A DNA stretch of 39,945 nt from an uncultured Verrucomicrobia subdivision 3 bacterium (GTDB lineage: Bacteria; Verrucomicrobiota; Verrucomicrobiia; Limisphaerales; UBA11358): the NCBI GenBank assembly GCA_903827955.1, contig CAIKKJ010000062.1:1-39945 (forward strand), read 5' to 3'. The position numbers were made by a program, and so were the translations under genes. Shown here one piece after another: positions 1 to 39,945 of this stretch (within the stretch, counting starts at the first letter, position 1; the number at the start of each line of letters is the position of its first letter). The notes beneath the pieces are model-generated. The model had not been told where the DNA came from and made no database searches. It saw nothing but the letters and a program-made list of their open reading frames with translations.

Positions 1-1
1 C

Positions 2-70
2 AAGAAGCCGCAATTTTTCGCCGCGCTGGAGGAATACGCCAAGCGCCATCGCCGTTTTGGTGGAGTTTGA
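2..70 (+). CDS. C-terminal end of an unidentified gene (partial)
   Basis: An open frame enters from the left edge and ends at the TGA at 68-70. The 22 visible residues (ending RRFGGV) are basic and could be the tail of a real protein. The gene lies 100 bp upstream of moxR on the same strand and may be the preceding gene. The stretch is too short to assign a family, and a chance open frame cannot be excluded. Confidence 0.3.
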   Translation, partial: KKPQFFAALEEYAKRHRRFGGV

Positions 71-170
71 TTTTCGCTCGTCTTTTCGCGCCGCAACGAT
101 GTTGGCGCGGTTCAAGGTTTTTCCAACCTGCGCTTGAGTCGTTTCGGTCTGCGACTTAAATTCTCGCCGC

Positions 171-1151
171 ATGAATTCATCGTTGAAAGAACAAGTCGCG
201 CAGACGAACGCCTGGATCGTCAAACTCCGCGCTGAAATCGCCCACGTTATCGTCGGCCAGGAAGCTCTCGTGGACCGGCTCCTCGTCGGTCTCCTTGCCA
301 ACGGCCATGTGCTGCTCGAAGGCGTGCCCGGCCTCGCCAAGACGCTTTCCGTGCGCACGCTTGCCACCGCCGTGCAGGCGAAGTTCAATCGCATCCAGTT
401 CACGCCTGATTTGCTGCCGGCGGATATTCTCGGCACGCTGATTTACAATCCGCAGGATTCCAAATACCACGTCACGCGCGGGCCGATCTTCGCCAACTTT
501 GTTCTCGCGGACGAAATCAACCGCGCGCCGGCCAAGGTGCAAAGCGCGCTGCTCGAAGCCATGCAGGAGCGGCAGGTCACGCTTGGCGGCGAAACGATGA
601 AGCTGCCGTCGCCGTTCCTCGTGCTCGCCACGGAAAATCCGATTGACCAGGAAGGCACCTACCCATTGCCCGAAGCGCAGGTGGACCGCTTCATGTTCAA
701 GGTGATTTTGGATTACCCGAACGAAGCCGATGAACGGAAAATTCTCGACCGCATGGCGTTCACCAGTCCGGAGCAGCCGGTGAAACCCGTCGTCTCGCTT
801 GAGGAAATTCTCGCGACGCGCAAGCTCGTGGATCAGATCCATGTGGACGACAAGATCCGCGATTACATCGTGAAAATTGTGTTTGCCACGCGCAAGCCGC
901 AGGATTTCAAATTGGACATAAAACATTTCATCCAGTTCGGCGCGTCGCCGCGCGCGACGATTTTCCTGACGCTTGCCGCCAAGGCGTGGGCGCTGCTGCA
1001 AGGCCGCGACTATGTGATTCCCGAGGACGTGAAAAGCATCGGCCCCGACGTGCTGCGCCACCGCATCATCCTGACCTACGAAGCCGAGGCGCAGGCGGTG
1101 ACGACGGATGTGATCATCAAGAAAGTTTTTAATGCCGTGCCGGTGCCGTAA
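171..1151 (+). CDS. MoxR-family AAA+ ATPase
   Basis: A 326-aa MoxR-type AAA+ ATPase, a chaperone-like cytoplasmic enzyme thought to act on partner proteins with VWA domains. Walker A is GVPGLAKT at residues 51-58, Walker B is VLADEINR at 111-118, and a sensor-1 region ATENP lies near 153-157. Length is normal for the family. MoxR is usually followed directly by a DUF58 gene and VWA 'Bat' genes. Here the DUF58 gene begins 2.65 kb further on, with restriction-modification and toxin-antitoxin genes in between. There is no obvious Shine-Dalgarno sequence before the ATG. The family call is firm; its biological target is unknown. Confidence 0.96.
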   Translation: MNSSLKEQVAQTNAWIVKLRAEIAHVIVGQEALVDRLLVGLLANGHVLLEGVPGLAKTLSVRTLATAVQAKFNRIQFTPDLLPADILGTLIYNPQDSKYHVTRGPIFANFVLADEINRAPAKVQSALLEAMQERQVTLGGETMKLPSPFLVLATENPIDQEGTYPLPEAQVDRFMFKVILDYPNEADERKILDRMAFTSPEQPVKPVVSLEEILATRKLVDQIHVDDKIRDYIVKIVFATRKPQDFKLDIKHFIQFGASPRATIFLTLAAKAWALLQGRDYVIPEDVKSIGPDVLRHRIILTYEAEAQAVTTDVIIKKVFNAVPVP

Positions 1152-1182
1152 GGGAAACAACTCTTACTTTCTGCACAATTTT

Positions 1183-1662
1183 ATGAGCGTAAAACCCAAC
1201 GGACTTTTGTCTTGGAACATCAATGAGATTTCCAACGCGCTAAGAATTGGGCCCGACGATGTGCGTGAATATTTTACGGACGGCAGGCGAGTTAGCTTCC
1301 TTTTGGAACGGCGGCTGGCTTATGAAGTCGTAAAGGGAAAACTGGCGCAGAGCGAAGGCGCAGGATTTGATTTGCTGGATTCCGATGGCCGCAAGTGGGA
1401 AGTCCGCAGCATCACCAAAGGCGGGATTTATTTTTGCCCAAGCTACATGGTGGGTTCTGGACGCTCCTTCGATGAGTCTGGATTTCTGGCGAAGCTCAAA
1501 GAAATCGAGGGCTACATCGTTTCCGATGTTGAATCATTTCCCAATGTGCCTTTTTGGATTTTGCCAAAGTCGACGGTGGAGAATTGGTATCGCGGTGGAA
1601 AGCTGGGCGCAGGCACGAAGATTTCTCGCGCCACTGCATTAAAACTCCTAGAGTCTGTCTGA
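1183..1662 (+). CDS. probable Type II restriction endonuclease (PD-(D/E)XK-like)
   Basis: A 159-aa protein of unrecognised family. An open frame exists from 1132, but that part overlaps moxR, so the ATG at 1183 is the better start. Residues 61-75 (GFDLLDSDGRKWEVR) look like a PD-(D/E)XK nuclease core: an acidic residue (D63 or D66), then E73-V-R75. Arginine stands where lysine is usual. The stop overlaps the start of the methyltransferase gene (TGATG at 1660-1664), so the two should be translationally coupled. The restriction role is inferred mainly from this partner. Base composition is visibly more AT-rich than the flanking Bat genes, which suggests transfer. It could also be an accessory or specificity protein. 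Confidence 0.55.
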   Translation: MSVKPNGLLSWNINEISNALRIGPDDVREYFTDGRRVSFLLERRLAYEVVKGKLAQSEGAGFDLLDSDGRKWEVRSITKGGIYFCPSYMVGSGRSFDESGFLAKLKEIEGYIVSDVESFPNVPFWILPKSTVENWYRGGKLGAGTKISRATALKLLESV

Positions 1663-2948
1663 TGAGTGTTGTTCAAGAACTGCGGCTTCCGGCTTCAGCT
1701 CAATCTGCTTTTGAGCTGACGGACTCTGACGTTTTGGAGCAAGAGCTTGCTGGGTTTGATGAATTTGGAAAACAGACAATCAAAGAATTTTTATCGGTAG
1801 ATGGTTTTGGAAAAGTTCCTGTCTTCATCAATGAGTTTTGGACAGCGAAACAACGGCAAGCCTCCAGTCTGCACGAAGTTTCGTATCGTGCTTGTTTCAA
1901 GCCCCAGCTTCCGCGTTTTTTCATTGAGCGGCTGACCCGTCCAGGCGATGTCGTTTACGATCCATTCATGGGGCGCGGCACGACCCTTATCGAGGCGGCG
2001 CTGCTTGGTCGCACGCCATACGGTTGCGACATCAATCCACTTAGCCAGATTTTTGTTCAACCAAGACTAAATCCACCAAGCCTTTCTGAAATCGAAGCCC
2101 GGCTCGAAAAAATTAATTTCACGGGTGCGGATGAATGGCCGGAAAAACTTTTGGTTTTTTTTCATCCAGAAACCCTCCGCGAGATTTGTGCGCTGAAAAA
2201 ATATTTGTTGGGCAAAAAAAACAAAGGCGCACTCGACGATGTTGATTATTGGATTTGGATGGTTGCAACCAATCGGCTCACGGGGCATTCGCCAGGATTT
2301 TTCTCGGTTTACACCTTGCCGCCAAATCAGGCCGTGTCTTTAGAATCGCAAATCAAAATCAATGAGAAGCGCAGCCAAATACCTGAACGGCGTCATGTGC
2401 CCGCGTTGATTTTGCGAAAGAGCCGGCAATTGCTAGCCGACCTTGATGAGCCGCAGCGGCATCAACTGTCCGTCAGCGCCGAGGATTCGTTTCTGGTGAC
2501 CGGAAGTGCCGACCAGACGCCTAAAATCTCGTCCGACTCGATTGCGCTGGTCGTCACCTCGCCGCCCTTTCTTGATGTCGTGGATTATGAACAGGACAAT
2601 TGGTTGCGCGCTTGGTTTTGCGACATTGATATTTCAAAGCTCGCGCTTTGGCAGATTAAAAGTCTAAGGGATTGGGAGACTGGAATGATGAACGTCCTTT
2701 CTGAAATCCATCGCGTTCTAAAACCCGGAGGCCGGGTGGCTTTCGAAGTTGGCGAGGTGCGGAATGGCAAAATTAAACTTGAAACCTCCGTGCTAAAAAT
2801 CGGCTTGAAAGCCGGACTTCGCCCCGTCCTTGTTTTGATCAACGACCAGATTTTTACGAAAACCTCAAATTGCTGGGGCGTTGACAATCTTAAAAAGGGC
2901 ACCAATACAAACCGGATAATTCTTTTCCAGAAGGACGCCGGATGTTAG
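1662..2948 (+). CDS. DNA methyltransferase (N4-cytosine/N6-adenine class) of a Type II R-M system
   Basis: A 428-aa SAM-dependent DNA amino-methyltransferase. The SAM-binding motif I is DPFMGRGTT at residues 100-108, followed by GCDINP at 121-126. The catalytic motif IV is TSPPF at 299-303. HRVLKPGGRVAFEVGE near 345-360 resembles the motif that follows motif IV in this fold. TSPP is typical of N4-cytosine enzymes, but N6-adenine activity is possible. Motif I lies about 190 residues before motif IV, which leaves room for a target-recognition region between them. The start ATG at 1662 overlaps the stop of the preceding gene. An ORF extension upstream to 1554 runs through that gene in another frame and is rejected. 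Confidence 0.9.
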   Translation: MSVVQELRLPASAQSAFELTDSDVLEQELAGFDEFGKQTIKEFLSVDGFGKVPVFINEFWTAKQRQASSLHEVSYRACFKPQLPRFFIERLTRPGDVVYDPFMGRGTTLIEAALLGRTPYGCDINPLSQIFVQPRLNPPSLSEIEARLEKINFTGADEWPEKLLVFFHPETLREICALKKYLLGKKNKGALDDVDYWIWMVATNRLTGHSPGFFSVYTLPPNQAVSLESQIKINEKRSQIPERRHVPALILRKSRQLLADLDEPQRHQLSVSAEDSFLVTGSADQTPKISSDSIALVVTSPPFLDVVDYEQDNWLRAWFCDIDISKLALWQIKSLRDWETGMMNVLSEIHRVLKPGGRVAFEVGEVRNGKIKLETSVLKIGLKAGLRPVLVLINDQIFTKTSNCWGVDNLKKGTNTNRIILFQKDAGC

Positions 2949-2993
2949 CAGCTTTCAACGCCGGCTTTTTAATCGCGCAGAAAAAATCATTTT

Positions 2994-3092
2994 CCATGAC
3001 CGTCACCGAACTGCTTGAATCCGTCCGCCGCGTCGAAGTCCGCACGAACCGTCTCGTAAACGACACGATGGGCGGCGCGTATTTGAGCGGCT
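2994..3092 (+). repeat. 99-bp direct repeat, copy 1 (5' end of the DUF58 gene)
   Basis: This segment matches 3803-3901, the start of the intact DUF58 gene, at 95 of 99 positions with an offset of 809 bp. The four differences (CTG/CTC, GTC/GTG, GTA/GTG, GGC/GGT) are all third-position synonymous changes. Similarity stops sharply at 3092, where a small hairpin (TGCGC-GGAA-GCGCA, 3092-3105) begins. Confidence 0.97.
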
Positions 3093-3148
3093 GCGCGGAA
3101 GCGCATCCTTTGACAGGGATGGTTCAAAATGTTAAATCATCACCGTGA
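2996..3148 (+). pseudogene. truncated 5' fragment of the DUF58 gene
   Basis: The ATG at 2996 opens the same reading frame as the intact DUF58 protein (MTVTELLESV..., 32 shared residues ending LSG), then continues into 18 unrelated residues and stops at 3146-3148. An in-frame ATG at 2942 overlaps the methyltransferase stop (ATGTTAG), so the frame could be translated by coupling from that gene. Its stop overlaps the GTG start of mntA (GTGA at 3145-3148). It is a remnant as a DUF58 gene, but may still work as a translated leader for the toxin-antitoxin genes. Confidence 0.85.
3110..3138 (+). promoter_or_regulatory. possible sigma-70 promoter for mntA-hepT
   Basis: A perfect -35 hexamer TTGACA (3110-3115) is followed after 17 bp by TAAATC (3133-3138), or after 16 bp by TTAAAT. 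Transcription would begin close to the GTG start of mntA and give a nearly leaderless mRNA. The position just after the DUF58 fragment, and the small hairpin at 3092-3105, fit an autonomous toxin-antitoxin promoter. This is prediction only. Confidence 0.4.
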
Positions 3149-3453
3149 AGCTGAATTTCAATCCTGAACGGCTGGGCCGGTTCTGCCGCGAGCGCGGCAT
3201 CGCCCGGCTGGAATTGTTCGGCTCGGCTTTGCGGGACGATTTTCGGGATGAAAGCGATGTGGACTTGCTGGCGACCTTGCGGGCGGACGCGCATCCGACC
3301 TTGCTGGACTGGGCGGAGATGCAGGAGAAACTGGCGGAACTGTTTGGCCGGTCGGTGGACTTGGTGAGCCGCCGTGCCATCGAGAGCAGCCGCAACCGTT
3401 ATCGCAAACATTCCATCCTCACCACCGCGACCCAAATTTATGCGGAAGGATAA
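3145..3453 (+). CDS. mntA: MntA-like minimal nucleotidyltransferase antitoxin
   Basis: A 102-aa minimal nucleotidyltransferase (MNT) protein. The signature GSX10DXD is present: G26-S27, then D38-V-D40, with D72 as a likely third metal ligand. In characterised MntA-HepT pairs the MNT protein neutralises the HEPN toxin by transferring AMP to a tyrosine next to the toxin active site. The GTG start at 3145 overlaps the stop of the DUF58 fragment. The 3' end overlaps hepT by 14 bp, the usual order and coupling for this family. All nucleotidyltransferase catalytic residues look intact. Confidence 0.9.
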
Positions 3454-3790
3454 CGCTTACTTGGCCGACATCCTGGAAGCGGCCAAGGCCATCCAGCGTT
3501 TTACCGGCGGGGTTTCTTTGGAGGCTTTCAAGGCGAACGAGGAAAAATACGAGGCGGTGAATCGCAAGTTTGAAATCATTGGCGAAGCCGCCCGCCGGCT
3601 GTCTACTGAGGGCCGCAGCCTGTTTCCAGAAATTCCGTGGCGGCTGCTCACGGCGATGCGAAACATTCTCATCCATGACTATGACGACGTGGATTTGAAT
3701 GTGGTTTGGGACACCATCCAGCGTGATTTGCCGCCGCTAATTGCGCATTTGGAAACTTATCTGACTGCCAACCCGCCGCCGGAATCTTGA
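3440..3790 (+). CDS. hepT: HepT-like HEPN RNase toxin
   Basis: A 116-aa HEPN (DUF86) protein, the toxin partner of MntA. The RX4HXY motif is R74-NILI-H79-D-Y81 (RNILIHDY). R and H are the RNase residues, and Y81 corresponds to the tyrosine AMPylated by MntA in studied systems. The chosen ATG at 3440 ([11 protein letters not shown]) fits the family N-terminus; a longer frame from 3374 lies inside mntA and is rejected. The stop lies 14 bp before the ATG of the intact DUF58 gene, so the pair sits exactly at the DUF58 start. The system appears intact. Confidence 0.9.
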
Positions 3791-3802
3791 TTGCCGAGCG
3801 CG

Positions 3803-3901
3803 CCATGACCGTCACCGAACTCCTTGAATCCGTCCGCCGCGTGGAAGTCCGCACGAACCGTCTCGTGAACGACACGATGGGTGGCGCGTATTTGAGCGGC
3901 T
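3803..3901 (+). repeat. 99-bp direct repeat, copy 2 (start of intact DUF58 gene)
   Basis: Second copy of the repeat at 2994-3092, here in its functional setting at the 5' end of the complete DUF58 gene. The two copies bracket mntA-hepT. Confidence 0.97.
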
Positions 3902-4758
3902 TCAAGGGGCGCGGCATGGATTTTGAGGAACTCCGCGAATACATGTTCGGCGACGACGTGCGCGATATTGACTGGAACGTGACGCATCGCCTCGGCCGTC
4001 CGTTCGTGAAACGCTTCCGCGAGGAACGCGAACTCACCGCCGTCCTCGCCGTGGACGTTTCCGCGTCGTCCAGCTTCGGTTCGGCTTATCGCACCAAGCG
4101 CGAATTTGCTGCTGAAATCGCCGCCACGCTCGCCATGTCCGCCGCCAAAAACGGCGACAAGGTTGCGCTGCTGTTGTTCTCAGATGAAGTGGAATTATTC
4201 GTTCCGCCGCGCAAAGGGCGTCGGCACATTCTTAGACTTGTTCGCGAGATGCTGATGTTCCAACCGAAGAAGCGCGCCACGGACATTTCGCGCGCGCTGG
4301 TTTTTTTAAATCACGTTCTGAACCGCCGCGCGATTATTTTTCTGCTGACGGACTTCCTACACAGCGGGGCATCCCCCTCAACCGACCTTCGGCCACCTTC
4401 TCCCCCAGCGGGGGAGAAGGACGGGATGAGGGGGCGCGACGTCATCCAAGAACTCGGTCTCACGAATACTCGCCACGATGTCGTTTGCCTGCACTTGCAC
4501 GATCCGCGCGAAAGCGAATTGCCCGACGCCGGACTCGTCACGATTGAAGATGCCGAAACGGGCGAATTGCTGGAGTTGGATTCCGCCCGCAGTGGCGTGC
4601 GCCAGAAATTTTCCGCGGTGAATGCCGAGCGATTGGCGGAACTGGATCGCGCACTCATCCGCACCGGCGTGGACACGTTGCGTTTGCAAACCACCGAACC
4701 GTTTGCGCCGGTGCTGCAACGGTTTTTTGAAATCCGCCGGGGGCGGCGGCGCGGATGA
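3805..4758 (+). CDS. DUF58 (VWA-like) protein of the MoxR/Bat operon
   Basis: A 317-aa DUF58 protein. The conserved block GRGMDFEELREYMFGDDVRD lies at residues 36-55, and a VWA/MIDAS-like DVSASS at 84-89. DUF58 proteins are the standard partners of MoxR ATPases. The ATG at 3805 is preferred to a TTG at 3787 because the duplicated copy is conserved only from about this ATG. Residues of about 190-210 are encoded by a palindromic repeat inserted in frame (PSPPAGEKDGMRG). The 3' end overlaps the next gene by ATGA. It was probably next to moxR before the defence genes arrived. Confidence 0.93.
   Translation: MTVTELLESVRRVEVRTNRLVNDTMGGAYLSGFKGRGMDFEELREYMFGDDVRDIDWNVTHRLGRPFVKRFREERELTAVLAVDVSASSSFGSAYRTKREFAAEIAATLAMSAAKNGDKVALLLFSDEVELFVPPRKGRRHILRLVREMLMFQPKKRATDISRALVFLNHVLNRRAIIFLLTDFLHSGASPSTDLRPPSPPAGEKDGMRGRDVIQELGLTNTRHDVVCLHLHDPRESELPDAGLVTIEDAETGELLELDSARSGVRQKFSAVNAERLAELDRALIRTGVDTLRLQTTEPFAPVLQRFFEIRRGRRRG
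4373..4434. repeat. palindromic repeat inserted in frame within the DUF58 gene
   Basis: Outer arms CCCCCTCA (4373-4380) and TGAGGGGG (4427-4434) are perfectly complementary. Inside them, CCTTCTCCCCC (4396-4406) and GGGGGAGAAGG (4410-4420) form an 11-bp perfect stem with a 3-nt loop. The element keeps the reading frame. Its sequence resembles dispersed intergenic palindromes common in such genomes, but other copies cannot be sought here. Confidence 0.85.
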
Positions 4759-5321
4759 ATCGTTACCTCGCCAGCTTTTTGTTTCTGCCGTTCGCCGTCG
4801 TCGCTGCGGAGACGAATGATTTGCCTTTGCTTGTCCCAGCTTACGGCGAACTGCCGCTGACTTTTTGGGAGCAACATCAAGCGACCATCATCATTGCTGG
4901 TTTTGCCTTTTTTGCGTTTGTCTTTCTGTTCATAAAAACGATGCTCCGTCCGGAAAGCCCAAAGATTTTGCCGCCGGAAATGGTGGCGCAGGAGGCATTG
5001 GCCAGATTGCAAGACCGCCCCGAGGACGGAAATGTCCTGAGCGGCGTGTCGCAAATTTTACGCCGTTATGTGAGCGAGACATTCAGTCTGTCGAACGGCG
5101 AACTGACAACGGCGGAATTCTGCGCCGCCATCGAAGTCAGCCCGCAGATCGGCAGCGAACTGGCGGGTGAGGTTTCCGGTTTTCTCCGCGAGTGCGACGT
5201 GCGGAAATTTTCTCCGGCGGGCGGAACCGCTCCGGTCAACGCCGTTAGTCGGGCATTGGAAATTGTGGCGCGGATAGAAAAGGAAACTCACAGGCAAGAT
5301 GCTTGTGCCACTGCCAAATGA
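4755..5321 (+). CDS. DUF4381-like membrane protein of the Bat operon
   Basis: A 188-aa protein with a signal-like N-terminus (to about residue 18), a periplasmic stretch and one strong membrane segment (IIIAGFAFFAFVFLFI) near residues 46-61. A cytoplasmic helical domain follows (RRYVSETFSLSNGELTTAEF). Position between DUF58 and the first VWA gene, and this layout, fit the DUF4381-type proteins of MoxR/Bat operons. The last residues (HRQDACATAK) come from a short palindromic repeat and are probably not functional. The start overlaps the DUF58 stop (ATGA), and the stop overlaps the next ATG. Confidence 0.75.
   Translation: MNRYLASFLFLPFAVVAAETNDLPLLVPAYGELPLTFWEQHQATIIIAGFAFFAFVFLFIKTMLRPESPKILPPEMVAQEALARLQDRPEDGNVLSGVSQILRRYVSETFSLSNGELTTAEFCAAIEVSPQIGSELAGEVSGFLRECDVRKFSPAGGTAPVNAVSRALEIVARIEKETHRQDACATAK
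5289..5310. repeat. short imperfect palindromic repeat forming the C-terminus of the DUF4381-like gene
   Basis: CACAGGCAAGATGCTTGTGCC is a partial palindrome translated as HRQDACAT. Similar peptides are often seen at the ends of proteins in repeat-rich verrucomicrobial genomes (general knowledge, not checked here). Confidence 0.5.
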
Positions 5322-6358
5322 CCGGCGAATTTGAATTCCAATTTCCCTGGCTACTGGCGCTGCTTGGCCTGCTGCCCGTGTATGCGTTGTTTCGTGGAAA
5401 AGTTGGCAAGCTCTCGGCGCTGATATTTTCCAGCGCGGAGATTGCGCGCGAAGCGGGGGCCAAGGCGCGTTCGGCGGCGGGACGATTTTTATTTTTTCTC
5501 CGCCTGCTCGTCGTGGCGCTCGGCATCATTGCGCTGGCGGGGCCGAGGCTGGCGGATTATCACGTCGAGACCGAGACGCCGGGCATTGACATCATGCTCG
5601 TCCTGGATCTGTCGTGGTCCATGATGGCAATTGACATGGGCCGCCCGGCGGAAAAACTCACGCGCTTCGCCGCCGCGTCCGGCGTGCTGAAAGATTTTGT
5701 GGCGAAACGTTCCGATGACCGCATCGGTCTCGTGGCATTTTCGGGCGCGCCGTATCTGGCGAGTCCGCTGACGCTGAACCACGCCTGGCTGGATGAAAAC
5801 ATCGAGCGCCTACACATCGGCATCATCGGCGAGCTCGGCACGGCCATCGGCGACGCCGTGGTGGTGGCGGCCAAAAGATTGAAGGCGGTGCCGAACAGCA
5901 AAAGCCGCATTGTGATTCTGCTGACGGATGGCGACAACAACATGGGCAAGATTGATCCGCTGCCGGCGGCGCAACTTGCGGCGGCGCTGGGTGTGAAAAT
6001 TTACACCATCGGCATCGGCATCGAGCAGCCGTGCAATCTGCCCGCGTTTGATCCGGCGACGGGCACGCTCCGGCTGGATGCGACTGGTAACATCATCCCC
6101 ACGCTGCTGCTGCAGCCGGCGAATTATTCCGTGTTGGGCAAGATGGCGGATTTGTCCGGCGGCCATTTTTTTCGCGCGACGAATGCGCGCGAGTTGCAGA
6201 GCATTTACAACCAGATTGACCGCCTGGAAAAATCCGAGGTGAAGCAGCGCCGGTTCGCGACCTATGAACCGCTATTTCACTGGCCGCTACTGGCGGCGCT
6301 CGGCTTGCTGTCGTTGGAATTGATTTTGGCGAACACGAGATTTCGCCGCGTGCCATGA
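5318..6358 (+). CDS. batA: BatA-like VWA-domain membrane protein
   Basis: A 346-aa protein with an N-terminal membrane segment (FPWLLALLGLLPVYALF), a second one near residues 55-75 and a last one close to the C-terminus. Between them is a von Willebrand A domain. The MIDAS motif DxSxS is DLSWS, followed by TDGDNN later in the domain, so metal binding looks intact. The ATG at 5318 overlaps the previous stop. Bat proteins were named for a proposed role in aerotolerance in Bacteroides, but their molecular function is not settled. The next gene is a paralogue. Confidence 0.9.
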   Translation: MTGEFEFQFPWLLALLGLLPVYALFRGKVGKLSALIFSSAEIAREAGAKARSAAGRFLFFLRLLVVALGIIALAGPRLADYHVETETPGIDIMLVLDLSWSMMAIDMGRPAEKLTRFAAASGVLKDFVAKRSDDRIGLVAFSGAPYLASPLTLNHAWLDENIERLHIGIIGELGTAIGDAVVVAAKRLKAVPNSKSRIVILLTDGDNNMGKIDPLPAAQLAAALGVKIYTIGIGIEQPCNLPAFDPATGTLRLDATGNIIPTLLLQPANYSVLGKMADLSGGHFFRATNARELQSIYNQIDRLEKSEVKQRRFATYEPLFHWPLLAALGLLSLELILANTRFRRVP

Positions 6359-7380
6359 ACTTTGCTGATTTTCATTTTGCCGAACCGCGCTGGCTGTGGC
6401 TGGCGGCGGTCGCGCCGGTGATGCTGGCGTGGCTGCATGGGCGCGCAGCACAGAAACGACGCGAACAACTGGCGCAGATGGCATCGCCGCAATTCGTCGG
6501 GCAACTTACGGCTTCGCACAGTCCGGCGCGGCGGCGGGGCAAGGAAATGTTATTGCTGCTCGGTTTGATTTTCGCCGGGCTGGCGTTGGCGCGTCCGCAA
6601 TGGGGCAGCGTGGAAAACGGCAACGCTTTTGTCGGCGAAGATATCGTGTTCGTGCTGGACTGTTCGTTGAGCATGACGACGAGCGATGTTTTGCCGAACC
6701 GGATGCAGCGCGCAAAGTTTGCGCTGCTGGATTTCGTGAAGCGGGAAAGCCATGGCCGGGTGGGTCTGGTGGCCTTTGCGGGCAGCGCGTTTCTGCAATG
6801 CCCGCTGACGTTCGACGCGGGTGCGTTTGAAGAAACGCTGATGAGCCTGGATGAAAAAGCGATTCCGATTCCTGGCACGGACATCGGCCGGGCGTTGAAC
6901 GAGGCGAACCGCGCGATGGACAAAAATGCGCGGCGCAAAATGGTCGTGCTCGTGACCGACGGCGAAGACCTGGAAAAATCCGGCATCGTCGCCGCGAAAC
7001 GACTGGCGACCAACGGCGTGGTGGTGTTCACGATAGGTGTGGGCACGCCGGCGGGAAAAGAAATTCAAACCTTGAACGCGGCCGGACAAATGGAGTTGTT
7101 GCACGATGCAAAAGGTGAGCTTGTCCGGAGCCAGCTGGATGAAAAAACGCTTCAGGAAATCGCGCAGGCGACGGGCGGCAGTTATTTTCCGCTCGGTCGG
7201 CTGGGCGACGGCTTGCTGCAGGTGAAGTCCGCGATGCACGCGCTCGATGCGGCCAGCAGCGCCCGCCAGTCGGCCAAGCGCGGCATGGACCGGTTTTATG
7301 TGCCGCTGGCAGTTTTTGTTTTGCTGCTGGCGGCAGAACCGCTCATCGGCACGCGCAAAAGGAAGATTTCTACGACGTGA
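6355..7380 (+). CDS. batB: BatB-like VWA-domain membrane protein
   Basis: A 341-aa paralogue of the preceding VWA protein with the same plan: an N-terminal membrane segment (LWLAAVAPVMLAWL), a second near residues 62-75, the VWA domain and a C-terminal membrane segment (YVPLAVFVLLLAAEPLI). The MIDAS motif is DCSLS, with TDGEDL further on. The start overlaps the batA stop and the stop overlaps the next GTG. Two tandem VWA proteins of this type are the core of Bat operons. Confidence 0.9.
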   Translation: MNFADFHFAEPRWLWLAAVAPVMLAWLHGRAAQKRREQLAQMASPQFVGQLTASHSPARRRGKEMLLLLGLIFAGLALARPQWGSVENGNAFVGEDIVFVLDCSLSMTTSDVLPNRMQRAKFALLDFVKRESHGRVGLVAFAGSAFLQCPLTFDAGAFEETLMSLDEKAIPIPGTDIGRALNEANRAMDKNARRKMVVLVTDGEDLEKSGIVAAKRLATNGVVVFTIGVGTPAGKEIQTLNAAGQMELLHDAKGELVRSQLDEKTLQEIAQATGGSYFPLGRLGDGLLQVKSAMHALDAASSARQSAKRGMDRFYVPLAVFVLLLAAEPLIGTRKRKISTT

Positions 7381-8333
7381 AACCGTTTCTGCCCAATTTG
7401 ATTTTGTGCGTGCTCATCGTTGTGATGGGCGATGGCCGCATCGGGGCGGCGCAGGACACCAACGCACCGGTTCCGGTGACGGCACGGGATTTTTTCAACG
7501 CCGGAACGAGGGCGCTCGCCGCAAAAAAATTCTCCGACGCGGAAAAAATGTTCCAGTCATCGCTCGCCGCACAGGATGAGCGCGTGCAGCCGCTCGTGCT
7601 CTTCAACCTTGGCCACACGCGGTTTGCGGACGGCGCGGAGATTTTGAAGAAAGGACCGGACGCGCAGAAGATTTCCGCCCGAGGCAACGCGGCGCTGGCG
7701 GCAGGAGATGATGCGATTCGCGCGGGTGAAACTTCGCTGGCGGAAAATCAGGTGGACAAAATGGTCGCCGCCTATCTCGAAGGCCGCGGCGCGCGCCGGG
7801 AATTGCGCGCGGCGGAAAAGGCTGTGAAGACTGCCATGGAAACTTACGGCAAAACTTTGAGCAAATGGCAGCGCGCAGCCGATGACTTCAAGGGGGCGGC
7901 AGAATTAAATCCGGCGGACACGAACGCACTTCACAACGTCGAGGTGGTGGAAAAAAATATCGCGAAGCTGGTGGACGAACTGCGCCAGATGCAGCAGATG
8001 GCCGCGCAGATGGCTGGGCAAAAACAGCAGCTTGATAACATGTTGAGCAAGCTCAAGGGCCAGTTGCCCGCGCCGGACGCGCCGCCCGGCGGCAAAGGTG
8101 AGGATGACGAGGACAAAGACGACGGCAGCGGTCAGGACGGCGTGAAGCCGGAATCGCTCGCCGGCAAGGAAGAAGGTGCGGGGCGTGATGGCGACCAGAT
8201 GCAGGCGCCGCTATCGCCGGATCAGGCGGGGCAGATGCTCGATGGAATTTCCGTGGACGGCAGCCGGCGGCTGCCGATGGTGGCGGACAAGGAAGGGTCG
8301 CCGCCAAAGGAGAAGAACGGACGTAACTGGTGA
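7377..8333 (+). CDS. TPR-type exported protein (BatC-like)
   Basis: A 318-aa protein with a signal peptide (cleavage probably near GAAQ, residues 22-25) and TPR-like helices starting at FFNAGTRALAAKKFSDAEKM. The C-terminal third is acidic and low-complexity (EDDEDKDDGSGQD), as in BatC proteins. A GTG start overlaps the batB stop. TPR proteins in this position are thought to scaffold the VWA proteins in the periplasm. The C-terminal 100 residues are weakly constrained. Confidence 0.75.
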   Translation: MKPFLPNLILCVLIVVMGDGRIGAAQDTNAPVPVTARDFFNAGTRALAAKKFSDAEKMFQSSLAAQDERVQPLVLFNLGHTRFADGAEILKKGPDAQKISARGNAALAAGDDAIRAGETSLAENQVDKMVAAYLEGRGARRELRAAEKAVKTAMETYGKTLSKWQRAADDFKGAAELNPADTNALHNVEVVEKNIAKLVDELRQMQQMAAQMAGQKQQLDNMLSKLKGQLPAPDAPPGGKGEDDEDKDDGSGQDGVKPESLAGKEEGAGRDGDQMQAPLSPDQAGQMLDGISVDGSRRLPMVADKEGSPPKEKNGRNW

Positions 8334-8334
8334 G

Positions 8335-10101
8335 ATGAAATTATTGCGCTTCATATATTCTTTGCAGCTGCTTGCACCGCTGTTTGTGTGTGCACAGGCA
8401 CCGCCGCAAATTCCCGCGGCGGCACTGGCGCAGTTGCAGGTTGCGCAGCCGTTGGTGGATGTGTCCTCGCCGGCGACAGCGACGGCGGAATTTGATCCGC
8501 CGGTGGTGCGGGCGGGGGAAAAAACTTTTTACCACGTGTCCGTAGGCGCCACGCAAAATTCCATCGAATGGCCGGCGGAAATTTCTGCGCCGGCGGAATT
8601 AAACTTCGGTGCGGCGGCGCGTGGCGAGGTCACCCGGTTGGACGGAAGCAGATTCCGCCCGCTGACCGCGTTCGCCTATGAAGTCACAACATCGGTGACA
8701 GGACATTTCACGGTTTCCAATTTTGTCGTGACAGCGGGCGAGCAGCGCGTGGAAATCCCGGCGGCAAGCCTGGACGTGGTGGAAACCAACGCCGGTCCGC
8801 CGGCGCGGCGATTGCTGCTGGAGGTTTCGGAGACGAATCTATTTTTCGGCCAGCCGTTCCGGGTGCGCGCGCTGCTGCCGGCGGCGGCGGGCAACCAGAT
8901 TGAGGCTTTGCGCGATGTTCAATTCAACGGCAGCGGTTTCATGACCGATAAATTTGCAACGCGCGCAAGCATCGAAAACATCAGTCACGGCGGCCAGTCG
9001 CGGCCGGCGTATGTCCACGAAGTGGTGATGACGCCGCTGACCGCCGGGCCGATGAATATTTCCGCGCAAGCATTCACCGCCGGTCGTGACTTTGGCGGGC
9101 CGATTGTCATCAGCGGGCAGGTGACAATCCCCGGCGGGCCGCCAAAATATATCCTGCTGTTCTCCGCGCCGCTGCAATTGAACGTGCGGCCGTTGCCGAC
9201 GGATGGCGAATTGCCAGGCTTCACCGGCGCGATGGGGAAATTTATCACGGACAAGCCGCTGCTTTCAACCAACCGCGTCCGCGTGGGCGAGCCGCTGCGG
9301 TTGAAATTCAACTTCAATGCTGGGACCAACCTGGTGCGCCTCGTGCCGCCGTCCGCGCCGCGTTCGCGCGAATGGCAGATCATCGCGGGCAAGCCGGGCC
9401 AAAATTTGTTCACGCTCATTCCGCTCACGGACGAGGCCACGAACACACCGGCGATTCCGTTTTGCGCCTTTGACCCGGTGGTGAAGACTTATTACGACCT
9501 GACGATTCCCGCGTTGCCGGTGACCGTCATGAACGACGGGTTGCCGGTGCAGTTGGCCGCGTGGAATGCCGATGAAAAAAATCTGGCACCACTCAAACTG
9601 AGCGCGCTCGCGGAAGCGCCGGGGAAATCCATGGCCAGCTTGAAACCCTTGCAAAAACAGGGCTGGTTTGTGGTGTTGCAAATCGTGCCGGTGCTCGGCT
9701 TCATCGTGTTGTGGCGCTGGGACGAGCGGCGGCGATTTTTGGAGGCGCACCCGGAAATTGTCCGGCGGCGAAAGGCGTTGCGGGATTTATGCATTGAAAA
9801 GAAGAAATTGCAGGCGGCCATCGCGGCGGGCGATCTGGAAAAATTTGTGATGCACGCAGCCACGGCGATGCGGATTGCCGTGGCGCCACATTTTCCAGCG
9901 GCGGCGCGGGCGATGGTGGGCGGCGATGTGTTGTCGCTGCTCGATGAACGGCAGCAAGGCGGCCGCGAGGGTGTGGCGGTGCGGAAAATTTTTGCGGCCG
10001 CGGATGCACAGTTTTCCCGATCGCCGCAATCGACGGCGGATTTGATGTCCCTGCGTGCGGACGTGGCGGCGACATTGCAAACGTTGGAGGAGAAATTATG
10101 A
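8335..10101 (+). CDS. batD: BatD-like exported protein
   Basis: A 588-aa protein with a signal peptide (cleaved near CAQA), a long beta-rich periplasmic part, one membrane segment at about residues 443-460 (WFVVLQIVPVLGFIVLW) and a cytoplasmic helical tail (about 125 residues). This matches BatD ('oxygen tolerance') architecture. The ATG at 8335 lies one base after the previous stop. A frame opening at 8176 overlaps the TPR gene and is rejected. It ends by overlapping the next gene by 4 bp. Confidence 0.82.
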   Translation: MKLLRFIYSLQLLAPLFVCAQAPPQIPAAALAQLQVAQPLVDVSSPATATAEFDPPVVRAGEKTFYHVSVGATQNSIEWPAEISAPAELNFGAAARGEVTRLDGSRFRPLTAFAYEVTTSVTGHFTVSNFVVTAGEQRVEIPAASLDVVETNAGPPARRLLLEVSETNLFFGQPFRVRALLPAAAGNQIEALRDVQFNGSGFMTDKFATRASIENISHGGQSRPAYVHEVVMTPLTAGPMNISAQAFTAGRDFGGPIVISGQVTIPGGPPKYILLFSAPLQLNVRPLPTDGELPGFTGAMGKFITDKPLLSTNRVRVGEPLRLKFNFNAGTNLVRLVPPSAPRSREWQIIAGKPGQNLFTLIPLTDEATNTPAIPFCAFDPVVKTYYDLTIPALPVTVMNDGLPVQLAAWNADEKNLAPLKLSALAEAPGKSMASLKPLQKQGWFVVLQIVPVLGFIVLWRWDERRRFLEAHPEIVRRRKALRDLCIEKKKLQAAIAAGDLEKFVMHAATAMRIAVAPHFPAAARAMVGGDVLSLLDERQQGGREGVAVRKIFAAADAQFSRSPQSTADLMSLRADVAATLQTLEEKL

Positions 10102-10823
10102 GACGGATTTTTCTTCTGCTGATTTTGATGATGGATTCTGGTGGTCAGGACCGCGCGTTGGCGGAAGATTTGTTCACGCCCGGAACCGGCGCGATTCGCG
10201 CGGGTGATTTTCCAACGGCGGCGGCGGATTTTCAAAGATCCATCCAGCAGCGGCCCTCGTCCGGCGCGCTGGTGAATCTGGGTATCGCCGAATGGCAGTG
10301 CGGCCACGCGGGCGTGGCAATCCTGGCCTGGGAGCAGGCGCAATGGATTGATCCGTCCGATGCGCGGGCGATACAGAATCTGAAATTCGCGCGGACAGTG
10401 GCACAGGTGGACGCACCGGAACTGCGGTGGTTTGAATCCGCCTCTACATGGCTGCCGCCGAACGCGTGGGTCTGGCTGGCGGGCGCCGGACTGTGGCTGG
10501 CGGTAGGCTCGCTGGTGCTGCCGCGTGTGCTGCGCTGGAAAAAATCCGGCGGGCAGCAGACGCTCGCGGCGTTTGGCTTGTGCATTTTTCTTTTCAGCCT
10601 GACGGCAAACTTGGGCGTGGTGAGCCGCACGGACATCGGGTTTGTGGTGCGGAAAAATGTTGCGCTGCGGATGACGCCGACGAGCGGAAGCGAACTGCTT
10701 TCCGCATTGTCGCCGGGCGAGCCGGTGCGCCGGCTGAAGTCGCGCGGAAATTATTTTTTCATCCGCACGCCAATGGCGACGGGCTGGGTGGAACGCGGGC
10801 AGGTGGGTTTTATCAACGAATGA
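10098..10823 (+). CDS. TPR plus SH3-like membrane protein (BatE-like)
   Basis: A 241-aa protein with a signal peptide, TPR-like helices (residues about 28-100), two membrane segments (about 115-135 and 150-170) and a C-terminal bacterial SH3-like domain (VALRMTPTSGSELLSALSPG). This is the usual last gene of a Bat operon. Its stop lies one base from the stop of flhB on the other strand, so the Bat and flagellar operons converge with no visible terminator between them. Confidence 0.8.
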   Translation: MRRIFLLLILMMDSGGQDRALAEDLFTPGTGAIRAGDFPTAAADFQRSIQQRPSSGALVNLGIAEWQCGHAGVAILAWEQAQWIDPSDARAIQNLKFARTVAQVDAPELRWFESASTWLPPNAWVWLAGAGLWLAVGSLVLPRVLRWKKSGGQQTLAAFGLCIFLFSLTANLGVVSRTDIGFVVRKNVALRMTPTSGSELLSALSPGEPVRRLKSRGNYFFIRTPMATGWVERGQVGFINE

Positions 10824-10824
10824 T

Positions 10825-11907
10825 TTACGCCTGATTGCGTTCGGAGAAATAGCGATAGCGGTTGATGCGATAAACCCACGCGAGCACTTCGGCGACGGCG
10901 GCGTAAAGATGGGCGGGCACTTCGCTGCCGACGCGGGCGTGCTTGAAGAGTAGGCGCGCGAGCGGTTTGTTTTCCATCATCGGCACTTGGTGCCTTGCGG
11001 CGATCTCGCGGATTTTTTGCGCGTTGAGACGGATTCCTTTCGCCACGACTTTCGGTGCTTTCATGGTCTTGCGGTCGTAGCGCAAGGCGATGGCGATGCG
11101 CGTGGGATTCGTCACGATGACATCGGCCTTGGCAACTTCGGCGAGTTCCTTGGCCTTGCTGACTTTGCGGCGGCGGCGACGCGCGGCTTTCATCTGTGGA
11201 TTGCCTTCGGTGCTCTTGGCTTCTTCCTTCAATTCCTCTTTCGTCATCATCAGGTCGCGGCCGGTTTTCCAAAATTGGTAGCCATAATCAGCGGTGGCGA
11301 TGACGACGAGCGCGAGCGTGACGCGCAGCAAAATCGCCATCGCGGTCGAGCCAAGAAATTCCGCGAGCCGCCCGACGCTCACGGACGTGGTGAAAATCGG
11401 GTCGTTCAAAATCTTTTGAATTTCCGTGTAGGTCAGGCCGATGACGACGGAGAATTTCACAAACGCAATCAGCGTGGGCACGAGTGATTGGGCGGAGAAA
11501 AGACGCTGGAAACCGGAGATGGGATTAATGCGGTTCCAGTCGGGCGTGATGATGTCGGAGGCGGTCTGGAAACGATTTTGCACCGTGCCCGCGAGCAGGC
11601 CGGCAAGCATGGTGGCGACGACCAGCGGCCCGGCGCACTTCAGCACGAATAAAATCCCGGTAACGCCGTAGGCCTGAAGCGAATTTGCCGAGAGCGGGGT
11701 ATCGTGAAGATGCCCGAGCGATTGCATCATCGCATTGACGAGCAAGTGCCAGGATTCGCGCCCGCCGAACGTCAGCGCGGCAATCGCGCCGAGCAGCACG
11801 AAAACGGTCTGCACCTCCGCGCTGCGCGGCGTCTGGCCTTTTTTAATGGCCTCCTCGAGCTTTCGCTGCGTTGGTAATTCTGTTTTTTCCCCGGTTTGCT
11901 CGGCCAT
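10825..11907 (-). CDS. flhB: flagellar type III export switch protein FlhB
   Basis: A 360-aa FlhB. Typical N-terminus EKTELPTQRKLEEAIKKGQ, four membrane segments up to about residue 205, the linker, then the cytoplasmic domain. FlhB switches the export apparatus from rod/hook to filament substrates after self-cleavage between N and P of the NPTH motif. Here the motif is N267-P268-T269-R270: the usual histidine is arginine. N and P are retained, so cleavage is possible but may be altered. It is the last gene of the flgB-flhB operon, one base after fliR. Confidence 0.96.
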   Translation of the reverse strand: MAEQTGEKTELPTQRKLEEAIKKGQTPRSAEVQTVFVLLGAIAALTFGGRESWHLLVNAMMQSLGHLHDTPLSANSLQAYGVTGILFVLKCAGPLVVATMLAGLLAGTVQNRFQTASDIITPDWNRINPISGFQRLFSAQSLVPTLIAFVKFSVVIGLTYTEIQKILNDPIFTTSVSVGRLAEFLGSTAMAILLRVTLALVVIATADYGYQFWKTGRDLMMTKEELKEEAKSTEGNPQMKAARRRRRKVSKAKELAEVAKADVIVTNPTRIAIALRYDRKTMKAPKVVAKGIRLNAQKIREIAARHQVPMMENKPLARLLFKHARVGSEVPAHLYAAVAEVLAWVYRINRYRYFSERNQA

Positions 11908-11908
11908 G

Positions 11909-12673
11909 TCAGCCTCCGTTTAAAATTTTTCCGAACGACAACAAATCATCCGGCAGCCGATGCAAATAATTGGCGATGTATTGCGCCGCGATGTTCAGCG
12001 TGAACCCAAAGACAATGAGTCCGCCCGCGATGCGGACGCCGAAACTTTCCGCGAAGACGTTCATCTGCGGCACGGCGCGGCTCATGATGGCGAAAAAAAC
12101 CGTGATGACGAACGACCCCGCCATGACCGGCGCGGCGATTTGCAGGGCGATGGAAAAAATTTGCGCGGTGCGGCCGACGACAAGTTCGAATAGCGTCGGG
12201 CTCAAATGTCCGCCGCCGATGGGCAGCACTTCAAAGGTCCGGGCAAAGCCGAGCAACAGGCCGTGGTGCAGATCGAGCGTGAGCATCGTTAAGATCGCCA
12301 GCAGCGATAGAATCAGTCCCGGCACTTGCTCGGCCTGATGCGACGTCGGGTCAAAAATCTGACCCATCGACAAACCGAGTTCGCTTGCGATGATCATGCC
12401 GGCGATGTCCGCCGCGTAAAACGCCAGCCGCCCAATGAAACCGAGCAGCAGGCCGATGGTGGTTTCGCGGAACATTAATCCAATCAGCGAAAACAAATTC
12501 AGATGCGCCACAGGAAACGCCGGCAGCAACGGTGAAATCAGCATGGCCGTCAGCGCCGCCAAAGCGATCCGGAGCATCACCGGAAAATTCACCGCTGAAA
12601 AAAACGGCAGGGCCAGCAGGAACGCGCCGACGCGGACAAACACCAGCATCCAGTTGTAGAAATCGATTTCCAT
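11909..12673 (-). CDS. fliR: flagellar export gate protein FliR
   Basis: A 254-aa FliR, an inner-membrane component of the flagellar type III export gate with several hydrophobic segments (LVFVRVGAFLLALPFFSAV at the N-terminus). The ATG at 12673 (MEIDFYNWM) is preferred. A GTG at 12709 would add 12 residues encoded by a short palindromic repeat that is unlikely to be genuine coding sequence. It is followed one base later by flhB. Confidence 0.95.
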   Translation of the reverse strand: MEIDFYNWMLVFVRVGAFLLALPFFSAVNFPVMLRIALAALTAMLISPLLPAFPVAHLNLFSLIGLMFRETTIGLLLGFIGRLAFYAADIAGMIIASELGLSMGQIFDPTSHQAEQVPGLILSLLAILTMLTLDLHHGLLLGFARTFEVLPIGGGHLSPTLFELVVGRTAQIFSIALQIAAPVMAGSFVITVFFAIMSRAVPQMNVFAESFGVRIAGGLIVFGFTLNIAAQYIANYLHRLPDDLLSFGKILNGG

Positions 12674-12684
12674 TTCAACGCCGA

Positions 12685-12712
12685 TGACGAGTGACGGGGG
12701 ACGAGTCACGGG
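12685..12712. repeat. short GACGAGT/GTCAC repeat between fliQ and fliR
   Basis: GACGAGTGACGGGGGACGAG followed by TCACGGG contains two GACGAGT-like copies and inverted GTGAC/GTCAC. It resembles short intergenic repeats and argues against the upstream GTG start of fliR. Confidence 0.4.
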
Positions 12713-12775
12713 AAATGGTTGCCAGCTGCGCGCGTATTTTCATTTCCGGTTTCAATGTCAGCTTTCAATTTTCCG

Positions 12776-13045
12776 CTAGTTCACCATCTGCGGCATTTTC
12801 ATGATCACGCTGGCGGTGAACTCCATCAGCGTCCGCACGATCCACGGCAGCAGCAGCAGCATGATGGCGATGACGGCGAGTGCCTTGGGGACGAACGCCA
12901 GCGTCTGTTCGTGGATGGTGGTGACGGCTTGAAACAAACTGACGGCGAGGCCGATGACCATCGCGGTCAGCAAAATCGGCGCGGAAATAGTCAGCGCCAG
13001 CGTGATCATGTTCTTCAGCAGATCAATGGCAAATTCGGGATTCAT
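12776..13045 (-). CDS. fliQ: flagellar export gate protein FliQ
   Basis: An 89-aa FliQ with two membrane segments (ITLALTISAPILLTAMVIGL and, later, KALAVIAIMLLLLPWIV) joined by the conserved loop SLFQAVTTIHEQTLAFVPK. Normal family length. It sits 3 bp after fliP in the operon, as in most flagellar clusters. Confidence 0.96.
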   Translation of the reverse strand: MNPEFAIDLLKNMITLALTISAPILLTAMVIGLAVSLFQAVTTIHEQTLAFVPKALAVIAIMLLLLPWIVRTLMEFTASVIMKMPQMVN

Positions 13046-13048
13046 AAA

Positions 13049-13801
13049 TCACATTCCAAAACTGCGCACGAGTGATTGCACGACGAGCGTCCAGCCATCC
13101 ACCAGCACGAACAGCAGCAGTTTGAGCGGTGTCGAGAGCGTAGCCGGCGGCATCATCATCATACCCATGCTCATCAGCACGGTGGCGACGACGATATCAA
13201 TCAGGATGAACGGGACATAAATCAAAAAGCCCATCTGGAACGCCGTGCGCAGTTCGCTGATGATGAAAGAAGGAATCACCACGCGCAGCGGCAGTTCTTC
13301 GACTTTGGTCGGCGGCAACTTGGCCATCGAGATGAACAGCTCCAAATCTTTAGGCCGCGTCTGCTTGAGCATGAAGCTGGAAATTTCGTGGCTGGCGCGG
13401 TCAAGCGCAACCTGGCTGGTGATTTGTTTCGCCTGATACGGTGTGAGTGCGTCGCGACTGATGTTGTTCCACACCGGCGCCATGACGAAGTAAGTGATGA
13501 ACAGCGAGAGCCCGATGATGATCTGGTTGGCGGGCGCACCTTGCAGTTGCAGCGCCGAACGCACGAATGAAAGCACGATAGCCACGCGCGTGAAACAGGT
13601 CATCAGCAGCAAAATGGACGGCGCGAGGGAGAGCAGCGTGATCGTGAAAAGAATCTTGATGCCGGAATCCACATCCGGCGCGCCGTTGTTCGGACCGAGT
13701 GAAATGGAAAGCGGCCCGATACTGGTCGCGGCGTTGGTCTGGGCGTGCGCGGCGGCCGCGAGCAAAAAAAACAGCGCGGCGATGGAAAAAATACGTTTCA
13801 T
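13049..13801 (-). CDS. fliP: flagellar export gate protein FliP
   Basis: A 250-aa FliP with a signal peptide (about residues 1-20, cleaved near AHA) and conserved FliP blocks (TCFTRVAIVLSFVRSALQLQ, MGFLIYVPFILIDIVVATVL, SMGMMMMPP). The ATG at 13801 overlaps the fliO stop (ATGA). A longer frame to 13969 lies within fliO and is rejected. FliP forms the core of the FliPQR export pore. Confidence 0.97.
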   Translation of the reverse strand: MKRIFSIAALFFLLAAAAHAQTNAATSIGPLSISLGPNNGAPDVDSGIKILFTITLLSLAPSILLLMTCFTRVAIVLSFVRSALQLQGAPANQIIIGLSLFITYFVMAPVWNNISRDALTPYQAKQITSQVALDRASHEISSFMLKQTRPKDLELFISMAKLPPTKVEELPLRVVIPSFIISELRTAFQMGFLIYVPFILIDIVVATVLMSMGMMMMPPATLSTPLKLLLFVLVDGWTLVVQSLVRSFGM

Positions 13802-14313
13802 TTTTTCTTGAGCACCTGCGCCAGCGCTTGCGCGAAGGGCAGAGGCGCGGAGTTGGTTGAGCCCGTTTCCGGCTCGCCCGCCTCGGCATCCGGCAGATGG
13901 CTCAACAGGCTGATGCCTGTCGGCGCAGTGGCGACGAGGAAACGTTGCTTGTCGTAAGCGACAACACAAATCGCCTGGCGCGCACCGAGCGAACGTGTTT
14001 CCAAAATGTTCAGCCTCGGTTGCCGGCCGCGCGGTTGTGCAAGCCGCTGCCAGTTTTTGAAAAGCCAGGCGCCGCCGAGAAAAAGTCCGAGCACGAGCGC
14101 GAGCGAACCCATCACGCGCAGCAGCGAAACGCTGGCGTCCGGCAACGGCGGGGCGAGGGCGACGACATTGGTCGTGTCGGCAAAAATATTTTCACCGCCG
14201 CAAGCCAGAATTGCCGCCGTCAAAAAAATCCTTGCCCCAGTTGGACACCTCCGGAAACAAATAAAAACGGAGGGCTGGGGCAAGGTTAAAAATATGTTTT
14301 GACCTTTGTTCAT
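13798..14313 (-). CDS. fliO: FliO-like flagellar export assembly protein
   Basis: A 171-aa protein in the fliO position with one clear membrane segment (VMGSLALVLGLFLGGAWLF, about residues 68-86) followed by the FliO domain (RLNILETRSLGARQAICVV). FliO assists FliP assembly. The ATG at 14313 overlaps the fliN stop (ATGA), which supports this start. Residues about 10-29 are then encoded by a 56-bp inverted repeat. An alternative TTG start just after the hairpin would remove it and leave a signal-like segment (TAAILACGG). The start is therefore uncertain. Confidence 0.82.
   Translation of the reverse strand: MNKGQNIFLTLPQPSVFICFRRCPTGARIFLTAAILACGGENIFADTTNVVALAPPLPDASVSLLRVMGSLALVLGLFLGGAWLFKNWQRLAQPRGRQPRLNILETRSLGARQAICVVAYDKQRFLVATAPTGISLLSHLPDAEAGEPETGSTNSAPLPFAQALAQVLKKK
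14230..14285. repeat. 56-bp long-stem inverted repeat at the 5' end of fliO
   Basis: Outer arms CCTTGCCCCAG (14230-14240) and CTGGGGCAAGG (14275-14285) are perfect complements. Inner arms CCTCCG (14248-14253) and CGGAGG (14268-14273) form a second stem. It lies just inside the fliN-fliO junction, so the transcript would fold right after the fliO start codon. It may be a dispersed palindrome or a translational control element. Confidence 0.85.
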
Positions 14314-14579
14314 GTGGCAACGGTGCTGCCAACGACTTCGGTGATCTTCACGCCGTAGCGGTCTTCGATGACCACGACTTCGCCGCGGGCGATGAGCTTG
14401 CCGTTGACGTTGAGTTCAATCGGCGCGTCGGCGGCCTTGTCGAGCTGCACGACGGAACCGATGTTGAGCGCGAGGACTTCGCGCATGGGCAGCTTGCAGC
14501 CGCCGAGTTCGATGGTGAGGCTGACGGGCACGTCGAGGACGAGGTCGAGGTTCGACGGGTTTTCTAGGGTGGCGTTCAT
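14310..14579 (-). CDS. fliN: flagellar motor switch protein FliN
   Basis: An 89-aa FliN with the SpoA domain: NLDLVLDVPVSLTIELG, then VLALNIGSVVQLDK and VNGKLIARGEVVVIED. FliN is part of the C-ring and docks export cargo complexes. The ATG at 14579 overlaps the stop of the upstream SpoA gene. An extension to 14612 lies in that gene and is rejected. The short length without an N-terminal extension is common. Confidence 0.95.
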   Translation of the reverse strand: MNATLENPSNLDLVLDVPVSLTIELGGCKLPMREVLALNIGSVVQLDKAADAPIELNVNGKLIARGEVVVIEDRYGVKITEVVGSTVAT

Positions 14580-14824
14580 TTGGTAATTGCGGCGGTGAGT
14601 TGGACGGCCCATTTGGCGTCACTGGTGCCCGGGCGTCCGAAAAATTTTGGGATGTTACCGAGCCGCACGAGCACTTGCGCGGCGCAGGCGGGGTCGAGGG
14701 AAAGTAGATCGCCGGGTTTCAGGCGCGTGACATCGCCGGCGGACATTTTCAAGCCCTGCCACTCGGCGGTGAGGCGCGGCATGAGGCCGGGGTTGTAGGC
14801 GTTGATTCCAGAAAGCGGTGACAT
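14576..14824 (-). CDS. stand-alone SpoA-domain protein (FliM C-terminal-like)
   Basis: An 82-aa protein that corresponds only to the C-terminal SpoA domain of FliM/FliN (RLKPGDLLSLDPACAAQVLV, then IPKFFGRPG and AVQLTAAI). An in-frame TGA lies a few codons before the ATG, so it is not a clipped reading of a full FliM here. It overlaps fliN by ATGA, and the two products could pair as SpoA-SpoA heterodimers. A full FliM with its CheC-like middle domain is absent from this window. Confidence 0.7.
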   Translation of the reverse strand: MSPLSGINAYNPGLMPRLTAEWQGLKMSAGDVTRLKPGDLLSLDPACAAQVLVRLGNIPKFFGRPGTSDAKWAVQLTAAITK

Positions 14825-14844
14825 TAGTTTTCAGTGGAAATATT

Positions 14845-15270
14845 TTAATGCCGTCCCATCGCCAGAGTTTGCATGGCCATCGAGCGCGCGTTTTTTACGA
14901 CGGCGAGGTTGGCCTCGAACGTGCGCGAGGCGGAAATCATGTCGGCCATTTCCTCGTGGATGTTGATGTTGGGCAATGAAACCATGCCTTTGGCATCGGC
15001 CTCGGGGTTGCCCGGTTCATAAACTTTTATCGGTCCGCGGCCGTCGCGCGCGATTTTGGCGACATGCATCGTGGGCAGCGCCGAGCTGTCGCCGTTCATC
15101 GCCTGGTTCAATTCATTTTCAAAGATCACCACGCGGCGTTGATACGGTTTGCCGTCCACATCGCGCGTCGTGTGGGCGTTGGCGATGTTCTGCGAGATGA
15201 CATCGAGCCGCGTGTGCTCCGCGTCGAGCGCGGCGGCGGTGCTTTGGATGCCGGTGAGGACCTGGATCAT
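14845..15270 (-). CDS. flgC: flagellar proximal rod protein FlgC
   Basis: A 141-aa FlgC. N-terminal rod signature near ALDAEHTRLDVISQNIANAH, then ARDGRGPIKVYEPGNPEAD, VSLPNINIHEEMADMISASR and the C-terminal helix. Normal length. It lies 5 bp after flgB. In many flagellar operons fliE follows; here the SpoA gene comes next and no fliE is seen. Confidence 0.96.
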   Translation of the reverse strand: MIQVLTGIQSTAAALDAEHTRLDVISQNIANAHTTRDVDGKPYQRRVVIFENELNQAMNGDSSALPTMHVAKIARDGRGPIKVYEPGNPEADAKGMVSLPNINIHEEMADMISASRTFEANLAVVKNARSMAMQTLAMGRH

Positions 15271-15275
15271 AAAAA

Positions 15276-15656
15276 TCAGTTGTGGCCGGTGATGGCGAGG
15301 CGCAGCTTGGCGAGTGCGCCGGTGACGAGCTGGGTTTCCAGCGAGTGCGTCATCGCGTTCTGGTTCATCTTCATCAATTCATCTTCAAGGTGCACCGTGT
15401 TGCCGTCCTTGCTGGCGGGTCTGGCGGTGGCATCCACGGCGAGCGTGGGCTTGAGCGACGCGATTTCCCGGCTGTCATTCGCCGAGGCGGCGCGGGAAAG
15501 TTCCTTTTCAAAATCCGGCGCCAGATCCACGCGCTGGTAGCCGGGAGTTTCCAGATTGTTCAGGTTATGGTTGATGGCTTCCTGCCGCAGCGCCACGGCA
15601 TCGAGCGATTTTTTCGCGGCGAGGTAGTTGGGCTGGTTAAACAGGGCTTCAATCAT
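15276..15656 (-). CDS. flgB: flagellar proximal rod protein FlgB
   Basis: A 126-aa FlgB. The rod signature AINHNLNNLETPGYQRVDLA lies at about residues 27-46, and a conserved C-terminal helix (MTHSLETQLVTGALAKLRLA) closes the protein. The ATG at 15656 is preferred over a TTG four codons upstream. It is the first gene of the flgB-flhB operon and begins 22 bp after a sigma-54 promoter. Confidence 0.95.
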   Translation of the reverse strand: MIEALFNQPNYLAAKKSLDAVALRQEAINHNLNNLETPGYQRVDLAPDFEKELSRAASANDSREIASLKPTLAVDATARPASKDGNTVHLEDELMKMNQNAMTHSLETQLVTGALAKLRLAITGHN

Positions 15657-15677
15657 AAATATTTCCAAGCCCTGCTA

Positions 15678-15693
15678 AGCAACGATGATGCCA
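15678..15693 (-). promoter_or_regulatory. sigma-54 promoter of the flgB operon
   Basis: On the minus strand the sequence reads TGGCAT-CATCG-TTGCT, against the consensus TGGCAC-N5-TTGCW: a single mismatch, with the required GG-N10-GC spacing. Predicted initiation is around 15667-15668, just before the flgB start. The next gene upstream on the same strand encodes a sigma-54 activator, which strongly supports the call. Confidence 0.85.
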
Positions 15694-15831
15694 CGCGAAA
15701 AAAGTGCAGAAAACAAAGGGAATTTACACTGCCCTTGGCACGGACAGGCAAATGTTTCCGGTCAGGGCGGAACTGCTAGGAAATTTTTGTCAGCCGGCGG
15801 CTGGAAAACGGGAAGGCGAAACTAGAAAAAT

Positions 15832-17238
15832 TCAACCTTCGACAACTTCTGCTTCGTCCTCGGACTTGGGCGTGGTGCCGTTGATTTCGTGGAGCTTGTT
15901 GCGAAGGGTGCGGATGCTCATGTTTAGCACCTTGGCGGCGTGGGTGCGGTTGCCGCCGCAATGGTTCATGGCGGCGAGGATGTGTCGCTTTTCCATTTCC
16001 GCGAGCGTCAGCAGTCCGCCGCTGGCGTTGTAGCCGGAGAGAAAATCTCCGCCATCGCCGCTGTTTTCGGGCGGGGCGGCCATGCCAAGGTGTTCGGGTT
16101 CGAGCATCCCGTTTTCGCCGCACAAAATGACGGCGCGTTCGATGACATTCTGGAGTTCGCGGACGTTGCCGGGCCAGTCATGCTGGCGCAACGTGTGCAG
16201 TGCGGCCTCGGTGAAGCCTTTGACATGGACGCCGTGTTTGCGGGCAAAGCGGCGCATGAATTCGCCCGCCAGTTCGGGAATGTCTTCGCGCCGTTCGCGC
16301 AGGGGCGGGACGTGGACGGGCACGACGTTCAGGCGGAAATATAAATCCTGACGAAATTCTTTCTTCTCCACGCTCTGTTGCAAATCGCGGTTGGTGGTGG
16401 CGATGACGCGCACGTCCACCTTGATGGTGCGGTTGCCGCCGACGCGTTCGAGTTCGCGTTCCTGCAATACGCGCAGGAGTTTGGCCTGCACCGCCGGTGA
16501 AATTTCACTGATCTCATCCAGCAAAATCGTGCCGGTATGCGCGAGTTCAAAGCGGCCTTCGCGCTTGGTCATCGCGCCGGTGAAGGCACCTTTTTCGTGG
16601 CCGAAGAATTCGCTTTCGATGAGATTTTCGGGGACCGCTGCGCAGTTCACCTTGATGAAGGCGGCCTCGGCGCGCGGGCTTTCGCGGTAGAGCGCGCGGG
16701 CGACGAGTTCCTTGCCGGTGCCGCTTTCGCCGTGGATCAAAACGGTGGCCTGCGTGCGCGCAACTTTGCGGATGAGCTGGCGGAGGTTTTCCATGGACGG
16801 ACTGCGGCCGATAAGTTCGCGTTCGTCGTCGTCGGATTCCTGGCTCAAGAAATGGTTGACCTTGACGAGCTGGGAAAATTCCTGCGCCTTGCGGAGCGTG
16901 ACTTCGATCTGCTCGGTGGAAAACGGTTTGATGAGATAATCAAACGAACCGTTCTTCATGCACTCGACGGCGGACTCGACGGAGCCGAAGCCGGTCATGA
17001 CCACGGCGAGCGGGCGTTGCGGGCGCGTCTGCAATTCCTTGAGAAGTTCGATGCTGTCGCCATCGGGCAACCGCATGTCCATGAAAATCAAATCAAAGCT
17101 GTCGCGCCCCAGCGCGTCGCGCGCAGCGGCGATGGTTGGCGCGGTAACGACATCGAGCTTCTGGCGGCGGAGAAAGTTTTCGAGGTTGGCGCGGACAATC
17201 GCGTCGTCTTCGAGGACTATGACTTTCTCGATGGACAT
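15832..17238 (-). CDS. sigma-54-dependent response regulator (NtrC family), probable flagellar activator
   Basis: A 468-aa regulator with an N-terminal receiver domain (phosphoacceptor D54 in FMDMRLPDGD), a sigma-54 AAA+ domain (Walker A GESGTGKE, GAFTGA loop intact) and a Fis-type helix-turn-helix at the C-terminus (NRTHAAKVLNMSIRTLRNK). It should activate sigma-54 RNA polymerase by ATP hydrolysis when phosphorylated. The sigma-54 promoter of flgB lies just downstream, so the flagellar operon is its likely target, as for FlgR or FleQ-type regulators. No histidine kinase partner is in the window. Confidence 0.95.
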   Translation of the reverse strand: MSIEKVIVLEDDAIVRANLENFLRRQKLDVVTAPTIAAARDALGRDSFDLIFMDMRLPDGDSIELLKELQTRPQRPLAVVMTGFGSVESAVECMKNGSFDYLIKPFSTEQIEVTLRKAQEFSQLVKVNHFLSQESDDDERELIGRSPSMENLRQLIRKVARTQATVLIHGESGTGKELVARALYRESPRAEAAFIKVNCAAVPENLIESEFFGHEKGAFTGAMTKREGRFELAHTGTILLDEISEISPAVQAKLLRVLQERELERVGGNRTIKVDVRVIATTNRDLQQSVEKKEFRQDLYFRLNVVPVHVPPLRERREDIPELAGEFMRRFARKHGVHVKGFTEAALHTLRQHDWPGNVRELQNVIERAVILCGENGMLEPEHLGMAAPPENSGDGGDFLSGYNASGGLLTLAEMEKRHILAAMNHCGGNRTHAAKVLNMSIRTLRNKLHEINGTTPKSEDEAEVVEG

Positions 17239-17241
17239 AGT

Positions 17242-17679
17242 TTAGGCGGTGGCGTGGCGGCGGTAGAGGCTGGCCACAAAGTTGGGCTGTTGGGCGGCGG
17301 CCGGCGGCTGATGGGCCGGCGGAATCAGGCCGCGGCGCAGCATTTCCTGCTGGTTTTCGCGGTCAAGCATGAGGATGCGCGGAAGCAAGTTTTGGATTTC
17401 CTGGAACAAATTTTTGATTTCCCCGCAGCGGTCGCGTTCGGCTGGCACCATTTTTTGCCAAGCATCGCGACAGGTGCGTAATTTGATTAAGACCGAATCC
17501 AAACGCGGGAGCAAGTGCTTTCTTTGGTCGTCATATTCGCCCGCCTGCCAGGCGGAAGCGCCACGCAGCAGTCGGTTTTCCATTGTGAATAGCGCGAGAC
17601 ATTCGTGGCAAATATCGAGATGTGAACGCAGCTCGCGGGCCAGCTCGACAAAAAAATTGGATTGGGCAGGGGCGTTCAT
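17242..17679 (-). CDS. FlgN-like flagellar export chaperone (tentative)
   Basis: A 145-aa mostly helical protein with long amphipathic helices (residues about 8-110: FVELARELRSHLDICHECLA, then DSVLIKLRTCRDAWQKMVP) and a proline-rich end. Size, helical content and position next to the flagellar regulator resemble FlgN/FlgN-like chaperones, but no diagnostic motif can be read by eye. It overlaps the TPR gene upstream by ATGA and is followed 3 bp later by the regulator gene, so the three should be one operon. Confidence 0.5.
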   Translation of the reverse strand: MNAPAQSNFFVELARELRSHLDICHECLALFTMENRLLRGASAWQAGEYDDQRKHLLPRLDSVLIKLRTCRDAWQKMVPAERDRCGEIKNLFQEIQNLLPRILMLDRENQQEMLRRGLIPPAHQPPAAAQQPNFVASLYRRHATA

Positions 17680-18938
17680 TGTTTGGAAAGGCTGGGATCG
17701 GAATTGGTGGCGGCGCCGGGGTTGTGTGGCCGGGTGAATTCTTCGGCGCGGTTTTGGAACTGCAGAAAATTAAGCCGCCATTGCGCCATTTCTGCGACCG
17801 CCTTGAGTCCAGGTGGCACGTTGGTGCCGAGCTGCGGGGTGGCGTTGGTGATGGTGCGGTAAGCGGTGATGGCGTTCGCGGGCTGCAACAATTTTTCGTA
17901 GGTGATGCCGACCTGATAATTCACCGGCAACTGCCACGCGGGCGCCGGATCAAGTTTTGCGAGTGTGAGATAGACTTCCAGCGCTTTCACATAATCGCCT
18001 TCCTGATACAGCGCATTGCCGATTTCATTGCCGACACGCTGTTGCCAGTAGGTCCAGACTTCGGGATGATCCTTCGTTTTTTCGCGCTCCTCTTTCAGAA
18101 AAACCATCACTTGCTGGAGTGCTTCGTTGTTGCGGTTGAGTCCTTTCAACGCCTGCGCCAGATGGTAGCGCACTTCCGGTTCCTCGGAAGAATCGCCGTG
18201 GTGCGTGAGGAAATCTTGCGACTGCGTGGCCGCCTCGTCGTAGCGTTTCAAGGCCACGAGCGAGCGGATGAGGCGGAATTGAATCTGCGCCAAATCAAGT
18301 TCCGATGAATCCTGCTTGAGCAGGCGTGAGTAATATTCCGCCGCCTCGGCAAATTTGCCGATGAGATAATGCGTCTCGGCAATCTCCACCTGCGCCTGCA
18401 GCACGAGCCGTTTGAAATACGGAAGCTGTTCGTCCTTGATGGACAGCGCGGAGGTCATGACGCTGTAAAATTTAGCCAGCGCCATCTGGTTCATGCCCAT
18501 CGCGCGGAAAATCTGGCCCTGATGCAGGCAGATTTCCGGCATGCGGGTATCGTTATTCCAGCGTTGCTGGTATTGGGTAAAGATGGACTGCGCGCGCGGC
18601 AGGTCATTTTCCGCCTGCACAGCCTGGCCCATTTCAAACAGCGCCGTTTTTTGGAGGTCATCCGGCGCATCCTCGGAAAGCACCAGCAGGAAATTTTTTT
18701 CCGCCTGTTTGTAATCGCGTGTGCTGGCGGCAAACCGCGCAGTGGACAGGGCGAATTTGATTTGATCCAACCGTTTCACCGCCGTCTGGTTGGTTTCCTT
18801 CGCGGAAATTTCCGGCAACAGCGCCGGGCCATTCACTTCCTGCGCCATGGCGTGTTCGGCGGCCAGCACCAGCAACAACATAGCCGCCAAAACTACGTTT
18901 CGGCGGAGGCTGGGCCGTTGCTTTTGCCGTCGGGTCAT
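17676..18938 (-). CDS. exported TPR-repeat protein of the flagellar cluster
   Basis: A 420-aa protein with an N-terminal signal (VVLAAMLLLVLAAEHAMAQ) and tetratricopeptide-like helix pairs through the rest (TRDYKQAEKNFLLVLSED, LIGKFAEAAEYYSRLLKQD, YQEGDYVKALEVYLTLAKL). It should sit in the periplasm and serve as a protein-binding scaffold. The ATG at 18938 overlaps the previous gene's stop. No flagellar family name can be given, but the operon position suggests a part in motility or its assembly. Confidence 0.75.
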   Translation of the reverse strand: MTRRQKQRPSLRRNVVLAAMLLLVLAAEHAMAQEVNGPALLPEISAKETNQTAVKRLDQIKFALSTARFAASTRDYKQAEKNFLLVLSEDAPDDLQKTALFEMGQAVQAENDLPRAQSIFTQYQQRWNNDTRMPEICLHQGQIFRAMGMNQMALAKFYSVMTSALSIKDEQLPYFKRLVLQAQVEIAETHYLIGKFAEAAEYYSRLLKQDSSELDLAQIQFRLIRSLVALKRYDEAATQSQDFLTHHGDSSEEPEVRYHLAQALKGLNRNNEALQQVMVFLKEEREKTKDHPEVWTYWQQRVGNEIGNALYQEGDYVKALEVYLTLAKLDPAPAWQLPVNYQVGITYEKLLQPANAITAYRTITNATPQLGTNVPPGLKAVAEMAQWRLNFLQFQNRAEEFTRPHNPGAATNSDPSLSKQ

Positions 18939-19438
18939 TTGACGATGTATTCCGCGTGACTGGATTTTTGAACTTGCAGGAGCGGGGGAACAAAACCGAC
19001 ATGGAACGGCGCAGGAATCACCACGCCGTTGGTGCAAAACAGAACTGGAGTAAAATACGCCGCGAGCATTTCCGGCGTGATGCTCAAGAAATCCGGCGTG
19101 GATAGTGCAAAGATGGATGCGCCTGTGGAACTATCCAGGGGACTGGCCGCGCCAATAGTTACTGCCGGCAACGTGCCAAAAGCGTTGGTGACCGCCGTGC
19201 TGACTTCTGGTTGGCTGTTCGTGCAGTTCAAATCGCTGGCACTGGCCACCGTTACCTTGCTGGCGGCAACCGCCATGACTGGCGCGAGCTTGGGCGGTTT
19301 CACGGCCAGCACCCGCAGCGAAGTCGGCCCGGTGAGGGGCAGGTAGGCCATGCCGGCGCGGGCGACGGTGGCGACGCTGATGGCCAATATCAATGCTTTG
19401 AAGAGCCCGAATGCGGTTTGTCCGTGATTTGTAATCAT
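18935..19438 (-). CDS. small exported protein of unknown function
   Basis: A 167-aa protein with a signal peptide (FKALILAISVATVARAG, cleavage near residue 28) and a low-complexity Ala/Thr/Ser/Pro-rich mature part with only two cysteines. I do not recognise a family. It is the first gene of a four-gene minus-strand operon (this gene, TPR protein, FlgN-like protein, sigma-54 regulator), joined to the TPR gene by ATGA. The C-terminal part (FTPVLFCTNGVVIPAPFHVG) looks structured. Confidence 0.65.
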   Translation of the reverse strand: MITNHGQTAFGLFKALILAISVATVARAGMAYLPLTGPTSLRVLAVKPPKLAPVMAVAASKVTVASASDLNCTNSQPEVSTAVTNAFGTLPAVTIGAASPLDSSTGASIFALSTPDFLSITPEMLAAYFTPVLFCTNGVVIPAPFHVGFVPPLLQVQKSSHAEYIVK

Positions 19439-19568
19439 AATCCGGCGTGATGCGACGCCACGGTGTCATCGGAACTTTTCGCGGGGGCTTGAGGGAAACT
19501 TTTCAGTTTGGAAAAATTATTTATTCAAGTTCAAGCGGTTCGGTTTAACGCCGATAACTTCAATAGCT

Positions 19569-20498
19569 TTGAACACAAATTCGTATCCTGTGCCAGTCAT
19601 TGCCCCCAACCACATTGCTCGGCTTAGCGCCGGCGAGATTCAGTCGCAACTTGCGCGCTGTCCTTCCCTGCCGTCGCTTGGCAGCATCAATAAGGCGCTC
19701 CAAGGATTGCTGCTTACGGAGCAACGCTACACCGCGCAGATCGCCGAAATCATCCGCCGCGATCCCAGCTTGACCTCGCGTTTGTTGCGGCTGGTGAACT
19801 CTGTCTACTTCGGTCTCAATACACCCGTCAACAGCATTGAGGAAGCTGTGTTTTATCTCGGCGTGCGGCAGATCCGCCAGCTCGCAATGGTCACGCCTGT
19901 CATCGAAGATTTTCAGCGGCTCACCAAGCAGTGTAATTTTCCTTGGCGCGAATTTTGGCAGCATTGCATCGGCACGGCAATCATGACGCGCGAAGTCACC
20001 GCCAATGTTCCCGGCCCGACGGAAGATTCCGATTATGTCGCCGGCCTCGTTCATGACGTGGGTAAAATCGTCATGGCTTGGACATTCCCTGATCATTTTT
20101 CAGAAATCCACCGCCGCGCGCAAGCCGGGACGACGCCGGTTTCTGAACTGGAAGAGGAAATTCTTGGGGTGAACCATTCCGAACTTGGCGCGCTTTACCT
20201 CGAACGCCATCGTTTGCCGGAGCTGATGATTTATTCCGCGCGCTACCATCATTATCCAGAGAAAGCGCCGCAGCATCGCCATGTCATCGCCGCCGTGCAG
20301 GTCGCGGACTTGCTGTTGCGCAGTGAAGGCATCGGTATCAGTGGCGACTATACGCCGGTCACCCGCGAGCAATGTTTCTGCGCGCCCGTCTGGAACCTGT
20401 TGCTTGGCGGCGTGCCGGAAACCGAACAGCCGCTGACCAAGGCCGCTATTTCGCGCACGCTCGAACAGATTCCCGTCATGCTCGAAGGCATGGTGTGA
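19569..20498 (+). CDS. HDOD-domain signalling protein
   Basis: A 309-aa HDOD protein. The domain covers about residues 30-230 (LPSLGSINKALQGLLL, DPSLTSRLLRLVNSVYFG, FYLGVRQIRQLAM). HDOD proteins are catalytically inactive relatives of HD-GYP phosphodiesterases that act in signalling and motility control. Here the GLVHDVGKIVM segment keeps an HD pair. The start is uncertain: TTG at 19569 opens the frame, and GTG at 19590 is possible. It stands alone between the flagellar cluster and the CvpA-like gene. Confidence 0.85.
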   Translation: MNTNSYPVPVIAPNHIARLSAGEIQSQLARCPSLPSLGSINKALQGLLLTEQRYTAQIAEIIRRDPSLTSRLLRLVNSVYFGLNTPVNSIEEAVFYLGVRQIRQLAMVTPVIEDFQRLTKQCNFPWREFWQHCIGTAIMTREVTANVPGPTEDSDYVAGLVHDVGKIVMAWTFPDHFSEIHRRAQAGTTPVSELEEEILGVNHSELGALYLERHRLPELMIYSARYHHYPEKAPQHRHVIAAVQVADLLLRSEGIGISGDYTPVTREQCFCAPVWNLLLGGVPETEQPLTKAAISRTLEQIPVMLEGMV

Positions 20499-20556
20499 AC
20501 CGGGTGTTTAAAAATTTTCGTCGTGCATTTTCCGGCGGATGATTTTTAATGGCGGC

Positions 20557-21786
20557 ATGACCATTTGGATTCTGGCAGTTTTGGTGATTGCCGCCACGGC
20601 CTTGGCCGGTTGGCGTCAGGGCGGCATCCGCGCGGCGATCGCGTTCGCGGGTATTTTGTTTGCGACGTTGCTCTGCGTGCCGGTCGGGAAATTATTTCAT
20701 CTGCTGCTGCCGGTGCTGGGCACGACGAATCCGATCGCCGTCTGGGCGCTGTCGCCGGTGTGCGGCTTCATCGTGGTTTCCATCATCTTCTCGGTCATCG
20801 CCTTCAACGTGCATCGCAAGGTAGATGTTTATTATCGCTATCAGGCGGGTGATCTGAGGCTGGCCTTGTGGGAACGGCTCAACGCGCGCCTCGGCATCTG
20901 CGTGGGCATTTTGAATGGCGTGATTTATTTCATCCTCATCAGCTTCCTGCTGTTCAACCTCACTTATTGGACGACGCAGGTTTCCGCCGGCACGAAGCAG
21001 CCGTCCATTTTGATCCGGCTGGTGAACGGCGCTGGCGAAGGCATGCAAACGACCGGCTTCGCGCCCGCCGCGGCGGCGGTGGGCAAATTGGATCCGAAAT
21101 TTTACAAGTTCGCCGACCTGTCCGGCTTCCTGATGCAGAACCCGCAGACGGCCCCGCGCCTCGCGGCGTATCCGGCGCTGACGTCGTTGTGGGAGCGCGA
21201 TGACATGCAGGGATTGGTGAATGACAGCGTGCTGACCAATGCCCTCGCCAGCGGTGCAGCCATCGGCGAGATCATGAACAATTCATCGGTGCAGGAATTT
21301 TTGAAGAACAAAGATCTGCTCAAGCGTGTCAGCAGTATTTTTGAAACCAATCTTGACGACCTCACCGAATATCTCAAGACCGGCAAATCCGCAAAATACG
21401 ACGGCGAAAAAATTCTCGGCAAATGGGAGTTTAATCCCGCCGTCACACTTGCGTGGTTGCGCCAGAGCCAGCCGAAGATCACGGCCAAGGAAATGGCTGG
21501 CGTTCGGGCGCTCTGGACGGCGGCTTATGCGCAGACCACCTTGCTCGTCACGGCGGACAATTTAGTATTCGTGAAAAACTTTCCGCACTTCCAGTCGCAG
21601 CCCGGCGGTCAATCACCCTTTACGCCGGAAAACTGGAATGGCGACTGGAGCATTGACGGTAACAGCTACTCATTGCATCTCGCGCTGGGCGGGCAGGATA
21701 AATTTCTGACGGCCACGACTACGGATGGCTTGCGCCTTTCGGTGAAAGATGGACGGAATCTCCTGATGTTCAACCATGTCGATTAA
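20557..21786 (+). CDS. CvpA-like membrane protein with a long C-terminal domain
   Basis: A 409-aa protein. The N-terminal 150 residues hold four or so membrane segments with the CvpA look (WILAVLVIAATALAGWRQGG, VCGFIVVSIIFSVIAF, GILNGVIYFILISFLLFNL). The remaining 260 residues are soluble, without a motif I recognise; the last part suggests a small beta-rich domain (WNGDWSIDGNSYSLHLALGG). CvpA proteins affect membrane and envelope functions. A second possible ATG at 20539 would add six residues. Confidence 0.7.
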   Translation: MTIWILAVLVIAATALAGWRQGGIRAAIAFAGILFATLLCVPVGKLFHLLLPVLGTTNPIAVWALSPVCGFIVVSIIFSVIAFNVHRKVDVYYRYQAGDLRLALWERLNARLGICVGILNGVIYFILISFLLFNLTYWTTQVSAGTKQPSILIRLVNGAGEGMQTTGFAPAAAAVGKLDPKFYKFADLSGFLMQNPQTAPRLAAYPALTSLWERDDMQGLVNDSVLTNALASGAAIGEIMNNSSVQEFLKNKDLLKRVSSIFETNLDDLTEYLKTGKSAKYDGEKILGKWEFNPAVTLAWLRQSQPKITAKEMAGVRALWTAAYAQTTLLVTADNLVFVKNFPHFQSQPGGQSPFTPENWNGDWSIDGNSYSLHLALGGQDKFLTATTTDGLRLSVKDGRNLLMFNHVD

Positions 21787-21884
21787 AATCAGGACGCGGT
21801 TTCCGCTTTGGGACACAAAAAACCACTGATTTATTGGTTTTTGCGCATATTTTCCTCCGGCTTGCTTCCTGCTTATAGGTTGGC

Positions 21885-22355
21885 ATGAGCTTGAGCTTTG
21901 CCGACATTTTTTCTGCCGTAGTGAAATTACGACGTATCATCGCCGTGGTTTCCATCGTGGCTGGCGCAGGCTACAAGCTGGGGCCGGTGGCTTGGCACAA
22001 ATTCAACCCCAAGCAGGCACCTGTTACCGTGCCGGTTATGGCCGCAGCGGTTGTCTCGACGAATTCTGTTGTCGTAAAAACCTCCCAAACCTCCCCGCAT
22101 GATCTGGGCGAGGTGACGCTCACAAATCATTACGAAACCTGCATGCACCTTGGCGGCGGGAAAAACTGCCTGGTGACTCCGCGGGTGCTTGACAACCATA
22201 ATGTCGAACTGACCCTCTCGCTCGAAACCCGCACGTCTGGCGGCAAAGTGCACGATCTGACCGTCACGCAGGTCACCGCCAAAACTGGCAAGCCGATGGA
22301 AGTGGCCGTAGGTGATTTTCAATTCTCGATGACGCCCAAGCTGGCTTCCGAATAA
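21885..22355 (+). CDS. membrane-anchored protein of unknown function
   Basis: A 156-aa protein with a hydrophobic N-terminal segment (IIAVVSIVAGAGYKLGPVAW, about residues 18-37) and a beta-rich extracytoplasmic domain (HDLGEVTLTNHYETCMHLG, VELTLSLETRTSGGKVHDLT). Two cysteines (C84 and C93) could form a disulfide. I do not recognise a family. It is monocistronic, 98 bp after the CvpA-like gene, and is followed by the hairpin at 22380-22407. Confidence 0.6.
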   Translation: MSLSFADIFSAVVKLRRIIAVVSIVAGAGYKLGPVAWHKFNPKQAPVTVPVMAAAVVSTNSVVVKTSQTSPHDLGEVTLTNHYETCMHLGGGKNCLVTPRVLDNHNVELTLSLETRTSGGKVHDLTVTQVTAKTGKPMEVAVGDFQFSMTPKLASE

Positions 22356-22379
22356 AAACTTTGCGGTTTCTCACAAAAA

Positions 22380-22407
22380 ATCTCCAGACGCAGGTGCGTC
22401 CGGAGAT
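22380..22407 (-). terminator. intrinsic terminator (minus strand)
   Basis: An 11-bp stem with one mismatch: ATCTCCAGACGC and GCGTCCGGAGAT around a short loop. Read on the minus strand, the stem is followed by TTTTTT, the classic intrinsic terminator layout. It can end the transcript of the tRNA-Pro and the small ORF. On the plus strand only a weak T-rich stretch follows, so it may also help end the 21885-22355 gene. Confidence 0.7.
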
Positions 22408-22458
22408 ATTTAGCTTTTGAAACTAACTGTCCCCTGCCCAAAAAACAGGCGAAATGTC

Positions 22459-22629
22459 TCAATGCGTGAGCAATGACTGGACCAACTTGGCCAGCACGCC
22501 AAAGGCACAGACCAGCACGATTGCGCCCCAGACATCTCCGCGCGCCGTTCGCAGCTGGTTCACTGACCAGACCAAGTTGAGCGAATGGAAAAATTCACTG
22601 CGTCCGGATTTGCGGTTTGTATGCAGCAT
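22459..22629 (-). CDS. possible 56-aa single-span membrane protein
   Basis: A short minus-strand frame starting at ATG 22627-22629 and ending at TGA 22459-22461. The product begins MLHTNRKSG and has one strong membrane segment, VWGAIVLVCAFGVLAKLVQ, at about residues 33-51, with a positively charged N-terminal half. It sits between tRNA-Pro (78 bp upstream) and an intrinsic terminator (52 bp downstream) on the same strand, which fits a real small gene. No ribosome-binding site is visible, and the true start could be a later GTG or TTG. Confidence 0.4.
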   Translation of the reverse strand: MLHTNRKSGRSEFFHSLNLVWSVNQLRTARGDVWGAIVLVCAFGVLAKLVQSLLTH

Positions 22630-22699
22630 GACAGTTTGATTGCAAACGCCATGCCAAGGTTCAATAAGAAAAAAGAAATCGAGTCTGGCAGGTATAAAA

Positions 22700-22777
22700 T
22701 GGTCGGGGTGGGGAGATTTGAACTCCCGACCTCTTGCACCCCAAGCAAGCGCGCTAGCCGGGCTACGCTACACCCCG
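22700..22777 (-). tRNA. tRNA-Pro (anticodon GGG)
   Basis: A complete cloverleaf on the minus strand. Acceptor stem CGGGGTG/CACCCCG, anticodon stem CTTGC/GCAAG with loop TTGGGGT (anticodon GGG), T arm GGGAG-TTCAAAT-CTCCC, discriminator A and an encoded CCA (22700-22702). Confidence 0.97.
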
Positions 22778-22841
22778 AACCATTGAAGCGCGGATAATAA
22801 CCATTTGCCGCGCCGATTCAATGACTGATTTGCGGTGTCCG

Positions 22842-23723
22842 CTATTTTTTCAACCCCAGCGCCCACTCGATGCCGCCGAGGACGTGCGCCTGGTAGGCTT
22901 TGGCAATTGCTACAGAATTTTTGCGGTTTTTCAGGTTCGGATCCGCGTCAATCACGTCTTCGCGATGGCCGAGCGAGGTGTAGAAAACCTTGCCCGCGCC
23001 GTAATCCTTGCACCAGCTCACGGCAAAATGGCCGCTCTGTTCTTGATGCTCGGGATGCTTGTCCATGATGAGCAGGTCGTGGACCTTCGCCGGGTCATAA
23101 CCTTTGAACTGATAAATTTCCTCGAGCGAAATGCTGAAAGAATTTCCGAGCATCGCCGTGGCCGGATGTGTCGCATCTTGATTCAAACAAATCACATTTG
23201 TCTGTGCGCCGTGATGCGCGAATTCGCCGCCGATCATTTCGGTGTATTCCGGCCAGCCGTGTATATCGCTCGCCGCGTGCAGGCCGATGAACGCATGGCC
23301 GGACTTGAGCCATTCAAAAAATCCTGCCGCATCCGGCAACGGCAACGGCTGATAGCCCGTGGTGCTGACGAACACCACGCCGTCGTAATTTTTCAAATTT
23401 TCTGGCGACAATTTTTTCAGCGAGGCCTTCAGGCTGTCCGTCCACTTCGCCTCGGCCTCGGCAAACGCCTTGGCTTCCTCCGGCGAGGCGTCATTTTTCA
23501 ATTTGGCGGGAAAGCCGGTCGGCGCGTGACCCGACGGTTGCTCCACTAAATCCACCGTGAACTCGCCGCTGTCCTTGGCCAGTTGCGACAACATTTTTTC
23601 CAGCGTCGGAATCGAGGCGTGGCGGAAGCCGGTCGTCGTGCTGACAACGAGCAGTTTTTTCGGCGCGGCTGACAATGTGGCGGCGGTTAAGGCGACGAGC
23701 GCGAGGGTGAAAATTTTTTTCAT
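22842..23723 (-). CDS. exported ThuA-domain protein
   Basis: A 293-aa ThuA-like protein with a signal peptide (LALVALTAATLSAAPKK). The class-I glutamine-amidotransferase-like fold covers most of the chain: LLVVSTTTGFRHASIP at the start, FIGLHAASDIHGWPEYTEM and GGEFAHHGAQ in the middle, and WCKDYGAGKVFYTSLGHRED later. ThuA was linked to trehalose utilisation; related domains in PVC bacteria accompany sugar-acting enzymes. It follows the DUF1080 gene on the same strand, a common pairing. Confidence 0.9.
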   Translation of the reverse strand: MKKIFTLALVALTAATLSAAPKKLLVVSTTTGFRHASIPTLEKMLSQLAKDSGEFTVDLVEQPSGHAPTGFPAKLKNDASPEEAKAFAEAEAKWTDSLKASLKKLSPENLKNYDGVVFVSTTGYQPLPLPDAAGFFEWLKSGHAFIGLHAASDIHGWPEYTEMIGGEFAHHGAQTNVICLNQDATHPATAMLGNSFSISLEEIYQFKGYDPAKVHDLLIMDKHPEHQEQSGHFAVSWCKDYGAGKVFYTSLGHREDVIDADPNLKNRKNSVAIAKAYQAHVLGGIEWALGLKK

Positions 23724-23750
23724 TTTTATTTTTTAATTTTGAATTTCCGA

Positions 23751-24614
23751 TCACGGTTCATTGACCAGCGGCACATTCCGCACCCAGATGTTGCGGAAGG
23801 AAACGGAGTTGTTGTGATATTGCAATGCCAGCGGCAGTTCCGCCGGATGCGCCGAGTATTTGCCGAGGCTTTTCCAGTTCGTCGCGCCGCGATACGCCTG
23901 ATGGTTTTGCACGACCACGCCGTTGAGCGTCGCGGTGAGATACGCGGGCGAAATTAATTTGCCGTCGGCAGCAAAGCGCGGCGCGGTGAAGATGCAATCG
24001 TAGGTGGACCACTCGCCGGGCGGACGACAGGCGTTCGCGAGCGCGGGATGCTGACCGTAAATGCCGCCCGTGCCACCGTCGGCGTAGGTCTTGTTGTTGT
24101 AGCAATCGAGAATCTGGATCTCATAAAGCCCCATGAAATAGATGCCACTGTTGCCACGACCTTGGCCGCTTTCCTTCGGCGGCGTTGGTTCTTTGAATTC
24201 CAAGTGCAATTGGATGTCGCCAAATTGATTCGTCGAAATGATGTCGCCTTTGGCGGAAGTGGCGATGCCATCGGCCACCGTCCATTGTGCGTCGCCGCCG
24301 GTTTTTTTGTCACGCCATTGGGACAGATCTTTGCCGTCGAACAAAACCACGGCATCGCTCGGCGGCGTGGCTTCCTGACTGAAAGTTTTTCCCGGTGTCA
24401 CGATGACTGGCTGCGGACGCGCGGGATCGTGGACGTGCCATTTGCCATCCGGCTGTAACGGCGTGTCTTGGAAACCCGCGACACCATCAATGGTGACCTC
24501 AACGTTTTTTCTCACCGCCGCTGCGGCTTGTGTAGTTTTCACCGGCTCTTTTTGGGTTGAACAGCCTGCCACGACAGCAGCCAGCAAGGTCAGAACAACA
24601 ATTTTATTTTTCAT
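23751..24614 (-). CDS. DUF1080 (3-keto-disaccharide hydrolase-like) lipoprotein
   Basis: A 287-aa DUF1080 protein with a lipobox (LAAVVAGCS, cysteine at about residue 18), so it is probably outer-membrane or periplasm anchored. The domain begins at VVLFDGKDLSQWRDKK and includes QGRGNSGIYFMGLYEIQILD and RPPGEWSTYDCIF, all family hallmarks. DUF1080 proteins have a concanavalin-like fold; some are 3-keto-glycoside hydrolases. The start ATG at 24614 gives a proper lipoprotein signal; an upstream frame to 24641 is rejected. It is part of a minus-strand carbohydrate block with ThuA and GH32. Confidence 0.9.
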   Translation of the reverse strand: MKNKIVVLTLLAAVVAGCSTQKEPVKTTQAAAAVRKNVEVTIDGVAGFQDTPLQPDGKWHVHDPARPQPVIVTPGKTFSQEATPPSDAVVLFDGKDLSQWRDKKTGGDAQWTVADGIATSAKGDIISTNQFGDIQLHLEFKEPTPPKESGQGRGNSGIYFMGLYEIQILDCYNNKTYADGGTGGIYGQHPALANACRPPGEWSTYDCIFTAPRFAADGKLISPAYLTATLNGVVVQNHQAYRGATNWKSLGKYSAHPAELPLALQYHNNSVSFRNIWVRNVPLVNEP

Positions 24615-24637
24615 TTTTTGGTTGGATTCGCTTTGGG

Positions 24638-26995
24638 TCACAGTGATCCTAGGATTTCTTTGCGCTTCTGGTCATAAATCTCCTTGCTGATAAGTCCCCG
24701 GTCATAAATGCTTTTCAATTCTTTCAGACGTTCGACAGGGGAATGTTTGGCCTGAATTGTTGCTTGAATATTTTCTGAGGCTTGAAGGGGTTGGGGTGAG
24801 ACGTCGACGGGTAATCCATCCCCCCATATACTTCGAAGTTCGTATGCGGCTAGTTTGGAAAACTTCGCTGGCGTGCCTGTAATTGATAGTTCCATTCCCA
24901 GCGCATCTTGTTTCGGTATCACCGCCAGCGGCGCGTAGGTCAAGCCATCACTTGCAAAAATTTCGAGCGAGGTGCGGTCAATGTAGATAATGAAGCTTTG
25001 TTTTCCATCACGTAAAGGTGCCGGGGATCGATGCCCGTTCACGATCAATGCCTGATTTCGAGCGATGTAACTGACGGGTATGCCGCGCACATTAAAGTTA
25101 ATTTCGCTGTCCGCTCCCGGTTCAAACTCAGCTCGTAGTTCAAGCAACTCGCCCCGTGCTTGCGCGAGTGGATTCGCGTCGCCGGATTTTAACATGAATG
25201 ATCCGATATCGTAAGTTTTGCCGCGTATGCGAGTAAGTTCGTTAATCGGTTGCCGCGCGAGCCTCGCGCCATCCGGCGTGGACAAGAGTTTTAATTCCAT
25301 CGGCAACGATATGCACTGATTGAAAGGCATTCCCGGCGATGGTGCTTGTAGCCAGCCAACTTGAATACGGCGCCCATCACTTGCTGCAATGTCGCTGAAG
25401 GTCTGAGCCGCATAGAAACCGGCGCCCCGCTGGCCGGGCAACTTACGTGTTTCCGGTGTGAACATTTTGCCGTCAAACATACCCACTTCGTATTCACTGT
25501 TCGCAGCGGTCAGCACCCATTTTTTGTTTGCCGGGTCTCCATCCACCGGCAGTTCAAAAAAGTCTGGACACTCAAAGAAATTATTTACCTGGCCAGCCAT
25601 TGCCCAATTCTTTAAATCGGGCGAGGTCAGGAATTGAACTGTATTTTGACGCTCCTTCTCCACCCAGAGCACCATTATCCACTGCTTTGTTTTTTCATGC
25701 CAGAACACTTTAGGATCACGGTTGCCGCCGGTGATTTGTTTCACGACGGGATTGCCGGGATACTTCGTGAACGTCTGACCATCATCCGAGCTGTAAGCCA
25801 GACATTGCGAGAAAAGCCCCCCGGCAGCGGTATAAATTAGCAAAAAGGGCGGCTGGCCATTTTTTCCAAAACCGCTTGTATTATTCCAATCTATCACCGC
25901 CGAACCGCTATACATCGTTCCCATTGTATCAGGATAAAGCGCCTCCGGTCGTTCCGTCCAATGCACCAAGTCGCGGCTTACGGCGTGTCCCCAATGCATG
26001 TTGCCCCAATTCCAGCCGTAAGGATTATGTTGGAAAAATAAATGGTATTCACCTTGATAGAAAACTAACCCATTTGGGTCGTTGTTCCAACCGCGGCGCG
26101 AAGAAAAGTGGAGCTGTGGGCGCAACTCTTCGTGGTATAGGTTCTTTGCGTCTTTGATTTCATCGGACTGATCAATTTGTTTCAGGCCCATGGAATCGTC
26201 GGGCAGCTTGTTTGCGTGCAGTATCACCGACTGACCCTTAAATGCCGTAACGTCCATGAAGGTCCACCAGTCCGGTTCGGCGTTGGCCAGTTCAATCTCG
26301 AACTCACGTTCAGTTTTTCCGTTCACTGTCAGCCGCAGCACGCGCTTTACCGCACCATTTTTAACGGGCAGGTTCAGGTAGCGTTTCTCGACCCTGATTG
26401 GAAGCGCCACATTATTTCTGATCAGCCCAGTCATCTTACGGTCGGTCTGAACAATCTGGTCAATACTAACATGGCCCCATCCGCCTGTCGCTTGGTCTAT
26501 GATTTCCAAGACAACACTTTTGCCTTCCAATTCACTGACTTCCCAAGCCTGCCAGTCGAGGTGCTCGCTACCGCCGGGGCGGGTATTCGAACCAGTAGCC
26601 GTGCGAACCACTTTCCCGTCGTTTATTAGATTTATGCAAGTTTTCCCGGCAAATCCGCCGCCACCTATAAGGAACTTGATGTATTTACGCTCAACCTTAT
26701 AAGATTGTGAGGTGAGTTTACCAATGCTCCCGTCGCCTTGATGATATGAACTGGCAAACCCACCGCCCAAAAAACCATCAACCGCCATTTGGCTTTGCAA
26801 GGATCCGTGTGCCGGTGTATCTCCAAAGGCTTGACCCGTTACTGTCCAATTACCATAACTTGCGCGCTCAAAGTCTTCGATAACAATGTCAGGACGACTT
26901 AGAATCCCATTGGGGTCGCTCCAGCCTCTTGATGCCATGGCGAAAACTGCCAGAAAAGAGGCTAGCATCTGAATAAAATAAGCTGTCTGCTTCAT
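24638..26995 (-). CDS. secreted GH32 fructan hydrolase with N-terminal domains and C-terminal SHOCT
   Basis: A 785-aa glycoside hydrolase of family 32 (levanase, inulinase or invertase type). A signal peptide (about residues 1-22) is followed by beta-rich N-terminal domains (about 35-285). The five-bladed catalytic domain then starts with WNNDPNG at 303-309 (nucleophile D306), RDP at 426-428 (transition-state D427) and ECPD at 475-478 (acid/base E475). A C-terminal beta-sandwich is followed by a SHOCT domain at about 753-785 (ERLKELKSIYDRGLISKEIY). A SHOCT tail on GH32 is unusual. The start overlaps the stop of the metallopeptidase gene (ATGA). It should cleave beta-fructosidic bonds. Confidence 0.93.
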   Translation of the reverse strand: MKQTAYFIQMLASFLAVFAMASRGWSDPNGILSRPDIVIEDFERASYGNWTVTGQAFGDTPAHGSLQSQMAVDGFLGGGFASSYHQGDGSIGKLTSQSYKVERKYIKFLIGGGGFAGKTCINLINDGKVVRTATGSNTRPGGSEHLDWQAWEVSELEGKSVVLEIIDQATGGWGHVSIDQIVQTDRKMTGLIRNNVALPIRVEKRYLNLPVKNGAVKRVLRLTVNGKTEREFEIELANAEPDWWTFMDVTAFKGQSVILHANKLPDDSMGLKQIDQSDEIKDAKNLYHEELRPQLHFSSRRGWNNDPNGLVFYQGEYHLFFQHNPYGWNWGNMHWGHAVSRDLVHWTERPEALYPDTMGTMYSGSAVIDWNNTSGFGKNGQPPFLLIYTAAGGLFSQCLAYSSDDGQTFTKYPGNPVVKQITGGNRDPKVFWHEKTKQWIMVLWVEKERQNTVQFLTSPDLKNWAMAGQVNNFFECPDFFELPVDGDPANKKWVLTAANSEYEVGMFDGKMFTPETRKLPGQRGAGFYAAQTFSDIAASDGRRIQVGWLQAPSPGMPFNQCISLPMELKLLSTPDGARLARQPINELTRIRGKTYDIGSFMLKSGDANPLAQARGELLELRAEFEPGADSEINFNVRGIPVSYIARNQALIVNGHRSPAPLRDGKQSFIIYIDRTSLEIFASDGLTYAPLAVIPKQDALGMELSITGTPAKFSKLAAYELRSIWGDGLPVDVSPQPLQASENIQATIQAKHSPVERLKELKSIYDRGLISKEIYDQKRKEILGSL

Positions 26996-28203
26996 AGCAA
27001 ATCCATAATCTCCTTAACCTTTTTGTCATATTCTTCCTTGTTGATTAGCCCCTGTGTATAAAGTGATTTCACTTTTTTCAGTCGTTCGTTGGCATCCGGG
27101 TTGGCGTTATTTTCAGAAGGTTCTACAACGGTATCTGCTCCTGAATGTTTGCGCTTCTCTATTGGGGTCGTAACAGTCGTTACTCTTGCATGACATCGTC
27201 CGGGTGCGGCGACGAACAAACCCACATCGCGGTTGTTATCGTCCACACAAAGCCAGGGGTGGGAGGCAAACGTTGCGCGGGTTTCGCTGCCGTGCGGTTG
27301 GACGACTCCGTATTGCTTGCGGCGGCCATTGTAATCAACCCAGAACAAACGCAATGTCATGCCGGTTTTATTATGGAAGATGATGGTGGCTGGGGTATTG
27401 GCAGTTCGTGAACGCAATTGATTTTCCGTGGATGCCGGCAGGGCTTTTAGTTCGGTATATTTCTCAGCTGGTAATTGAATGCGGCCTTGATAAAAATCGT
27501 CCAAAAGGCTGAACGATTCGGGATCGTAGACGCGCAACCCATCAGATCCGTTTTCTGGCTTGGTGCCAGTCATACCCAGATCGCCATGCGTTCCGAAATA
27601 CCACATGGAAAGCTCGGCGAAAAACTCGTCAGGATTGGTGGCAGCATAGGCCTTTACCCATTTTCCAGTGGCGAGCGATTCGCGGTAACGCTGCTCGACT
27701 CTTTTCCGAAAACTGACGGGAACTCCATTGCCTAAGATGTTATGGGCAAATTCGTGAACCAGAATATCCCTGCCGCGATATCTGTCTTTGGGCAAACCCA
27801 ATAAGTTCTCCTCGCCACAGGAAGTCCAGAGCCCACCAAGGCCACGCGTTCGTTCATCCACAGTCAGACTGCCGTCGAAAGGCCTGCCTTTGAGGTGCGC
27901 GTTCTCTGGCAGATCAGATGTAACCTGATCTTTGCCGATGATGTGAATTTCCGCGCCAGCATTGCAAAGATTGGAACGAACGGCGGAAAGATGTGCAAGC
28001 ATCATGCTGAGCCGACGTTTTGCCTCTTGCAATGACTCATCAGAAACAACCCCGTTGGCTCTGATAAAAATGCCTTCGGCGTCCAGTTTTTTTGTATAAA
28101 AAACATCAAAACTATCTTCAGCTTGCAGGCAGTTGGCCGCAAATAATACGGCCCCTAGTCCGAGAGCCAGCCATAATTTTGGTTTCAAATTAATTTTTCT
28201 CAT
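26992..28203 (-). CDS. secreted zinc metallopeptidase with VHL beta domain and SHOCT domain
   Basis: A 403-aa exported protein (signal peptide cleaved near residues 28-29, LQA). A predicted gluzincin domain has H150-EFA-H154 and a downstream E197 (DEFFAELSMWYF) as likely third zinc ligand, in a layout like anthrax-lethal-factor-type peptidases. Residues about 271-335 match the von Hippel-Lindau beta domain without gaps. Human pocket residues W88, Y98, S111, H115 and W117 correspond to W288, Y298, T311, H315 and W317. Residues about 371-403 form a SHOCT domain, 19 of 31 identical to that of the GH32 partner. The gene overlaps the GH32 start by 4 bp. The substrate is unknown; binding of hydroxyproline proteins is an inference. 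Confidence 0.8.
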   Translation of the reverse strand: MRKINLKPKLWLALGLGAVLFAANCLQAEDSFDVFYTKKLDAEGIFIRANGVVSDESLQEAKRRLSMMLAHLSAVRSNLCNAGAEIHIIGKDQVTSDLPENAHLKGRPFDGSLTVDERTRGLGGLWTSCGEENLLGLPKDRYRGRDILVHEFAHNILGNGVPVSFRKRVEQRYRESLATGKWVKAYAATNPDEFFAELSMWYFGTHGDLGMTGTKPENGSDGLRVYDPESFSLLDDFYQGRIQLPAEKYTELKALPASTENQLRSRTANTPATIIFHNKTGMTLRLFWVDYNGRRKQYGVVQPHGSETRATFASHPWLCVDDNNRDVGLFVAAPGRCHARVTTVTTPIEKRKHSGADTVVEPSENNANPDANERLKKVKSLYTQGLINKEEYDKKVKEIMDLL

Positions 28204-28225
28204 CTAATCCGTGGCTTCAATTTTA

Positions 28226-29368
28226 TTAAATAAATTTTGTCCACTTACCAGACTTCGCGGACTTTACGCAGGTTTCAATAAACGCCATGCCTTCCACGCC
28301 GTCGTCCACGGTGGGATGATCAAACGTCCCTTTCTTGCCCGCGATGCTCGCACGAATCGCGGCGACCGCTTCCAAATAAATATTCGCAAACGCCTCGATG
28401 AACGCCTCCGGATGACCGAACGGCAGGCGCGTGAATTTTTTCGCCACCTCAGAAACGTAGCCGTTGCCGCGGCGGAGGATGCGTGCCGGTTCGCCTTTGG
28501 GAACGAATTTCAATTCATTCGGATGCTCCTGCTGCCACGCGAGCGCGCCCTTGGTTCCGTAAACCCGGATGTTCAGATTATTTTCCTCGCCGCAGGAGAT
28601 TTGTGAGCAATGCAATACTCCCTTCGCGCCGCCTTGGTAGCGGATGAGCATATTCGCATCATCCTCCAGCTTGCGGCCGGGGATGAAGCTCGTGAACTCG
28701 GCGCACAGTTCGTCAATCTTCAGGCCGGTGATGTAGCGGCCGAGATTTTCCGCGTGCGTGCCGATGTCGCCCACGCAACTGCTGGAGCCCGCCTTCTTCG
28801 GGTCCAGTCGCCACGACGCCTGCTTCTGGCCGTCGGCCTCGATCTTGTCGAGCAGCCAGCCTTGCGGATATTCGGCGACGACTTTCAAGATTTTGCCGAG
28901 CTTGCCGGTGCGGACGAGTTCGCGCGCTTCCTTCACCATCGGGTAGCCGGTGTAATTGTGCGTGAGCGCAAAAACTTTTCCCGACTTGCGAACGGTATCA
29001 CGCAACGCCTTCGCCTCTTTCACGGTCAAAGTCATCGGCTTGTCGCAGACGACGTGAAAGCCCGCTTTGAGAAAGGTCGTGGCGACCGGCGCGTGCAAAA
29101 AATTCGGCGTGACGATGGAAACGAAATCAATCCGCTCATTCGCCGGTAATGCCGCTTCACCTTTCGCCATCGCCTCGTAGCTCGGATAAACGCGGCTGGG
29201 ATTGAGGAAAAGTTGTTCGCCCGTCGTCTGCGAATTTTTCGCGTCCGACGAGAATGCGCCCGCGACGAGTTCGATCTGTCCGTCAAGATTTGCGGCCATG
29301 CGGTGAACCGCTCCGATGAAGGCGTTCTGTCCGCCGCCGACCATGCCGTAACGAAGTTTGCGTTTCAT
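28226..29368 (-). CDS. Gfo/Idh/MocA-family oxidoreductase
   Basis: A 380-aa NAD(P)-dependent oxidoreductase. The N-terminal Rossmann fold begins RYGMVGGGQNAFIGAVHRMA. The characteristic lysine motif is CDKPMTLTVKEA (in place of EKP), and GDIGTHAENLGRYITGLK resembles the catalytic DxGxH segment. A C-terminal alpha/beta domain completes the chain. It probably oxidises or reduces a sugar or polyol. The ATG at 29368 matches the family start. An extension to 29410 runs through a palindromic repeat and is rejected. It follows the sugar isomerase on the same strand, a common PVC pairing. Confidence 0.93.
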   Translation of the reverse strand: MKRKLRYGMVGGGQNAFIGAVHRMAANLDGQIELVAGAFSSDAKNSQTTGEQLFLNPSRVYPSYEAMAKGEAALPANERIDFVSIVTPNFLHAPVATTFLKAGFHVVCDKPMTLTVKEAKALRDTVRKSGKVFALTHNYTGYPMVKEARELVRTGKLGKILKVVAEYPQGWLLDKIEADGQKQASWRLDPKKAGSSSCVGDIGTHAENLGRYITGLKIDELCAEFTSFIPGRKLEDDANMLIRYQGGAKGVLHCSQISCGEENNLNIRVYGTKGALAWQQEHPNELKFVPKGEPARILRRGNGYVSEVAKKFTRLPFGHPEAFIEAFANIYLEAVAAIRASIAGKKGTFDHPTVDDGVEGMAFIETCVKSAKSGKWTKFI

Positions 29369-29381
29369 AAATATTAGGTTT

Positions 29382-29438
29382 GCCACCGAGGCACAGAGTT
29401 CACAGAGCAATTCTCTGTGTGCTCTGAGCCTCTGTGGC
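29382..29438. repeat. imperfect 26-bp inverted repeat between the oxidoreductase and isomerase genes
   Basis: Left arm GCCACCGAGGCACAGAG... (29382-29407) and right arm ...CTCTGAGCCTCTGTGGC (29413-29438) pair at 22 of 26 positions around a 5-nt loop. It belongs to a repeat type (GCCACAGAG/CTCTGTGGC) common between genes in related genomes. It may act as a transcript stabiliser or partial terminator between the two genes. Confidence 0.75.
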
Positions 29439-29442
29439 TAAA

Positions 29443-30477
29443 TTATTTTTTCTTTGAGAAAGCCGCATCAAACGCCGCCTGATTTGGCGCGAAATCTAGT
29501 TTGCGGACGAATGCGCAGCTTTCCGTCGCGCCGTGGATGCGGTCCATGCGGCCGTCTTCCCATTCCACCGAGAGCGGTCCGCGATAGCCGACGTCGTTCA
29601 GCGCCACGATGATCTCCTCGAAGTTGATGTCGCCGTGGCCGAGCGAACGGAAATCCCAGAAGCGGCGCGGATCGGTGAAATCCGTGTGCCCGCCGAACAC
29701 GCCCACCGTGCCGTCGCCGTGGCCCCACCAAACGTCTTTCATGTGCGCGTGGAAAATCCGATCGCTGAACTCGCGGATGAATTTTACGTAATTCACGCCC
29801 TGATAACCAAGGTGCGATGGATCGTAATTGAATCCAAAACGCGGATGATTTTTGACGGCTTCGAGCGCGCGCCGGGCGGAGGCGATGTCGAACGCGATTT
29901 CCGTGGGATGCACTTCGAGCGCGAAGTTGACGTTTTCTTTTTCAAACACGTCGAGAATGGGCAACCAGCGCTTGGCGAAATCGGCGAAACCTTTGTTCAA
30001 GAAATCCTGGCTCGTCGGCGGGAAGGCATAGAGCGCGTGCCAGATACTGGATCCCGTGAAGCCATTGACGACGGCGGTTTCGCCTTTCTTCGCGCCGGGC
30101 TTGGCGTCGAAAAATTTGCGCGCGGCTTTGGCGGTGAGTTTCATTTTCTCAGCGGCACGCTGACGAACACCTTCCGGTTTGCCGTCGCCCCAGACATCGG
30201 CGGGGAGAATGGCTTGGTGGCGTTCGTCAATCAGATCGCAGATGGCCTGGCCGACGAGGTGCGAGGAAATCGCGTGGCAGGTAAGACCGTGTTTTTTCAG
30301 CAGCGCCCATTTCTTTTTGCAGTAATCAGGTTCGCTGAGCGCGCGGTCCACTTCAAAGTGGTCGCCCCAGCAGGCGAGTTCCACGCCGTCGTAGCCCATT
30401 TTTTTGACGAGCGGGAGGAGTTGCGCGAGGGAAAGATCGGCCCATTGTCCGGTGAAAAGAGTGACGGTGCGTGGCAT
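29443..30477 (-). CDS. sugar phosphate isomerase/epimerase (xylose isomerase-like TIM barrel)
   Basis: A 344-aa AP-endonuclease-2/xylose-isomerase-like TIM barrel. It has the usual elements: [20 protein letters not shown] near the N-terminus, [15 protein letters not shown] (metal-ligand Glu), [14 protein letters not shown] (metal ligands Asp and His), [10 protein letters not shown] (His and Asp) and [13 protein letters not shown] (terminal Glu). The metal site looks complete. It probably interconverts keto and aldo sugars together with the next-gene oxidoreductase. The ATG at 30477 is the family start; an extension to 30528 is weak. Confidence 0.92.
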
Positions 30478-30604
30478 AATTTTTGAAAACGTGTCGCGCG
30501 ATTTTGCCAGAGTCGCGTTTGAGGTCAACTGGTTAGCGTGTCGTTAATTCTCGCGATGAACTTATATTTGACTATGCATGCACCGGTTGTAATTTTTCAC
30601 GCGA

Positions 30605-31321
30605 ATGAAAGCTCCGATTCCAGAGAATGAGGCGCGGCGGATGGTGGCGCTGCGCCGCTACAAGATTCTCGACACGATGGCGGAGCAGGCGTTTGACGAA
30701 ATCGTCAAGGTCGCCGCGCATATTTTTAAAACACCCATCGCATTGATTTCGCTCGTGGACGGGGAACGTCAGTGGTTCAAGGCCAAGGTGGGGCTGGAAG
30801 CGCGGGAGACACATCGCGACCTGGCCTTTTGCGCCTACACGATGCAGCAGAGCGAAGTGCTGGCGGTGGAGGACGCCACGAAGGATGCTCGCTTCGCCGA
30901 CAACGCCCTGGTCACCGGCAACCCAAACATCCGGTTTTACGCCGGTGCTCCCTTGGCCACGCCGGACGGTTTGGGGTTGGGCTCGCTGTGGGTGATTGAC
31001 CGGGTGACTCGCAAGCTGGATGCCGGAGAGAAAGAGATTTTGCAGTCGCTCGGCAAGATGGTGATGACCACGCTTGAACTGCGGCGGGTATCCAATCAGC
31101 TCGTCGAGGAAATCGAGCGGGCAAAAACTTTGGCCGGAATGCTACCCATCTGTTGCAGTTGCAAAAATATCCGCAACGACAAGGGCTACTGGGAGCGCGT
31201 GGAAAAATACGTTCAGGATCGTTCGGAAGCAGATTTCACGCACACTTACTGCCCGGAATGTGTGCAAAAATATTTCCCCGAACTCACCTCCGAAGAAATT
31301 TTTGGTGCGCCAAAAAAGTAG
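30605..31321 (+). CDS. GAF-domain sensor with C-terminal cysteine cluster
   Basis: A 238-aa cytoplasmic protein. A GAF domain spans about residues 25-160 (TPIALISLVDGERQWFKAKV, FYAGAPLATPDGLGLGSLWV). A short coiled linker follows, then a C-terminal module LPICCSCKNIRNDKGYW ... YCPECVQKY with cysteines C183, C184, C186 and C216/C219. The CxxC pairs could bind zinc or sense redox state. This GAF-plus-cysteine layout occurs at the end of some sensor kinases, but here there is no output domain. It is divergent from the isomerase gene and precedes topB. Confidence 0.82.
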   Translation: MKAPIPENEARRMVALRRYKILDTMAEQAFDEIVKVAAHIFKTPIALISLVDGERQWFKAKVGLEARETHRDLAFCAYTMQQSEVLAVEDATKDARFADNALVTGNPNIRFYAGAPLATPDGLGLGSLWVIDRVTRKLDAGEKEILQSLGKMVMTTLELRRVSNQLVEEIERAKTLAGMLPICCSCKNIRNDKGYWERVEKYVQDRSEADFTHTYCPECVQKYFPELTSEEIFGAPKK

Positions 31322-31415
31322 CCGCGCCGAACTTTTTTCCTTCAAAAAATTCCCGCTGCCAAAAAAAATTAAGTTGCGCAACCGGCGTCGCGCGGCTTAA
31401 AGATTGGCGCAACGC

Positions 31416-34211
31416 ATGGGCAAAGCACTCATCATCGCGGAAAAACCGTCCGTCGCCAGCGACATCAGCAAGGCGCTCGGAAAGTTTGAAAAGCACGACG
31501 ACTACTTCGAGAACGACCAATACGTCGTCACGTCGGCGGTCGGCCATTTGCTGACCATCGTCCCGCCGGAAGGCGTCGAAGCGGCGCGCGGCAAGTGGAC
31601 GTTCAAATGTCTGCCGGTGATCCCGCCACACTTTGATCTCACGCCGATTGAGAAGACGGCGCCGCGTTTGCGCGCTGTCGCGAAGCTCATCAAACGTAAG
31701 GACGTGACGTCGCTCATCAATGCGTGCGACGCCGGGCGCGAAGGTGAATTGATTTTTCGCAACATCGTCCGCTACACGAAAGCGCCCCAGCCGATTCAGC
31801 GTCTCTGGCTGCAATCCATGACGCCCGCCGCCATCCGCGAAGGGTTCGCGTCGCTCAAGACCGATGAATCCATGCAGCCGCTCTCTGACGCCGCGACCAG
31901 CCGCAGCGAAGCGGATTGGCTAGTGGGGATCAACGGCACACGCGCCATGACCGCGTTCAATTCCAAGCTCGGCGGCTTTTTCAAAACGACCGTCGGCCGG
32001 GTGCAGACGCCGACGCTCGCGATTCTCGTGGAGCGCGAGGCGAAGATTCGCGGATTCAAGCCGCGCGGTTATTGGGAAGTGCTCGGCACATTCGACGCCG
32101 CAGCGGGTCAGTATCCCGGACGTTGGTTTGATGAAAAGTTTTCCAAGTCCGATGACGATGAGCAGGCAAAAGCCGAGCGCGTTTGGGATGTAGCGAAAGC
32201 GGAAGCGATTCGCGCGAAATGTCTCGGCAAGCCCGGCATCGTCACCGAAGAAAGCAAGCCGACAAGTTCGATGTCGCCGCTGCTCTATGATTTGACGAGC
32301 TTGCAGCGCGATGCGAACTCGCGCTTTGGTTTCAGCGCGAAAAACACTCTGGGCCTGGCGCAGGCCCTTTACGAAAAACACAAAGTCCTGACCTATCCGA
32401 GAACAGATTCGCGCGCGTTGCCGGAAGATTATGTTGGCACCGTCAAAGACACGATGAAGATGCTGGGCGATGTGACGGGCTACTCGTCCTTTGCCGACCA
32501 GATTCTCAAAGCTGGCTGGGTGCATCCGAATAAACGCATCTTCAACAACGCCAAAGTTTCGGACCACTTCGCGATCATCCCGACGCAGCTCGCCCCAAAA
32601 CATTTGAGCGAGCCGGAACAGAAACTTTACGACCTGGTCACGAAACGATTTCTCGCCATCTTTTATCCGGCGGCGGAATTTTTGGAAACGAATCGCATCA
32701 CGCGTGTTGAAGGCGAGCCGTTCAAGAGCGCGGGCAAAGTGCTGGTGTCGCCCGGTTGGCTCACGGTTTACGGCAAGCAATCGGATTCCGACGAAACACC
32801 CAGCCTCGCGCCGGTGAAGCCGGGCGAGACGGTCAAAACCGCGAACATCGAGGTCAAAGAAAATGTCACCAAACCGCCGGCGCGCTATTCTGAAGCGACT
32901 TTGCTGAGCGCGATGGAAGGCGCGGGCAAGCTCATTGACGACGACGAACTCCGCGAAGCGATGAGCGAGAAAGGTCTCGGCACGCCGGCCACGCGCGCGG
33001 CGACGATTGAGGGCTTGATTTACGAAGATTACGTTCATCGCAACGGGCGCGAATTGCAGGCCACGGCGAAGGCGTTTTCCCTGATGGAACTTCTCAACGG
33101 TTTGGGAATTCCCGAACTCACAAAGCCCGAGCTGACCGGCGACTGGGAATTTCAGCTGAAGGAAATGCAGCGGAAAAAAGTCAGCCGCGTGCAGTTCATG
33201 GCGGGCATCGCGGAGATGACGCGCAAGATCGTGGATAGCGCGAAGAAATTTGAATACGACACGATTCCCGGCGACTTCGGCGTGCTGAATGTGCCGTGTC
33301 CGAAATGCGGCGGCGAGATTCATGAGCGTTACAAGCAGTATCAATGCGTCAACACCGCCTGCGATTTTGCGTTCTGGAAAACGCTGTGCAGCCGGATGTT
33401 CGAGCCGGAAGAAGTCGAAACCATCATCACCAGCAAGGTCATCGGCCCGCTCCAAGGTTTCCGCAGCAAGCAGGGCTTTCCGTTCGCGGCGGTTTTGAAA
33501 ATGACCGCCGAGCACAAGGTGGAATTCGATTTCGGCAACGGCGGCAAAGACGGCGCCGGCGCGACGCCGATTGATTTCACCGGCAAGGAATCGCTTGGCA
33601 AATGTCCGGCGTGCGGCGCGAATGTCTATGACGGTGGGATGAATTACGTCTGTGAAAAACAGGCGGGCACCGAGCAGACCTGCAAATTCCGCACTGGTAA
33701 AATCATTTTGCAGCAGGAGATTTCCCCCGAGCAGGTTACGAAAATGCTGGCGACCGGCAAAACTGATTTGCTTAAAGGATTTATTTCCAACAAGACGAAC
33801 CGCAAGTTCGAGGCTTATCTCATCGTGAAGGACGGCAAGACGGGATTTGAATTTCCGGTGCGCGAGAAACGTGGCAAAGGCGCGCCGAAAGAACCGCCAC
33901 CGAAGATTGATTTCACCGGTCTGGAATCGCTCGGCAAATGTCCGAAGTGTGGCGGCCGAGTTTGCGACACTGCGGCGGGCTTTCTGTGCGAGAACTCGCA
34001 GCTCGAAGCGAAGTCGTGCAAGTTCAAGATCGGCAAAACGATTTTGGAGCAGCCGATTGACGCAGTGCAGGCGGCGAAAATTCTCAAGGACAAAAAGAGC
34101 GACGTGATGGAGAAATTCATCTCCAAATCCGGCAAGCCGTTTCCAGCGTTCCTCGTGATGGACAAGAAGGGGAAGATCACTTTCGAGTTTCCGACGCGAG
34201 AAGAGGAGTGA
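31416..34211 (+). CDS. topB: DNA topoisomerase III
   Basis: A 931-aa Type IA topoisomerase. An N-terminal Toprim domain starts MGKALIIAEKPSVASDI and contains CDAGREGE (D105, E109). The catalytic tyrosine is Y327 in LTYPRTDSR. The C-terminal third has several cysteine modules (CPKCGGEIHERYKQYQC, CPACGANVYDGG, CPKCGGRVCDTAAG) of zinc-finger/TopC type. It decatenates DNA and helps resolve recombination intermediates. The ATG at 31416 gives the family N-terminus. Two resolvase-like genes follow 6 bp later, which fits shared use in recombination. Confidence 0.96.
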   Translation: MGKALIIAEKPSVASDISKALGKFEKHDDYFENDQYVVTSAVGHLLTIVPPEGVEAARGKWTFKCLPVIPPHFDLTPIEKTAPRLRAVAKLIKRKDVTSLINACDAGREGELIFRNIVRYTKAPQPIQRLWLQSMTPAAIREGFASLKTDESMQPLSDAATSRSEADWLVGINGTRAMTAFNSKLGGFFKTTVGRVQTPTLAILVEREAKIRGFKPRGYWEVLGTFDAAAGQYPGRWFDEKFSKSDDDEQAKAERVWDVAKAEAIRAKCLGKPGIVTEESKPTSSMSPLLYDLTSLQRDANSRFGFSAKNTLGLAQALYEKHKVLTYPRTDSRALPEDYVGTVKDTMKMLGDVTGYSSFADQILKAGWVHPNKRIFNNAKVSDHFAIIPTQLAPKHLSEPEQKLYDLVTKRFLAIFYPAAEFLETNRITRVEGEPFKSAGKVLVSPGWLTVYGKQSDSDETPSLAPVKPGETVKTANIEVKENVTKPPARYSEATLLSAMEGAGKLIDDDELREAMSEKGLGTPATRAATIEGLIYEDYVHRNGRELQATAKAFSLMELLNGLGIPELTKPELTGDWEFQLKEMQRKKVSRVQFMAGIAEMTRKIVDSAKKFEYDTIPGDFGVLNVPCPKCGGEIHERYKQYQCVNTACDFAFWKTLCSRMFEPEEVETIITSKVIGPLQGFRSKQGFPFAAVLKMTAEHKVEFDFGNGGKDGAGATPIDFTGKESLGKCPACGANVYDGGMNYVCEKQAGTEQTCKFRTGKIILQQEISPEQVTKMLATGKTDLLKGFISNKTNRKFEAYLIVKDGKTGFEFPVREKRGKGAPKEPPPKIDFTGLESLGKCPKCGGRVCDTAAGFLCENSQLEAKSCKFKIGKTILEQPIDAVQAAKILKDKKSDVMEKFISKSGKPFPAFLVMDKKGKITFEFPTREEE

Positions 34212-34216
34212 TTTTT

Positions 34217-34720
34217 ATGTCGCTTCTTGAAGAGCTGAAAAAATCGCATGGGCTATTTGTTCGCTGTCCGAATAGTGAATGCGAAAATGAATTTCCACTT
34301 TCAAAAGCAAATCTTTTTGATGCCACCAAATCACTTCCGCCCCAAGTTCTGGCCTATCTAGCCAAGCAGAAAGAGGATTTACGTCAGCAACGTGCCGACT
34401 TTAAGCGTCGTAAACTTCAAACCACAACCAGATCAGAAATTGGAGCTCATTCCAGCAAGCTGGGTAAGGTTCTCGAAAAAATCGCACCTTCCTTGCCCGG
34501 TTTTCCTGTGGCGTCAGCCGACTGTCGCGCGCTCTTTGAACCGATTGATTATGTCGTCTTCAAGGGGCTTTCTGCCAAAGGAGCCGTAGATTGCATTGTC
34601 TTCGTGGATGTCAAAACTGGAAAGGGCAAGCTAACTGGTGAGCAACCTCAAATTCGTAGATTGGTGTTGTCAAAAAAAATCAAATTGACCGTCACTCCAC
34701 GTGCCCAGGAGGTGTCATGA
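34217..34720 (+). CDS. Holliday-junction-resolvase-like endonuclease (Endonuc_Holl type)
   Basis: A 167-aa protein resembling the 'endonuclease related to archaeal Holliday junction resolvase' family. The C-terminal part has EPIDYVVFKGL (D111), then IVFVDVKTGKGKLTGEQ with D131-V-K133 and a downstream Gln. Together these form a PD-(D/E)XK core. An N-terminal CPNSEC (C17, C22) and a helical middle are present. The ATG at 34217 is preferred over a GTG at 34208 overlapping the topB stop. Its stop overlaps the start of the paralogue. Confidence 0.75.
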   Translation: MSLLEELKKSHGLFVRCPNSECENEFPLSKANLFDATKSLPPQVLAYLAKQKEDLRQQRADFKRRKLQTTTRSEIGAHSSKLGKVLEKIAPSLPGFPVASADCRALFEPIDYVVFKGLSAKGAVDCIVFVDVKTGKGKLTGEQPQIRRLVLSKKIKLTVTPRAQEVS

Positions 34721-35223
34721 CTCGTTTTCTCATTTGGTTTGAGGAATTAAAACAGCTTTATGGCATTTGTCCCTGCTGCGGTGAACTCTTTCGCCTCAGT
34801 GATGTTGATATTTTTACCAAAACGCCTCCGCCAAAAACGGTCTTTGACGACATTGAAAATCAACGACGACGATTAGAAGATGCCAGGGAAAAATTTGAAG
34901 ACAAGAAGGAGGAAATCAAAGAACGGGCTACCGAACGAGGTCGTGCCAAAGCCCAGCGAAAGTTGCGCAAGATTTCTCCATTTCTCTATGATCGTGCTGT
35001 TAACGCCAACGACATTAAGGTCATCTTCGATCCTGTGGAATACATTGTCTTTCGCGGGTTGACTGACGAGAACTGCACTTCGCTGGAGTTGGTTGATCAT
35101 CCTTCTGAAACCAAAGAGCGCGAGATTGTTCAGTGTTCCATTCAGCAAGCCATTGCAGCGGGTAACATCGAATGGCAAACCTTTCGCATTAACGACAGCG
35201 GTAAAATCGTGCAGGAGAAGTAA
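34717..35223 (+). CDS. paralogue of the resolvase-like endonuclease with degenerate active site
   Basis: A 168-aa protein that aligns with the preceding gene product: the N-terminal Cys pair (GICPCCGELF), a charged helical middle (about residues 45-85) and FDPVEYIVFRGLTDENC matching EPIDYVVFKGL. The nuclease core is altered. The family Asp is Glu (E108), and the DVK motif reads VDHPS, so the catalytic lysine is missing. The C-terminal helix (CSIQQAIAAGNIEWQTFRI) is more family-like than in its neighbour. It is overlapped by 4 bp with its paralogue, so the two may act as an active/inactive pair. Confidence 0.65.
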   Translation: MTRFLIWFEELKQLYGICPCCGELFRLSDVDIFTKTPPPKTVFDDIENQRRRLEDAREKFEDKKEEIKERATERGRAKAQRKLRKISPFLYDRAVNANDIKVIFDPVEYIVFRGLTDENCTSLELVDHPSETKEREIVQCSIQQAIAAGNIEWQTFRINDSGKIVQEK

Positions 35224-35229
35224 GCGCAT

Positions 35230-35988
35230 ATGCAGCTTCACTTCAAACAACTCGGCCACGGCGAGCCGCTCGTGTTACTGCACGGGTTGTTTGGCTCGGC
35301 GGACAACTGGTTTGGCGTCGCGCCGAAGCTGGCGGAAAAATTTCACGTCCTCATTCCCGACCTGCGCAACCACGGCAATTCGCCGCATCATGCGGAGATG
35401 GATTATCCGCTCATGGCCGCCGACGTGGAGAAATTTTTCGCCGCGCAAAAGATTGAGAGCGCCCACGTCGTCGGTCACTCGATGGGCGGCAAGGTGGCGA
35501 TGCAGTTCGCGTTGGATTTTCCGGCGCGCGTGAAAAAGCTCATCGTCGTGGACATGGCTCCGCGGGCCTACAAACGGGCGCATGACCATATTTTTGAGGC
35601 GTTGCTGGCGGTGGATTTGAAATCATTTCAGACGCGGGCGGAGATTGAGGCCGCGCTGGAACCGAAAATCCCGTCGCTTAACTTGCGCCGCTTCCTGCTG
35701 AAAAATCTGGGCCGCGACGAGCAAGGAAAGTTTTTCTGGAAAATGAATCTGCGCGGCGTGGCGGAAAATTATTCGCGTCTCGGTGAAGTTTTGAGTCCGC
35801 AAAATCATTTTGAAAAGCCGGTGATCTTCATCCGTGGCGGCAAATCGGATTACATCGGTGCGGCGGATGAGTTGGAGGTCCGGCGGCTGTTTCCAGCGGC
35901 GGTAATCCAAACCATCGCGGCGGCGAATCACTGGGTTCATGCGGATGCGCCGGAGGAATTTGTGCGGCTCGTTTTGGATTTTCTGTGA
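35230..35988 (+). CDS. alpha/beta hydrolase (YbfF-like esterase)
   Basis: A 252-aa alpha/beta hydrolase. The oxyanion region is LLHGLFGSADNW, DLRNHGNS is typical, and the nucleophile elbow is GHSMGG. IRGGKSDYI carries the likely acid and NHWVHADAPEEF the histidine, so the triad looks complete. It probably hydrolyses small acyl esters or acyl-CoA; the substrate cannot be told. It follows the resolvase-like pair by 6 bp, in the topB transcription unit, with no obvious functional link. Confidence 0.9.
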   Translation: MQLHFKQLGHGEPLVLLHGLFGSADNWFGVAPKLAEKFHVLIPDLRNHGNSPHHAEMDYPLMAADVEKFFAAQKIESAHVVGHSMGGKVAMQFALDFPARVKKLIVVDMAPRAYKRAHDHIFEALLAVDLKSFQTRAEIEAALEPKIPSLNLRRFLLKNLGRDEQGKFFWKMNLRGVAENYSRLGEVLSPQNHFEKPVIFIRGGKSDYIGAADELEVRRLFPAAVIQTIAAANHWVHADAPEEFVRLVLDFL

Positions 35989-36060
35989 AACCGCGAAATA
36001 CGCCAAATATGCGAAAGTCGGGCAGGAATTTCGTTCGTGTATTTCGCGTGGTTCGCGGTT
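35989..36060. repeat. imperfect palindromic repeat (AACCGCGAAATACGC type)
   Basis: AACCGCGAAATACGCCAAAT at the left end and GTATTTCGCGTGGTTCGCGG toward the right end are imperfect inverted copies. Dispersed intergenic repeats of this composition are common in such genomes. It fills the gap between the hydrolase and recombinase genes and overlaps an apparent upstream extension of the recombinase frame. Confidence 0.65.
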
Positions 36061-36072
36061 AATCCTTCCACG

Positions 36073-37074
36073 ATGGACGTTCCAACTAAGCCTGCAACCC
36101 AGCTAGAAATCCGCGACCAGTGGATTGGAAAATTCCTCGCGCACTTAGCGACGGACCGAGGGGCGTCGGTTTATACGCAGCGGAATTATGCGCAGGCCTT
36201 GATTGAATTTGCGCGTTGGCAAAATCAAAGTCCAAAGCCGGAAGTCCAAAGTCCAAAGTCCTTGTCCGCGATTGCCTGGGCGAATTTGACGCGGGATGAC
36301 TTCCGCAGCTTTGTAAGATTTCTGGGTCGGAACAATTTGAGTCGCGCGGCGGTGCAGCTTCGTTTTTCCGCGTTGCGGACGTTTTACAAATTCCTGATCC
36401 GGCATGACGTGGTGGAGACGATGCCGATAAAAAATCTTTCGCTGCCGAAGCCGGAGAAACGGCTGCCGAAATTTTTAACGAAGCAGCAGATGGAGGATTT
36501 GCTTGTCGCGCCGGTGAAAGTTTTGGAGGCGCAGAAAAATAAAAAGGGCGCGGGTCGTCCGCTTTCCACCGCCGCGTGCCTGCGGGACATCGCGGTGCTG
36601 GAGACGATCTATTCATGCGGCTTGCGTATCAGCGAACTGTGCGGTCTGTGCGCGGACGACATTGACTGGTCGCAGCAGATTGTTCGTGTTCGCGGCAAAG
36701 GTAAAAAGGAGCGGTTGGTGCCGATCGGCAAGACGGCATTGATGGCGATGCAGGATTATTTTAACACGCTGGCCCAACCGCCGGGCGGGGCTTCGCCAGT
36801 CTTTTTGTCCGAGACGAAAAAACGCGCGCCGTTGTCGCCGTTGCAACTTTCCCGGCGGTTGAAAACTTATCTCGCGATTGCCGGACTTGATCCGAAACTC
36901 ACGCCGCACAAGCTGCGGCACAGTTACGCGACGCATCTGCTGGATGCGGGCGCGGATTTGCGGAGCGTGCAGGAATTGCTCGGCCACGCGCATCTCATCA
37001 CCACGCAGGTTTATACGCACGTCACTACGGAACGGTTGAAGAAGGCTTACGACGCGGCGCATCCGCGGGCGTGA
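36073..37074 (+). CDS. Xer-type tyrosine recombinase
   Basis: A 333-aa tyrosine recombinase of the XerC/XerD type. The N-terminal SAM-like domain spans about residues 14-120 and the catalytic domain 130-330. The catalytic set is complete: R185 (GLRISEL), K209 (RGKGKKER), H279 and R282 (HKLRHSYATHLL), H305 (LLGHAHL) and Y314 (TQVYTH). It probably resolves chromosome dimers, but an integrase role cannot be excluded. The ATG at 36073 is preferred; a GTG at 36037 would add residues encoded by the preceding palindrome. Residues about 51-63 (NQSPKPEVQSPKS) come from a small tandem repeat. Confidence 0.92.
   Translation: MDVPTKPATQLEIRDQWIGKFLAHLATDRGASVYTQRNYAQALIEFARWQNQSPKPEVQSPKSLSAIAWANLTRDDFRSFVRFLGRNNLSRAAVQLRFSALRTFYKFLIRHDVVETMPIKNLSLPKPEKRLPKFLTKQQMEDLLVAPVKVLEAQKNKKGAGRPLSTAACLRDIAVLETIYSCGLRISELCGLCADDIDWSQQIVRVRGKGKKERLVPIGKTALMAMQDYFNTLAQPPGGASPVFLSETKKRAPLSPLQLSRRLKTYLAIAGLDPKLTPHKLRHSYATHLLDAGADLRSVQELLGHAHLITTQVYTHVTTERLKKAYDAAHPRA
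36227..36262. repeat. AGTCCAAAG tandem repeats inside the recombinase gene
   Basis: Four AGTCCAAAG-like units are arranged in near tandem and translated as QSPKPEVQSPKS. The insert lies in a loop of the N-terminal domain and keeps the frame, so the protein probably tolerates it. Confidence 0.7.
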
Positions 37075-37204
37075 GCTTGCCAGCGAGACGCGGGTAGCGG
37101 GTGGGGAAATCTCCGCCAATTTCTGCAAAGGGTTTTCGTTTGTCTTTTCGCAGCCTCGGCGCAGAATCAATATCAGGGAATGTCTTTCCGGTGATGTTTG
37201 GAAA

Positions 37205-38914
37205 ATGAAAATTAATTTTGCTTTTCGTCCGAAGTTGTTAGATGCGCTGAAAAATTATTCGACGCAAACTTTTTTTGCCGACCTCACCGCCGGTTTGATT
37301 GTCGGTATCGTGGCGTTGCCGCTGGCAATGGCTTTGGCCATCGCTTCTGGGTTGAAGCCGGAGATTGGAATTTTTACGGCGATCATCGGCGGACTTTTGG
37401 TTTCGTTGCTGGGTGGTTCACGCGTGCAGATCGGTGGACCGGCGGGCGCGTTCGTGCCGTTGCTCGCGCCGATAGTGCTGCTGCATGGGCCGGAGTCGCT
37501 GGTGGTTTGCGCGCTGATGGCGGGCTTGATTTTGTTTGCGCTCGGCGCGTGCAAGCTTGGCACGCTGATCAAATATATTCCGTTTCCAGTTGTGACGGGT
37601 TTTACGAGCGGCATTGCCATCATCATTTTAAGCACGCAAATAAAGGATATTTTCGGGTTGTCACAAAAACTGCCGCCCGATTTCGTCGGTAAGCTGCGTG
37701 CGGTGGCAGAAAACTTTCAACCGAACTGGCCGACGGTTTTTCTCGCAACGGCGGCGACATTGGCAATCTGGTTCTGGCCAAAAAAAATGGGGCGACGGCT
37801 GCCGGGTTCGATTGTAGTCATCGTGCTGGCATCGCTCGCAGTAAAATTTTTTCATTGGGACGAGCAATTCGGAATCCAGACTTTGTTCTCACAATTCGGG
37901 GAGATGCCGCATAGCCTGCCGTCACCACACTGGCCTGCGCTTTCTTTTGACGCGTGGCGGGCGTTGCTGCCGGCGGCGATGACGGTGGCAGTGTTGGGGG
38001 CGATTGAATCGTTGCTATGCGCGGTAGTGGCGGACGGAATGATTGATGACCGGCATGACTCAAACCAGGAATTGATGGGGCAGGGCATCGCAAATGTCGT
38101 TGTAGGAATTTTTGGCGGCATGCCGACGACCGGCGTGATTGCGCGCACAGCGACGAATGTGCGCAGTGGTGCGAAGACGCCGGTGGCGGGGATGATTCAC
38201 GCGCTGACGCTGCTAGGGATTTTGCTGGTGGCCGCGCCGCTGGCAAAAAATATTCCGATGGCGGCGTTGAGCGCGGTGCTCGTGGTGGTGGCGTTGCGGA
38301 TGGGGGAATGGCATCAGCTCAAGCGGCTCGCTCGCTGGCCGCGCAGCGATGCGATGATTTTTATTTGCGCGTTTTCACTAACGGTGTTAGTGGATTTACC
38401 CGTGGCAGTGGGAACATCCTTGATACTGGCTTCGGCACTGTTGGTGAAACGGTTGGCGGAGACGGCACATGTTGACCCGGATGAGGAAGTGACGCAGGGA
38501 AACTCTTCCGGTCAGCAGACCGTCGGAAAAATCATCCCTAATGGCGTGATGGTTTTTCGGGTATTTGGGGCGTTCTTCTTTGGGGCGGCAGATAAATTGG
38601 AATCGTCGCTCCGGCGGACGGGTGAGCTGCCGGATGTTTTGATTTTGCGGTTACGCGATGCCTTAGCCTTGGATGCGACGGGCTTGGATGCTTTGGAGAA
38701 CTTGCTGGAAAAACTGCGGAAGAAGAAAAAGGACCTGATTTTATGCGGGCCGCACTCGCAGCCGCTGTTCGCGTTGACGCGGGCGGGCTTTTTGGATCGA
38801 CTGGGCGGGGAAAACGTGTGTGGCGACATGGAGTCATCGCTGGCACGGGCGCGGCAAATACTTGACCAAAAGAAAAGTAAAAAAGCTATTGACACAAAAA
38901 TGCGGGTTGCCTAG
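37205..38914 (+). CDS. SulP-family anion transporter with STAS domain
   Basis: A 569-aa SulP transporter (sulfate or bicarbonate class). The N-terminal signature DLTAGLIVGIVALPLAMALA is followed by about ten to twelve membrane segments (SGLKPEIGIFTAIIGGLLVS, GPAGAFVPLLAPIVLLHGPE and so on). A C-terminal STAS domain starts at about residue 435 (NGVMVFRVFGAFFFGAADKL, LRDALALDATGLDALENL). STAS domains regulate such carriers. Substrate is not readable from sequence. The start ATG at 37205 follows a weak GGA. The stop codon lies inside the next promoter. Confidence 0.93.
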   Translation: MKINFAFRPKLLDALKNYSTQTFFADLTAGLIVGIVALPLAMALAIASGLKPEIGIFTAIIGGLLVSLLGGSRVQIGGPAGAFVPLLAPIVLLHGPESLVVCALMAGLILFALGACKLGTLIKYIPFPVVTGFTSGIAIIILSTQIKDIFGLSQKLPPDFVGKLRAVAENFQPNWPTVFLATAATLAIWFWPKKMGRRLPGSIVVIVLASLAVKFFHWDEQFGIQTLFSQFGEMPHSLPSPHWPALSFDAWRALLPAAMTVAVLGAIESLLCAVVADGMIDDRHDSNQELMGQGIANVVVGIFGGMPTTGVIARTATNVRSGAKTPVAGMIHALTLLGILLVAAPLAKNIPMAALSAVLVVVALRMGEWHQLKRLARWPRSDAMIFICAFSLTVLVDLPVAVGTSLILASALLVKRLAETAHVDPDEEVTQGNSSGQQTVGKIIPNGVMVFRVFGAFFFGAADKLESSLRRTGELPDVLILRLRDALALDATGLDALENLLEKLRKKKKDLILCGPHSQPLFALTRAGFLDRLGGENVCGDMESSLARARQILDQKKSKKAIDTKMRVA

Positions 38915-38917
38915 TTT
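38889..38917 (+). promoter_or_regulatory. sigma-70 promoter of tRNA-Thr and tuf
   Basis: A perfect -35 TTGACA (38889-38894), a 17-bp spacer and a -10 TAGTTT (38912-38917). It overlaps the 3' end of the SulP gene and lies about 118 bp upstream of tRNA-Thr. A strong promoter is expected here for tuf. Confidence 0.7.
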
Positions 38918-39034
38918 GTGCGAGTCAGAGCCGCAAAACTTAACAATTGCCAGCCTCTTAAATTTCGTAAGAAACATGAGAGGATGGTTTTTTTGTCGTC
39001 TTGCGATTCGGGTTTGAACACGAGTTTTTTGGAT

Positions 39035-39110
39035 GCCCATGTAGCTCAGTTGGTAGAGCACGTCCTTGGTAAGGACGAGGTCATCAGTTCAATCCTGATC
39101 ATGGGCTCCA
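39035..39110 (+). tRNA. tRNA-Thr (anticodon GGT)
   Basis: A complete cloverleaf: acceptor GCCCATG/CATGGGC, D arm AGCTCAGTTGGTAGAGC, anticodon stem CGTCC/GGACG with loop TTGGTAA (anticodon GGT) and T loop TTCAATC. CCA is encoded. It lies 37 bp before tuf; tRNA-Thr next to tuf is a common arrangement. Confidence 0.97.
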
Positions 39111-39147
39111 TTAACAAAAACGCAGCAAACGAACAACATTACATCAC

Positions 39148-39945
39148 ATGGCCAAAGAGCAATTTCAGAGAACGAAACCGCACGTCAACGTCGGCACCAT
39201 CGGCCACGTTGACCACGGCAAATCCACCTTGACCGCCGCCATCGTCGCGGTGCAGCACCGCAAAGGGCTTGCGCCGGCGATTGACTACGCGACGATTACC
39301 AAAGGTGGCACGGTGCGGGATGAAACGAAGACCGTGACCATCGCGGTGTCGCACGTCGAATACGAATCTCCCAAGCGCCATTACGCGCACGTTGACTGCC
39401 CCGGTCACGCGGACTATGTGAAAAACATGATCACGGGTGCCGCGCAGATGGATGGTGCGATTCTCGTGGTGAGCGCCGCCGACGGCCCGATGCCGCAGAC
39501 GCGCGAACACATCCTGCTCGCCCGCCAGGTCGGTGTGCCGAGCATGATTGTTTGCTTGAACAAGGTTGATTTGGCTGACGCCGACTTGCTCGAGTTGATC
39601 GAAATGGAAATTCGTGAATTGCTCACGAAGTATGGTTTCCCTGGCGACAAGACGCCCATTGTCCGCGCTTCCGCGACGGCGGCTCTTGCTGGCAAGCCCG
39701 AAGGTGAAGCGGCGATTGCTGCCTTGCTCGACGCGCTCGACAGCTTTATTCCTGACCCGACGCGCGAAATTGACAAGCCGTTTTTGATGTGCGTCGAAGA
39801 CGTGTTCACCATTGAAGGCCGTGGCACGGTCGTGACGGGTCGCGTTGAACGCGGTTTGCTCAAGAAGATGGAAGAAGTCGAAATCGTCGGCCTTAAGGAC
39901 ACCAAGAAAACAGTGGCGACCGACATCGAAATGTTCCGCAAGCTG
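39148..39945 (+). CDS. tuf: elongation factor Tu, 5' part (runs off the window)
   Basis: The first 266 residues of EF-Tu, which delivers aminoacyl-tRNA to the ribosome. P-loop GHVDHGKST at 19-27, DCPGH at 83-87 and NKVD at 138-141 are standard. The switch I region is not: where most EF-Tu have APEEKARGITINTSHVEY, this protein reads [20 protein letters not shown] up to residue 72. T64 keeps the magnesium-ligand threonine. The P-loop ends in S rather than the usual T. There is no clear Shine-Dalgarno sequence in the 37 bp after tRNA-Thr. The call is certain; the divergence may be lineage-wide. Confidence 0.97.

Follow-up and report, generated by a model that had tools for sequence, protein, structure and literature searches.

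Two adjacent genes on a 39,945-nt stretch of DNA from an uncultured Verrucomicrobia subdivision 3 bacterium (contig CAIKKJ010000062.1; the whole stretch analysed is hereafter called the window) probably form an autonomous cassette, spread by horizontal transfer, that encodes a heteromeric PD-(D/E)XK nuclease, in which the first product (P1) would be catalytic and the second (P2) its anciently duplicated, broken partner. This reading draws on sequence comparisons bearing on the recurrence of the pair, the conservation of its residues, the broken site of P2, the selection acting on both genes, their single origin and their recent insertion into this genome.

Two PF10107 paralogues and their active sites

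P1, a soluble protein of the PF10107 family (Endonuc_Holl/COG4741) and the presumed catalytic subunit, is encoded on the forward strand at positions 34217-34720 (167 aa), and its paralogue P2, the presumed pseudo-nuclease subunit, follows on the same strand at 34717-35223 (168 aa). The two frames meet in an ATGA and overlap by 4 bp, as a preliminary description of this DNA had stated for two Endonuc_Holl-type paralogues. Both proteins exceed the Pfam gathering score of 23.8 (71.7 bits for P1, 32.2 bits for P2); they are 32% identical across 126 columns, and a profile-profile alignment joins them over almost their full length with 99.7% probability. Shine-Dalgarno-like motifs were read directly in the forward strand ahead of each gene: GAGGAG at 34203-34208, within the end of topB and 8 nt ahead of the P1 start, and AGGAGG at 34707-34712, within the end of P1 and ahead of the P2 start. 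No promoter-like match was found in 33900-35400 of the window. The pair is flanked on the left by topB (DNA topoisomerase III; 31404-34211, forward strand; NCBIfam PRK08173, 1475 bits) and on the right by an alpha/beta hydrolase gene (35230-35988, forward strand; Pfam Abhydrolase_1), both of which lie outside the system and adjoin one another in relatives. As topB ends at 34211, the gap between topB and P1 is 5 bp rather than the 6 bp first reported. The PADLOC DpdF model matches this ordinary topB (31404-34211) at E 3e-113, a likely false-positive trap in defence annotation.

P1 combines a CPNSEC knuckle at residues 17-22 and a long helix at about 42-92 with E87, D111, D131-V132-K133, G135 and Q143, and has the entire catalytic tetrad E-D-(D/E)-K. 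P2 possesses a CPCC knuckle at 18-21, and its tetrad reads R-E-D-P, with R84 in place of the catalytic Glu, E108 for Asp and D127-H128-P129 for DxK. The D-V-K of the first protein, the missing Lys of the second and its exchange of Asp for Glu had all been recognized correctly from the window; the replacement of the helix-1 Glu (E87 in P1) by Arg84 in P2 and the N-terminal CPxC-type knuckle common to both proteins had been overlooked.

The same sites were compared in sets of 31 P1 and 29 P2 rows, which omit near-copies and the loci L075 and L082, as well as L059, L062 and L084 in the case of P2 (another alignment omitted near-copies more than 90% alike, L075 and the split P2 of L059). Every row of both sets matches PF10107 at E <= 0.1 (31/31 P1, 29/29 P2). 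The full tetrad is found in all 31 P1s, in 46 of 47 single-gene relatives (from the best 80 of 99 relatives) and in 2 of 29 P2s, both encoded on viral contigs (L036 and L046). P1, like the 47 singles, keeps G83, E87, D111, (D/E)131, K133, G135, L139 and Q143; since D111 or D131-K133 formed part of the patterns by which P1 loci were detected, conservation of P1 at those sites was partly selected for, while E87, G83 and Q143 lie outside the patterns. P2 was located by position, and its residue counts are therefore free of this bias. In P1 numbering, D111 is kept in 27 of 29 P2s, D131 in 28 and Q143 in 28; the helix-1 Glu is lost in 27 of 29, with Lys or Arg there in 26, K133 is absent from 21 of 29, and G135 is unconserved. 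The Glu-for-Asp change of the window P2 occurs in 2/29 P2s and is nearly private. Judged by its motif, P2 is a PF10107 homologue and not a nuclease of that family, though the two widely kept metal-site residues (D111 and D131), and the tetrads of L036 and L046, suggest that some P2s may still cut. A further Cys of P1 near the catalytic Asp motif, C103 (34523-34525), is invariant in 31/31 P1s; most P2s have Ala, Ser or Val at this site, and most singles Ala or Ser.

The N-termini separate the pair from the rest of the family. A hydrophobic N-terminus is present in 0/31 P1s, 0/29 P2s and 44 of 47 singles (from the best 80 of 99 relatives). The first Cys of the CPxC knuckle is found in all P1s (31/31) and P2s (29/29), the second in 30/31 P1s and 22/29 P2s; the P1 of L077 has one knuckle Cys only and no evident replacement. 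At 7 of 37 loci the second knuckle Cys of P2 is Thr or Ser and the P1 there carries 3-4 Cys; since these seven loci group as a single clade of the P1 tree, they amount to about one event and lend weak support to a joint zinc site.

According to the account of the family in PMC1189080, COG4741/PF10107 comprises predicted membrane-anchored endonucleases with an N-terminal transmembrane stretch, related to archaeal Holliday junction resolvases and YraN, with the motif E-(V/I)D-E(V/I)K. P1 and P2 share homology with these proteins in the nuclease domain, and the P1 motif, E-(V/I)D-(D/E)(V/I)K, is close to the motif given there. Unlike that description, the pair has a CPxC knuckle instead of a hydrophobic N-terminus, consists of two genes and includes a protein with a broken motif.

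Structure prediction yielded a fair P2 model with pLDDT 85.6 and pTM 0.49, in which a 45-residue helix runs into the fold and seems suited to pairing; the P1 model was poor (pLDDT 70.0 overall, about 50 in the nuclease domain). The P2 model matched no PDB structure at E <= 0.001, a VIA-align comparison of it covered mainly the long helix, and the best match to it in a viral structure library carries the name Holliday junction resolvase-related (E 1.8e-4, though with TM 0.33). Sequence searches of the PDB returned coiled-coil and chance-like matches only.

Distribution, co-inheritance and selection

A genome scan was performed with P1-type proteins only, and the best 80 of 99 relatives were kept, nearly all of them on MAG contigs. 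These fall into 33 loci with a soluble, CPxC-type P1 (L052-L084; P1 scores of 125-193 bits, save 77 bits for the broken P1 of L075) and 47 membrane-anchored singles (L085-L131; 55-82 bits). The former come from Acidobacteriota, Bacteroidota, Nitrospinota, Rokubacteria, Bdellovibrionota, Ignavibacteriota, Marinimicrobia, FCPU426, Goldiibacteriota and a Thermoplasmata archaeon. Among these best 80 of 99 relatives, P2 lies directly downstream of P1 at 31 of the 33 CPxC-type loci and at none of the 47 singles; an 18-bit P2 match at one single (L105) is chance-like and falls within a long frame that overlaps this same gene. The two CPxC-type loci devoid of P2 are L075, in which P1 is broken, and L082, whose contig breaks off 116 bp past P1, and P2 is aberrant at three others (split by a stop in L059, shortened in L062, altered at its end in L084). 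Recurring as it does in 31/33 cellular loci found by the first gene alone, the two-gene arrangement is far beyond chance. The junction between the genes measures -11 to +20 bp at 26 of 36 loci, with the exact 4-bp overlap of the window at 9 of 36. Exactly two PF10107 genes were detected in 27 of 29 pair-bearing genomes that could be searched out of 30 loci requested, and one in the genomes of L069 and L075. At a Hydrotalea locus (L064:1757-2254), 2.7 kb upstream of the pair, there is a 165-aa frame without a recognisable nuclease core that has P2-like ends, namely an N-terminal knuckle region with one Cys and a P2-like C-terminal tail.

Viral contigs carry the pair as well. Scans with the single proteins (P0001, P0002) gave no matches in the viral contigs, and alignments were required: a five-row alignment retrieved 6 loci, two with both genes (L036, L037), and a P1-type alignment retrieved 8 contigs, five with both genes (the two known and L046-L048) and three singles. 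All 5/5 viral contigs with a CPxC-type P1 carry P2. Their neighbours, classified by PHROGs, include DNA polymerase, dUTPase, methyltransferase and homing-endonuclease relatives. The one locus read in which the pair is not adjacent is L036, with a 75-aa gene between P1 and P2 (L036:3436-3663). Collections of phage and plasmid records contained PF10107-type singles or nothing, and no pair.

Within individual phyla the pair is sparse. P2 was present in 1 of 395 genomes of a Bacteroidota sample (singles in 2), two PF10107 genes in 1 of 396 of an Acidobacteriota sample (one gene in 4) and the pair in 1 of 193 of a Bdellovibrionota sample (singles in 2 above the cut-off and 1 below), the positive genome being in each case the one on which the sample was centred. 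All 8 readable singles of these samples have a hydrophobic N-terminus (two judged by eye, the frame starting too early), and L150 had no profile match when the singles were read. The pair is rare within the sampled phyla, yet spread over about ten phyla of bacteria and archaea as well as five viral contigs, and is older and broader in its spread than the preliminary description could know.

In a tree of 70 rows, including ten singles, all P2s lie on one side of a branch with support of 100/99, P1s are grouped with 90/74 and the ten singles with 100/97; the locus nearest to both window proteins is L052, from Acidobacteria. By this topology, P1 and P2 stem from one old duplication. The view that the duplication was recent and the pair still evolving is not supported, the P2s forming a single branch. 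Nor is a single gene in most relatives, beside a decaying second copy, the pattern found: single-gene relatives exist but constitute a different, membrane-anchored branch. Compared across 28 loci, the distance matrices of P1 and P2 show a correlation of r = 0.91, a value that 0 of 5000 permutations reached (best 0.45); shared descent alone would yield such a value, which accordingly speaks for co-inheritance and not for contact. Computable in 5 of 8 comparisons, dN/dS ranged over 0.028-0.098 in P1 and 0.018-0.060 in P2, dS being saturated in the other 3/8; these estimates indicate that P2 is constrained as strongly as P1 and that both are under strong purifying selection.

Surroundings of the pair differ from locus to locus. 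Outside the pair, no neighbour cluster is shared by more than 6 of 37 loci, and these are for the most part close Chitinophagaceae; of 138 neighbouring proteins, at most 2 matched any one Pfam family and at most 3 any one family of PADLOC or PHROG. Similarity at the DNA level is confined to the two genes, with nothing else exceeding 100 bp, in 7 of 13 locus pairs (L060/L066, L053/L054, L060/L062, L076/L083, L064/L071, L071/L074 and L072/L064); close Chitinophagaceae and viral relatives have more DNA than the pair in common, and L052 and the window share none. Around the Polaribacter and Hydrotalea pairs the adjoining genes belong to the accessory genome, being present in 1 of 58 and 3 of 79 genomes, so that these loci provide no second empty-site comparison.

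Insertion between topB and the hydrolase gene

The window genome is the only one of 49 genomes of its family (all of one genus) with PF10107, the 48 others being without it, and at the level of the phylum the profile was likewise found in this genome alone among 387. The hydrolase is present in 37 of the 49 family genomes; 30 loci were retrieved, 29 of them from relatives. In 20 of these 29 relatives the end of topB is also within the locus, and in 9 the retrieved stretch contains no topB. Spacing between topB and the hydrolase is -1 to 88 bp in 13 of the 20 readable relatives, which represents the empty site, and the remaining 7 have other DNA of 323-1156 bp with unrelated frames in between. 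GC3 of the two inserted genes is 0.42 and 0.47 vs 0.64-0.72 in five nearby genes; the mean of 13 further ORFs of the window is 0.68, with three lying at 0.50-0.52. No direct repeat suggestive of a target duplication surrounds the insert, where only short chance-like repeats were seen. By composition and the empty sites, the pair is a recent insert of foreign composition between topB and the hydrolase gene.

The coupling to topoisomerase III proposed earlier does not survive these comparisons: the two genes occur in 1/49 family genomes, topB and the hydrolase are directly joined in many relatives, and no recurrent neighbours exist elsewhere. Linkage between topB and the pair in other genomes had been suggested as a check, and the adjacency was seen in the window genome only. 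The placement of the pair beside topB is an accident of the landing site, with no functional tie. RuvC is present in the genome, and the pair is thus not its housekeeping resolvase.

The junction between topB and the hydrolase is variable across the genus, other DNA being present in L011, L014, L017, L021, L023, L024 and L030 (34212-35229 in the window); by eye, the junction DNA of those relatives includes acyltransferase-, methyltransferase- and protease-like frames. A palindrome-like element of 74-88 bp occupies the spacers of L005 and L020 (also L006, L009, L012 and L018). Two versions of the spacer palindromes, a GATTAGCGGTT type and a CTTCGCG type, seem to be recurrent, as if small repeat elements reuse the spot.

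A putative heteromeric nuclease and its alternatives

Coupled genes of equal size that are nearly always found together, one with a broken site and both constrained, and that share a knuckle and a helix, are best understood as encoding subunits of one nuclease complex. The heterodimer of an active subunit and an inactivated paralogue envisaged in the preliminary description is in this respect supported, by inference from pairing across phyla, purifying selection and co-varying distances. One translationally coupled message would give rise to P1, the catalytic subunit, and P2, required alongside it. The two would most likely join through the parts exclusive to them, namely the long helix entering the nuclease fold and the N-terminal CPxC knuckles, which might build a single zinc site between them. 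As each pair would have a single functional active site, it would introduce a single-strand nick rather than a symmetric cut, its probable target being DNA with a branch or with damage, which P2 may help to grip; COG4741 is distantly connected with junction resolvases and YraN, as described in PMC1189080, and this makes a branched substrate plausible and no more. In the window genome, the cassette would have landed cleanly between topB and the hydrolase gene, and it probably borrows the Shine-Dalgarno sequence in the end of topB. Its purpose may be repair, phage replication, defence or addiction.

Such a heteromeric nuclease might serve to attack incoming phage or plasmid DNA, a reading that differs in purpose and not in make-up and that we regard as a minority possibility. 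The patchy distribution would fit, as would a few defensive-looking neighbours (AbiU-like in L058, HerA-like in L063, NsnB-like in L074), but the pair also resides on viral contigs, of 10 neighbours chosen by hand, 7 matched PADLOC weakly and in part or not at all, and no PADLOC family exceeded 3 of the 138 neighbours. Slightly less credible to us is a nuclease with a guard, an addiction (toxin-antitoxin-like) or immunity pair in which P1 is harmful and the inactive paralogue restrains it. Two coupled genes with sporadic spread and no fixed neighbours are compatible with this idea, and among the best 80 of 99 relatives an intact CPxC-type P1 lacks P2 only at a contig end. The presumed guard is, however, the second gene, and it is as large as the nuclease and homologous to it; selection on both genes is very strong for an addiction cassette, by our own expectation; and PADLOC 2.0.0 profiles gave no match to P1 or P2 at E <= 1.

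We consider it improbable that the pair is a selfish, free-standing endonuclease which spreads, homing-like, by cutting empty sites. The restriction of similar DNA to the two genes in several comparisons, a window insert carrying nothing more and a viral neighbour related to homing endonucleases are in line with it, but neighbours are unrelated across loci, so that no common target site is seen, only short chance-like repeats flank the window insert, and an obligate inactive partner would be left unexplained. A resolvase pair acting with topoisomerase III on junctions, the original interpretation, is very improbable: the 5-bp spacing and the Shine-Dalgarno-like sequence inside topB speak for it in this one genome, but the adjacency, confined to that genome, refutes a conserved link, the insert is foreign in composition and a normal RuvC is present. 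Least probable of all is a recent tandem duplication whose second copy is in decay, to which the 32% identity and the missing Lys might point, since each copy is nearer to its counterparts in other phyla than to its neighbour and dN/dS of P2 orthologues is about 0.02-0.06, both of which contradict it.

The preferred design, a catalytic P1 with an inactive paralogue, has precedents in other families. XPF-ERCC1 and Mus81-Eme1 each consist of an active nuclease subunit and an inactive paralogue, and the well-known active/inactive nuclease pairs are eukaryotic. P1/P2 resembles them by analogy but belongs to a different family: neither window protein matches the ERCC4 domain (Pfam), and a search of the window genome for ERCC4 (PF02732) gave 0 matches, the control being positive in 4 of 14 genomes. 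The archaeal resolvase Hjc is a homodimer with two active sites; its likeness to the pair is the distant PD-(D/E)XK relationship of the family description, and it differs from P1/P2, which are two unlike subunits. BbvCI, a heterodimeric restriction enzyme, likewise has unlike subunits from neighbouring genes, whereas P1/P2 have no fixed methyltransferase partner and one subunit is without the catalytic tetrad. Pairing an active with an inactive nuclease is a recurring route from a two-strand cutter to a one-strand, structure-aware nickase.

A literature search found no paper on the pair. PF10107 appears in a data table of PMC5395568, and the sole published functional guess that we found for the family, in the account of PMC1189080, rests on the membrane-anchored branch. 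For annotation, a soluble two-gene branch is hidden inside PF10107. We tentatively suggest, as a possibility somewhat short of even, that P1 and P2 represent an undescribed nuclease of bacteria, archaea and phages, an obligate heterodimer of active and inactive paralogues with a joint zinc site to which each chain contributes one CPxC knuckle; it would be a prokaryotic counterpart to the XPF-ERCC1/Mus81-Eme1 design, evolved independently in the COG4741 branch and moving as a bare two-gene unit. Only 1 kb in length, co-inherited over about ten phyla and phages and apparently unstudied, the pair would offer a clean system in which to approach the role of a dead subunit.
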